From positions 13,218,023 through 13,282,022 of the forward strand of contig CM026433.1 in NCBI GenBank assembly GCA_014871385.1: a DNA stretch of 64,000 nt. Reading direction: 5' to 3'. Positions 1-64,000 of this stretch are shown here, one piece after another; within the stretch, counting starts at the first letter, position 1; each line of letters starts with the position of its first letter. Source of the stretch: Ceratodon purpureus. Taxonomy: Eukaryota > Streptophyta > Bryopsida > Pseudoditrichales > Ditrichaceae. The position numbers and the translations under genes are program-made. Below the pieces are notes generated by a model. That model did no database searches and was not told the origin of the DNA. It saw nothing but the letters and a program-made list of their open reading frames with translations.

Positions 1-218
1 ACAGTGGTGAGAGCTTGCCCAAAGTTTGGCTGAAATCTTTAAAACGCTCTAACTCATGAACCGTGAGTCCAAATGTTGATTTTTCTAGCTCTATGAAAAG
101 CTATCGTTCACATCTACCACCAAAAAAAGTCTCCAATTTTTTTTTAAAAAAGAATGCACCCACAGTGGCCTGACTAGAATCGCAAAGAGCCATTTTGGCT
201 CTCTTAGAAGTTTAGGGG
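1..218. mobile_element. Right end of a piggyBac-like (TTAA) element, cut by the window edge
   Basis: The end reads TTTAGGGG followed directly by TTAA (219-222). That matches the right end of the complete TTAA-flanked elements at 12855-13247 and 33813-34734. The inner part (about 188-205, AGCCATTTTGGCTCTC) resembles 34703-34720 of the second element (AGCCATTTCGGCTTTC), which suggests one family. The left end lies outside the window. No transposase reading frame is present. The assignment rests on short termini and is tentative. Confidence 0.4.
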
Positions 219-222
219 TTAA

Positions 223-904
223 AAAAAACTCTTTGAATGCCTTCTCCTACAATGTAGTATTATATAGTTGAATCCAAGATCCAATGTCATCCACAACATC
301 CAAGAGATCTTTGGTCTAGAAACAACAACCTTCTTCATAATCATTCCATATTGTCTTGCAACCTCTTCCTCTAATTGCGGCAAATTTCAAAGAAATAAGA
401 TTCATCATATTAAGTCTAATAGACTCCATCAATCATACATGTTAGAATAAAAGACTTCATCTACAATTGAATGAAATACTTACATAAGACTTGCATGAAA
501 GGATAACATATTCTAGAGGCTAAAAGGGTGTTTGGTCAATTAACATCCTAAGTACATGGTAAAAGGCAAGTAATGTAAGAATGTTGTACTCTTTTTTTGA
601 CTCTTTTTACTCATGATATTCTATCAGCGTAACCACCTTTCCTTGTGCTTCACTTAAATCCTTCCCTTTATAAAAAAATTCAAAAATTCAAAAAAATCAT
701 TTCAAGCTTAACTTCAAAATTCATATCAAAATGGTGAATGACCTATATCCAATAGATATATTAGAAGCAAAAAATATCAAGTTGCAAATACGAAAGTGGA
801 GTATTAACCAAACTAGATGGATTGATATCTATGGGCTCTAAAATAAACCAAGATTAAAGCCAAAGACCACAAAGACATGTAGTACTAAACCAAAATTATA
901 ATGA
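223..904. other. Gene-free AT-rich stretch
   Basis: No convincing coding region, RNA gene or terminal repeat is seen. The only longer reading frame (268-450, plus strand, 60 codons) has no recognisable motif and looks random. Confidence 0.5.
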
Positions 905-1990
905 CTTTGGAGGTTCATTTAGATATGAGAGAGGAATCTAACCTTGACTTCAAAACCAAAAATAAGTGAAAGCCATGATGTTGTGACCACAATAGAGAAA
1001 ATCAAAGGAAAAAAATGATATCCCCATACATTTCGATCCAAGAGAGGAGCTAATCCTTGAATTTAAAACCAAAACTAACGAACAACTATCAAACACCAAG
1101 CCATAACAATGACAATGAGAGGGGGAAGAAAAATAATCTTGGATTTTCATTCAAACTAAAGAGAAGAGCTCAGCCTCAAATTCAAAACGAGAACTAACCA
1201 AAAGCCATGAGTCGTGGTCACAAACAATAAAAATCAACAAAGAGACAATTGCCTTTGCACACGTTTGAATTCGATGAAGGAGCTCAACCTTGAATTCTAA
1301 GCTGAAAATGCAATGCCATTTCAAGCACCAATTTGGAACGCATAAGGTTTACAAAATATTCTTTTGAATAAAGCTTCTCTTGAATTTGAAAGAAGAACAA
1401 GCTTCTTCCAAAAGCTCAAAAAATAACCAAAAGCCATGAGGCCGCAAGTAAAAATAGTTAAATTTTTACAAAAAAAACATATAACTTCTAGAGTACATTC
1501 AGATTCAAGAGAAGAGCTCAACTTCAATTTCTAAACTCAAAATTATAATGCACCCTTTAGACACCAAGTTCAAGTGCGCAAAGCTCACAAAAAAATTCTC
1601 AATCCTCAACTGATTCTTTTTTTGGATTTGGTAGAGATGATCAAGCCTTTGACAAAAGCTTTATTATTAGCTAGCAATCATAAAGCAACAAGTCAAAACA
1701 GTGAAAATGAAAGGAAAAAAGAAGGCCTTAGAGGTCCATTGGATTCTAGAGAGGAGCTTAGGCTTAATTTCAAAACTAAAACTAACCGACAATCGTATAG
1801 CACAAAGCCAAAAGTTAAAACACTAAAAATGAAAGCAAAAGAAAAAGACCTCAGGGGTCTATTTGGAAGTCCTTTGAGGCTTCAAGCTTGAACTCAATTC
1901 CAACATGGAATATTCTCAAAGAGATGCTTCTCTTGGATCTGAGAGCCCCCTTGACATGGATTGATTTTTGAATTGTTACTAGCTGGTGCC
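905..1990. repeat. Degenerate tandem repeat, period about 115-120 bp, roughly nine copies
   Basis: A block that starts near GAGAGGAGCT and continues (C/A)CTTGAATTTCAAAAC, then AAAACTAACC and AAGCCAT, recurs at about 928, 1041, 1160, 1274, 1389, 1506, 1628, 1747 and 1873. Spacing is 113-122 bp. Copies are diverged, roughly 65-75% by eye. Short reading frames inside (950-1150, 1321-1527 minus; 1574-1891 plus) follow the repeat and are not convincing genes. It looks like an old minisatellite or satellite fragment. Confidence 0.7.
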
Positions 1991-3472
1991 GGTTTCTGCG
2001 CTCCCAGCCCTTGTGGCTTTGTAACCTTTTTTGTTCACTTCTAACCCTGGTGGGGATTTACAGGATTAATTTTTGATTTTTTTTGACAATTTGGATCTAA
2101 ATAACAATATTTATTTATATATTCAAATATATGGCTTGCTATATGTTATTGGAAACATTAATTTACAAGAAAGGTTTGGTGAAAATGTCAATTTGTAGAG
2201 ATTACATTAAGAATATAAAACTACATAGTCTAAAATATATATTTAAAAATGTATGTACTAAAAAAAAAAATATGTATTTAAAAATTGTGTCAATAACTTC
2301 ATAATTTTTAATTTTCCACAATAATATGCACCATCTATTGTTTTTTCATCTTGTCAAAGAAAGTGATATAAAGTTCAACTTCATGATAAAATTAAGTAAA
2401 AATATTGAATTTTCATTAAAAATATTTAGTTTAAAATACATATATATATATTTTTTTACTCATTGCTCATCATTCACAGCTCACCAATAATGAGATAGTG
2501 TTATTTTAGATAGATTTAAGCTTGATTATTTGTAAATTAATAATTTAAACTTCTTTTACCATAAAAAACATTCATAAATTGATCATATATCTATAGTATA
2601 TACAATAAGATTTTATGCATATCCTCTAAATGTATTAAATTAAGCATTTGCTCTAAAACTCAAAGTATGGTCCAAATGATAACATCTATGAAAAGTACTC
2701 ACTTACAAACTTCAATTTTGAAGTTCAAAGTTCCAAGAATTCTATTTCCTTTGTTTTGAAAAAGAATGCATGATTCAATACAAATTCTTGTGTTCATAAA
2801 TAAGTCACAAAAGGTTCAATCATAAGACCCTTCTAATACGGCTTCTCGATGACTATCTTCTGCAAATGTGCCACCTACAATCCTTTCTTTCAAGCCTCAA
2901 GTAGGTGTTTATCTTGATTCCATTCAGATTTGAAATATCACAGAATTCTACCCATTCTTTAGAAAAACAATCACTATATGTGTTCCATTGTCTACGGTGT
3001 AGGTATGTAAGTCCAACTAGAGCTACCATCCAAATCTCTAGTAGGTAGTGACCTAAGATTCTTACAACGATTTCAAGAAACTAAGTGTATGATTTAAATT
3101 AGAATTAGGCTACAATCTTATGGATTTTGATCATAATAATGGCTATTCTCCATCACTTTTAACACTCGCAATCAACGCCAATTTTATTCTAATGGAAATT
3201 GCATCAGATACAAAAATTCTCCAATGACCATGTAATACATCTTCAACATTTTATATTGTGACAAAATCTTCGAGGAATCTAAAGACTCACAAGAAAACGT
3301 GTACATTTGATCTTATATAACAATATCCTTGTATCCAACAATATAATCTAGTACAACCTTCGGCTCATCACTAGCATTCTTGTCAAGAAATAATATAATG
3401 ATTGTATTTCAAATTATTGTTCATTCATGATATCAACTTAAGATTATTTCCAATACTTCTGGTACCTCCTAA
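1991..3472. other. Gene-free AT-rich interval, possible eroded transposon
   Basis: No intact coding region is visible. Between about 2820 and 3120 the minus strand has short open stretches, with base composition closer to coding, interrupted by stops. This may be an eroded mobile-element gene, but no family motif could be read. Confidence 0.35.
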
Positions 3473-3737
3473 GAGCATCCCCAATAGTACTGTAAACCTG
3501 TAAGCCTGTAATCATGAGAACGTCGTTCTCCCAAACCTGAGTGCCTTTCCGAAGCAAAACATTCCAAAACCGTTTACAGATTTACAGGTTTGCCCCAAAA
3601 AACCTTCTAAAATCAGGTTTCGACCTGTAAATTACAGGCTTACAAGCTCAAATACAAGCTTGGCCTGAACCGCAATTCACGTCTTTCTACATCTTTCCGT
3701 TTACAGGTTTACGGTTCATGCCTTACTGGGGATGCTC
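3473..3737. mobile_element. Tourist-like (PIF/Harbinger type) MITE, 265 bp
   Basis: The left end is GAGCATCCCCAATAGTACTG and the right end is the inverted complement GGGGATGCTC, with GTAAACCTGTAA repeated in inverted orientation just inside both ends. It is flanked by the 3-bp direct repeat TAA (3470-3472 and 3738-3740), the target-site type of PIF/Harbinger elements. The interior contains further copies of the CCTGTAA/TTACAGG motif and no reading frame. It must be non-autonomous. Confidence 0.8.
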
Positions 3738-4094
3738 TAAGCATTGATAATATTTTAATCAACAACCATCAATGTGCAATCAACCAACCTTATATACGTT
3801 CTATTCAAACTAGGTAGAATAAGGGACACCCGATTCTTTCTTCTACACTGTTCATCATAGAAAACAAAAGAGAATATTTTTGCAAAATCTTATCTTCAAT
3901 CCAACATACTTCTTACTACTCCATATTTTTCTATCCCCAATTAAATATATTTTAACATGATGAATATGTTTTCACAAGCTATGCACATAGTTTAAAACCT
4001 TGATGATGGACATTGCTATATGATTGATTCTATACATATGATGTGCATCAATTCAGAAGTCATAACATTAGCTCCAAATATGTATTGATACTCT

Positions 4095-4358
4095 ACCATA
4101 ACACCATAGCAGATTCGGTCCTCAGCAAACAAATATTTATTTTATTTGAAAAATTAAGGTTTGTCCATTAAATACTAAATTTCTCAATTTTTGTTTTTTG
4201 TCAAAAAATCTATAAAAATAACCTTAAATGGCTTAGAAATAACAAAATATTGCGAAAATTAATTTATTATATTTTTGTTCTTCGTCTTAATATTTTTTAA
4301 TTTTTTATATTTTTTATATTTAGAATATTTAAGAACAAACATGCTTTGGTGTTACGGT
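4095..4358 (+). mobile_element. MITE family A, copy 1 (264 bp, terminal inverted repeats)
   Basis: The left terminus is ACCATAACACCATAGCAG and the right terminus is the inverted CATGCTTTGGTGTTACGGT. The whole element aligns end to end with 41449-41714 in inverted orientation and with the two outer parts of 33682-34870. It contains the intact sequence ACCTTAAATGGC at about 4222-4233, the empty counterpart of the insertion site used in copy 3. There is no coding capacity. Confidence 0.8.
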
Positions 4359-5279
4359 ACTCATTTGAGTCATAATGTATGTACTAATCTTTGATATTAT
4401 TCACCATATGTTGCATATTTAGTACCCTCGTAGTGTTTTGGTCCATTCCATTTATGACCATGTTATCATGTGGGTCAGCTACCCACAATAGTTGAAATTT
4501 AGATATTTGTGTGAATTAGTTGTATTTCTAAGTATGTTACTAAATTGATGTTAGTGTATTTATTATTCTAACGCATGTATTAGTCGTCTTAGTTTGTTAC
4601 TAGATATGTTTATTGCTAAAGTAAGGTTAAGGTAAGTTAGCATTAAGTGGCAAAGGCAACTAGTATACTTTAACTACGAAAGGTTCCCTTGTATTCTAAC
4701 CTTCATGGCTTCTTATTGACAAAGAAGTTAAAGAAATGAGTAGTTAGCGAAGGGAAATTGTGGTGTTTAATCATTCGAGTAGGTTAGAATCTTGGAGTTT
4801 AGAAGAATTAGAGGTATTTGAGAACATTAGTGTTTAACAAGTGTTTCTAAGTGCTTCTAAGTGCTTCAAATGTTTGAGGATGTTAAGGTAACTTGAAGGA
4901 ATTAAGAGGTATACTAAATAAAGTAGTTGTATCTTCTACACTTGATCTACTTAATCTATAAAGAAGGTTGAATTATGGATATTAGTTTCTACAGTATTGT
5001 GTTTGATTGAAGTGAGATTTTGAAATGAGGTTTTAAAAATGTGTTCATGATAAGTTAAATTACCCTTTACATGCAAATTTTGAGGGTGTGATGCTTGTTG
5101 GAAAAGAAACATTTACTGTTGGTTGCAGAACAAGAAACGAGTTGTTTGCTTGTTAGGATAAGAGTACACCAAGTGACCAAATAATGCATTCAGTAGTTCT
5201 CTATCCCCTTACGCAGCTAAAGCCTAAAGCCTAGTAGTACAGTACAGTCCGGCAAACAGTTGTTGATAGCACAAAGCTT
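4359..5279. other. Intergenic stretch downstream of the DUF21-CBS gene
   Basis: AT-rich, with no coding region seen. The part nearest 5280 is likely the 3' UTR of the minus-strand gene that ends there. Confidence 0.4.
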
Positions 5280-8200
5280 TCAAGTCTTCACAAAATCATC
5301 CAGGTATTCCTCAAACAACTTGGGTAAAGTGTTTGACCTGGACAGAGATTTTGGTGGGGAATGTACTGGGGCATCTTTTCCCTCAGGTGGCAACAGGTTC
5401 ACCTTAATCCTGAACATAGGCAGATTACATGATGTCAGTTGTAACAATCATGATGATTCGGTGAATCCATTGCGGGGAATTGATTGATGAGAATATTGAA
5501 AGGTTACATGATTCATGGTTGAACTGATAAACTACATTCTAAGGTTTGAAAGGTAAGCCGCGACTAAGGAAATGGAGAAGGTAGCAACAATGTCCAGCGA
5601 AAGTCTCCATCTGGTTTGCAGAAGAGGTTAATGTTTGTCCAGCTGCCTTTCTCTCTGTTACAACAAGGTTTCTTTAAAATGCGGACGCGGCCATGCCCAT
5701 CTGCACTGTGCCCTCCCAACAGAACCATGAAACAATGCTCTAATTGTGAAGCAGTTCCCTACATATGTAATCTACTGTGTTCTCCAAAAGGACCTAAATG
5801 GAGCTCAAATTTGTTCCATCGGCAAATCTGTAAAGGGGGTCAGAACATGCTGCACCTGGCGTGCTCTGACATGATGTTGAAAGCTCATAAGATGCACCGA
5901 AACATGGTTCTGGACTTAGACATGAGGTTTGGCAAGTTAGACATAATTGTAAAACAGTAACTTAAATACTTTTACCTGGCGTGAACATCGATATATTCAT
6001 CAGTCTCGTCCAGAATTTCCTCCTGCCACACAGCAAACAAGACAAGCCCAGAACTGAATAAATTCGAGGGATCGATTCTAGAGAAATTCGAGATGTATGA
6101 ACTAAGATATACATTACGCATTGATCTCATGCAGGGGGGCTAGAATGTCAAACCTGCAGAAGCTCCTCAATGACATCTTCCATAGTAATGAGACCGGTCA
6201 CCTCTTCATCACTGGAAAAGCTTAGAATGCTCGCCGTCTTTTCTATGTCCAACACATAGTCGGGTGAATGTTCCCACCCACGCTCCCCCTTCCTGCTTCG
6301 TTGGTGCTGCAGCCGACCACGATCGGTGCCTTGAATTGGTCTTACAAGTGCAGCTTCCCTTCCAAAAGTCTCTCCATCTTTGGACTTATACTCGTGGGTC
6401 ATTGCATCCTTAGAGCTGGTGCCAGTTTTCCCAGGCAAAGCGTCCAGCGCCAAATATTTGTATCCTGGCGGTAACATGTCAATCATGCACAATATATTAG
6501 AAGAAAAAGACTTCTTAACAGAAGCTATAGCATTCATGTGGCCAGAAAAAGACTAATAACGCCATAGAATATTTCGAAGTACTATCTCCTTCACATCATG
6601 AAGTCTTACGAATGGTTTCTGGATTCATCTTTCGAGACTGACCAGTAGTCAAAATCTAAAGCACTGTCTCCAACAACCAGTAGATGGTTTCTCCCTCCCA
6701 ATAGGTTTTAGAGCCTGGGAGCAAAGTCTAATCCTAAGACTCAAGAGCTGGAGAGTTGAAGTCTTACTTTGTGACTGCAAGTTAAGATTTGTGACGCAAA
6801 GATGCTTAGCTTCTTACTTCTTGATTGCTTCTGGTCCTTGTGACCGCCCTGTTTTTTCATTTTGTTTGTTTTCTTACGCTCCATCTTTTGTTCACGATCG
6901 ACTTTCAGGTGCTTCGACTTTTCCTTGTTGTACTTCACAACAACAGCCATGTGACTGTGACCCTTCTGGAATTCGTTTAGAATGTCATACAAAGGCATTT
7001 CTTCACCAACCCTGTTCAAGAAGAAACGTTTCCAGATTTAAGAATACCAACTAATTAATTCAAAATAAAACATGTCTAAAGAAGGAACGACGTAAACTGA
7101 AGCTACACTATTTACCATGAAGATTAGAAACACAGAAAAAGTCATAGTTCAGGTTAAAATTATAAATGCTTAACTCAGCAAATTACCTAGGAATTTTTCG
7201 AATTGTGCAATTCTTGACGGGTGTCTCGTCTTGGGGTCTGATGGCCAGCAGATTCTTCACCTGAGAATGGATCATGACGCTTTGGATTGTTAAATATCAT
7301 GCCGTTCTGTATTTGAGAGAAAAACGTCACATGCTGAAAAGTTTATGAAAATATGCCTCTACACGTTCTGTTCTGATAAACGCACTTCTGTTCAGGACAT
7401 GAGCGAACGTCAAAAACCAACTGGAGGTAAAATAAAACAAAAGCATAGCATATGTCCAATATCCAGTAAATATAAAACTGCTTAGTTTACTGCCTTGTAA
7501 ATCATACTTCACATGCTGGGGTATCCCTTAAGCGGGTGGCTTGATTACATGGCATCATGAAGATCCGTTTCACTAAAGGACACTCTTATTTAAAAAAGAA
7601 TGCAGTATAAATAAAAGGCGAATTTTGCTCTGAAAGAAGAAAGGCACGCTTCAATTGTAGAGGGTAAGGCTGTACCAAAACAAGACCAATAATGTGGCTG
7701 GGTTTTTCAGAATACACGGGTATTCGACTGTGCCCTATCGCCATAATGAGATTCATGGTTTCACTGAAACACGACAGACAAAAACCGTCAGATGGCAAGA
7801 GAGCCGCATATTGATGTTAAGGATAATTCAGTTGACAAAAATGCCAGAGAACACTGTGTAAACAGAATTCGAAAGTAAGTTCTTCATGCACTAGATCCCC
7901 GGGGTTACGTGCTAAACCACAACGTCCGTCTTCCCGTTACAAAGTCACAAGTAGACACAAACAACTTCAGGTCTTCATTAAAAAAGTAGACGACAACCAG
8001 CAAAAATGTTTAGTAACTCACAGATCAAGCTTAGCATTCACATCCAAAGAGAATACGGAGCTGATGGGTGTCATTGCTTGAACTGCAGTCTTTTCCGTCA
8101 ATTCAAGAGCTCCGGCAATTATTGTTGTCTCGTCATGTGTCAACTCTCCACCTTTACCAGCCTGTCAAAATGGAAGGATCTAGATGAGTGGTTTGCTATT

Positions 8201-10463
8201 CAATTCCAGAATCCAAGCCTCATCTGACAGCCAAAACATCAAACTGAAACGAAGAAGATGTACTTTTATTGCGAGAAGAATACCTCTCTACCAACGACAA
8301 CAAAGATACTTGAGTGCCAAGCTAACGTGGATCCCAATAGTATGAAAAATACAACTTCCTGTCCAACTGAAATTGCTTACCTCATTCCCGTGGAATGCAA
8401 CCAAGGTTTTGAGTTCAGCACGCCGAAATAGAGCTGTTTCCCCAGGTCCAAGAATGTAATCCAACAACTGCACCAGTATCACATAAAAGCATTACATGAC
8501 GGATTTGTTTACATAGTACGCGGGATCAAAAGGGCCGTGCAACTGAGTACGATGTCGTCAAGCTAAAGCGCGCATCCTATATTGATAAGCACGCCCTGTA
8601 TATTGACAGAGTGAAACAAATTCAACTTTTCCTCTCAACAAACAATGCCCTACAAGGAATGGAGAAAGCAGAATTGGGCATGCCTTGCTAATGGGATAGG
8701 TTACTGGGAGGAAGACGATTACAAGCACTCGAACTGCAGGGGCCATAGCTGCTCCTATTGCCAGTCCATGTTGCGAGCACACTGCCTGGGGAATGATCTG
8801 TAGCATCATCCCATCAAAGCTGTTCCCTTGAAAATCAAGAGACTGTTAATAACCAAGTCCAGTATGCTGAAACGGATGATTAGCTACAATGGAGACAAAC
8901 TGTATAGTAGAATTACAAATATCCAAAAACGAATCCATGAAGGAAAGGTTACCTATCGGCTCACCTCTCCAAACATCAAGATTAAGGTCACGGAAATGAG
9001 AACTGCACCCCAAGCTGAAACCAAGGAGTCTAGAAAAATAGGAAGTGCCTACGCATCAGAGCACCAAGGAGGAATCAAATTCGCGTTTCCTTTTCCAACG
9101 AAAAAATGAGTGTTGTAACCAGAAGTGCATAGGTTCAACTTCTCCACATTTGGAACTTGACTCTCAAAAAACACAAAACATAGCGATTTCGATTATTGCT
9201 GGTTGATTTAACAGGTCTACTCTTGGATAGATATTACAAAGATGAAAAGTCAGCAACAATGCTGGCCTTGGACCTATACTTCAAATTATAATTAGATACA
9301 GTGAAACAACCTCAAGACTGCACATTAATGTCACGAAGTTCAGGTAATCATAAGAGAAGGTTCTTGCCATAAGAATTAATGAAGAATCCAGAAAAGTATT
9401 ATGCGTACTCAGAACTGATCTATACATTCTAAATGAAGACTGACCTCCATTGCCATTGCGTTGCCTACGAGTAAGGTGCAGAGCAGCAAGTGCTGGTTCC
9501 TCACTACAGGCAGTATCTTCTCTGCATACAAGAAACTCACCAACGCAAATGCATTAGAGAAAACAGAAGTCGAAATCCAGTCTCGTACAAGCACACTACT
9601 TCCTGGCCATTCAAGATGCAGACCGCAATGGCCATTCAAGAAGGGAACCTGACCGACACTGAAGAGAGACTCCAGAAACCAACCCTCGAAGATTACACAG
9701 AGGATCGTTTCAATCATGTAAAAGGCTAGCTCTCTATAATGAATTCATATTTATTTTGAAACCACTAACCTAAAACCCAAAAAACGCCATATGTCACACA
9801 TCTGTCCGAGATGCCCTGTTTTGGGTTAATTTTTCGTAGACATGATTGAACCTCAGAAAAAGAAATCCCTCTCAACAATTCAGGATAAAACATCAAACCA
9901 GCTGCCACAGGATTGTGTAAGAAGATGATCAGATCAACACCCACATTATGTAATAAATCCATCACATGAACGAAAGGGGTTTTAGGGTTGCAGAGGTGTG
10001 GTCAACAATCTCCAAGCGAAGTATCCAGCATCGATCTGGAGTTCCCTCGTCACTTTTACTCGACTTACACAAAGACTCTACCTGTAATCGTTCGGTGATA
10101 CCCATCCATTCACGTGTAGGAATTAGGGTAATGCAAATCTCAACACCATGGTCAGCTCGGGAAATGTACTCAGATACCCATCCTTTGTGTTACGTGAATG
10201 ATGATCAGTCACGAAGAATCCTGAAGCAATTAAACACCGTGCATTTGATTGATCAATCAGGCTGGGCATTCAGAGCTCAAAATACCTGCGTGCAGCTTGT
10301 CGCTAGGGCTGCCAGACTTGATGAGCACCTCGAGGTCCATGATGCCCAGCGACATGAGTCCCAGCGTGAGGCCGGACATCACCCCCGCAAACAGCACCAG
10401 CACGAGGCACACCACGATGTACACCCAGAAAAGAGTCCCGCAGCACGACAGCTCGTCCACCAT
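5280..10463 (-). CDS. CNNM/MGR-type DUF21-CBS domain membrane protein, 12 exons, 507 aa
   Basis: Exons (minus strand): 10463-10286, 9521-9445, 9048-8965, 8797-8684, 8467-8381, 8161-8022, 7763-7676, 7260-7187, 7011-6818, 6464-6154, 6022-5976, 5409-5280; all phases agree. The ATG at 10463 has an in-frame stop just upstream. Residues about 10-190 form the DUF21 transmembrane domain, with the hallmark [11 protein letters not shown] near residue 30 and [10 protein letters not shown] near 112-121. A CBS pair follows: [11 protein letters not shown]-like from about 208, then [20 protein letters not shown] near 430-450. A lysine-rich insertion (about 311-345) and a further variable stretch split the second CBS domain. 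Plant members (CBSDUF/MGR) are linked to Mg2+ efflux across plasma membrane or tonoplast; transport by this protein is inferred. Intron 4 uses a GC donor. A leader intron (about 10520-10972) is possible. Confidence 0.88.
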
Positions 10464-12854
10464 ATTCCACTCCGATCACCAAACATTATGCAGTGAACTC
10501 ATCATGATTCTTCTCCCTGTCTCAGAGAAATCTGTATAAACTACTGCCAGGGAAAATCCTCGACACAATCGCATGCCCACGGCCCAATTCATCATGTAGG
10601 GTCACAGCAAAGAATTCCTGCACAGGGATTGTGGTGAGCATGATCCAGAGATGGCCTTGCACAGCCCTACACATGCCTCCATGCCATGAAAAAGCCTCTG
10701 TTCACACAATAAAGCAGAGTTCTCACAATGTAATGAAACAATTTGCGTCACAACTAGTAAGAGAATGTTGCAACTACAGACATCAAGCAATGGAACACCT
10801 AAAAACATGAACCATTCGTGCCAAGACTTAGGTTATCTCAAAGAACAGAAAAACGTTGCAATCACTAGTGAAGGGATCAAATCAGTTGCAAGCATGAGCT
10901 GATCATTTCAGCAACATACACACACGCAGCAATGATCCATATCCAAAGATTTTGTTCGAATGGTTTGGCATACCTGGAGCAGACTCATCGCAGATAGAGA
11001 CTTGGCGCAGTGACCCACTTCTACCGAACATGGTCGGATGAGAAATAGGAATGTTCATGGTTCGGAGCCATCTCTGTCAATTCTGCTCTCCCTTCACTTC
11101 TGCATCTTCTGGTCACATATCCCAAAGCTCAATCTTCATGAAACCGCTATCAACATGGCACCGTATTCCTTTGATCAGAGACTCAGAAACATAAAATATT
11201 CCAGCATGGCTACAGTGCAACATGAGAAGGCATGAGCCCATTTCACTCGGTGCACTTCTCCATTGACATCTATGCTATCAACTCAACCTGATACTCAAGC
11301 AATACCCATCTGTTACTGCAGTTCGGAATGGAGGCTCCATGTGCATGGGATTTGTCATAAATTGGTTCTGTACAGTCAAGTACCGATTCACGAGAAACTT
11401 GGTTCTAATCATGGACGCCAGCACTGAAAATGATGAAGCTATCTTTGCACTGAACCCAAATATGAAGGAGAACCTTTCGGTGTAGGAGCCCGGAAGTCAA
11501 ATGGAGGCGGAATGAGCGCCAATTCTATTTCATATACAATTCAACCATCTTTAGACACTTGTGGGGTTGAAATTCAGAGGTGGGACGGAGTATTCGGAGC
11601 TACTGTATTCAACCTCCGGAGATCTCTACTGTACTCTTCAAGTTACTACAAAAATCAATTACAACCATTTTGAGACTTCCTTCCATTTTACAAACGGTGT
11701 GGCACGTCTGTGGTCATAGAAGTTTTGTAAACTCTATTTGTTAACCTTTTATTAGTATATTTGTGTTTGGTAATGAAAGCTTTTAATTGCTAAGTTATGA
11801 AGTATATCGGTTCAAATATTGCTCCCATGTTGTCATGAGTATCGATGTTGTGATTCTTTCAGTGAGAATTACTGATCGAGAAGTTGTACCAATAAGTTGA
11901 GTAACATGTTGCTGTTACAAATCTGCAATGCCATCTTCAGTACACGTAGTGATCTGTAGTTGTAGTAGATGCCAATTCTGTTGCAAAACTCTTCATTCAT
12001 GATGCTTGGAAGTTGGCCTTGTTGGCATGATATCTAGAAACCGGAAGTGAATTTTGGGAATACTGTACTTTGATATATTAGTTTCAAATATTGAATTGTT
12101 ATTTCTGCTCACGAACTTTGTATTTGCGTGCGTCACGCTATGCAACTACCATTCTTGACTGACTGCTTCTCAATTGCAAAGACGAGGTAAAAAATATCTG
12201 CAACAACTGCAACAGCCAACAACAATGACGTGACTCAACTTACGCAGTCATGCCCTGAAAATGATGCCTACCTGTAATTTTCAGTTTTGATCCACGCTGT
12301 GGCGACGTGATTCGGTTACACTCTGAGTACCATCATGAAACTTCATGTTAAGTTATTCACTTTCCACACCACTTCTCTCCCCTTGGAATTGATACGGTAT
12401 GCAAGAATTGGTGTGCATCATTTCAGGGGCATTAGAATGAAGAATAAAAAAGTATTAACACTAGTTTCACATAACTGTAAATAATCCAGCACAAATTTCC
12501 CATTCATTAGAGTTACTCTAAAAGTGCTTGCATAGTCTAGGAGTATTTGGCATGAGTTTTGAGAAAGGAAGGGTAGCCTAGCTCTTAAGTGGATTTATTT
12601 TTTATACTAATTATAATATCTCCGTCATCCCAATTTAAGGTTTCTAGTACATGTATTTGGAGCAATTAATTTGAGGAAGATTTTTCCCATCTGCAAAAAC
12701 ATAAGGTTAAATTGTTGATTACAAAAAAAAAAAAAATTAAAAACTTCTTTTCAATATTGAAATAGCTACAACTTTTTGAAGTGGAAATTTTCAAAATATT
12801 TGTAGTAGAGATTTGTGGGGACGTATTTCCAACCACCATTGTACAAAAACTTAA
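10464..12854. other. 5' leader/promoter of the DUF21-CBS gene, then intergenic
   Basis: On the minus strand a good splice donor (TCCAG followed by GTATGC, near 10973) and an acceptor-like tract (near 10520, GAGACAG) could bound a 5' UTR intron. Sequence to about 11650 has the mixed composition of an upstream leader or promoter. The rest (11650-12850) is AT-rich. No second gene is supported; reading frames at 10602-10808 and 11038-11235 show no motif. Confidence 0.4.
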
Positions 12855-13247
12855 CCCCTAAAGGCCCCCGAGGCTGGAATATGGCCTTGGCTGGGATTGT
12901 AACATAAATTGAGGCACCTTGTAATGCATATTACTTGAAACAACCAAAAAGCAAAAAAGGGCCCAAAGATGAGGAAAATTGTGAAACCTTCAAAAAAATA
13001 TTTGGAATCACAATGTGTATTCTTATGGAGTCTTTTGTGCCCATTTATACGTATTTGCAGCATACACAAGCGTTGGTAGAGTTGCGGTGAATTACTCCAA
13101 AAATTCCGGAAAAGATATATACCATTTATAGTACTGACATTGACTTCCACAAAAAAAATCAATATCACAACATCATTTTCCAATCTTCAATGCATAAATA
13201 CATGTATAAACCCTTGCAACAACTACATATGCATATCCTTTTAGGGG
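12855..13247. mobile_element. piggyBac-like MITE, 393 bp, flanked by TTAA
   Basis: The element starts CCCCTAAAGG after TTAA (12851-12854) and ends CCTTTTAGGGG before TTAA (13248-13251). TTAA target duplication plus termini beginning CCC(C)TA are hallmarks of the piggyBac superfamily. There is no transposase frame; the 110-codon minus frame at 12851-13183 simply runs through the element. The termini match those of the nested element at 33813-34734. Confidence 0.7.
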
Positions 13248-13251
13248 TTAA

Positions 13252-14449
13252 TCACCGTGCTACTAGCATAAAACTCCCTTACAGTTCCTTATAACTAATC
13301 ACACTTAGTATTTTTTTCCTACATTTTCCCAAATTTTAGATCTAAAACCTCTATAAAATGAATCCAAATCTTCACAAAAATGAAAAAAGTCTATTGATCG
13401 GTAGCAAGTGCTCAGTCAGAAACGGTGCCTCCACCTCAGCAAGCCTTCCCCTGCCACAGTAACAAACCACCAAAACCCGTCACTCTACCGCTCCTCATAA
13501 AACCAAAACATCAAAGAATCGGTATCTGTATTTTCCCACAGAATAGAACACAGCGTGGAAACTAAAAACGTTACTAAATTCAACTACAGTACAAACTCTT
13601 CACTCATTGCTGCCGGGCCCTTCCCTTTTCACAGATGTGGGACTTCTGCATTGCACTGTTTCTCCGAAACATAGCTTCCCTCAACAGTGCAGATCTGGAA
13701 TGATTTCACCTCCTGTTGCAGCAACATTCAAACCTCCTTCCATGTCTGCCAAAATCCTTACCTTTTGCTCATCAAAGAAGGTACACTCCAGTCCCTGTCT
13801 GCTTGTAATATTGTGCTCAATGGGTCTTGGTTTGTAGCAATCCATTGAGTGGTAAGATCCAAGTTGGTTGCTTTGTGTTCGAAAGAGACTAGCTTGGATC
13901 AGAGACAACATTATGAGTAGCACAACACAATGACTGGTTTAGACACAGTTTGTGGTAATCATTCCCAAGTGGGTTGGCTTGATGAGTGAGTTTCTGTCAT
14001 TGTTTGGAAGTTTGTAGTCGATCTTGAAGCTAGTGGAGATTTTCTGTGATTTGGAGTTGGATTGGGGTTGGACTGGAGTTGGAGATTGATGTGGGTACGT
14101 TGAGCAGGTGATGGAGATTGTTTGTTGAGAGGTGGATCTGAAGAGTTTTGGATCGGAGAAGGGAGTGGATTGCTTGGGTTTGGAGTTGGACTAGTTTCTG
14201 TCGAAGCTCAAGTCTTCGCCGAGAGTGTGTGTGGACGACACAGGAGAGGTTTCTTCACCAGTGTTGTAGTTTGAGTGAAAATGCACTTGAATCTGGCAAT
14301 CTCGCTCATGGTCTAGGGATTCGCTCAAGTTTTTTTGTTTACCCTAACAGGAATCCTCGCTCGGAATACGCGCATTGAAGGTTTACTTGTGGAGGTTTAG
14401 TGGCGAAATCCCGAGAGTAGACCTAGTTTGGTGAGGTTTAGTTTTCACA
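13252..14449 (+). other. Intergenic, then promoter and 5' leader of GFT1
   Basis: No separate gene is seen. From about 13960 the plus strand becomes TTGG/GATC-rich and runs into the GFT1 start at 14450, consistent with promoter and leader. A short frame at 14148-14378 upstream of the start could be a leader ORF but has no family support. No TATA box was fixed with confidence. Confidence 0.35.
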
Positions 14450-15511
14450 ATGTCGAAGCCGTCGTCGACGTTTGCAGGTGTGAGCACGGCGACCGTGACT
14501 GTGGTGGCCGGATACGCGCTCTGCTCGAGCTTGCTCTCCGTGATCAACAAATACGCCATTACTTACTTCCCTTACCCTGCGCTTCTGACGGCGCTGCAGT
14601 ACTTGACGTCTGTGATAGGCGTGGTAGTGGCAGGATGGACCGGGGTGATCTCACACAACAAGTTCGTGTGGGAGACGGCGCGGAAGTTCTTTCCTGCCGC
14701 GCTTGTGTTTTACCTCGCCATTTTCGCGAACACTAACCTTCTGAAACACGCGAATGTGGACACATTTATTGTGTTTCGGTCTACGACGCCGCTGCTGGTC
14801 GCCGTTGCTGATACCGTGTTCCGGAAGCAGCCGGTTCCATCGACATGGACATTTGCATCGTTGTTCGTCATCCTGGGAGGCGCCGTGGGGTACGTCATCA
14901 CCGACTCGCAGTTCAACGTTACGGCGTACTCGTGGGCGGTGGCGTACCTGGTGGTGATCTGCACGGAGATGGTGTACGTGAAGAAGATGGTGACGGACAT
15001 TGATCTCAACACATGGGGGTTCGTGTTCTACAACAACTTGATATCCCTCATGCTGTCGCCCATCTTCTGGATCCTCATGGGCGAGTACAAGATGCTCATG
15101 GTGGGAGCACCGGCGTTCGAGAATCGGCTCGTCAGTGTCTTCGCCGTGGGGTTGAGCTGCCTCTTCGGCGTGGCCATCAGCTTCTTCGGGTTCGCGGCGC
15201 GCAAGGCCATCTCTGCCACGGCGTTCACTGTCACTGGAGTGGTGAACAAGCTCCTCACCGTTGTCGTCAATGTGGCTATCTGGGACAAGCACGCGTCTAA
15301 CCAGGGCCTCGCGTCGCTGCTTGTCACCATCGTCGGCGGTGTCTTGTACCAGCAGTCCACCACAAATGCCCCTGCCAAGCCCGCCGATGTGGTTATCCCT
15401 CCTCCAACTGATAACGCAGACGAGGAACAAGGATTACTTCTCGGCGACATGAAATCAACAGATTCACAGAACTCCTCCGAGCAGGCGAAGTCGGACGTGG
15501 CCCGGACTTAA
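14450..15511 (+). CDS. GFT1: GDP-fucose transporter of the Golgi membrane, intronless, 353 aa
   Basis: This nucleotide-sugar transporter of the NST-KT/TPT family is expected to exchange cytosolic GDP-fucose for lumenal GMP in the Golgi, feeding fucosylation of cell-wall polymers and glycoproteins. The full reading frame aligns from memory with Arabidopsis GONST4/GFT1: GYALCSSLLSVINKYAITYF (residues 21-40), FANTNLLKHANVDTFIVFRS (about 91-110), and ISATAFTVTGVVNKLLTVVV (about 254-273). Around ten hydrophobic segments and an acidic, Ser-rich cytosolic tail are visible; total length is typical. The ATG at 14450 gives the family N-terminus. The gene has no intron and is markedly GC-rich at third codon positions compared with the minus-strand genes nearby. 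The family call is firm; the substrate is by homology. Confidence 0.92.
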   Translation: MSKPSSTFAGVSTATVTVVAGYALCSSLLSVINKYAITYFPYPALLTALQYLTSVIGVVVAGWTGVISHNKFVWETARKFFPAALVFYLAIFANTNLLKHANVDTFIVFRSTTPLLVAVADTVFRKQPVPSTWTFASLFVILGGAVGYVITDSQFNVTAYSWAVAYLVVICTEMVYVKKMVTDIDLNTWGFVFYNNLISLMLSPIFWILMGEYKMLMVGAPAFENRLVSVFAVGLSCLFGVAISFFGFAARKAISATAFTVTGVVNKLLTVVVNVAIWDKHASNQGLASLLVTIVGGVLYQQSTTNAPAKPADVVIPPPTDNADEEQGLLLGDMKSTDSQNSSEQAKSDVART

Positions 15512-18246
15512 TTGTTCAGCTCGTGATCATATCTTACTACATGGTGTACTTGCTCTTGTACACCTCCTGCGAGAATGCAGAAATTACTTCGGAGGTCATG
15601 AGCGCTTACCATTACAAAAATCATTTGGTGGTCTAGCTCCTCTGATGTGAGAAGATCGAGTCGAGGAGGAAGCGACGCCAAGCGGCTGATTCTCAAACCA
15701 TAAATGCTGGTTTGGCTACCATTCTTGCACATCTCTGCACTAATTTCTGTCTGAGATTGCTCTGAGCCCGATGTCTCTATGATTTTTACAGTAGATTGAT
15801 CAATAGCTGGAGACGAACTATTGAAGATTATTTCTCGGATTTTGGCATCATTGTAGTGGCGTTGACGACAAATTTGTTGTTGATGACTCGGATGTTGCTG
15901 TAGAAATTCTCGAGGGACAAGAACATTACATCAAGCTGGTGCATTGTGATCTATGCGCCAGAATTTTAATTTTGACTTGCATTGATAAAGAATATAAATA
16001 GTGGCCAGTTGCGTCCTTGAGCATGTCTGATTTGGAAATTGCCTTTCGCATGAATGCTTGCTTGGATGACCTAAACCTTACATGTATCACCTTTTCAGGA
16101 TTCTTTTCTTTGAAAATAGATTATGCACCAAAATGGAAATTATTCCTCACTGGATCGTAAATACGTTTAGATTGCAATTACCATGCATGATGGATTGTCG
16201 ATACAGATCTGAGAGTCCATGAGAAAGTGTGATGGAAATTAGTCTAATGCTGATAGAGGTTCAATTGGTGCAAGCCGTTCATATCTCTTTACTTATGAGA
16301 AGACTGTTTCGATTGAAGAGCACGGCTGCTTCTTGAAGTGTCATAAGCTATGGAAATGTTAGCCCGGAAAAACTGAGAGTTATCCGAAGCCGTCGCCCAT
16401 GTTGGTCAGCTCTGGCATTTTGGGATCATGTGCAAACTTGCGTGACCATGAAACGGTAAACATGTTGTAGGATTTGTTGAGAGTTCTGGAAAGTAGCAGA
16501 ACTTTGAATATGGGATCAGTATGATGGTTTGAACTGTGCTAAGGTGTCTGTAATGCTGTCCACTTCTGTAAAAATTCAGTTCGTGCAATTCACAGCCCTT
16601 GAGCTCGATTGTTTTAATTGAAAAGCACGATGCCCCACTGAAGCAGTCGTGGGTTTCAGCTGAAGCTGTCGTTTATGTCGGTGACTTGCCTTGGAATGCC
16701 TCACATGTTCACCACTGGCCAAAGCGATGCCAAATGTATCCATTCTCAGACAAATTTTGTTCATGACGAGCACCCATCATCAGATTAGATAGGAACCAGT
16801 CCGTTTTGAATCTTTGTGCTGGACAAAGTATGCTCTACTGACATCTCCATTACCAAAACTTACGTATGAAAGCAGTTTATAATATGAGTAGACGACGGAC
16901 TCCGTTTCGTTCTGATGCTGTATAGTTTTTCTGAACAAGACCTGCAAATACTTCGAGGTTATGTCTCCGGAAGAAAAGTGCAAATGAGCTTTCGAAGTAG
17001 CTAGTCAGGCTTAACTATTTATACTGATTAATTAGCTACTATTGGCGCCCTGTAAAACTGTCTTTATACATTGGAGAAACCGACCATGTTTTGTGGAGAT
17101 ATCGAATCAGATGGTGTTCAGCTCCTGGATAATCGATAGTATGTCCTCACTAGTGGCTTTCATTTCGCGCTTGACTTAGGGTTGCGATAAGGTACAGATA
17201 GAAATTGTCGAAAAATTGTCAGGAACATCTTGCAACAATTGAACTCATCATTTCCACATGAACTAGTCTCTCAACTGCATTGCAACAGAGGAAGCTTGTC
17301 CATGTAAACTAAAACCAAAATGAACAAGTTTTCAGTTTCGTAAATTTCGATTAGCAGTTCAAATATTCTAAGATTTCACCCTCACACAAACCAACAGTCC
17401 AAAGCTTCACCAACATTGAGAGAACCTTTATAAAACAAAAATGGGTCCATACCACACGTCCAGAATCCACACCAAAATAGAAAAGCGAAACAACATAAAC
17501 TGCAACAAACGCTTGACTCATCAACATACAAAAATGCAAAAGCATTGGAGGATTACCATCGTGATGGTACCTTCTATATGTTTTCTCGTCTATACCTTAT
17601 GCAGATGCCTCTTTATGCAGATGCCCGAGATGTATGCACAGATATGCAACAACAAGATTTTACACCTAGCCATATCTGAGTACCAAATCACTAGACCACA
17701 ACTTCATCTACCTCTATTTTACAACAGTCTCCATCCATTTTCATCTCCCTCTTCATGTTGACCACAAAACATTATGCATCCTAACTCCGGCCCTAATGCA
17801 GAGGATTAAACTCTGCGATGAAAATAACATACCACAACTTAACTACCCAATCTCAAACCACTGACAACTACATACCCCAAAACACCGAAGTGAAACTAGA
17901 GAAAGTAAGCAGCATCAAGCATCACAGAATAGCAACACACAAATACACTAAATAAGCGAAAAATCACCTTTCAAGGTGTCTTAAATTTATTTCCATAATC
18001 GAACCTCAGGTAATTGCCTGGTATACCATACATCTAACCATAACTAAATATCACCAAGTTACCGAATTACAACTTAATCTACCTGTAATTTACAGCTTCA
18101 CCTATAATCATATCCCTTCGATCATATAAGCACAAAAAAATCTAAACACATCACCCCTATTCCGGCGATGACGCAGAGCATCAAACCTTAATAAATATAT
18201 CACAAATGAGCAACCTGATCTCAAACCAGAGATAGGGACACCCATC
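15512..18246. other. Intergenic interval between GFT1 and the CYSTM-like gene
   Basis: The first several hundred bases are presumably the GFT1 3' UTR and flank, and the last few hundred the 3' UTR of the minus-strand gene ending at 18247. Reading frames here (for example 16576-16773 minus, 17441-17761 plus) lack motifs. No RNA gene or inverted-repeat element was recognised. Confidence 0.4.
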
Positions 18247-18639
18247 TTACAAAGCAATGCAGCAGCAGCACACAGCCAAAGCTCCGACGACGACGTTACG
18301 CAACCGGTGGTTCTTCTTCACGGGATACGCAACAGGAGTCCCATCAGGACCATAGCTCACCGGCGTCTGCTGCACGTAGCCACCCCCATACCCATTGCTC
18401 TGCTGCGGATGCACGACGTTGCTGTCGTGCACCCCATACCCTGCCTTCTGGCTACTCGGATAAGTAGTCCCGGAATTCACATCCTTCCCTGCATCGTATC
18501 CATATCCCACCTTCTGGCTCGACACCTTCTGCCCCGATGGATAGTTCGCCGTCCCCCCAATCCCTGCCCCTGCCGGCACATTCGTATACGCCGCTGTCCC
18601 CTGATCTCCCACTGTCTGGTTCCCCTTCCTGCTATACAT
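18247..18639 (-). CDS. Small Gly/Tyr/Gln-rich protein with cysteine-cluster tail (CYSTM-like), 130 aa
   Basis: Single exon; the ATG at 18639 opens MYSRKGNQTVGDQG. The body is low-complexity and polar, with a repeated unit around SSQK(V/A)GYG (about residues 37-75) and runs rich in Gly, Tyr, Gln and Pro. It ends RLRNVVVGALAVCCCCIAL, a short hydrophobic segment with four consecutive Cys at about 124-127. This layout is that of plant CYSTM proteins: a disordered N-terminus with a Cys-rich membrane-associated tail, often stress-responsive and sometimes S-acylated. The tail lacks the longer C-terminal module of classical members, so the family call is tentative. The leader just upstream is a short tandem repeat. 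Confidence 0.65.
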   Translation of the reverse strand: MYSRKGNQTVGDQGTAAYTNVPAGAGIGGTANYPSGQKVSSQKVGYGYDAGKDVNSGTTYPSSQKAGYGVHDSNVVHPQQSNGYGGGYVQQTPVSYGPDGTPVAYPVKKNHRLRNVVVGALAVCCCCIAL

Positions 18640-18649
18640 GACTGCAAAC

Positions 18650-18770
18650 TCCCCAAAAACTCTCCAAAAAACACCGAAAACTCTCCAAAAACTTGACAAA
18701 AACTAGACAAAAAAACTTGACAAGAACTTGGCAAAAACTTGACAAAAACTTGGCAAAAACTTGTCTAGAA
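18650..18770. repeat. Short tandem repeats in the leader of the CYSTM-like gene
   Basis: Units resembling ACTTGACAAAA (also ACTTGGCAAAA and ACTCTCCAAAA) are repeated about ten times directly upstream of the ATG. On the transcribed minus strand this reads as repeated TTTTGTCAAGT. The unit length of 11-12 bp with mixed variants points to slippage or tandem duplication in the 5' UTR or core promoter. Confidence 0.75.
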
Positions 18771-21700
18771 TTCTAGAAACTGTGAACTCAAGTAACGTTG
18801 TTTGAGTATTTTTGCTGATGAATGGGAGTAGTGAGTTTGAGTTTGGGTGTTTGCATGTTTATATGTGGGTTATGATGGAGGTTTAAAGCCGTTACTGTGG
18901 CTTGAAGGATGGGGTCTTAGGAAGGTGTAGATTTTGGGGGTTGGGATGTAGGAGAGTGGTAGATGGTGGTGGTTTTAGGGTGTTGTGGGGGGTGCCAAGT
19001 GGCCAGGGGGGATATTTGGGGTGGGGGCCAACTGCACGCGGTAACGTGGCCGGTGACGTGGTGGAAGGCCTCCATGTGGCAGAAGGGGTGTTCGGAGAAG
19101 GTGGCGGGGGAGGTGATATGGCGTGGCGGTGGTGATGAGTCACGGCATCTGTTTGCTTCACCGACCTGGGTTGGGTTGTCAGTTTCGTTGAAGGTGTTTT
19201 CTTCCATCGGAATAGTTCCAGTGTTCTAGATGTTTGTCAATTGAAGTCGGTCATTGTGGATCGATTGGAATAGTTCCGGTGTTCTAGATGTTTGTTTGAT
19301 GATGTCGGTAATGGATGTTGCTGTACAGAGGTTTTTTTTTAGTTTTTGAAGCAAGTGGGATGGTAGTTTTATTGACAGGTGAAGGTGTTGAAGTCCTGTT
19401 ATTGAGGTTGTGATTGTTCGGAGAGTAGTGGTGATTGAGTTTTGGAAGTCTATTAAGCTGGTGTTTAGACGATTTTTTGTTTCTGGTGTTGATGGTTCGG
19501 ATAGAGTAGTAACTTTTCACATTATGAAGGAGATAGGGGTTGCTGGAAGTATGATGAAATAGAGAAAGAGTGCCTCGAACTTTATTGATAACTAAAGCTG
19601 TGGCCGTCATGAGTAATTGAACCGAGGGTTTTGGCATAATGAGGCCTGTAAGATAGTGTTGCTGCCAGTCTACAATCTCCTCAAGTGATGTTGATTTGAA
19701 GAGTGCCAAAATTAGAAGTGTTATAAATAATTCAAAACTTGATCAAATTAGGTTATCATAGTAGAAGGTATTAATCTTGTAGCTCTCGTCATCTTATGCC
19801 TAAAAAAATAAAAGAACATCACACAGCTCATATTGAAGGAAATATTGACATCTAAAGGTCCAAACCTTGGAAGTCTATATCTCCTTCATGTCATACTTGA
19901 ATCTTTTGAGTGAGGGATGCATTGTATAGCCATTGTTTAGTCGCTTACAAAAAAACTTAAAATTCATATTAAAAATACCTTACATCGATGAAGATATAAA
20001 GATATATCTTCATATGTTACATCCTTTAAAAATCATATGTTACAATGTTATTATCTTCCTCAAAAAAATTCTCAAATTTTGACCATAATGGAGTTATTTG
20101 TAAATTTCCTCAAAACCTGAGTTTTTGACCTCTTATTTGGAGAGGAGCAGATCGGCATGATCTCAATGTAGACCTAGTATAGAATACTGGATAGATTGAA
20201 ATTTTTATTCATAAAAATTTGGAGGGAGGGAGAAGAATTGGGTAGAGGGGTGGAATCGTGAGGAGGAGGATGAATGGTGCAAGCTCTGGTCCATGAAAAA
20301 AGGAGGACAAAAGACTGGATGCCTTTACAAATAACTCAAATGTATGCATCTCATACTGCACAACGAGATCTTTCTGATTAGACCAAGATCAAATACTAAA
20401 ATAATTTGGATGACTGAAGCTCACGACTGAGGATGTATGTGTTCACATTAATAGGGGATTGAAACCGGATCCACCTGTAAGACCCCTCTAGCTACCTCAC
20501 ATACCATACGTCTATTTCCCAACAATTAAGAAAATGACATTCACGGTCACAGAGACTAAATGTTAACTGATAATACTAACTGTCAGAATCATACATAGGG
20601 ATGTTAACTTTAACGAAGTGTACTCTGCAGATACACAAACACCAGACAGATTGAACCAGGATGCAGGGGCCAAGCAGGTGCTTGTTTTAAATCTCATCAG
20701 GAACAGAAACGGTACTAGAAGAATGAAGGTGCAGAACTGCAGCTAGGCATGACAGGCAATCACGGTCTGGAACTAAAGAAACTAGAGTGAAGGCACTCCT
20801 AAGAGCGATACTTCAATTGGCCAGAATCTAAAATAATTAATCAGAACCGCTGTTGATATTCACATGCCATATAATTCAAGCGACCAATGTTTATCATCCC
20901 AACCTGCTCTACAGACCAAGGTTACAACCTTGATCATTGATACAAAATGCTCTGCACCACAATGCAGAAAAAAGAATCCTAGTGCACATTATTATACAAG
21001 TTGCAAGTGTGGAAAGCGTTCCAAGACCTTCGTCAGGTCCCGAGAATCAGGCAAGCATAAGAGTTTGCCAGCACTAGTGAATAGATCAATTTACTCCATG
21101 TGAACAAGATTTCAAAACTCCATGTCGCTGAACCCAAACCTGGACACTAACCACTTTGATTCTCTCTTCCCTTCGAACACGGACACTTCATCTCACATCC
21201 TCCACTCTTCACATGAATGCGATTGCCAGGAGCAGAGTCAGAGGCCAATCATGGAACCACCTGAAACCACACAATTATTAATGTGAGAGGTAACACTAGG
21301 CTTTCTGATGCAGTAATTCCAAAGTTCAAACATCAACATCGAAGGAAAGAGCTCTACAAAGCTGCTATCACTTGTGAGCATCTCACTATGATTTCCTCAA
21401 AAGGGAGCTTTTATGAACAAACACAATTTAGTTTGGTTTTGGAAAGCATACCTTTTGAAGTTAGAAGTCCACGTTGTAACAATCCTCTTCATGTCGGGTG
21501 AAGTCTTGTGCAGGAAATGCCTTCCAGATCAATGACACTTATAGATCTTTCATTGATGCCAAAATTTCAACCATGTATCGTTTTTTATGGTAATGACCGA
21601 GTCTACCAAAACGTTTTAAAACTAAGTCCTTCGATAGTCGCCTTGTGATTTGCACATATTGTCTAGACTTCCAGGGCTTTGATAGGTATTGTTTACAACT

Positions 21701-21815
21701 AGGCGTTGTGCCACAGTTGAAATAGGGGTTTCAAAAACTAATACCAGAATGTACACCTATGTCTAGACAAGTTAACTACTCAGCTGGAGAATTGCCAAAT
21801 TTATTTGCAATTCAA
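18771..21815. other. Promoter of the CYSTM-like gene, then intergenic flank of the kinase gene
   Basis: 18890-19240 is a GT-rich stretch (plus strand) containing overlapping chance frames on both strands. 19280-20650 is AT-rich without motifs. From about 20700 to 21815 composition rises and splice-like signals appear on the minus strand (for example an acceptor-like tract near 21262), so part may be 3' UTR of the histidine kinase. A 79-codon plus frame at 20864-21103 is not convincing. Confidence 0.35.
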
Positions 21816-24800
21816 TTACGTATGGTCTCCTGAAGTGTCATCCAGTTTCCCAACCACTGCAGTTGTCGGCATAACTTCTGCTTTTGAGGGTCTGACAGAC
21901 CACATTTTACAGACTGCTTGTATAACTTGGATAAGCTCCCGGGCCTGAAACGGCTTACATGCATATGCGTCCATGCCTGCACTTAAGCACTTATCTTTGT
22001 AGCCTTGTATAGCATGAGCAGTGAGGCCAATGATGGGCTTGTGAGGATAGTTATGCTTCTTTTCGCTTTCCCTTATTTTTCTGGTTGCCTGTAATCCATC
22101 AAGCACAGGCATCTGCAACAAAACGAACAACCTCAGAAACCTCGAGACTGGAGTAACTTCTACTGAAATGGAGAACCTATAAACCCTCATATGAGCAGCG
22201 AAAACAGAACGGAATTTCAAAGGAGCGAACCTGCACGTCCATCAAGATAAGATCATAATCATCCCGATGGCCTTCTAAAGCATCCAGGCATTGTTGACCA
22301 TCGGATACAACGTCCACCTCTGTCCCAAACTTTTTGAGCTGCTGACATGCAACCTTCTGGTTCACAAGATTATCTTCTGCCAACAAGATTTTCATGCCTC
22401 TAAGTGAGGCTTCGAAACTAGGGTCTGGCTGATCGTTCGGTCCCCATTCAAACTTCTTGGGAAAACTTGAAGATTTAGTAGGCAGGGGTATGTCAGAGTG
22501 CGTTGCCATTGCTGACAAAGCACTTACAGCAACGCTGTTGCATCTGCCTTTCTGTCTGCAATCCCATAGGTGAATGTCAAAATTGGAGCAATAATAACTA
22601 AACAAATCAAATCGAGCTAAGTAGTGCATGTTGAACATTTTCCGACAGTTATCAGTAGCTAAAAGTAATCTTTGATGCTAAAAGCAACATTGGCTCAGAA
22701 TTATAACACAGCAATGACCAATAGATGTAAGGAAGAATAAGTTAAAACCATTACTTTTCTATTCCCATCTTCGTCTCTGCACGGCGTTCATTTCAGTAGT
22801 TGAAAAAAATCCCATACAAAGATAAAGGAATAAAAAATGTGATGGTTTTAGTCCACTCTACCTTAGACGGACCATCCGCCTGCAAGCATTTCTCTCCTCT
22901 TAAACTCAAGATGTATTACGACGAACTGACAACAATTCAAAAACTGCCCTCTACTTGCCTGAGGTTGTTGGGTGGATACTGGCCAATCTTCTTGAAAGGA
23001 AACCCATCCAATTTCTTCGAAGAGTCATCGTTCAGTAGCTTGGAAGTAGCTGAGCTCCCGGATGCTGAATTTTGACGATACAGATCCTGATAATTTTGCT
23101 TGTGCAAGGTTTCTTGATTTGATTCAGAGACAGATTGTGAAAGGCCGTTTCTATCTTCACTGCTCCGAATTTTTGGGCAAGATCCTCCTTCCACCTCGAC
23201 CTCCTTCGTACTTTGACTTTGTACAGATTCGAACTGAGCAATGAAGTAAAAAGTGCTCCCTTTCCCCGGTTCACTTTCTAGCCATATGCGACCACCCATC
23301 ATTTGCACTAGCCTGAAAGTTCAATGGACACACCAAAAGATCCGATACTCGTAAGCATTCATGTCAAATTACATTTCAAGCAATAACGGAAACAAATCCA
23401 TTGTTTACACAGACGGAGAATGGGAAATGCAGAGGCTAATATGAGTATCCATTTAAGCAATTAACTCTCAAAAAAACCATTTTACCAGAGATATCTTCAA
23501 AGTATTTTGATAAGTGGACTGCATACTCAAGCTCACAAAAAACATAGACAAGTGAACTTATTGTTGTGGAAGATTTCAACTTACCGATCTACAATGCTGA
23601 GACCCAAGCCCGTTCCTCCATATAGCCGAGTTGTTGAGCTGTCAGCTTGGGAGAAAGCTTTAAACACCTCTTTCTGTTTCTCTTTACTGATCCCGATGCC
23701 CGTATCTTGGACCGAAAATAGCAAGCTCACCCTGTTTTCTTTTTCTGCTTTGCTCGCAGCCCCTGAAAAAACCCTCACCAATTTTCCTTCTTTAGGAGAC
23801 TGTCGATTCAATACAGAACCGTTCTCAGTGTTAGAATTTGAAAACCGATTAATCTTACCATTAGCAGCAGATATCTCGCCTACATCTACAGCATGGTGAC
23901 TGCCGTTTGTGGAGAATTCCTCAGATGCGGCTGACTTTCCGAGATTGCTTTTCTTCTTCAAAGTAGCACTTGAAGCTCTCTCAAGAGGAAGAGGTCCAGT
24001 ATAAAGCTTTGCTGAGAGAGAGACGGATCCTTCTTGAGTAAACTTGATCGCATTACCAACTGCCAGGGATGATAAAGAGGTAAGTTTGACAATGCCCAAT
24101 TCAAAGTCAATCATAGAAGAATTGAGAAATTACATATTGAGACTCAATAATTGATCTATCATGTTAAATGGTCAGAAAGATATCAATTTAAAGCTCAAAT
24201 ACATATGAATACAGCCGAACGAAGAAGCAACAGTTCAGTAGCAGTACCTAAATTGATGAGGCATTGCTGTAATCTGCCTGCATCACCAATCAGGTGTTCT
24301 GGAACATTCTCGTCAACTGTCCATGAAACCTTCAACTGCTTTTGGTTTGCTCTTACCTGTAAGAAAGGAAATCGAACATCTTCATATGCAAAATGTATCA
24401 TATTTCGCAGAAGAAAACAAACAAAATACTACAATAGAGAACCTAAAAAGTCCTACTGAATTAAAATGGCTCTTCTATAAATTAATTTCCTAACTAACAA
24501 GACCGCCTGGGGCAGTCGTAAAGCACTAAAGAGAACTACTCTTACTAAGTCATTAAGAACAGTCGAAGCACAAATCAGTTTCAAATTCTATGCATCAGGA
24601 AATACCCATCCACAAAACTTAGTCAAAATCAAGGCTTCACCTGGAGCATTTTGATTGTAGATGACATAGTATCCAAGACACTGAACTCGACGTGCTCAAG
24701 CTCTACACGACCAGCTTCAATCTTTGCCAGGTCCAGAATTGCGTTGACAATATGAAGTAAACAATCAGCAGACTGGGATACTGTCTCTAGATGCTCGCGC

Positions 24801-27800
24801 TGCTCATCTGTCAGATCCGTCTCCAGGGCCAGTGAGGCCATTCCGATTATTCCATGTATAGGAGTCCTGAATACCACTCAAACACAGTCAAATAACAGTA
24901 GAATACACCATCTGATACATGTGGTTTTTGATACCAAAAACATGAGCTAAATCAGTGAAAGCCCTATAGCGTCAATACTTGATGTCCTGCATAGTAAAGA
25001 CACCCTTAAACTGACTCATGTTTGCAAGGAACTCATGTTATTTCACCTTATTTCGTGACTCATGTTTGCAAGAAACTCAGATTTAGCTCGACTGGCTTCC
25101 TCGGCAGCAGCTTGCGACACTTGTAATGACCTGTTGGCTCGTTCTAATTCCAAAGTTCGTGCTCGCACCTGTGACCAGTCGTTAGTATTTATATCGTTGC
25201 TCATTCCTACTCAAAAATCAGGATAACGTCCGAATTCAAAATGCTGATTAAGTTTCTAGATCCCTCTGTTGCAGAAGGCAGAATAATTTTGAGCAGCAGC
25301 TAAAAATTTATAACATTAGCGTAATACCTGATCCTCGAGAGTGCTATTCATATCATTCAGCTCACGTTCCATGCCCTTTCGGTCGTGCACAATTGCAGCA
25401 AGAGTGATAGCTACCACCGCCAGAACGCACACAAACATTTGCACCTGTCGCAAATAACAGGTGGATAATTTAAATGGAACTATCTTGGGAAAACTTTGAC
25501 TGTTGGATCTGCCGAGAGAAGAAAAGGAACCCCACATTTTAAAGTCTTAATGAAATATTCATGTTAAAATTACACCTACCTGCAAAAGAGAGTGGTTGTC
25601 ATTCTGGCGATACAGAGGTCCTTTATGATCAGCTGTGCCTGCGCTGGCGATAATAGCAACAACTAGAACTGCAAGAGGAACCCCAATCCGATTAAATCGG
25701 AAGGACGCCCAAATGACGACTGGAAACACCAAGTAAGAGAGCCTTTGAACGGCGTCGGTGTCACGAACACCCTGTAATGAAACCAAACAAATCATATGTC
25801 ACTGAAGCACATTAAGGACCTGATATAATTGGCATTGTGCCAACAACAGGTTTAGGAGATAAATAACCGGCTGAATCTAACTCCAGCACAGTGACCGCCT
25901 TTCCTAAGACAAGAAAAAGTTACAAATCGCTCTCCGACTACAAGTATATCAATTCAGATCAGCGAAGTTTGAGGTGGAAAAACGTACCAGGTTAAAGAAT
26001 ATGACCAACGAGAGGACGATGAGGACCACAAAGAGAGCTATGCACTCTGCCAGCTTCAGAACAAATCTTCGCGGGGAACAAACTTGAGGAGCCTTTCGGA
26101 ACTGGCGATTTGTAAGGTCTGAAGACTGTTGGGACCTACCGAACAATGGCCAAAATCATTTCAAGTTGACAACAGTGTTAAAAAGTATTTACATTAGGTT
26201 TTACGAACATGGTAGCTGACATAAACTATTGTGAAGCAGAATATAAAGGAGAAAACAGAGACAATGCAGTCTAATTCTCAGATACATTTCTAGGGCCGCA
26301 TTTCATTTCTGTGAAAAGAAATTATGCGATCCAACCTATATGGCCTTCAACCCTTTACAAATTCCACGAAGTAGTGGCGTGAAATAAGTCATTGGCTGTA
26401 CCTGCCCAGGCAATTTCTTTCACAGACAAGCGCTTCCTCTATGCCAGAATTACTTCTGTCTTCCAACATAAGGAGGGTGCCAGAGTTACTGCCTCCAGCG
26501 CAGAATTTTCTTCGTCTCTCAAGGACCCATTTGTTCCACCTGTCTTTCAACTTCTCTAGCTTCTCTTTAAACGGAATGTTTCTCTTCACTGCCGAAGACC
26601 GATGTTTCTCTATTGCACTTTCCAAATCACAATCATCATCTCTCTCCATGAAATTAATGTCAGGAAAGGATTCGTAGTTCACTCTTTCAGCTCTTTTGCG
26701 CTTCAGAATAGGACTATCCTGAAAACTCTCCGAGCTATTCCACGGCAATAAAGAGATCCCACTGTGCAGACTACGAAGCACCGTTTTCCCTTCGATCTCC
26801 TTCGAAGGTGGCATTCCATTCTCAGACACAATACAAGGCTGAAACTCTTCGTCCACAGGAGATACCTCAACACGAGCCCTACATTCCCTTGGTTGCCCCC
26901 AGATTGGCAACATCTCTGGATGTAAAATATTCCACAAGTGAAGAATGCACGGCGCCACACACAGAATAGCTGAAAGATCCCCAAGTACCCAGGTTGGCCA
27001 AACGATCAACAACTTGTCCCAGTCACTAAGGTTGAAGACGCAAAGGAAAAATGCGTTGCAGGATCCACAAATGAAGCTCACGAGTGGCACCACAATGAAG
27101 AGCCACATAGCATCGTGGAGAGTGTCCACAGTGAGTGCTCCCTTTTTGTCTTCCTGAAAGACAAAAAAAACAATCAAAATCCAATCACACACATACTCAA
27201 AAAAACACCACCATTCCAATGACCGACCAAAGAAAGGAATCTAAATCTTAGGGTCTTCAAAAATTTGGCACTTCACATGCACAAGTAAATCAAAAAATTC
27301 CAAAAAGCCACAAATCAGACGTCTCTCTCCTACAACAAACGAATACCCTGATCGTATATGAAGAAAAGATATGGGACAAAAATCACAACGGCATCGGAAT
27401 CCAAGTTAGATCGGTTAAGCAGAGATCAAAATTGGCACCTGGGGAGGCAAGATGACACGGCCTTCCTTCCATTTCAACGGATGGTTGAGCAACCACCCAC
27501 ACGCAACAGCTTCAACGCTCGAGAAAACCCCTGCTGCAAACACAAACGGCACGTAGTCCCTGGCAGCGTGGTTATGAAAGTACCAGAAGTTGATCACCAC
27601 ATTGCCTAAGAACCCCCCCAAGCACACATTATACCCGCAGATCAACACCAGCGCCACCATGAGCCCCGACGGCGCCCAGATGGGCGACGACGCCAGCCCC
27701 GACACCAGCGTCAGCGTCCCCGACAGCCTCCCCATCCCAACATACAGGCCCGCCGCGGCGCAATTCACCAGCACGTTTCTCCGATTGAAGAATGCCATCG

Positions 27801-27804
27801 TCAT
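21816..27804 (-). CDS. Hybrid sensor histidine kinase with MASE1 membrane sensor, 12 exons, 1160 aa
   Basis: Exons: 27804-27439, 27153-26402, 26135-25988, 25771-25580, 25444-25328, 25168-25047, 24866-24641, 24356-24248, 24059-23585, 23312-22959, 22555-22231, 22112-21816; phases close. The MASE1-type multi-pass domain is in two parts, residues about 10-185 ([32 protein letters not shown]) and about 373-525 ([16 protein letters not shown]), with a ~185-residue hydrophilic segment between. A short coiled coil precedes the H box ([18 protein letters not shown], phospho-His near 563). The N box ([11 protein letters not shown]), G1 (VQDTGIGIS), F region ([17 protein letters not shown]) and G2 (GTGLGLSI) follow. 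The C-terminal receiver has AEDN, phospho-acceptor Asp near 1060 (LILMDVQMPVLDG) and Lys in CKPF. It should autophosphorylate His and pass phosphate to its own Asp; the ligand is unknown. The start is the first ATG after an in-frame stop. Confidence 0.9.
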
Positions 27805-28720
27805 GTCCAATCATCCTGCCCTTCCCAACCTCCCTCCTCTTCCTCCTCCTCCCTCTCCTTCCTCCTCTCTCTCCCCCTCCTCCTCCTCCTCCTCTACTCA
27901 CTACCATCAATCATCAACTCCTCATCCTCTCCGATCACACAACTGCATCAATCACCATACCCCAACCCAACTCAAAAACCAAAACCAAAACCAAAAAAAA
28001 AACCCTCTCAACACATCACCATCAAAACCAACATCACCAACATCAATCAACCCCTAATCCCATTCCATCACTCCCTCATCACCATCATCCCAAACTCCTC
28101 CAACCAAAACTCCCACCCTAAAACTCAGGCCTTTGATGAACACATGATGCTCCTCCCTGTAGATAGATAGATCGCTGCTCCTCCGCTTGTGCATACAAAG
28201 ATAGTACTCCTTCTCTCTCCCTCTCTCTCCCTCCTTCAAAGGTCCCCAAAGGTGGCCAAAGGTGGCACCTTTACTTCGCCTCCCCACCGGCCCAAGGTGC
28301 CAGTTTTGGGGGCAGTACGGCGAGGAAGGTGAAAGCTTTCAAGAGCAAACCAACAAACAAACAAAAACCATGAGCTCACTCACTTCACTCACTTCACTCA
28401 CTCAAAACGAACTCATCAACTCACTTCACTCACTCATCTACTCTACTCTCAACTCTGTTGTTGGACTCTGTTGGTGTAAGTTTGCTACTCCATTTGTTGG
28501 TTTTGTTTGTTTGGTTGTTTGTTTTGGTTTTCAGAGAAGTAAGGTAACTTAAGTTGGTTGGGTTGGGTTGAGGTATGTTGTGATGTGTACTTGGCAATGC
28601 CAGCATGACATGGAGGGCAGCAAATGAGACCGGCACACATCATCCTTCCATATAAGCAATTGGGGTGAATGACAGTCCACCAAACCTGGCAACATTGCAT
28701 CAGAGTCACTTTTTTTAAGG
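27805..28720 (-). promoter_or_regulatory. GA/CT-rich leader and promoter of the histidine kinase
   Basis: Immediately upstream of the ATG the plus strand is a long pyrimidine tract with TCC and CTCC runs (27820-27900), i.e. a GA-rich leader on the transcribed strand. CACCATCA/ACCAAAACC simple repeats (27960-28090), CTCTCTCC tracts (28210-28235) and a CACTCACTT repeat (28370-28440) follow. These are typical plant GAGA-like promoter or leader tracts. Long frames over them are low-complexity artefacts. Confidence 0.5.
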
Positions 28721-31700
28721 AAGGAGAGAGACCCACTTGGATCAACTTGATGGAACTTGACTCAAATGGACCTTCTCCCAAAAAAGCAGGAACTGGTGCT
28801 CATTCCCAGCACATCTGTCTCTCATATCTACCACTGTCGTACATTTCAGGCTCTAGGGGAGGGGTCAGAATACCGTTGGGTTATGTACTTTAGTTCTATC
28901 TATTGACGTCATGGATTTTGTTCTTTGAGTTGGTGGATTTTGGAGGGTGATGGTTTTTGAGGTTAGGTTGTTTTTGGGAATGGGTTCCTTGGTTTGATGG
29001 GGACAAGGCAGAGTTGCATCTTAGAATATGATTTTGGGGGGTTTCCAAGGGCTTTTGAGGTTCTTTTTGGGGTAAAGGGGGTGAGTTTTTATGATAAATT
29101 GTTGGGGAGAGGAAGCTTCTGTGGGTTTGAAGGCTGGTGTCGAATTTCTAGAACAACAGCTGGAGGGTTGGTGATGGTATAGAATGGATTGAGGGAGGAA
29201 TCTTTAGAATGTTTGCTTGGGATTTGTTGGATAAAGGAATATTGGGTTCATTGGAGAGATGAGTCAATGCATTTGGAGCCTAGGATTCGTGCATATGGGG
29301 TGGGGTTTAGTGAATTTCTTTTCAATTTTTTCTTGTAGCGTGGGTTTTTTTTCAATCCTTGTGTGATACTACCTCGATGATATTGAGGTAATGGTTCAGG
29401 GATGACATGTTCATGATGTCTAGGTAATACTTTTGATAGACTTTGATATTTCTTTAGTATTTGGCTTTTTTCTCTTTTTTAATAAACCTTTGTAAAAATT
29501 AGCCACTATGTTTTTGGTATGGCAATGTTGATTAAAAATGATAAGAAAAAACACTTCTTGGATTGGCAACTTGAATACGTTAAGGTAGTAGCACTTGAAT
29601 GCTGCACTTTAAAGCCATTGTGCTAGTTAAATGGCATAGTAGGCCAAAGGTCGGCAGACATAGAAAACTTAGATAAGAAGAATCAATTTTTTAGAGTTGT
29701 ATTGAATTTTCTGTGACTTTTCAAAGGTCCAAAAGTATGGAGTTGGTGCTTTTGAAAACCAACAATAGCACGCTACTCCAAACAATGAGTATTGAATTAG
29801 TAAGTGAACCAATAGGGAGTCAGTGGGTCGGTCTGATTATGATGTTATCATGAATGCTTGACCCTTTGAATGACGGAGAAGACCAAAACAGTCCTATGGT
29901 TAAGAATCTTCAAAAAGAAACTTTCATCTTTTAAAGTTGTGATCTTCAAAATGACATATTACCTACCTTCCAAATTTAAAGTCATTTCTATAGGTCAAGG
30001 TAGGTGTTCAATCTTGTGGATACAATTAATATACATTGTGTAAAATTTGTTTTACAACCTCTTTTCTATAGATGATAAGAAGGTGTGTGATTTGGAAGAA
30101 AAACACATAGTGCTTTAGGAATTAATATATCCAAAAAAACATATTGTTATCAATGCTTTAGAGATATTGATATTTCTACATCAATGCATATTGTAAGTCA
30201 AGGAGATGATAGAATTAATAAGAACCATTGATTAATTAATTTTGATTAAATAACATTTTTATATGAATATTTTTAAAAAATTATAACTTTAAATATTTTT
30301 TGAAAAAGTGTAAATTATGCATTGTAGTTGTACAAATTATACTTATTTTATTTTATTTTGATACCTTCACAAGCTATGAAATTAGAATTACAAAAAAATT
30401 AAAATTAAAATTAAAAATTAGATCATGTTTTTCAAATTGAATACTCGTTTGTTATCATTTTTTGAAAATAGGTATTTTTATTATCTATACACAACTTAAA
30501 TAAAACTATAAACAAATCAATGGCTTAGAAAACATGAAAGTATATTACAAAATGCATAAATTTTTTAAAACTAATATTAAATTGGTATAAATTAAACTAA
30601 AGCATGAAGTAAATTACTTCTAGATTGGAGTTATTATAGAAACATGGTGATATAAGACCTAATTTTAAGACCAAAAAACTATCTTTATTAATTGCAACAT
30701 CTTAAATTATAGAACCCTAAATCATTTTTGAAAATGGAAGAAACAAATGCATTCTTCATTTCCATAGACAAAGTAAGGATGTATTTTGATTTAGCCCTTA
30801 ATGCCTAAAAAGTCAATCTTCCATGTAAAGGGTTTTTGAATTTTGATCAAAGTTCCATAGTGTCAATTTTAAATGTGGTTTTTTGAAAAAAAGACAAAGA
30901 TGCAACAATGGTATACCTTTGTCAAATATTTTTTTCTACTATAAACTAAAGCTTGTGGATTATATACATATTAAAGGTGGTCATATATAATAAAAATCCA
31001 AAGAATAATCTATGCCACTTCTTGTAGATTTTGACTTGAAAATAATAAAGGTCTTAATAGTGTCAGCCACATCTAATCTTTTCATCATACATGTTGGTGG
31101 AGTATGGTAGGAACACCCATATTTGAGCGCCTCCACGACTAGATCCTACTGATAATATGATCAACATCCTATGCACTTGTTCTTTCCAATCGGTTTATGA
31201 TGAGTCAGTTAGTAGAGGTTTACAATGTTATGAATCATTCGTAGACTCTTCAAGTACTTTGACTTGGCGTACGAGAAAGAGCCCTCCACCTTTGGACCCC
31301 AACGTGAAATGCAATGAACTTCCCCGCAGATTGATTTAGGAAGATGATCGGGGTGAATGCGGGGCACTCCCAAAAGCAATCCCTATAAATGCATGCATTC
31401 ACAAGCAATGCATCACCTATTAGTGTGCACACAAGATTCTATTTCTAAAAAACATCCAACACTAGGCACTTGTTGATTGGCACAAGCCACCAAAAGGCGA
31501 GTTGTCTTTTTGCTTCACGTAGGTTTATAGTGCTGATCTTGTCATTGCGGGTGTCTAGCAATGTCGAGGAAGTCTCTACCGGAGTTCCTTGCGACAGGTT
31601 GGACAGCTAGGATACTCTTGGGCCCACTTCAAGAGACAAGCAAACTAATTCATATAGAATGAGGATAACATAATTTTACTTTGGTTCACTTTTTTTCCTT

Positions 31701-32833
31701 GGTTGCCAATACACTATAAAAAAAATCAGCATCTAAATTCCATTGGAAATAGGCAAAATTCCTTAAATGCACAAGAATAGGTCTTCCTACCATATGTGTT
31801 AACAGTTGTGGTAGTTTAGCAGTAACTTCCGTTTCCTCACCATTTGACCTTCTCTTTTTGAAGTAATTTTATATTTATCTAATTTTTATATTTTTAAATA
31901 GATTGAATATTAAGAAAATTAAAAACAACATTGTAAGATATATAGAAATGAAATCTATCACGCAAAAATTGAGATGACACATTCAAAGATGTTACTTGTC
32001 CATTCACTAAACAAGAGCAAGTATACAACTTTCATAAATCCTTCCTTTGTATGTTCTTTAGTTTTTTTTTTAAAACTCTAGCTTATAGGTAGTTAGTGCT
32101 AGATTAGGAAAATCTACTTTCTTAGTTTTATTGTGCATGTTGCATATATGACCTTTGTCATCAAATATGTAAAAAATTCTACATTGGTGAAGAAATTATC
32201 TATTGTAATTATGTGATCTCTACTTGAAGCTCTTTTATTGGAAATTCTCTCACAACAACTTCCATACACTTTTCTTACAAATTAAAACCTTAAATAAGGT
32301 ATTAATACTAAATATCTTGTATTTACTACAAGTGATCTTAAAGTTCCACATATATTTAAGAACATAGAGCCAATTACAAACTACACTATCATTATCTATT
32401 TTATAAATTTAAATGGAAAATACTATCTAATAGCACAATACATTCCCTTCTCTACAACCAACATCTCATTTATGGATGTAAAATCTTCCATATTTCAATT
32501 GTCCTTTCATTTTGCCTTCATCTTTTCTACTAACCACCTATTTTAAAAGAATTATCATAGTTTAGACTACTTGTTTCTTAATATACGATCTTGTTGTTGT
32601 TTAAATTCAAACCTCTCATCTTGTCATGGTATTCATTTTTCTAATAATTAAAGATATGACAAGACACCAATTGAGCTCATTAGACTTTGCATAATATTAT
32701 TTAAGACAAATCATGAATACACATCTTCTAAAACATCTATAGTTTATTACAAAATAATGGTCCTTCACAATATTTTTGCAATGCTTTAAAAAAAATAACA
32801 CTATCACGTTAGATTATTTTGTTTTATTTTTGA
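28721..32833. other. AT-rich intergenic DNA
   Basis: No gene, RNA gene or complete element was recognised except a possible gene fragment at 31250-31600 (listed separately). Composition falls to very low GC after about 29400. Confidence 0.4.
31250..31600 (-). pseudogene. Possible eroded coding fragment, family unknown
   Basis: On the minus strand two adjoining stretches read like former coding sequence. One is a 60-codon frame (31250-31432) containing VNACIYRDCFWECPAF and FLNQSAGKFIAF. Upstream, after in-frame stops, is RQLAFWWLVPINKCLVLDVF. Composition is higher in GC than the surroundings. No domain was recognised and no intact start or splice pattern is present. It may be the remnant of a transposon or duplicated gene. 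Confidence 0.25.
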
Positions 32834-33535
32834 GGGAGAGCACAATAAAGTGGACCACAAAGTGCAACATGAAGTGAATATGAAGTGTGCTGTTTTTTAA
32901 AGCTCAAAGCTAATTTTGAGCATTTTAGTGTAGTTTTTGAGCATTTTAGTCACTCTTTAAGGTGTCAAAAGGTATCTTACACGCATCTTCATAAAAAGAA
33001 CATCCTCAATTGAAATTAAATTTGACCACTAGTTCTAAACCATGAAAATGAACTTTTCCAAAGTCTTAATTTCTTCATTTGGTATCCTCTATTGTCTTTA
33101 GAGGATGTTTTTTTTTTCAAATTAAAAACAATGTTTGGTGAAAAAAACGCACCAAAAGTACCGCAAAATTGACCCTCCTAAAAAACATCCTTGCGGTACT
33201 TTCGGAACCCTAAACCATTTAATAACTATATGAATTGGCTATTTTAGAATATCTCTTAAAAGTGATTTTTCGATATTTTTTTATTCTTTTATAGTCACTT
33301 TTTCAAATGACTGCATTCATTTTGCTTGGATTTAAAGCCCTCATATAATAACTTTAAAGTGTCTACTTTGCATGAAACTTTTCCAAGTTGTACAAAAACA
33401 AGTTGAGAATCTATATTAGCAAAAAAAATTGACTTCAGTTACATCTTTTCATCACTTTTGTGCAATTTTTGCAAACGGACTGAAACCAGCAAATAGCTAA
33501 GCAGTTTTTTGGTCCACTTTATTGTGCTTCTCCCC
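32834..33535. mobile_element. Non-autonomous DNA transposon, about 700 bp, ~24-bp terminal inverted repeats
   Basis: The left end GGGAGAGCACAATAAAGTGG continues ACC. The right end GGTCCACTTTATTGTGCTTC continues TCCCC and is its inverted complement with one extra base. Inside are a perfect 12-bp inverted repeat (33155-33166 AAAGTACCGCAA and 33191-33202 TTGCGGTACTTT) and a direct repeat of TTTGAGCATTTTAGT (about 32913-32951). There is no transposase frame. A target-site duplication could not be fixed, so the superfamily is left open. Confidence 0.65.
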
Positions 33536-33681
33536 TTTTCCAATACAAAGCACAACAAATACAAAACTGACATACATAACAACAATTAAGTATTCATATT
33601 TAGGTGCTGCAACCACAAAAACTAGCAGCTCTCACTTTGCAAGAACCTCATTACTGATCTTTGCCTGAAACTAACACCAAT

Positions 33682-34870
33682 ATTGTAATACCATAGTAGG
33701 TTCATCACATGGCAAACAAATATTTATTTTTTTGAAAAAATAAACTTTGCCTCCCAAAAATTGAATTTTTAAATTTGATTTTTTAACAAAAAATCACTAA
33801 AAATGACCTTAACCCCTAAAAATCCAACCGTTTTTGGAAGCTCCAAGTTCCAAAACTGTCATTTTTGACCGCTTTGTGGGGAATGACGATTTGGACCAGT
33901 TTTTTTTCTTTCTTTTTTTAGACATCTAACCGTAAGATCTTGTACTTTACCCTCTTTAGAAGTACTGATGAAATTTTCAACCATTGTATGTTTACCATTT
34001 GTGAGATTATAATGTTCAAGTTGCAGCAAAAGTTTTTTTTTGGTATAAACCGAACGACATAGGATAAATAATGAAAATGGGGACTTGATGTTCATTATCC
34101 CAAACATTTTGCTCATATTTTTTTTCTATGTAGGTAATCAAGTTGGATACCTCCATGCAAACTTTTAGCAACTTATTCCTTTTTTAGGACCTTCATAAAA
34201 ATTATTTTCTAGAAGCGGGTCTAAAACCGTTGATATCGTAAAACATGTATGACGTTACGTATACTTGGTTTTAGAAAAATCTAAAAAGTGGTTAGGTGCC
34301 TTTATACATTTTTTATTTTTGGGAAAAATTATTTTTGAAAAATTTCAGAATCTCAAATTTTGACGAATTTTGAAAGAAATAATTCAAATATTTGAAGCTC
34401 GTCTTTGTAATTTTTGGAGGCTGCCCTTGTAAAATTGGTTTATTTTTTGACTTGGGTCTCTTTGGAGTTTGAGTGGTGGTTTGGTTATGAAAATATTTCA
34501 AGATTTTTTTTAAAAAAAAACCCTAATTTTAAGCTGCCCGTTTTGGACTTGAAACCTAAAATTTCTAGATGAAGGTCTTAAAATTGGAATTTGGCTTTGA
34601 AAATTTTACCGCATACACTTTGCAGTATAGGGAGCATCCAGTAAAAATCTTAGGCAAAAATATGATTTTAACCCCTTCATCTTGGCTGCCCAAAAGAGCA
34701 AAAAGCCATTTCGGCTTTCCTGGATTTTTAGGGATTAAATAGCTTAAAAATAATTAAATCTTGCAAAAACTAATTTATTCTATATTTATTTTTTTGTCTT
34801 CAATTTTTTCTAATTTTTTCGTTTTTATTTTTAGAATTATTTTTTGAACGAACTTGCTATAGTACTATTG
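33682..34870 (+). mobile_element. MITE family A, copy 3, split by a nested insertion
   Basis: The outer parts (about 33682-33812 and 34735-34870) align with the left and right halves of the 264-bp copies at 4095-4358 and 41449-41714. The left end carries TAATACCATAGTAGGTTC and the right end GAACTTGCTATAGTACTA in inverted orientation. The two halves meet at the TTAA that is intact in the other copies (ACCTTAAATGG) and is here duplicated around a 922-bp insertion. Termini are more diverged than in copies 1 and 2. Confidence 0.75.
33813..34734. mobile_element. piggyBac-like element, 922 bp, nested in MITE A, TTAA target duplication
   Basis: Termini are CCCCTAAAAATCCA and, inverted, TGGATTTTTAGGGA, with flanking TTAA at 33809-33812 and 34735-34738. 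The uninterrupted MITE A copies supply the empty site with a single TTAA. This matches piggyBac-type insertion. Only short frames occur inside (33859-34116, 34313-34501 minus), so it is non-autonomous and needs a transposase from elsewhere. Confidence 0.8.
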
Positions 34871-36360
34871 TATACTACTTCTTAGTCAAGTCCAACTCTT
34901 CAACACTTTCACCATCACACTACCGCGAAAGGCGTCATTTCTCAATCCTTCAACCGCGGACGAGAAAATTTTAGCCAATAATGGCCCAATGAACAAGCCC
35001 CATTGTTTGTCTAATATGTCGCTTCTCATTCTCTCTTGAACTGCTCCATGAAAACCATGTCGTCAGGTCCTATATTTTTAAGGAATGAAAAACGACACCT
35101 TTTGTGGTAGTGTCAGAAAAAACCCATCTATAAGTGTAGCAAGCATCATATGTACAATTGTGTTGCCCAGATTGTATGCACATCCTCCGCTCCGCTCCGA
35201 AAGCACTAGTAGTAGAAGCGTCGTTTTTAATTCTAAAAAACACGGCACCTTAACGCTTTTGATCGATAAGTGTGCTCGTGTCCGGTCCCCATTGGCCCAT
35301 CCGCAGCCAGCGGACCCAATTCTTGTTTGTTGTGACTGATTTGAACCAACGTCCCGATCAAAAATGACGCTTCTCCTTGCAGTGAAGGAATGTGCTCATA
35401 TGAATCAAACCCGGCCAACTGGTTTGCCTTCACATGGCGCTCCAGGCAAGACCTGTGTGATTTGAACTCATCCGGATTCTCATGGCTCTGAGGATCACTT
35501 TGGATGGCATGCACATTGAGTACGATTCTAGTCCGGGTGTATCAGTCGATTGTTTGCAATTGAGGCTTCGAAAATAGTGCACTCTTCACCTTCCACCTGT
35601 AATTCTAAGCCATTACAACTTTCCACCAACACTTGTGTTTTACCTTCAAGCTGTTCTTAGAAGAAAACCGAAGAGCTGAGTGGGCAACGAGTTAGAAGCT
35701 CTGTAGTTTGCCTGGCGATGAAGACCTAAGATTGTTATATCAACCTAGTGAGAAAAATTCTCAGTGATGCGTTACAGAGATTGAAACTAAGATTGGTATT
35801 GAAAGGGCGTATTGTAGTGCCGATCATGTTCTTCACATCTTTATCGGATCTTTAAGAATATTCTAGCACTTCAAAGGCACATTGTATGACATAATTGAGT
35901 CACTTGAGTTATCAATACTGCGGTGGTGAACAGAATCTGATTGATTATGATTAAGAGTGCATGCCACCTTCCATTCTAAGGCAGATTTTTTCTGCTCTGA
36001 TGTTTTGAGATGTAACATATTTTCTTTTCTCTTGGTTGATGAAAACATTGCAAAAGGAGAGAAGAACATTTTGTTATTGCTCAAGGGACTACGTTTAATT
36101 GCATAACCAGTGAACCTTGGTGAATTGAGGGATAGCTTGGTGTTATGCGGGGCCCAAGTTTGAAATATTGTTAGGAAGTGCGGAAAATGGTTCAAATCGT
36201 CAAAGCAATTGAAAAAGTAATCAAATCATTCAATCTCAGTAACCTTTTACTGCTGCCTTGAACTCAAACTGTACATGTTTTTAAACGCACAACATAATGT
36301 ACATGCTCTTCGACCACCGAGATGTTCCCGAAATCTCCTCGACTACTTCGACCCTAAATT
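34871..36360. other. Intergenic stretch downstream of P450 gene A
   Basis: Moderate GC. The minus frame at 35233-35514 has short resemblances to P450 C-terminal text (PDEFKSHR then GFDSYEHIP, compare PDEFIPQRF and GFDSYELIPFG of gene A). It could be a decayed tandem fragment of the neighbouring P450. No other gene is seen; the last ~100 bases are probably gene A's 3' UTR. Confidence 0.35.
35233..35540 (-). pseudogene. Fragment of a P450 C-terminal exon (tandem duplicate of gene A)
   Basis: The minus strand reads IQSDPQSHENPDEFKSHRSC, then ANQLAGFDSYEHIPSL, then GTLVQ. The final exon of P450 gene A, 1 kb away, has IHRDPAVYESPDEFIPQRFV, LNHLSGFDSYELIPFG and NTLVT in the same order and similar spacing. 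The heme-binding Cys region is destroyed. This supports a local duplication followed by decay. Confidence 0.55.
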
Positions 36361-39213
36361 TTAACATGACACTACATGATCTCTGGGCTTCGCCATCAAG
36401 TAAAGGGGCTCTTTCCTACAAACTGTAATCCCAAACGACTCTGTCATATCGAAAGACTCAATACTTTGCCCATGGGGAAGAGACCAGTCATAGCTGTGAA
36501 GCAGGTTACCTAGCATCAATGTGACCAAAGTATTGCCCAGATTGTAACCCGGGCACATTCGTCGACCCACTCCAAATGGAATCAGCTCGTATGAATCGAA
36601 TCCTGATAAATGGTTCAATTCAGGGCGATCAACAAACCTCTGTGGAATAAACTCATCGGGGCTCTCATACACGGCTGGGTCGCGATGGATAGCACAGAGG
36701 TTCAGCATCAGTCTTGTACCTGCAGGGATTTGGTAACCATATGCTTGAGCTGGTTGAAATGATTCCCTGGGAGGAGCCAGAGGCGCAGGTGGGTGCAACC
36801 GGAAGGTTTCTTTCACAATGGCTTGTAGAAATGGAAGATTTGGGAGGTCTGATTCTTGCATGAGGCGGTCGTTGCCTACCACAGTGTCAAGCTCGGCTTG
36901 TGCTTGCTTCAGGAGTTCAGGTCTCAGGATGAGTTCTGCCATGGCCCACTCTACTGTTGTTGAACCAGTTTCTGTTCCGGCGTTAAATAGTTCCTGAAAC
37001 ATTAGCCCACAGAGTCAGATTCACATATTAGCATTGAAAGTATGTTTAGTATGTGTTAATCTAAATTAGAGGCTACATAGAGACTTGCTCTGTTACAAGG
37101 AAGGATATTCTCGTCATTTAGAGCCACAATCCAGAGCCCTTCTGCTCCCTAATTTCAACCAAATCTACGTTGGCATCACAGATGAAATGGGTGCATATCA
37201 TAGTGTTTGGTTGGGGTTAGAGGGCAGTTGATATTACAGGCACATCTGCCTTAGTACAAGAAATTTGTATCGTTGGAAATAAATCATACATTCTTTAGAA
37301 GAGGTTGGGTGGTGATAGCATGACAATAGCTCTGCTTGATTCAGAAGGAGTTGTCTCTGCCTTATTTCAAAAGCAGTTGGCATTGGCAGAGTTGGTTATG
37401 CCAATAATTTGGATATGAGGAAACCGAAAGGGTACTTGATTTCTTACCAAGAGAACCAAGGTCAGTTGCTCGTCAGGCAAAGGCTTTCCACCGTCCAAGG
37501 GCTCCTCTGACAGCATGTCCACAAAATCAGACACATACTCGTCTTGGTCGTTACTTCCCCTCTCTTTGGCACGCTCTCTGTGCTTCTCCACCTCCAACAT
37601 CTTGCCTCCAATTCTGATTGCATCATCACGGATACCCTTGAAGATCTTATTGTAACCTTGCAGCTTCGTGAGGAAGGTTAAGTTTGGGATAAAATCGCTG
37701 ATTACAGCAGCAAAATCTACCCTTGTCATGGCTGCAATCAACCGCTCGAAATCTGCCTTCTCTTCCTGACTTGCACCTCCCTTTCCAAAGTACCTGTCCC
37801 AAAAAACCAAAGAAAAAGCAGAGGGTATGAAGGCAAAAGTCATGTTATTCAATGGTGGACTGGAAAGAGGTTGAAAAGCTTATATGCGCTTCTTCTGAAA
37901 GGACTTGAAATTATTACCTTTTGTTTATCAGCATCCTGGTCATGACATTGGCAGAGACCTCATAAAGCCAGCTCTTCACATTCACAGCTTCTCCCTTCTC
38001 GGAAGTCTCTAAAAGGATTGCCAGCATATTACGAAGTTCCTCTTCTCTCACACCTCGGTAGGACGCATGACGCTTTGCAGAAAACAGTTCACTGCTGCTA
38101 AACTTCCTCAGTTGGCGCCAGTAAGGTCCATAAGGAGTCAAAACGAGCGTCTTGTAGCTGTCTGAAATAATTTCAAAGTATAACCCCTTTGGCCGAGAAG
38201 AGAAGCTCACGTCGTTGGTTTGAAACACCTCCTTGGCCGCTGCAGCGGTGGAAATTATCAGGCATGGCACCGACCCTGGCAACAAAAAGGAGGCGTAGAC
38301 ACACTCGATAAGAATTACATCAAAAAATAAGAAGATAGAAAAGGCAACATTGTTTAAAAGTCACTTGTTATAATATTCTCTCCATGTTCCTTCCTCATGA
38401 CCCAAGGATAAACATGAGAAGAGCCTTTTGATTCTGAAAATTTATCATAGTAAAACTAAAGCATGACAAAGGCTAATGATTATCATTCTCTCATCTGATA
38501 GTATGAGTTTCTCTCTGGAACAAGAGTTTCATATGTAATCCCCTGTGAGTCTCAACTTTCCCACCAATCTCCAAAACTAAACATCTACACAAGTCACACG
38601 CCTAAGAAAGGAAAATTTCATAAGTGACAAGCATTCAAACTTCAGGCTTGTTGCGAATTGTGAGACAAGTAGGAAAATGCAACAAATTCCTCATGAGGAA
38701 CCCACTATAAACTGCCAATGTTATGATGGATATGGAATAGAGAACTTGGTGAACAAAATGGAGACTCTTGAAAACAAAATAAATGTAATAGTACAGAGTC
38801 AACAATCGCTACAATCACAAGGGATTACACACTGATTTGAAACTAAAGAACACTTCTCCCTATCACGGGAGAAACAAACACGAACTGTATCTGGATAATA
38901 CACACATACCTAAGCGGAGATACATAATCCCTCCATATTTGGAAGCCAGCCTTTGCAGAGCATGATGAGGCATCCCATCTGCCAAGGCGAGCAGGTTGCC
39001 AAGAATGGGCCATGGTTTCGGTCCCGGTGGAAGAGTACTCACACTCTTCTGCTTCTGCGACTGGGCTCGAAGGTAAACAGACACCAGCAATGCAGCAAAC
39101 AACGTTGTAAACACGGTTGCAAAGTCAGAAGGTGAGCTCGGCCGCCATGCCAGTACCCCAGTGCTCCCAAAGTGAGTGGCATTGCCAGGACTGGAGCTCA
39201 CGCTCAACGCCAT
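36361..39213 (-). CDS. Cytochrome P450 (gene A), CYP71-clan type, 4 exons, 546 aa
   Basis: Exons: 39213-38910, 38275-37918, 37793-37448, 36993-36361; phases close. The protein should be a heme-thiolate monooxygenase anchored in the ER by an N-terminal hydrophobic segment (about residues 25-50), followed by the proline-rich hinge LPPGPKPWPILGNLL. The I-helix oxygen-binding motif AGTET is at about 341-345 in FNAGTETGSTTVEWAMAEL. The K-helix E-x-x-R is at 398-401 (KETFRLHPPAP). FIPQRF is the PxRF motif, and the heme loop is FGVGRRMCPG with axial Cys near 483. The I-helix EWA and HPPAP place it in the plant A-type (CYP71 clan) with broad similarity to flavonoid and phenylpropanoid hydroxylases. 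The substrate cannot be read from sequence. A decayed copy of its last exon lies 1 kb downstream. Confidence 0.9.
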
Positions 39214-41448
39214 TCTTCCAAGCTGGGCACACACACACAGCAAGACATCGGAGAAGCAATCGAGCTATTTGTCCTGAGCAACTTGGGGCAACATTGATCC
39301 GGGTCTGACTTCATCAAATAATGTGCCCCCGCAACAACTGCTGCAATCAAGTTGCCCAAGAAGAGATTCCAAAAATGATAACTCTAATTAATTGGAGTAA
39401 TTTGCGAGTGCATCGACACCGACTTTAAAACAGTGACTATTCCGGCTCCCAATTCACAATTAGAGCCACTTCGACAAAGGCATTCTACGAAACACCGGCC
39501 TGAGTATCACCCAGCTATCGCATCGTTCTCGCCGGGTACCATGTACAACAGCAACAGTATCATGCAACAATGAAACTGTTCTTCGCCGATTTAGAACCCA
39601 TTAAGTTACAGTAGACCAAATCAAAACTTTCTGGAAGATGCCATTTGGTTTTCTCGCCTCTACTTTGCCTTGTTTCAAGCAATCAGGATTCTCAGAAATG
39701 TCATCTCGAAACCACATTTTGGACGGACCTTGGGTTCGATCAGAAACAATCGTACTGCCAGTTTCGAAATGCAGCTCGTATACTGCTTCTCAGCTCACGA
39801 AGGTATCTTCAACAGGTAATATTGGAAGCAGTATACGCGGCATGTCAGGTACAATTTGTGTGTACTACTACGTGAACAGTTCTCTGCACTTGATTAAAAG
39901 GAGAACCTCTGGATTCTGGAATCGACTGGCTGGAAACAGGCCCAGTGTGAGCGGGATGAGTGTTTCGAATCGTCGATGGAGTCAAACATGAGCTCATCGA
40001 ATGACACACAGCCTTCTGTTGCGACCGAGCCTTATTATGTACAAATTTAGAGCCTATGTTACAAAACGGCACTATGCTCCCACTGCCGAGTCGCATGACA
40101 AATCTGCAACCGTTTTCATTTTACAAGACCAGCACCTGAGTATCACCACTGTCATGTGAGGTATCATAATGATATTAAACTGATATCATACTGATATCAT
40201 AGTTGTGTTGCGGTGGTATCATGAGGGTACCAAGAGCACTATTTACCTGAATGAGGTATCGATATCAATCTAGAAGTGCACCTCGTAAACTCCTCCAGAA
40301 TCCTTGTCTTGCAACTTGTGAGTCTGGAGAAGTGGTCACTTGCACCGTCGGATTCGCCTCGCAGTTGCGTCGCCGTTGTCTGCCGTCGGCTCAATCAAAC
40401 TGCACACCGTATTATTGATGTGGTCTCTGCACTCCATACAGTGAGACCTACAGTTAGTGTATATTTTACTAAGAATTTTTACAACAATTCTGATACAAGT
40501 AGGATAAATTAGTGTAAGTATATGATATTATTTTTTATTTTTAAAGAATAAATTTTAAGAAATTAGTTTTGGCCATACAATACCTTTATTATTACAATTG
40601 TTTTAATATTCCTTAATTATTTAAATTGATAAGGTTGAGTCATGTCTTTTATTAAAATTACAAATGTAAAAATCATATTTATTGTTGTAACTTTAGCTAT
40701 TGAAGTAATTTATAGCAAACCATTTCCTATGGTATGTTAGGAATTTCTATAAATATAATTATATCTAAGGTTTTTTAAGTCCCTCCTCCGCCTTGATGAT
40801 TTTTTCTTACATAAAGAATTTTTAATGTTTATAATAATAGAGGGCATTGAAACAAATGCAAAGTTATCATTTATTTTTAATTTCTATATATTTCAATTTT
40901 TATTTTTAGAATATGTTATAAAATTGCTTTGTAACATAAATCCATTTATTGAACCTCTAATTTTTTTTAACTATAGTAGTCTAACAATATATTATTTCTT
41001 TAACTAGATCAATATTATTAATGATAAAAATATCATTTCAGTCATAATAATTTTATTTTTGAAACTCCAATTTTAGAATGATTATTTAGAATTAAGGTAG
41101 AAAGAACTTGAAAAGCCACAAAAAGTATAAATAAAATTTAGTTGGCAAAATTAACTTATTTTTTGAGTTTTGATATCTAAGTAAAGAATTATTTACATTC
41201 TAAAATATGTTGTCCCACACTTTACTTACCTGGAATGGTACCCGTACAAGAGCAGCTAAAAAGAATTCTCCATTGCTAAAAAATTCACAGTAGAAGTGGG
41301 TTGAAAAATGCAAAACCCAAGCTCCTTGGGCTTAATTAGTTTGTCATGTAAGGGTCCAAATGTTCTTTGTCCAGCCAAATTACTAGAACAAATTCAGATT
41401 ATATGATTCAGTTGCAATTAACCTTTAACTAGGCCCATCTATTGCAAT
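39214..41448. other. Upstream region of P450 gene A and AT-rich intergenic DNA
   Basis: 39214-40100 is probably the gene A promoter or leader. At 40140-40265 the motif (A/G)GATATCAT or GGTATCAT occurs about six times. From 40500 to 41440 the sequence is AT-rich without features. Confidence 0.35.
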
Positions 41449-41714
41449 ACCGTAACACCATAGCAGGTTAGTTCTTAAATAATTCTAAATACCGAAAACA
41501 AAAAAATATAAAATTATGAAGACATAAAAATAAAAATAGAATAAGTTATTTTTTTGCAATAATTTGTTATTTCCAAACCATTTAAGATCAATTTTTCTGA
41601 TTTTTTGGTAAAAAATGAAATATGAGAGATTCAGTTATTTAGAGATGAACCTTAATCTTCCAAAAAACATAAATATTCGTTTGCTGAGGACCGAACCTGC
41701 TATGGTGTTACGGT
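41449..41714 (-). mobile_element. MITE family A, copy 2 (266 bp, inverted orientation)
   Basis: Termini are ACCGTAACACCATAGCAGGT and the inverted CCTGCTATGGTGTTACGGT; about 19 of 20 end bases match. It aligns over its full length with copy 1 in the opposite orientation, including GGTCCTCAGCAAAC near one end. AAT occurs on both outer flanks (41446-41448 and 41715-41717) and may be the target duplication. No coding capacity. Confidence 0.8.
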
Positions 41715-43482
41715 AATCGCCATCCAAGTTCCATTTACCGGGCGAGTTACAATTTTACAAAAACTGTAAACATGTGCATTTACTGTGCATAGGAAACCAG
41801 AATCTAGATTATTTAGGAAACCAATTGAGCTTTTTTATTACATTCTGCATGGGCGACAGCAAGGCTGGTCTCAAGGTGTTGATGCTCTGTTCGGAAGCTC
41901 ATTCAGATTCCATTTTATGTATGGCCAGGCATTTCCCGGTAATCTTAATTCTAGATTCTCAGTACCCTGGAATATGAACGTGTGTTGCTTTCAGGTGAGG
42001 AAAGCACATTGTTTGTTGGTTTTGTGCAGGGTAAGCTCCTGGACCAAGGTGGTTCAGGATCTTACCCTGTGTAGACGACAAGTACTTCAAAATAGTAACA
42101 CGTTCAGTCAAACAAGGTGGTTACGAAATGTAACATCGCGTCACAACTTTTTTTCACTTGCTAAGGATCATTATCATATATAAGCTTATTTACACACAAA
42201 AATCATCCCAATTATTTACGGATGCAGTAACTAGGGTGGCTTTACACTATGGTAAAGAGCTTGTCTACCGGTCATGAATTCTAGGGGAATGGAGCAATGC
42301 AATTTGCCCAAAATGATATTGTAGGATTTACTCTAAAGTTAAGATTCCTTGATAGGAGAACTTTAAACATGGATGAAAAAATGACATGGTTGCCAACATG
42401 ATTGTGTTTAAAAAAAAAAAATTTAAAATCACAGGAAGTCAAGTTTTATGGGCAACACAAAAGCCTTGGGCAAGAAACTTGGCCCTGAGAGGATTCTAAT
42501 TTCATTAAAAAGTATTCTTCCTTCCTTTTGTTTTGAACTCATCCCATGTATTGTTTTCCTCTATTCAAGGCCATTTTTAAGATGTATGAAGTATTTTTTC
42601 AATTCTGTTTTTTCAATTCCGGTCATGCAGTTCTACTGTTCATGACCAATATACTGTTAGCTGAAACACTCACTTTGCATGGTGATTTACACATTATAGT
42701 AGCAGGTATCCAATGTGAGCGCCTGTTGGTTCTCAGAAACGAATTCTCCTCAAAAGACATGCCTACCTCAGCAGTAACCAAAGGTTTTTATTATTCGTTC
42801 CCTCCATCCACTGGTCTACGAGATTATACCCTTTCAAAAAATTACTCAAAGTTTCAAATATTCTAATTCTAAAACCCACTGATTCATAAGAAATACAATA
42901 ATGATTGCTCGGCCTGTAGATCGCCACAGAAATCATGAACTTGTCAAACCAAACATATGAAGCCTGGCTGTGCTTCAGCACTTTTAGACTACTACAAATA
43001 CAAAACATTCTGACTTATCACAAGACAACTCTTACTCTGGAAAATATAATACTGCATATTTGGTAACAAGCAATGCAAATGACTCAGTAGGAGAAAGTTA
43101 ACCTAAGAACAAAATTTGCTCCAAGCAAGGAGCAGGATTCATGCTACACAAAAGAAAAATTACAAGCGTAACATAATAATTTGTATGAGCGAATCTGAAG
43201 AAAAACGAAAACTTCAAATAAAACTGCATTGCAATTGCAATCAACCCATTGCCTGTACAATACAATCTTCAGCCCAGGCTAAAGATGTTGAGTGGCCCTA
43301 CTTGGACAGTCAGGATGAAGAGGATTAATCTAGAGGATCCACTTTACTTCATTGGGAAGGTCAAAAACTGTCCGGGACACAAGAAAGCTCTCACAAAGTG
43401 CCACATAGTTACAATGTGGCTCAAACCTTTACCATGCACCATCGCCCTTTACTAAAACTCTGGTTACTTGCAGAAAATCAAA
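41715..43482. other. Intergenic stretch, 3' side of SAR1
   Basis: The 132-codon plus frame at 41785-42183 shows no family motif and looks accidental. The last few hundred bases before 43483 are likely SAR1 3' UTR. No RNA gene or repeat was recognised. Confidence 0.35.
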
Positions 43483-44648
43483 TCACTTGATGTACTGCGT
43501 TATCCACTTGAAACCTTCTCCATATCCCATCTTTCGCACTATACTGCACATGAAGACCTCAATAGGTCGAATGTTGCTGTCGCCCAGGTTCACAGTTCCT
43601 TTACCTGTTGTCATGGTCAGGCCCAAAGAATACCGCAACTCATCCTCAGAAGCAGCATATGGGATGTCGATCTTGTTCCCCAGGACGAGCACAGGGACCT
43701 GTGAAAGTCCATCATCAGAGAGCAACGAGTCCAACTCCTTCTTCGACTCTTGGAACCTCTCCTTGTCTATGGCGTCAACGAGATAAACTATGGCATCCAC
43801 CTGCATTTTGTATCGTTTTGTCAAATGAGTTCAACACAAAGCTCCACACATGTTCCACTAAACCTGACTGAGAAGAACTTCCTTGTAGTTGAATGTTTAT
43901 GTGGAAAATCAAATGTTATCAGAAGGAGTTTGGTCCAGCTGTTGAACTCTGTGCGTCTGCATTGCCAAAAAGATAATGGCATGTGTACACTGCGCTTTGA
44001 AGAATCTAGGGTTAGAAGAAAACCTTGGCATAGTAATCCCTCCACACACGCCTGGCAATCGTGTGCCCACCCAGATCAAACGCTTTGAACTTCACCCTGT
44101 TGATGCTCAGCTCCTCCGACGTAGGGTACTGCGTTGGCTGATGTTGCCCCAATTTCTGCTCACAAAACCTAAAATTAGCCAAGAGGAATTCAACATAACA
44201 AAAACTAAATTCCTAAAAAATTCAGTAACACCCCACTATTAAACTTCAACCTCAAGACCTAAAAGAACCTAACACACATGTGAACTACAACTCCAGCTGA
44301 ATAAGCATAACAAAAGATCTAGAGGGAGTCGAATCCCCTCAACACCAAACCTTACCCAAACAATCTTCCACATAACAATGAAAGATTAAGTGTCCAACTT
44401 GCGCACTCTAAACACATAGCAAATCTCACACAAACTCCACTCCACATCAAACCAGAATATTCCTTCTACCACCAAAAACCCGAGAAAAACAAAAAACAGG
44501 GATCCGGGGAGGCTCTAACCTCATCCTTGAGCATGTGCAGCAGCGTGGTCTTCCCGGCATTATCCAGCCCCAGAAACAAAATTTTGGCCTCCTTCTGCCA
44601 CAGCCCTATGCTCGCAAGGAGCCCGTAAAACCAATCCACGAGAAACAT
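43483..44648 (-). CDS. SAR1: SAR1 small GTPase of the COPII coat, 3 exons, 192 aa
   Basis: Exons: 44648-44520, 44155-44024, 43800-43483; all junctions are phase 0. SAR1 in its GTP form inserts an amphipathic N-terminal helix into the ER membrane and recruits SEC23/SEC24 to start COPII vesicle budding. The N-terminus [17 protein letters not shown] is the SAR1-specific hydrophobic helix and lacks the myristoylated Gly of ARF. Motifs: P-loop GLDNAGKT (about 27-34), switch I around [14 protein letters not shown] with the catalytic His (about 71-75), NKID (about 130-133). The C-terminus FKWITQYIK is the SAR1 signature. Length matches the family (about 193). Identification is firm; the paralogue cannot be named. 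Confidence 0.95.
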
Positions 44649-45440
44649 GGTGCTGGCAGTTCGCTGCTTGACATCTACCGGCCCCCTCTCCGCCCTCAGC
44701 TCCGAGTACCACCACGCCGGGCTCCACTTATACGACCCCCCCAGCTTGCCAAAACCACTTCAAAAAACACCAAACCGATCTCCAAAAAACAACCCCACCA
44801 GATCAAAACTGGTACCTTTGGTGCCCAAACTACCCACCTTGGGGAGGACAACCCCAAAGAGATTTGAATCTCTTGATGGGTACAGATTCTAGGCTGATCT
44901 CAAGGATGGCAACTTGCGCCGAGATCGACAAAAACGAACACGGCAATGATATGTGCCGAGCTTGTAGCGAGAAGCCTCAAGCTTCAAAGTTCTCTCTTTG
45001 GGAGTCCGGTACACTAAACCGTTACCATAACCGATAACCGTTATACTAACTCAAAACCGTTACTGTAAGCCAAAACCACGTCGTTTATTGTAAATAGGTT
45101 TTTTCTTAGAATTATCGGGTGTAACCGTAGATTTTATTTCGAATTTGGTGGATTGTCGAGGATTTTGGGGACGGAGAAGGGGTGATATTGGTTTCGGGTG
45201 CGTCACGGTTTTGGGAATTGAAGGCTTAGGATAGAGAATTGTACCCAAAACCGTTGGCTTACCTTAAAGTCGTTACTGTAACCCAAAACCACGTCATCTG
45301 CAGTATTTTATTTACTTTCTATAATTTTATCGTATGTGTAGATTGTGTTTGGGGAAATTGTAGATTTAGTGATTTGTGGGGGTGGTGGTGTTGGTTTTCG
45401 GGGTATGACGGTTTTGGCCGTGGGTAGGGGGCGGAGTTTG
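44649..45440. promoter_or_regulatory. SAR1 upstream region with a diverged tandem duplication
   Basis: Directly upstream of SAR1 is C-rich leader sequence to about 44900. Two similar blocks follow, about 45057-45240 and 45270-45425. Each begins CGTTACTGTAA(G/C)CCAAAA, continues CCACGTC, and later has GTAGATT and a GGTTTTCGGG/GGTTTCGGGT stretch ending near TGACGGTTTTGG/TCACGGTTTTGG. The ACGT-core (CCACGTC) in both copies could bind bZIP-type factors; that is inference. Confidence 0.5.
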
Positions 45441-51546
<6,106 letters not shown>

Positions 51547-52270
51547 ATGTGAAGCTTGTTTGTAAATTCTGCGAGGCAGAATGTTCTGAAGGGCATGTCA
51601 ACTTTCTTTTAGGTGTGTAAGTATCTAGGATCAGGGTTGCCGTGATGACCATGTGTTTTTTGTTTTGGGTGGGTGGGTGTTTGGGTCGATAGATAGTAGG
51701 GTTGGGGTTGTAGTGCCGCACCGCTTTCCGTGAAGGGAGAAGCTGAAGAACGCCTGTACCTCTCCTGTTCCTTTATAATGCAAGTTTTTTGGTTTGGTTT
51801 TTTGCTAATTTGTGGCGCCGGGGGTGCTTGCTTTAAGCAGGCTGAGAGAGTCCCTTAAAACCTGATCAGGATAATACCTGCGAAGGGAGTGTGCCATTGA
51901 TTTGTTTGTGCAGGTACACCGGCGGGCAGAATCCTGGAGGAGCAGGTTTGAGCACATCATGTCGTTGTTTGTTATTCGGATGCCGTTGCGTTTTGACGGT
52001 GTGACCTGGGATGGATTTGTTTGTGTCTTGGTGTGCATGATGTTCTTTTTTGTGCAGGAGGTTATGGTTGCCCAACTTTGATGTTCATGTTTTGTCGATG
52101 AAGCTGCTTGTTGGAGGAAGCGCAGAATAAGCAACCGTGTGGAGGGCGTAACTCTGGCAGCGGAAGCGATTCTGCAACCGTGCCTTTGCTTAGATACAAA
52201 CTTCGAGTTCCTTTCCACAGGGTTTCTTATTCTGCATGCTTCCCGTGTATGGGAATGCAATGTATCAATT
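51547..52270 (+). promoter_or_regulatory. THI4 3' UTR with splice signals around the riboswitch
   Basis: After the stop a strong donor (GTAAGT, 51617-51622) precedes the TPP aptamer. Acceptor-like sites follow at 51911-51913 (TTTGTGCAG) and 52055-52057 (TTTTGTGCAG). This order (stop, alternative 5' splice site, aptamer, 3' splice site) is that of plant riboswitches that act by alternative 3' UTR splicing. Which sites are used is not shown by sequence. Confidence 0.6.
51814..51894 (+). promoter_or_regulatory. TPP riboswitch (thi-box aptamer) in the THI4 3' UTR
   Basis: P1 pairs GGCGC (51814-51818) with GTGCC (51890-51894). Conserved elements follow in order: GGGGTGCTTG (51821-51830), a variable P3 loop, the pyrimidine-sensing CTGAGAGAG (51842-51850), TCCCTTAAAACCTGATC (51851-51867), AGGATAATACCTG (51868-51880), and CGAAGGGAG (51881-51889). 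These are the TPP-binding core bases of the Rfam thi-box class, with the short P3 usual in plants. TPP binding should alter 3' UTR splicing and lower THI4 mRNA; that outcome is known for plant THIC and some early-plant THI4 genes and inferred here. Confidence 0.95.
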
Positions 52271-53380
52271 CTTAGCTTGAAATAGCTTGAACATACAGAG
52301 ATTTGAATGCATTATTATGGGATGCTTTACTTTAGCCAAAGATTAATTTAATTATCATCTGGATAGGGTTGCTGATACATTATTCCATTGTAAACTTGAA
52401 GCAAGTGAAATGTAAATATAAAACTTGGATTATTCCAAGTAAATTGAGTGTACAATTTGTTGATATATGTGTAACTCTATTGGCTTTTTGCTTTGATGGC
52501 CATTTGCACGAAGCAATCCTTATTTGCGCTGGATTCTCAAAGCATATAGCAACAGTAACTATTTTTTTGAAAGCACTGTCCTAGGATTTTGTTACCTGTA
52601 ACATTGAACATGTAATTAGACTTAGCTTTCTTGGTACAAACCCATGTAATATGTTAATTGTGAGGTGGCAGCCTTGAGCAAGATTATGTATTCATTGATT
52701 GAGAGATTGTTTAAACAGATGAATTTGACGAATTCAGGCTTGAAATTGGCCAAGGTCGAAACTCTTTCTGTGAATAGAAGAGTAGCTATTTTACAATAGT
52801 ATCCATTACAACAAGAATATGACATCACCTAGCGAAGAATACTTAAAAAGCTTGGAATATAAAGCTGAGCAAAAAGGGAAGGCTAGAAGAGATACGGAGC
52901 CACACAATGGATCTTCAATACTCACCGACATCAGTAAGCAAATCAAAGCGTAATGAAAACGCAATACTGTAGTTAGGAACTTTTGACTCAAAGAAATGAA
53001 GTGCCAATTTCACAATACTAGATACGACCAAAACAAAGGAACGTCAAGCAGAAAAGTATGGCTATCTGCTTTATCCATAGCAGACAATACAAGTAGACAT
53101 ACCCAAATGGTACTAGTTCTTACCAGCAGCTAATTCCGAACTGTATGAATAGATTCATTTACAAATTGCAAAACTTCTGCATAACAGCTTACTTTGATTT
53201 TACGAAAGCTATCGGCATATCTTTGAACCTTTGTAACAAATCCATAGAATGCATACCTAGGTGTATTGGTATCTGCCATGATTTGCTAACACAAAGAAGA
53301 AAAACGAGTCTTTTCAAGAAGTTCAACTATGAAACAGTTGGTTTTGGGTTCCCCTACCTTGTAATTCTCTTGAATCGCTA
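52271..53380. other. Intergenic stretch between THI4 and P450 gene B (convergent 3' ends)
   Basis: No coding region or structured RNA is recognised. The part near 53380 is presumably the 3' UTR of the minus-strand P450. Confidence 0.4.
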
Positions 53381-55428
53381 TTATTTGTTAAAGAGACGAG
53401 GATCGACACGCAGCTCTCCATCCAAAAACATGTCTGGAGAGTCCTTCCACGCAACATAAGTCTCGCTTAATTTTGCGCCGGCAGGAAGGCGCCAGTTAAT
53501 GCATTGTAAGCATAAGGCTAATCCGTAGTTAAGAGTGGTCATGCCGAGGTTGAGTCCAGGGCATCCACGCTTGCCATAACCAAAAGGAATGTAGTGAAAA
53601 TCACTTCCTTGCACCGTGAGGTTCGAGCCGATGAAGCGATCAGGGGAAAATTCCAGGGGTCTCTCCCAGAAGGAAGGATCTCGGCTCAAAGCGTACAGGT
53701 TGATGAGCACGGAGGATTTCGCAGGGATGTGGTATCCAGCAACTTCGCAGGGCTCGAAATTCCCGTGGGGGATGAGGAGCGGGGCTGGTGGGTGGATACG
53801 GAGCGTCTCCTTAACAATGTTCTGGATGAGGGGAAGGTTCGGCATGTCGGATTCTTCGACTAGCCGGTCCCTGCCAACGACTTCATCAAGCTCGTCAAGT
53901 GCTCTTTTGTGGAGAAGTGGTTGCTTTAGAAGCTCTTCTATGGCTTTTCCAAGGCCTCTGGAGATCGAGTCACTTCCAGCTATCAAAAGGGCCTGCCATC
54001 AACACAGTTCGAATCCTTCAAACCGCCACTACATACCATTCAGAAATACAAGAAATTGATGCACTCGTGGGAGACATGTGCTTAAACAAGCAAGGTGAAG
54101 AAAACATACGAAGACAACGGCCATTTGCTGGTCATCATTCAGGCGATCCTCGCCCTCAAGTGATAAGATCTTGCTCATGATGTCTCTTTCGTTTGCGTCA
54201 TTCTCAATCTCCTCCGGCGACCATCTGCTCATTTCCAGTCTTTTCAGCTCAATCAAATCCGTGATACTCTTTCGCAGCTGGACCTCCACATCCCTGAGTT
54301 CGACCTCAATGCCTTGCAGATCGAGCCATCGAATTGATGGTAGGAGGTCACTGATATTGATTTTTGCCACAACCTTGACCGCCTGCACAAGACTTACCTA
54401 TTCTCAAAATGTCCACTGGGAAGAGGGTGACACAAAGAACAAGCATCGTTTCCAAATCAAACGATTCAAGGTACATCTCCTTGTTACAATTCAATTACTA
54501 TCTTTCAGCGGACGTCTTTCGAGCCTTCGAAATGGTTTAGTCACTAACCTTTATGAACGTGAGCGCTAAGGTCTCAATCTCCTTGGGGACGACCTTGCCA
54601 CCACAATGCCTTCCAAAGATCATGCACATGGACAGGTTCAGCCCCAGGGATGATACGGCCATTCTGAAATCGACTCTGTGACTTGCATCCAACTCTTCAC
54701 GTATCCCTTGCAACATTTTCAGCATCTACACTCTCTGCCAGTACAAGAATAAGTCCCTAAACATAAGGAGCTATAGACGAAGAATTATTCACGACCCTGT
54801 ACCTTGAATTTCGCCTTGAATATTCCAAATAAGAGAGATGGTTGCAAGTGTGGTACCCTAAAACTGCATAATACGATTATTTGCCATGGTTTAACCTAAA
54901 GAGATGGTCAATTGTTAAGTCCAGAGAAGCACTAACCTGATCCTTTCGAAGCCCCTTCGACGCAGCAATCTTCTTGGGTGACAACAGCTCCATTACGAAC
55001 ATACGCCGCAGCCGCTGGTACAACGGATTGCTGGCCGGCATTGATATGATCGAGTTTCCTTTAAAAGAGATGTAGTCGCGCACCACGCTCACAGGCCGGT
55101 TTGCAAATTCCTGATCGTGCGTCTTTAGGAACTCCATCGCCATCCGCGCACTCGACACCACCACGTAGGGTCTCGATCCCATCCACAGCAGCATGAGCTC
55201 CCCGTATTTCTCCCCGAGATTTGCAAACATAACCTCTGGAGGTTGCCCTAGCGCCAGAAACGGCAAGCACCCCACCACTGGCCATGCAGGCGGCCCCGGC
55301 GGCAGCTTCAGTCGCCTCTTGGTGATCGTGCCCATCGCCGCCACCGTCATCCCGGTAACAACAATGGTAATTACAAACCATATCCATGACGAGCTTAACT
55401 GCAACTGATCTAGCACTCCCCGGTCCAT
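53381..55428 (-). CDS. Cytochrome P450 (gene B), plant A-type, 4 exons, 517 aa
   Basis: Exons: 55428-54937, 54725-54549, 54382-54110, 53992-53381; all introns phase 0, unlike gene A (phases 1, 2, 0). An N-terminal membrane anchor (about residues 14-35) is followed by LKLPPGPPAWPVVGCLPFL. The I-helix has AGSDS (about 319-323) with an acidic residue and Ser instead of the common D/E-T. It lacks the EWA tripeptide of many A-types (RGLGKAIEELLKQP). The K-helix E-x-x-R is at 376-379 (KETLRIHPPAP). PDRF and the heme loop FGYGKRGCPG, with axial Cys near 458, are intact, so the enzyme should be functional. It belongs to the CYP71 clan; family and substrate are undetermined. The upstream region holds an unusual array of exon-like repeats. 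Confidence 0.9.
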
Positions 55429-55439
55429 CTCCTGGATCG

Positions 55440-57180
55440 TCTAACTCTGTCTCCGAATATCAAAACCTGAATGAAATGTAAGCTGCTTCACTCTGCTGCT
55501 GCATAGAACACAACACTGCATCGAATCGTTTAACGCTTCTTCGCCAGAGACGAGCACCAAAGCAAAATACATGAAGTTAAAGTATGCACTACTCCTTGCA
55601 AGAGTCGAAGCTTCACTGTTATCAGTTCACGAATATAATCGGACGGTTTTTGGAACGGAGGTTTCCAAAGAAAAATTGAAAAATGTTACAAAAGACGTTA
55701 CACGTTTGATCCTGTTTCAAAACATATACGAAACGTAATGTAGCTTTGAAACGATTCAAATACGTTTCAGAACGTGTTTCAATCAGTTTCGAAACGGATT
55801 TCAATACCTCTAAAATCATTTCAATGCATATAGGTTTAAAATGGCATTCTCCTTCCTCTGAAAGGCAAAAATTACAAACTAAATGCAAACCTCACTTTGC
55901 TGCGGCATAGACCATATCACAAAGCAGCTTGCATCAATAATTTAAAAATTCTTCGCTAGAGAACAGCACAAAAGAAAAATCTAAAAGTCCACAGAAATGC
56001 TATCCCTAGGAAGTCTTAAGGAATGCTATCCGTGATGCAAGAGACGAGTCTTCATGTTTCAGTCCTTCACATCAAAATAACATAAAGTCGTCCTCTGAAT
56101 TGCAAAACGTAGAAAACCAAATGCAAACTGTCATTACTTCGCAGCAGTATAGATCATATCACGAACTCTATTTAGCGATACTTGGCCAAACCCTAGCACA
56201 ACGCATGAAGTCATTTACAGATATGCAATCCCTGATGAAGAATAGAATCTTACCATTTTCAGTTCACGAAGTACACTAATTCGAATGCCGTAAGAATGTC
56301 TCTGCGCTTTGGAAGATGCCGATGGAATCTGGCAACTCGTTCTTTGTTGGGAAAGAGTTTCATTAGATTGTCTCCGAAAAGAAAAACCTAGAAACGGATG
56401 CGAACTTATTAAATTTGCGGCATAGAGCATATCACAAAGGCAACTGCGTTATTTCATTTACCGATTCTTCGCCAAAGACTCTCACAGCAAAACATATACT
56501 CACATTGAAAAGGATCGACAATCTATATTGCGAGGGACGAATCTTTACTGTTTCTGATTCACTGTTTCTGATTCGCGAAGCACAGTTGACTAATTCAAAA
56601 TGGCATAAAAACTCCGAAATGCAAAACCTAGGAACTATATGTAAACTTCTTCACTCCGATGCAGCATAGATCATATCACGAAACCGTCTATCAAGAGCTC
56701 TTTCCACCGATTCATCGACAAAAGAATAGCACCTAATCAAAGTACACAGAACAATTCAAAGAAATCCAATCCACGACGTGAGAGAGAAATCTTACCGTAT
56801 CATTTCACGAAGCGCACTGATTCAAATGCCAGTACTCCTTCGCACTCCCAAACCTGGCAACGAAAGCAAGAAAATACAATCAACAAGAGACTACTTCCCG
56901 AACGTCCTACTCCACATCCGAAAACGCATAAGAAGTCATTTCTAAGACTGAAATCCATGGTGTTGGAGAAAATTCTTACCGGTTTCAGGCCACGAAGCGC
57001 ACTGATTCAAATGCCGTATACGAGCACCGTATTCGTCCTTCGCCAGAAGCACGTAAACTCCATCTCCGAAACCTCGAAACCCCAAACCTGTTCGACGCAC
57101 AGTAACTTCGACCACTTCACAAGGCTCTCTAGACTCAGCTCTTTCAAGCGAAAAATAATACTACAGTAAATCGCACATGT
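55440..57180 (-). repeat. Tandem array of about six exon-like leader repeats upstream of P450 gene B
   Basis: Units of roughly 200-300 bp recur. On the minus strand each reads approximately: AGGTTTT..TTTCGGAG, then GGCATTTGAATCAGTGCGC, TTCGTGAA..TGAAAC, then GTAAGATT, followed by a spacer with TGATATG(A/G)TCTATGC and GAAGAA/GAAGTTTGCAT. Conserved blocks on the plus strand lie near 55628, 56265, 56570, 56810 and 56990. A splice donor (G|GTAAGA) is intact near 56255, 56795 and 56980 and weakened near 55600 and 56548. The unit nearest the gene provides an acceptor (TTCATTCAG, about 55467) ahead of the 55428 ATG. The simplest reading is repeated duplication of a 5' UTR exon with its flanking intron. 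Confidence 0.65.
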
Positions 57181-58952
57181 CCAGGAATGCAATTAGTGTG
57201 CAGGAAAGATGATCTTCGGCACACATGAAGTATATGGTCAAGACACCTAAAACCAATCATTTAAGAGATTATGCATGCAATATGGAGCTGGATTGTTGCA
57301 AAGTAATTTTTCCTCCGCAGAGAAATAGGGTTCTTGAGGTTTGGAAATTTTTTCAAATTTTTTTATCGAGTGTGCAAATAACTGTGAATTTTTGAACCAA
57401 AAAGTGTTCAAAAACTAGAAACCAACCAGTAGGCTCACATGAAACCGACCACCATGACACCAAAACTTGATCACTCTACTACCACCAAAATATTCCCATA
57501 TGATTCCCTTTCTACCAATCATGCTTCATACTTTCTTCTAGATCTCCCAAGATTTTAAATCTGAAAACTTGTCGGAATTGGAGAAGTCTAGTGATCGGTT
57601 TTGGGGACCCGGTCGGCTATGGGTGTCTCGACCTTACTGGTTGTAGAGGAGTGTCTACTCTCGAAAGGGGAGTAGATCTATACTTCCATACCTTTGTCGT
57701 GTGGGCATTGGATTGGGTGTGGATCGAACAGACAATTAATTCACGTCGCTCTCCTTCAGAGACCAAATTTTTTTTCAATGGAAAGGACAATGGTATAGTT
57801 GTTATTAGATCTCGTTTAGTTGCTAGAATTTGTTGTGTAAATTGTTCTTTGATGGAAAGGACGATGGTATAGTTGTTATTAGATCTAGTTTAATTGCCGT
57901 TGAAGGTTTCAGATCTGTTTCCAAATTTTGTGTCTAGGATTCGATTTTTTACAACTTTGTCTCAATAATTGTTTGGCAAAGATATCATGATTTTTCCCTC
58001 TGTTCTCTTATCTTAAATAGTTATAAAAAGTCTAAGTAGCTGTGGGTATTAAAAATCAGTTTAAAAAAGAAAAAGGTGGCTAATTTTTTTCGTGTTTTTA
58101 GCAAAGTCTCGCATTAAAAAGCAATCAAAGTTGGTAACATCATGAAGTAAGAAACAACCAAGCTCATCTACACTTTATAAAGACTATAGTTGAGGAGTAT
58201 TTATAGTAGTTTACAATGATCAAATGAGAGGGTGTTGAATCTAATTTGACAACTCTAAATCAAATTTTAGGTCTACAAATCTACTTTTGGTTGTAAGATT
58301 TTTAAATTTTTTTTAAAAATTTCTACTAATATTTCTAATTTCAATCAATTAATTATATGAAAAAGAGATGGGCATGAATGAGTGGAATGACAAAAACATA
58401 TTATATAATTAATATTAATTATAAGTTTTTTTTGTTTTTTTGGTTTTTTTTCATAAGATTTTGTAATGTTATCTAGATGATAGGATGTTGCCTCTATATG
58501 TGAAATTCAACATATTTAGAGAATTTTAGATCTTATTTGATACTACAGCGATATGAAAATTTGCTTACGTGCTTCTGTCTTTTCATAAAAAAAATTAATC
58601 CAAAGCAGCAGAGGGAGCCCTCCATTTATGACTCCGTTGAAAAGAAAATATTCCTAAACAGAGTTTGAATTTTTTGCACCAAATCTAAGCAGATACATGT
58701 GGCCATGAAAGTCAAGCAGTTTCACGCAAGTGAACGAGTAAGCCATGATTCCATACAAAAGAATAAAAGCACTACACTTCAACAACGATTCGTCTGTACC
58801 AGCAACTCCTCCATCATAAATTTCACAAAACAACAGTTTCAAAAGATGGGATGCCATCCCCGGATAAAAGAATGTCACAAAGGAGAAAGAGCATAAAACT
58901 TAGTGGATACAAGAGGTGCAAGAAGCTACAAGTCTTCCACAGGGGAGTCAAA
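57181..58952. other. Intergenic DNA with a 74-bp tandem duplication
   Basis: A block starting ATGGAAAGGACAATGGTATA at about 57778 is repeated from 57852 (ATGGAAAGGACGATGGTATA), followed in both by GTTGTTATTAGATCT. Otherwise AT-rich; no supported gene. Confidence 0.5.
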
Positions 58953-59147
58953 TCAGTGAGCTCCCTTTCCTAGGAGATCTTTGATTCTCGTTCCTTCATC
59001 TGCCAAGGTGGAAGGATGGGTGTTGAATAAGTGTTCTCCAGAATCAGATAATATCTGCTGATGGCGTGATCTGAATTGATATGATGAGAAGAATGTTCCA
59101 CTGTGTAAGTGAGCTGCTGACTCCCTTGCAGCTTCTTGGTTCAATTT
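58953..59147 (-). CDS. Possible C-terminal coding exon of an unidentified protein
   Basis: On the minus strand an acceptor-like TGGTTTTAG is followed by about 64 codons ending in a stop at 58953. They include KLNQEAARESAAHLHSGTFF, QFRSRHQQILSDSGEHLF and STLADEGTRIKDLLGKGAH. Composition is protein-like (amphipathic, few rare residues), unlike the surrounding frames. No domain is recognised. No preceding exon could be joined in 59150-60280, so it may instead be chance or an isolated relic. Low confidence. Confidence 0.3.
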   Translation of the reverse strand, partial: KLNQEAARESAAHLHSGTFFSSYQFRSRHQQILSDSGEHLFNTHPSTLADEGTRIKDLLGKGAH

Positions 59148-60283
59148 CCTAAAACCATGTGCAACAGCACATCACTTGTGAACAGATTCTACTAAACAGT
59201 AGCTCTCCCAGCAAGAACAATGGTAACTTGTACCAAAGTGGTGTTACTCCAAGCCAATTCCAATATATGATGAGTATACATGATATCATGGTGTGTGTGA
59301 ACATGGATAGTCAGGGCTGCTATAGCTCACATGTGGAAGTGGGACACTGGAAAAAGCTGACCCAGCCAGAGAGCAGACTAGGTGTCATCACTCGTCGTGA
59401 ACATCTATTGTCTAGGGACCACATGCAGTCAGAAGGACTTGAAAGAGTGAGCCAGAGAAGAAGGGGTGTTCAGAGCCCCACCTCAGCACTGACCCGTCCG
59501 GGGTGGGGCTCAAGAATGAGCTACAGAAAATGAGACCCTCTGTGTGAATGAGACTTAAAAGTGTAAGAAAAATCCAACTAGGATCAATCCTTCCTGTTGG
59601 ATGATTTGTCCAACAGGCAAAATTTGGTTTCATTTTAAATTGTGACCAATGTATCAAAAAGAAAAAGAAAAAAAGGAAAAACTTATGAAATCCTTCAGAG
59701 GCTTGAGTGAAAAAACCGCTCTGGAAGGAAAACCACACAAACGTGGTATTCAAGTGTACTTGTGAGCTTTTTTCTGTTCTCCATTAGTAAACCAAAGACT
59801 TGCCATTGCGGTTTGGCAAGTGAGGCAAAAATTAAGGAGCTACTACTGCTGCATCTTCTATAGTACACATTTGGTAGTTATCAGATCAAGATATTTTTGT
59901 CTCCCTTTCAGTCACATGCCGTTCGAATGTTTTTCAGAACTGTCCCAGTTCTTACTTCGCAGCATGGTCTATGCTCAGCAACCCTTCAGAGGACTGCCTG
60001 GTCGTCTGAACTTTACTTCGCAGCTTCCAGACTTGGAGATTCTTCCTGAACTATTCGTCCCTCAGCACAGTGTTCGAACTTGAAATCGCTGGATATCATA
60101 TTCACAGGCGCACTAAGTATGTACGAGAAATGTTTAAAAGGGGAGCTTCGGTCAACCGGAAGTTCTTTCGGATGTCTTATGTCTGATGCAGGCTCTTGGG
60201 ACTTGAGAGAACTTGGATTCTAAGTCCCAGTCCAGCATCTGACCTAAAATGTAGTGTAAGGAGAGACTGCTTGATTATTCAAC
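59148..60283. other. Region with two perfect hairpins, possible 3' flank of the response regulator
   Basis: Inverted repeats: GAGCCCCACC (59473-59482) with GGTGGGGCTC (59502-59511), and CCTGTTGGA (59593-59601) with TCCAACAGG (59609-59617). The part close to 60284 is probably the 3' UTR of the response regulator. No further gene is recognised. Confidence 0.45.
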
Positions 60284-61788
60284 TCAGGCAACAGCTACTC
60301 CGTTACATCTTGTTCTTCTAACAGGGCTGGTTGCTTGCAAACCTTCGGGAGCTTTTCTCTTAGCACAAATTGACGAATTCGAATTTTCACTAGAATCAGA
60401 AGAGACGGCAGAGGATCTAATGTGACCCTGCAGCCGCTTGACATCTGCCATCTGTACAGGTTTGATGAGGAATTCTTTAGCACCCTCCGCAAGGCATCTG
60501 CACAACAAACATCAATAAGCTGAGTACAAATTAATGAAACAGATATATATGCCAAATGTCAACCCATTTATGCTTCTGAAGGAGCAAATGAGCCAAAGAA
60601 TCTACAGAAGACCTACAGTCAACACATATGTAGAAATTCAACATACCTTTTGATGCGGTTGCTATCATTCTCCGAAGACATCACAATTACTGGTACCTCC
60701 TTGAAAGCAGAAGATTCAGCCTGGAGCACAAACCACAAAACTCACAGATCAGTCAACCGGGTCAATTGTCAACGGGGAAGCACAAATAATAAGAGAAATG
60801 TATCAGGAGACAGTCTTTTCAAAATGGCCAACTCCAAAAGCACATCACCGGCATCCGACATACAAAAAACGGCAGAGATCAGTACCTTCACAATCTTGAG
60901 GAAGTCGTAGCCAGTCATACCCGGCATGCAATAATCCGTCATGATTAAATTCACGGATACTCTCTGCAATTCACGTATCAAATATAATCAGTAATAGTAG
61001 ATACGAAACCTCCAGAACAGAATTGCAGAATCTGCGGCACCACATCAACGACCATCTCATACTACTTAGTAGTCGGGTAGCAGGCATGAAAAGACCAAAG
61101 AGCACATCTTACGTTAGGCTTCGCTGGTAGTGAGCAACTTTCGGAAAGACCCAAATACTCCAGCGCCCTCAAAGCACTATTCACAGTCGTCACTGCAAGC
61201 CAGAGAAGATCTTGTGAGCAAGTGATCAAGCCAAAAGAAATGAAAACTCCGTAACAATGAAATCTATGTTCATCATCAGCAAAAATGATCCAACAGAAAG
61301 AAGATCAACCAAAGATCCATACCTTTGTAAGAGGAAGTCTTCAGAAGTCTTTCAATGACTTTTTGGTCAACCATACTATCGTCCACAGCGAGAACATGAT
61401 AGTCGGAATTGCTTATGCTGGGAACCGATGTTGCTGAAGTTTCGTCAGACTCAGGACCTTCCGATCTTGATTCTTCTGAACAGGAATTCTCACAGGATGA
61501 GAGTTGATCACCATTTGCTTCCACTTTCCGATCACCCGAGCAAATACGCTGCAGCAATCTTCTGGACTTGTAAACGCATTTGGCTGGCAACTTAGCACGT
61601 TCAGCGGGCACTAGAAGCTTCCAAGGCTTCAGATCATTATATGCGGAATGCATACCAGCCTCCACTTTCCCTTCAAAGTTGCTCACGCTCTGCACCATGG
61701 CCTCCATCACACAAGATTCAACACTCGAAAGGCGACCTGAAGTTAAACAAGCTTTATCTTCGCTATTGGTGGCAATATCCGCAGCCAT
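60284..61788 (-). CDS. Type-A response regulator with long N-terminal extension, 5 exons, 303 aa
   Basis: Exons: 61788-61323, 61192-61113, 60963-60886, 60720-60647, 60497-60284; phases close. The receiver spans about 130-255: [19 protein letters not shown] with the acidic pair at 136-137, [20 protein letters not shown] with phospho-acceptor Asp 192, PVIVMSSEN, and FLIKP with Lys 245. No DNA-binding Myb-like domain follows, only a ~50-residue Ser-rich tail. That is the plant type-A (ARR-A) design, which damps cytokinin and other His-Asp phosphorelay signals. Unusually, about 130 residues precede the receiver, Ser/Glu-rich near 97-125. The ATG at 61788 is the first in the open frame; the frame continues upstream to an acceptor-like CTCAG near 61890, so a further upstream exon is possible. 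Confidence 0.9.
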
Positions 61789-63100
61789 GCATACTGTGAT
61801 CGACTCGAAATGTGATTCTGGTTCTGATGTGTGAACCGAAGCTTCGATATTATCTTCAACAAGGTCAACGAGTAGTTGTCTGCTCTGAGCCAGGTTTTAA
61901 GAAAAGCAAGTCTATCGGCAGGATCGATGATTTGTAACTGCCCCCGATCTGCAGACATAGACGATCTGTTAGAAAATGCGCCATGTGATTTCACTGAGGA
62001 TGATACACGCTGCCTACTGCACGCAATCTCCAACAGACCTGAAACAAGGTCATGAAGACATCCCGTAGGAAAACATTGAGCTATTCAAGATGGGGACGTA
62101 ACGTCGCCCAACGTCGACATCGGAAGTTTCCATCCAGCTACATGTCGGAAAAAGCGTTTCTTACTGCTGATTGTTTGTTAAAAAAATATAGTGTAAACTA
62201 TGGAACATGACAATACTCCAACGGCACGAGCTCCCAGGCAACCACAGCCCGAGCACCTCGAAATTCAACTAACGGAGAAAAATGCTGTCACTGGTGTCAG
62301 TACACGCGCAGACCTACAAAAGAGTCTTCAATAAGGAGGTTCCGTAACGAAACCGGATCGAGAATCCTTTATAAAGGAGAGGTTTAGATAAATGTTATCC
62401 AGACCAACCACAAAATACTCAATCCACTGCTTGGAGAGTCCATTGCTACAAGCCATATATCGCAAACTCGTCGTACACGCTTCACACTAATTGACTTATG
62501 ACATAATTTTCTGAAGGTTTAGGCCAGTAACTGCATCTTGAGCAACTTCATATATGTAGGATAGCAAATGGCTTCCTTACACTCTCATCCTAATTCTCAC
62601 TCCCGAAGGCAAGTGCCGACACGATAGGCAGCACAGAAGGGAAGCTGCATAAACTCGCCATTTCCACACCAAAGACAGGCCAACAATGCAGTACTGTCAC
62701 TCACAAAAGGACGTATCAGTGACCTCTCACAGGAAAAGCGAGGCTTAAGGTAATACTTACAAGAAACACGCGTACTCCTTTAAAAGCCCTCTCCTGTACT
62801 TCGAGCTCTTCAGACACGTAAAGCTCCACCGAAAACGTTAATGACGCCTCCTCCCGCCTCACAGAGCCACACCAAGCTACTTCCAAATTTGCGCAACTCA
62901 AGTACGGCACCAATTCTCGCACAGCACCCCTAAACTCCCCTCCCTCTCTCACGCAAAATAACTCACGCTTCCACAGTAGCTGTTCCCCCCTATCACTACA
63001 CCTCACAAACTCCAAGCATTTCCTCCAACTAAAACAATCAAACGAAACACGAACACCTCTCCACCCGGCACTTTCCACCTCGGCTCGTCGCAGCAAAGAC
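61789..63100 (-). promoter_or_regulatory. Leader and upstream region of the response regulator
   Basis: Mixed composition. Acceptor-like and donor-like motifs on the minus strand (for example CTCAG near 61890) suggest one or more leader introns. The frames at 61743-62033 and 62716-63096 (minus) have no recognisable motif. The exact transcription start is not visible. Confidence 0.35.
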
Positions 63101-64000
63101 TAACACACACCACTACACGCTCCTTAAGATCCAAAAGCCTGCAATTCTCTTCACCACTACACTGCACGCTGCACCTCCCGCCTCCACTACACTCCGCGCT
63201 ATCTCAAACAAAACCTTGTCACAGCGCAGCCTCCACCTCCACCTTAACCTCTAGCAACCACACCGCACGCGCCTGCAACAACACGTGCGAGCGCCTCACA
63301 CACTTATCTCCACCTCCTCCTCCTCCGCGATTGCGCTCTCAACACACACACCTAATCCGCAAACCTGAACCTCAACCTGCACCTCTAGGCAACTGGAATG
63401 CTCCCCGCTGCACGTGAAAACCTCCTCCTCAAACAAACTCCACCTCCTATGATCCTGAACCGCGAGCGCACGCGCTTAGACTCGTGAGCACTCCCCGCAC
63501 ATGCAGACACACACACGGCGCTGGAGTTGGTGCTGATGCTAGTTCGCCGTCGTCGACGTCGTGGATGCGGAGATACAAGTTCTACAGTGCGGGGTGCGTT
63601 TATGAGAATAATAAAGCATAGAACGTGTTCCCGAGCAGGTAACGGTAAGAGGCGGAGGAGGGCGAGGGAGGACAAAAGGGGGCGATGGCGTTGGCGATGG
63701 GGTGTGACTGTGCGAGGCGGAGGAGTTGTTTGCGAGTGCCGCAGACGCGACAAGGGCCGCGCGCTACGCGACACCCGGGCGCCGGGTACGCGACAAGGCG
63801 GGGCCCCGATATCCCGCGCTCAATCCCACTGTTTCACTCGCTCCGCGACAAAACTCCCCGGAGCCCCTCGACGCTCGAGGCCAGCGGGCGAGCGCGCGGG
63901 AGGGACGGGCCTCCCCGGATCCGGGTCTCATCCCGGCCGCTTCTCATCCCCCCGCGTATCGACCCCGGATGGACGCCTTCTGTCCGTCCCTCGCCCCCTA
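63101..64000. other. GC-rich terminal region, CpG-dense
   Basis: From about 63100 the sequence is C-rich on the plus strand with CACC/CTCC runs. From about 63740 it becomes extremely GC- and CpG-rich, with CCCGGGCGCCGGGTACGCG and palindromes such as GGGGCCCC, and continues to the window edge. It may be a CpG-rich promoter, the edge of a GC-rich repeat, or a ribosomal spacer-like sequence. No coding frame is supported. Confidence 0.4.

Follow-up and report, generated by a model that had tools for sequence, protein, structure and literature searches.

The piggyBac element of Trichoplusia ni and the piggyBat element of Myotis have in common a TTAA target that is duplicated on insertion, short terminal inverted repeats and a transposase of the DDE_Tnp_1_7 type with a DDD triad. 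The piggyBac-derived MITEs of animals are short non-coding sequences, present in high copy number, whose ends are common to transposase-bearing elements. To our knowledge, piggyBac is uncommon in land plants. In their passages on the superfamily, two papers say, with no plant species named, that it occurs in plants (PMC10140906; PMC10813416), another names PiggyBac among the plant DNA-transposon superfamilies (PMC10794571), and a fern repeat table includes 1,230 PiggyBac annotations (PMC6890710). Among the matches listed for piggyBac together with moss terms there was no paper on the resident piggyBac elements of mosses, and the passages on piggyBac in PMC5505980, which treat the insect-derived element as a marker-removal tool that had at that time not yet been tested in Physcomitrella, mention no resident moss element. 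Here we describe a 922-bp element of the moss Ceratodon purpureus which resembles piggyBac and piggyBat in its TTAA target and duplication, in its short (14 bp) terminal inverted repeats and, through larger relatives with the same termini, in a DDE_Tnp_1_7 transposase with a DDD triad. It differs from both in its host and in its termini (CCCCTAAAAATCCA). A LEAFY DNA-binding exon of the genome agrees with a moss host: it matches 4bhk, the LEAFY of the moss Physcomitrium, at 239 bits, and the next entry at 178.

The element lies in a 64-kb window (the whole stretch of DNA that was analysed), where it splits one copy of another repeat, MITE A; two further copies of MITE A in the same window are unbroken (Table 1). 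MITE A is about 265 bp long and has ends of type CCGTAACACCATAGCAGG beside TA, suggesting that it is itself a TA-duplicating (Tc1/mariner-like) MITE. After removal of the 922-bp element and one TTAA from the split copy, and reverse-complementing of the unbroken copy in the opposite orientation, all three copies aligned throughout and the TTAA of both empty copies fell in the same column. This bears out the original prediction of an insertion at a duplicated TTAA inside MITE A, with a single TTAA kept at the matching place in the unbroken copies; the empty sites are paralogous ones, which need never have been filled. The limits that had been proposed for MITE A (33682–34870) were right at the end and one base off at the start, which is best read as 33683.

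Each of the two terminus strings of the element occurs once within the window, and the 14-bp inverted repeat which they form contains one mismatch (CCCC... versus TCCC..., reading inward). We scanned the window for inverted 14-mers with up to two mismatches, lying 80–2,500 bp apart and having an identical tetranucleotide at both borders. The only TTAA-bounded pair, from 385 TTAA sites, was that of the 922-bp element, while the control tetranucleotides AATT (607 sites), TATA (288) and ATAT (415) gave one, two and one pairs respectively, all of them A+T-rich and all with two mismatches. No open reading frame of 150 aa or more is present within the window copy and the transposase is therefore not encoded there. 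Ordinary plant genes lie downstream of the insertion, namely two cytochrome P450 pieces (36361–37002 and 53381–53986) and Thi4 (thiazole synthase; 50357–51409), and a TPT-family transporter frame lies upstream (14450–15511); the scan behind these identifications covered 7 of the window's 18 frames that reach 150 aa.

Table 1. Coordinates of the insertion, of the MITE A copies and of long transposase-bearing relatives. Plain positions are those of the window; positions with a contig prefix are those of the genome assembly.
Feature	Position	Strand	Basis or remark
Left target-site duplication TTAA	33809-33812	+	Sequence, MITE A alignment
922-bp non-autonomous piggyBac element	33813-34734	+	TTAA on both sides; ends CCCCTAAAAATCCA/TGGATTTTTAGGGA
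Left terminal inverted repeat CCCCTAAAAATCCA	33813-33826	+	Genome counts, fetched copies
Right terminal inverted repeat	34721-34734	-	Reads TGGATTTTTAGGGA on + strand
Right target-site duplication TTAA	34735-34738	+	Sequence, MITE A alignment
Host MITE A copy split by the 922-bp element	33683-34870	+	TA at 33681-33682 and 34871-34872
Unbroken MITE A copy, empty paralogous site	4095-4358	+	Single TTAA at matching place
Unbroken MITE A copy, empty paralogous site	41449-41714	-	Opposite orientation; single TTAA at matching place
Long transposase-bearing place, fetched as L074	C11:3121548-3127448		
Long transposase-bearing place	C13:14717981-14724048		
Long transposase-bearing place	C3:8957449-8963607		
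Long transposase-bearing place	C6:70892581-70898706		
Long transposase-bearing place	C6:69561130-69566943		

The termini recur throughout the 362-Mb assembly (151 contigs). The exact 14-base terminus was found 479 times (235 + 244) and is preceded by TTAA in 435 cases (215 + 220; 91%), leaving 44 of the 479 without an adjacent TTAA; reversed-pattern controls gave no occurrence, either for the terminus alone or with TTAA. Among 100 places listed of the 435, there were 23 inward-facing neighbour pairs no more than 8 kb apart. Nineteen of these span 925–935 bp and the others 589, 839, 2,393 and 4,484 bp. A single pair of neighbours is directed outward. For 54 of the 100 places the list contains no exact terminus that would complete an inward-facing pair within 8 kb; at some of these (e.g. 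L012) the second terminus is mismatched, as it also is in the window copy.

A DNA search with the 922-bp element gave 2,389 first-look candidates. Scores were obtained for 40 of them, namely the window copy and 39 others with 93–94% identity over query positions 1–930 (3–930 for one of them). TTAA adjoins the left end in 29 and the right end in all of the 30 copies that were fetched, TGAA replacing one TTAA in L015, and pairwise divergence among these copies has a median of 5.5% and a maximum of 7.6%; the sample leans towards young and intact copies because it holds the best-scoring candidates for a query containing TTAA. The count of 435 in 479 is free of this query bias, but covers exact termini only. 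Together, the two sets agree with the expectation that genome copies would end at these same termini and adjoin TTAA. The 60-bp flanks of the fetched copies form 29 distinct groups on either side. Two copies, L033 (C8:420067-420992) and L037 (C8:442104-443029), have flanks in common and differ by 0.1%, and on these grounds look like a recent local duplication rather than two insertions. No empty sites for the other 29 copies were present in the fetched DNA, where the sole match spanning a join, for L031, was to the flank of that same copy, read on the opposite strand.

The 4,484-bp pair of termini encloses a transposase. This element (L069) has a perfect 18-bp TTAA plus terminal inverted repeat (TTAACCCCTAAAAATCCA) at both ends and carries on its minus strand a 693-aa frame matching PF13843 (E 3.2e-75; domain at C2:24710524-24711657). 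Over about 380–400 residues the frame is similar to piggyBat (PDB 9c0f, E 2.9e-26) and piggyBac (6x67, E 4.7e-24), and it matched no further PDB sequence at E 0.001. A search with the whole L069 element yielded 75 matches from the 40 candidates scored out of 2,554 at first look; these include six places, L069 among them, at which both ends and the transposase stretch lie within 6.2 kb. In the five others (Table 1) the two ends, with the transposase stretch between them, lie within 5.8–6.2 kb, in pieces that are 88–99% identical, and the remaining matches were partial. The open frame was examined in two of the six places, L069 and L074. The latter is 5,901 bp long, with exact termini and TTAA on both sides, and contains an 826-aa frame matching PF13843 (E 4.2e-74); further frames upstream in it may represent transposase exons or a second gene, and the one of these that was scanned, of 192 aa, has no Pfam match. 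The 14-bp inverted repeats that are imperfect in the window copy are thus exact in both of these elements. The catalytic DDD triad (D341, D427 and D544) is, together with D547, invariant in all 26 aligned stop-free domains, which comprise L069 and 25 of 30 further loci (L039–L068), the five loci with stops having been dropped. A frame for the DDD-type piggyBac transposase which had been sought between these ends is therefore present in L069 and L074.

At 4.5–6.2 kb, the transposase-bearing moss elements are larger than the complete piggyBac elements of bees, for which a passage of PMC10140906 gives 2.23–3.52 kb. L069 differs from the five other long places in having a shorter right part and an extra, nested G+C-rich stretch of about 424 bp (877–1301 of the fetched locus; 354–778 of the element). 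Separate copies of this stretch are found at C4:7782647-7783071 and C6:13268070-13268500, and it is possibly a small mobile element in its own right. The 2,393-bp pair of termini (L073) has identical ends and is without the part of L074 that holds the catalytic domain, such that the family includes a series of shortened forms, among which that of about 922 bp is the most frequent of the exact pairs listed.

Comparison of the 922-bp element with these relatives shows that it is related to them well beyond its termini. Its left 358 bp match L069 at 88% and its last 52 bp at 94%; for L074 the corresponding values are 85% over about 418 bp on the left, 69% over about 205 bp on the right and 92% for the last 52 bp. 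Across L069, L074 and L073, the left 188–418 bp match at 85–91%, and the right 205 bp, under laxer scoring, at 68–69% (E 1e-22 to 1e-24). Other copies of the 922-bp family give similar figures against L069 (left 352–354 bp at about 90–91%, right 206 bp at 70–74%). The middle of the element (query positions ~419–725) finds only scattered 41–55-bp pieces at 67–73% in the three long or shortened relatives, the unmatched part amounting to about 460 bp in the stricter comparison with L069 and about 300 bp with laxer scoring. Because of this poor match, a simple internal deletion of the L069, L074 or L073 copies is inadequate as an origin. The element is therefore like the piggyBac MITEs of animals in being short, non-coding, abundant and in sharing its ends with transposase-bearing elements, and differs from them in an interior of about 300 bp that has no good match in the fetched long copies. 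A length of 922 bp is also long for a MITE.

The same divergent middle might be taken to mean that the long elements are composites, formed when an unrelated piggyBac gene inserted into a 922-bp repeat of non-piggyBac origin, and L069 does indeed hold a nested stretch of extra DNA. However, that stretch contains no transposase, and the five other places, which lack it, show the left end, the transposase stretch and the right end in the same sequence. Apart from the CCCCTAAAA termini, there is no other TTAA-bounded 14-bp repeat pair (up to two mismatches) around the L069 transposase. Moreover, the long elements have 0.64–0.8 kb of right end in common, of which about 205 bp remain in the 922-bp element, as expected of a deletion derivative. 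We consider a composite origin to be very improbable. An equally slim chance attaches to an origin in another superfamily, with the TTAA a coincidence of the boundary: duplication of TTAA also occurs in Kolobok and Sola3, and the TTA duplicated by PIF/Harbinger leaves an ambiguous boundary when followed by A, but in L069 and L074 these very termini enclose a piggyBac frame with its DDD triad, and TTAA precedes the great majority of the exact termini in the genome, so that this reading is largely refuted. Kolobok and Sola3 are accordingly alike in their target duplication and different in their transposase, and all three candidates were set aside; in the frames scanned (the main frames of L069 and L074 and the 192-aa frame), PF13843 was the only transposase match and none of the Kolobok, Sola3 or PIF/Harbinger type was found.

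The 922-bp element is almost certainly a non-autonomous member of the piggyBac superfamily, moved by the transposase of a 4.5–6.2-kb relative and pasted at a TTAA within MITE A. The TTAA duplication is evident from comparison with two empty paralogous sites, TTAA adjoins hundreds of ends in the genome, and the outer parts of the element recur in elements with a piggyBac transposase frame of the DDD type. These three lines of evidence support the reading of the locus as a product of TTAA-specific transposition, which had been put forward from the empty and filled sites. Since termini and outer parts are held in common with transposase-bearing elements, the 922-bp family is likely to be non-autonomous with an autonomous partner, and a transposase family of the L069/L074 type probably moved its copies. 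By analogy with known piggyBac biology, this transposase would have acted on the common ends, cutting the 922-bp element from elsewhere and pasting it into the TA-flanked MITE A with duplication of the TTAA. The sequences suggest that the larger elements are active now or were so recently, and the 922-bp form itself presumably goes back to an older autonomous copy, since diverged, that lost its interior by deletion.

The wider genome contains many more transposases of this type. There are at least 116 matches to PF13843 (DDE_Tnp_1_7) above the curated cut-off, from 998 first-look candidates, and none in 14 control genomes of unspecified kinds; "uncommon", the term used in the original prediction for piggyBac in land plants, therefore does not describe the genome of C. 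purpureus. Diversity was sampled in 30 loci fetched of the 116 (L039–L068), to which L069 was added. The 26 stop-free domains fall into nine groups at 80% and six groups at 60% single-linkage identity, with a minimum pairwise identity of 35%, and on the basis of this diversity several piggyBac families seem to coexist in the genome. At E 0.01 none of the 30 loci showed a match to the 922-bp element, and none had TTAA-bounded 14-mers (up to two mismatches) within the 1,500-bp flanks, which would not reach the element ends at the spacing between domain and end seen in L069 and L074.

With the 922-bp family, a known kind of element gains a clear new example in a plant group for which piggyBac is poorly documented. 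The family links a high-copy moss repeat both with a named superfamily of transposases and with partners of identical ends that bear a transposase. Its interest, which is moderate, is owed to its host and its abundance. Mosses are established genetic models. More tentatively, the genome may perhaps carry a large, diversified and recently mobile population of native autonomous piggyBac elements with MITE families of its own. If that is true, no such population would have been well documented in a land plant before, and piggyBac transposases native to plants could be drawn from it. Resident moss transposases would matter for marker removal, because insect piggyBac is discussed as a tool for that use in the passages of PMC5505980 concerned with it. 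Together, the 922-bp family and its partners would allow the transposition of native piggyBac elements to be studied in a land plant.
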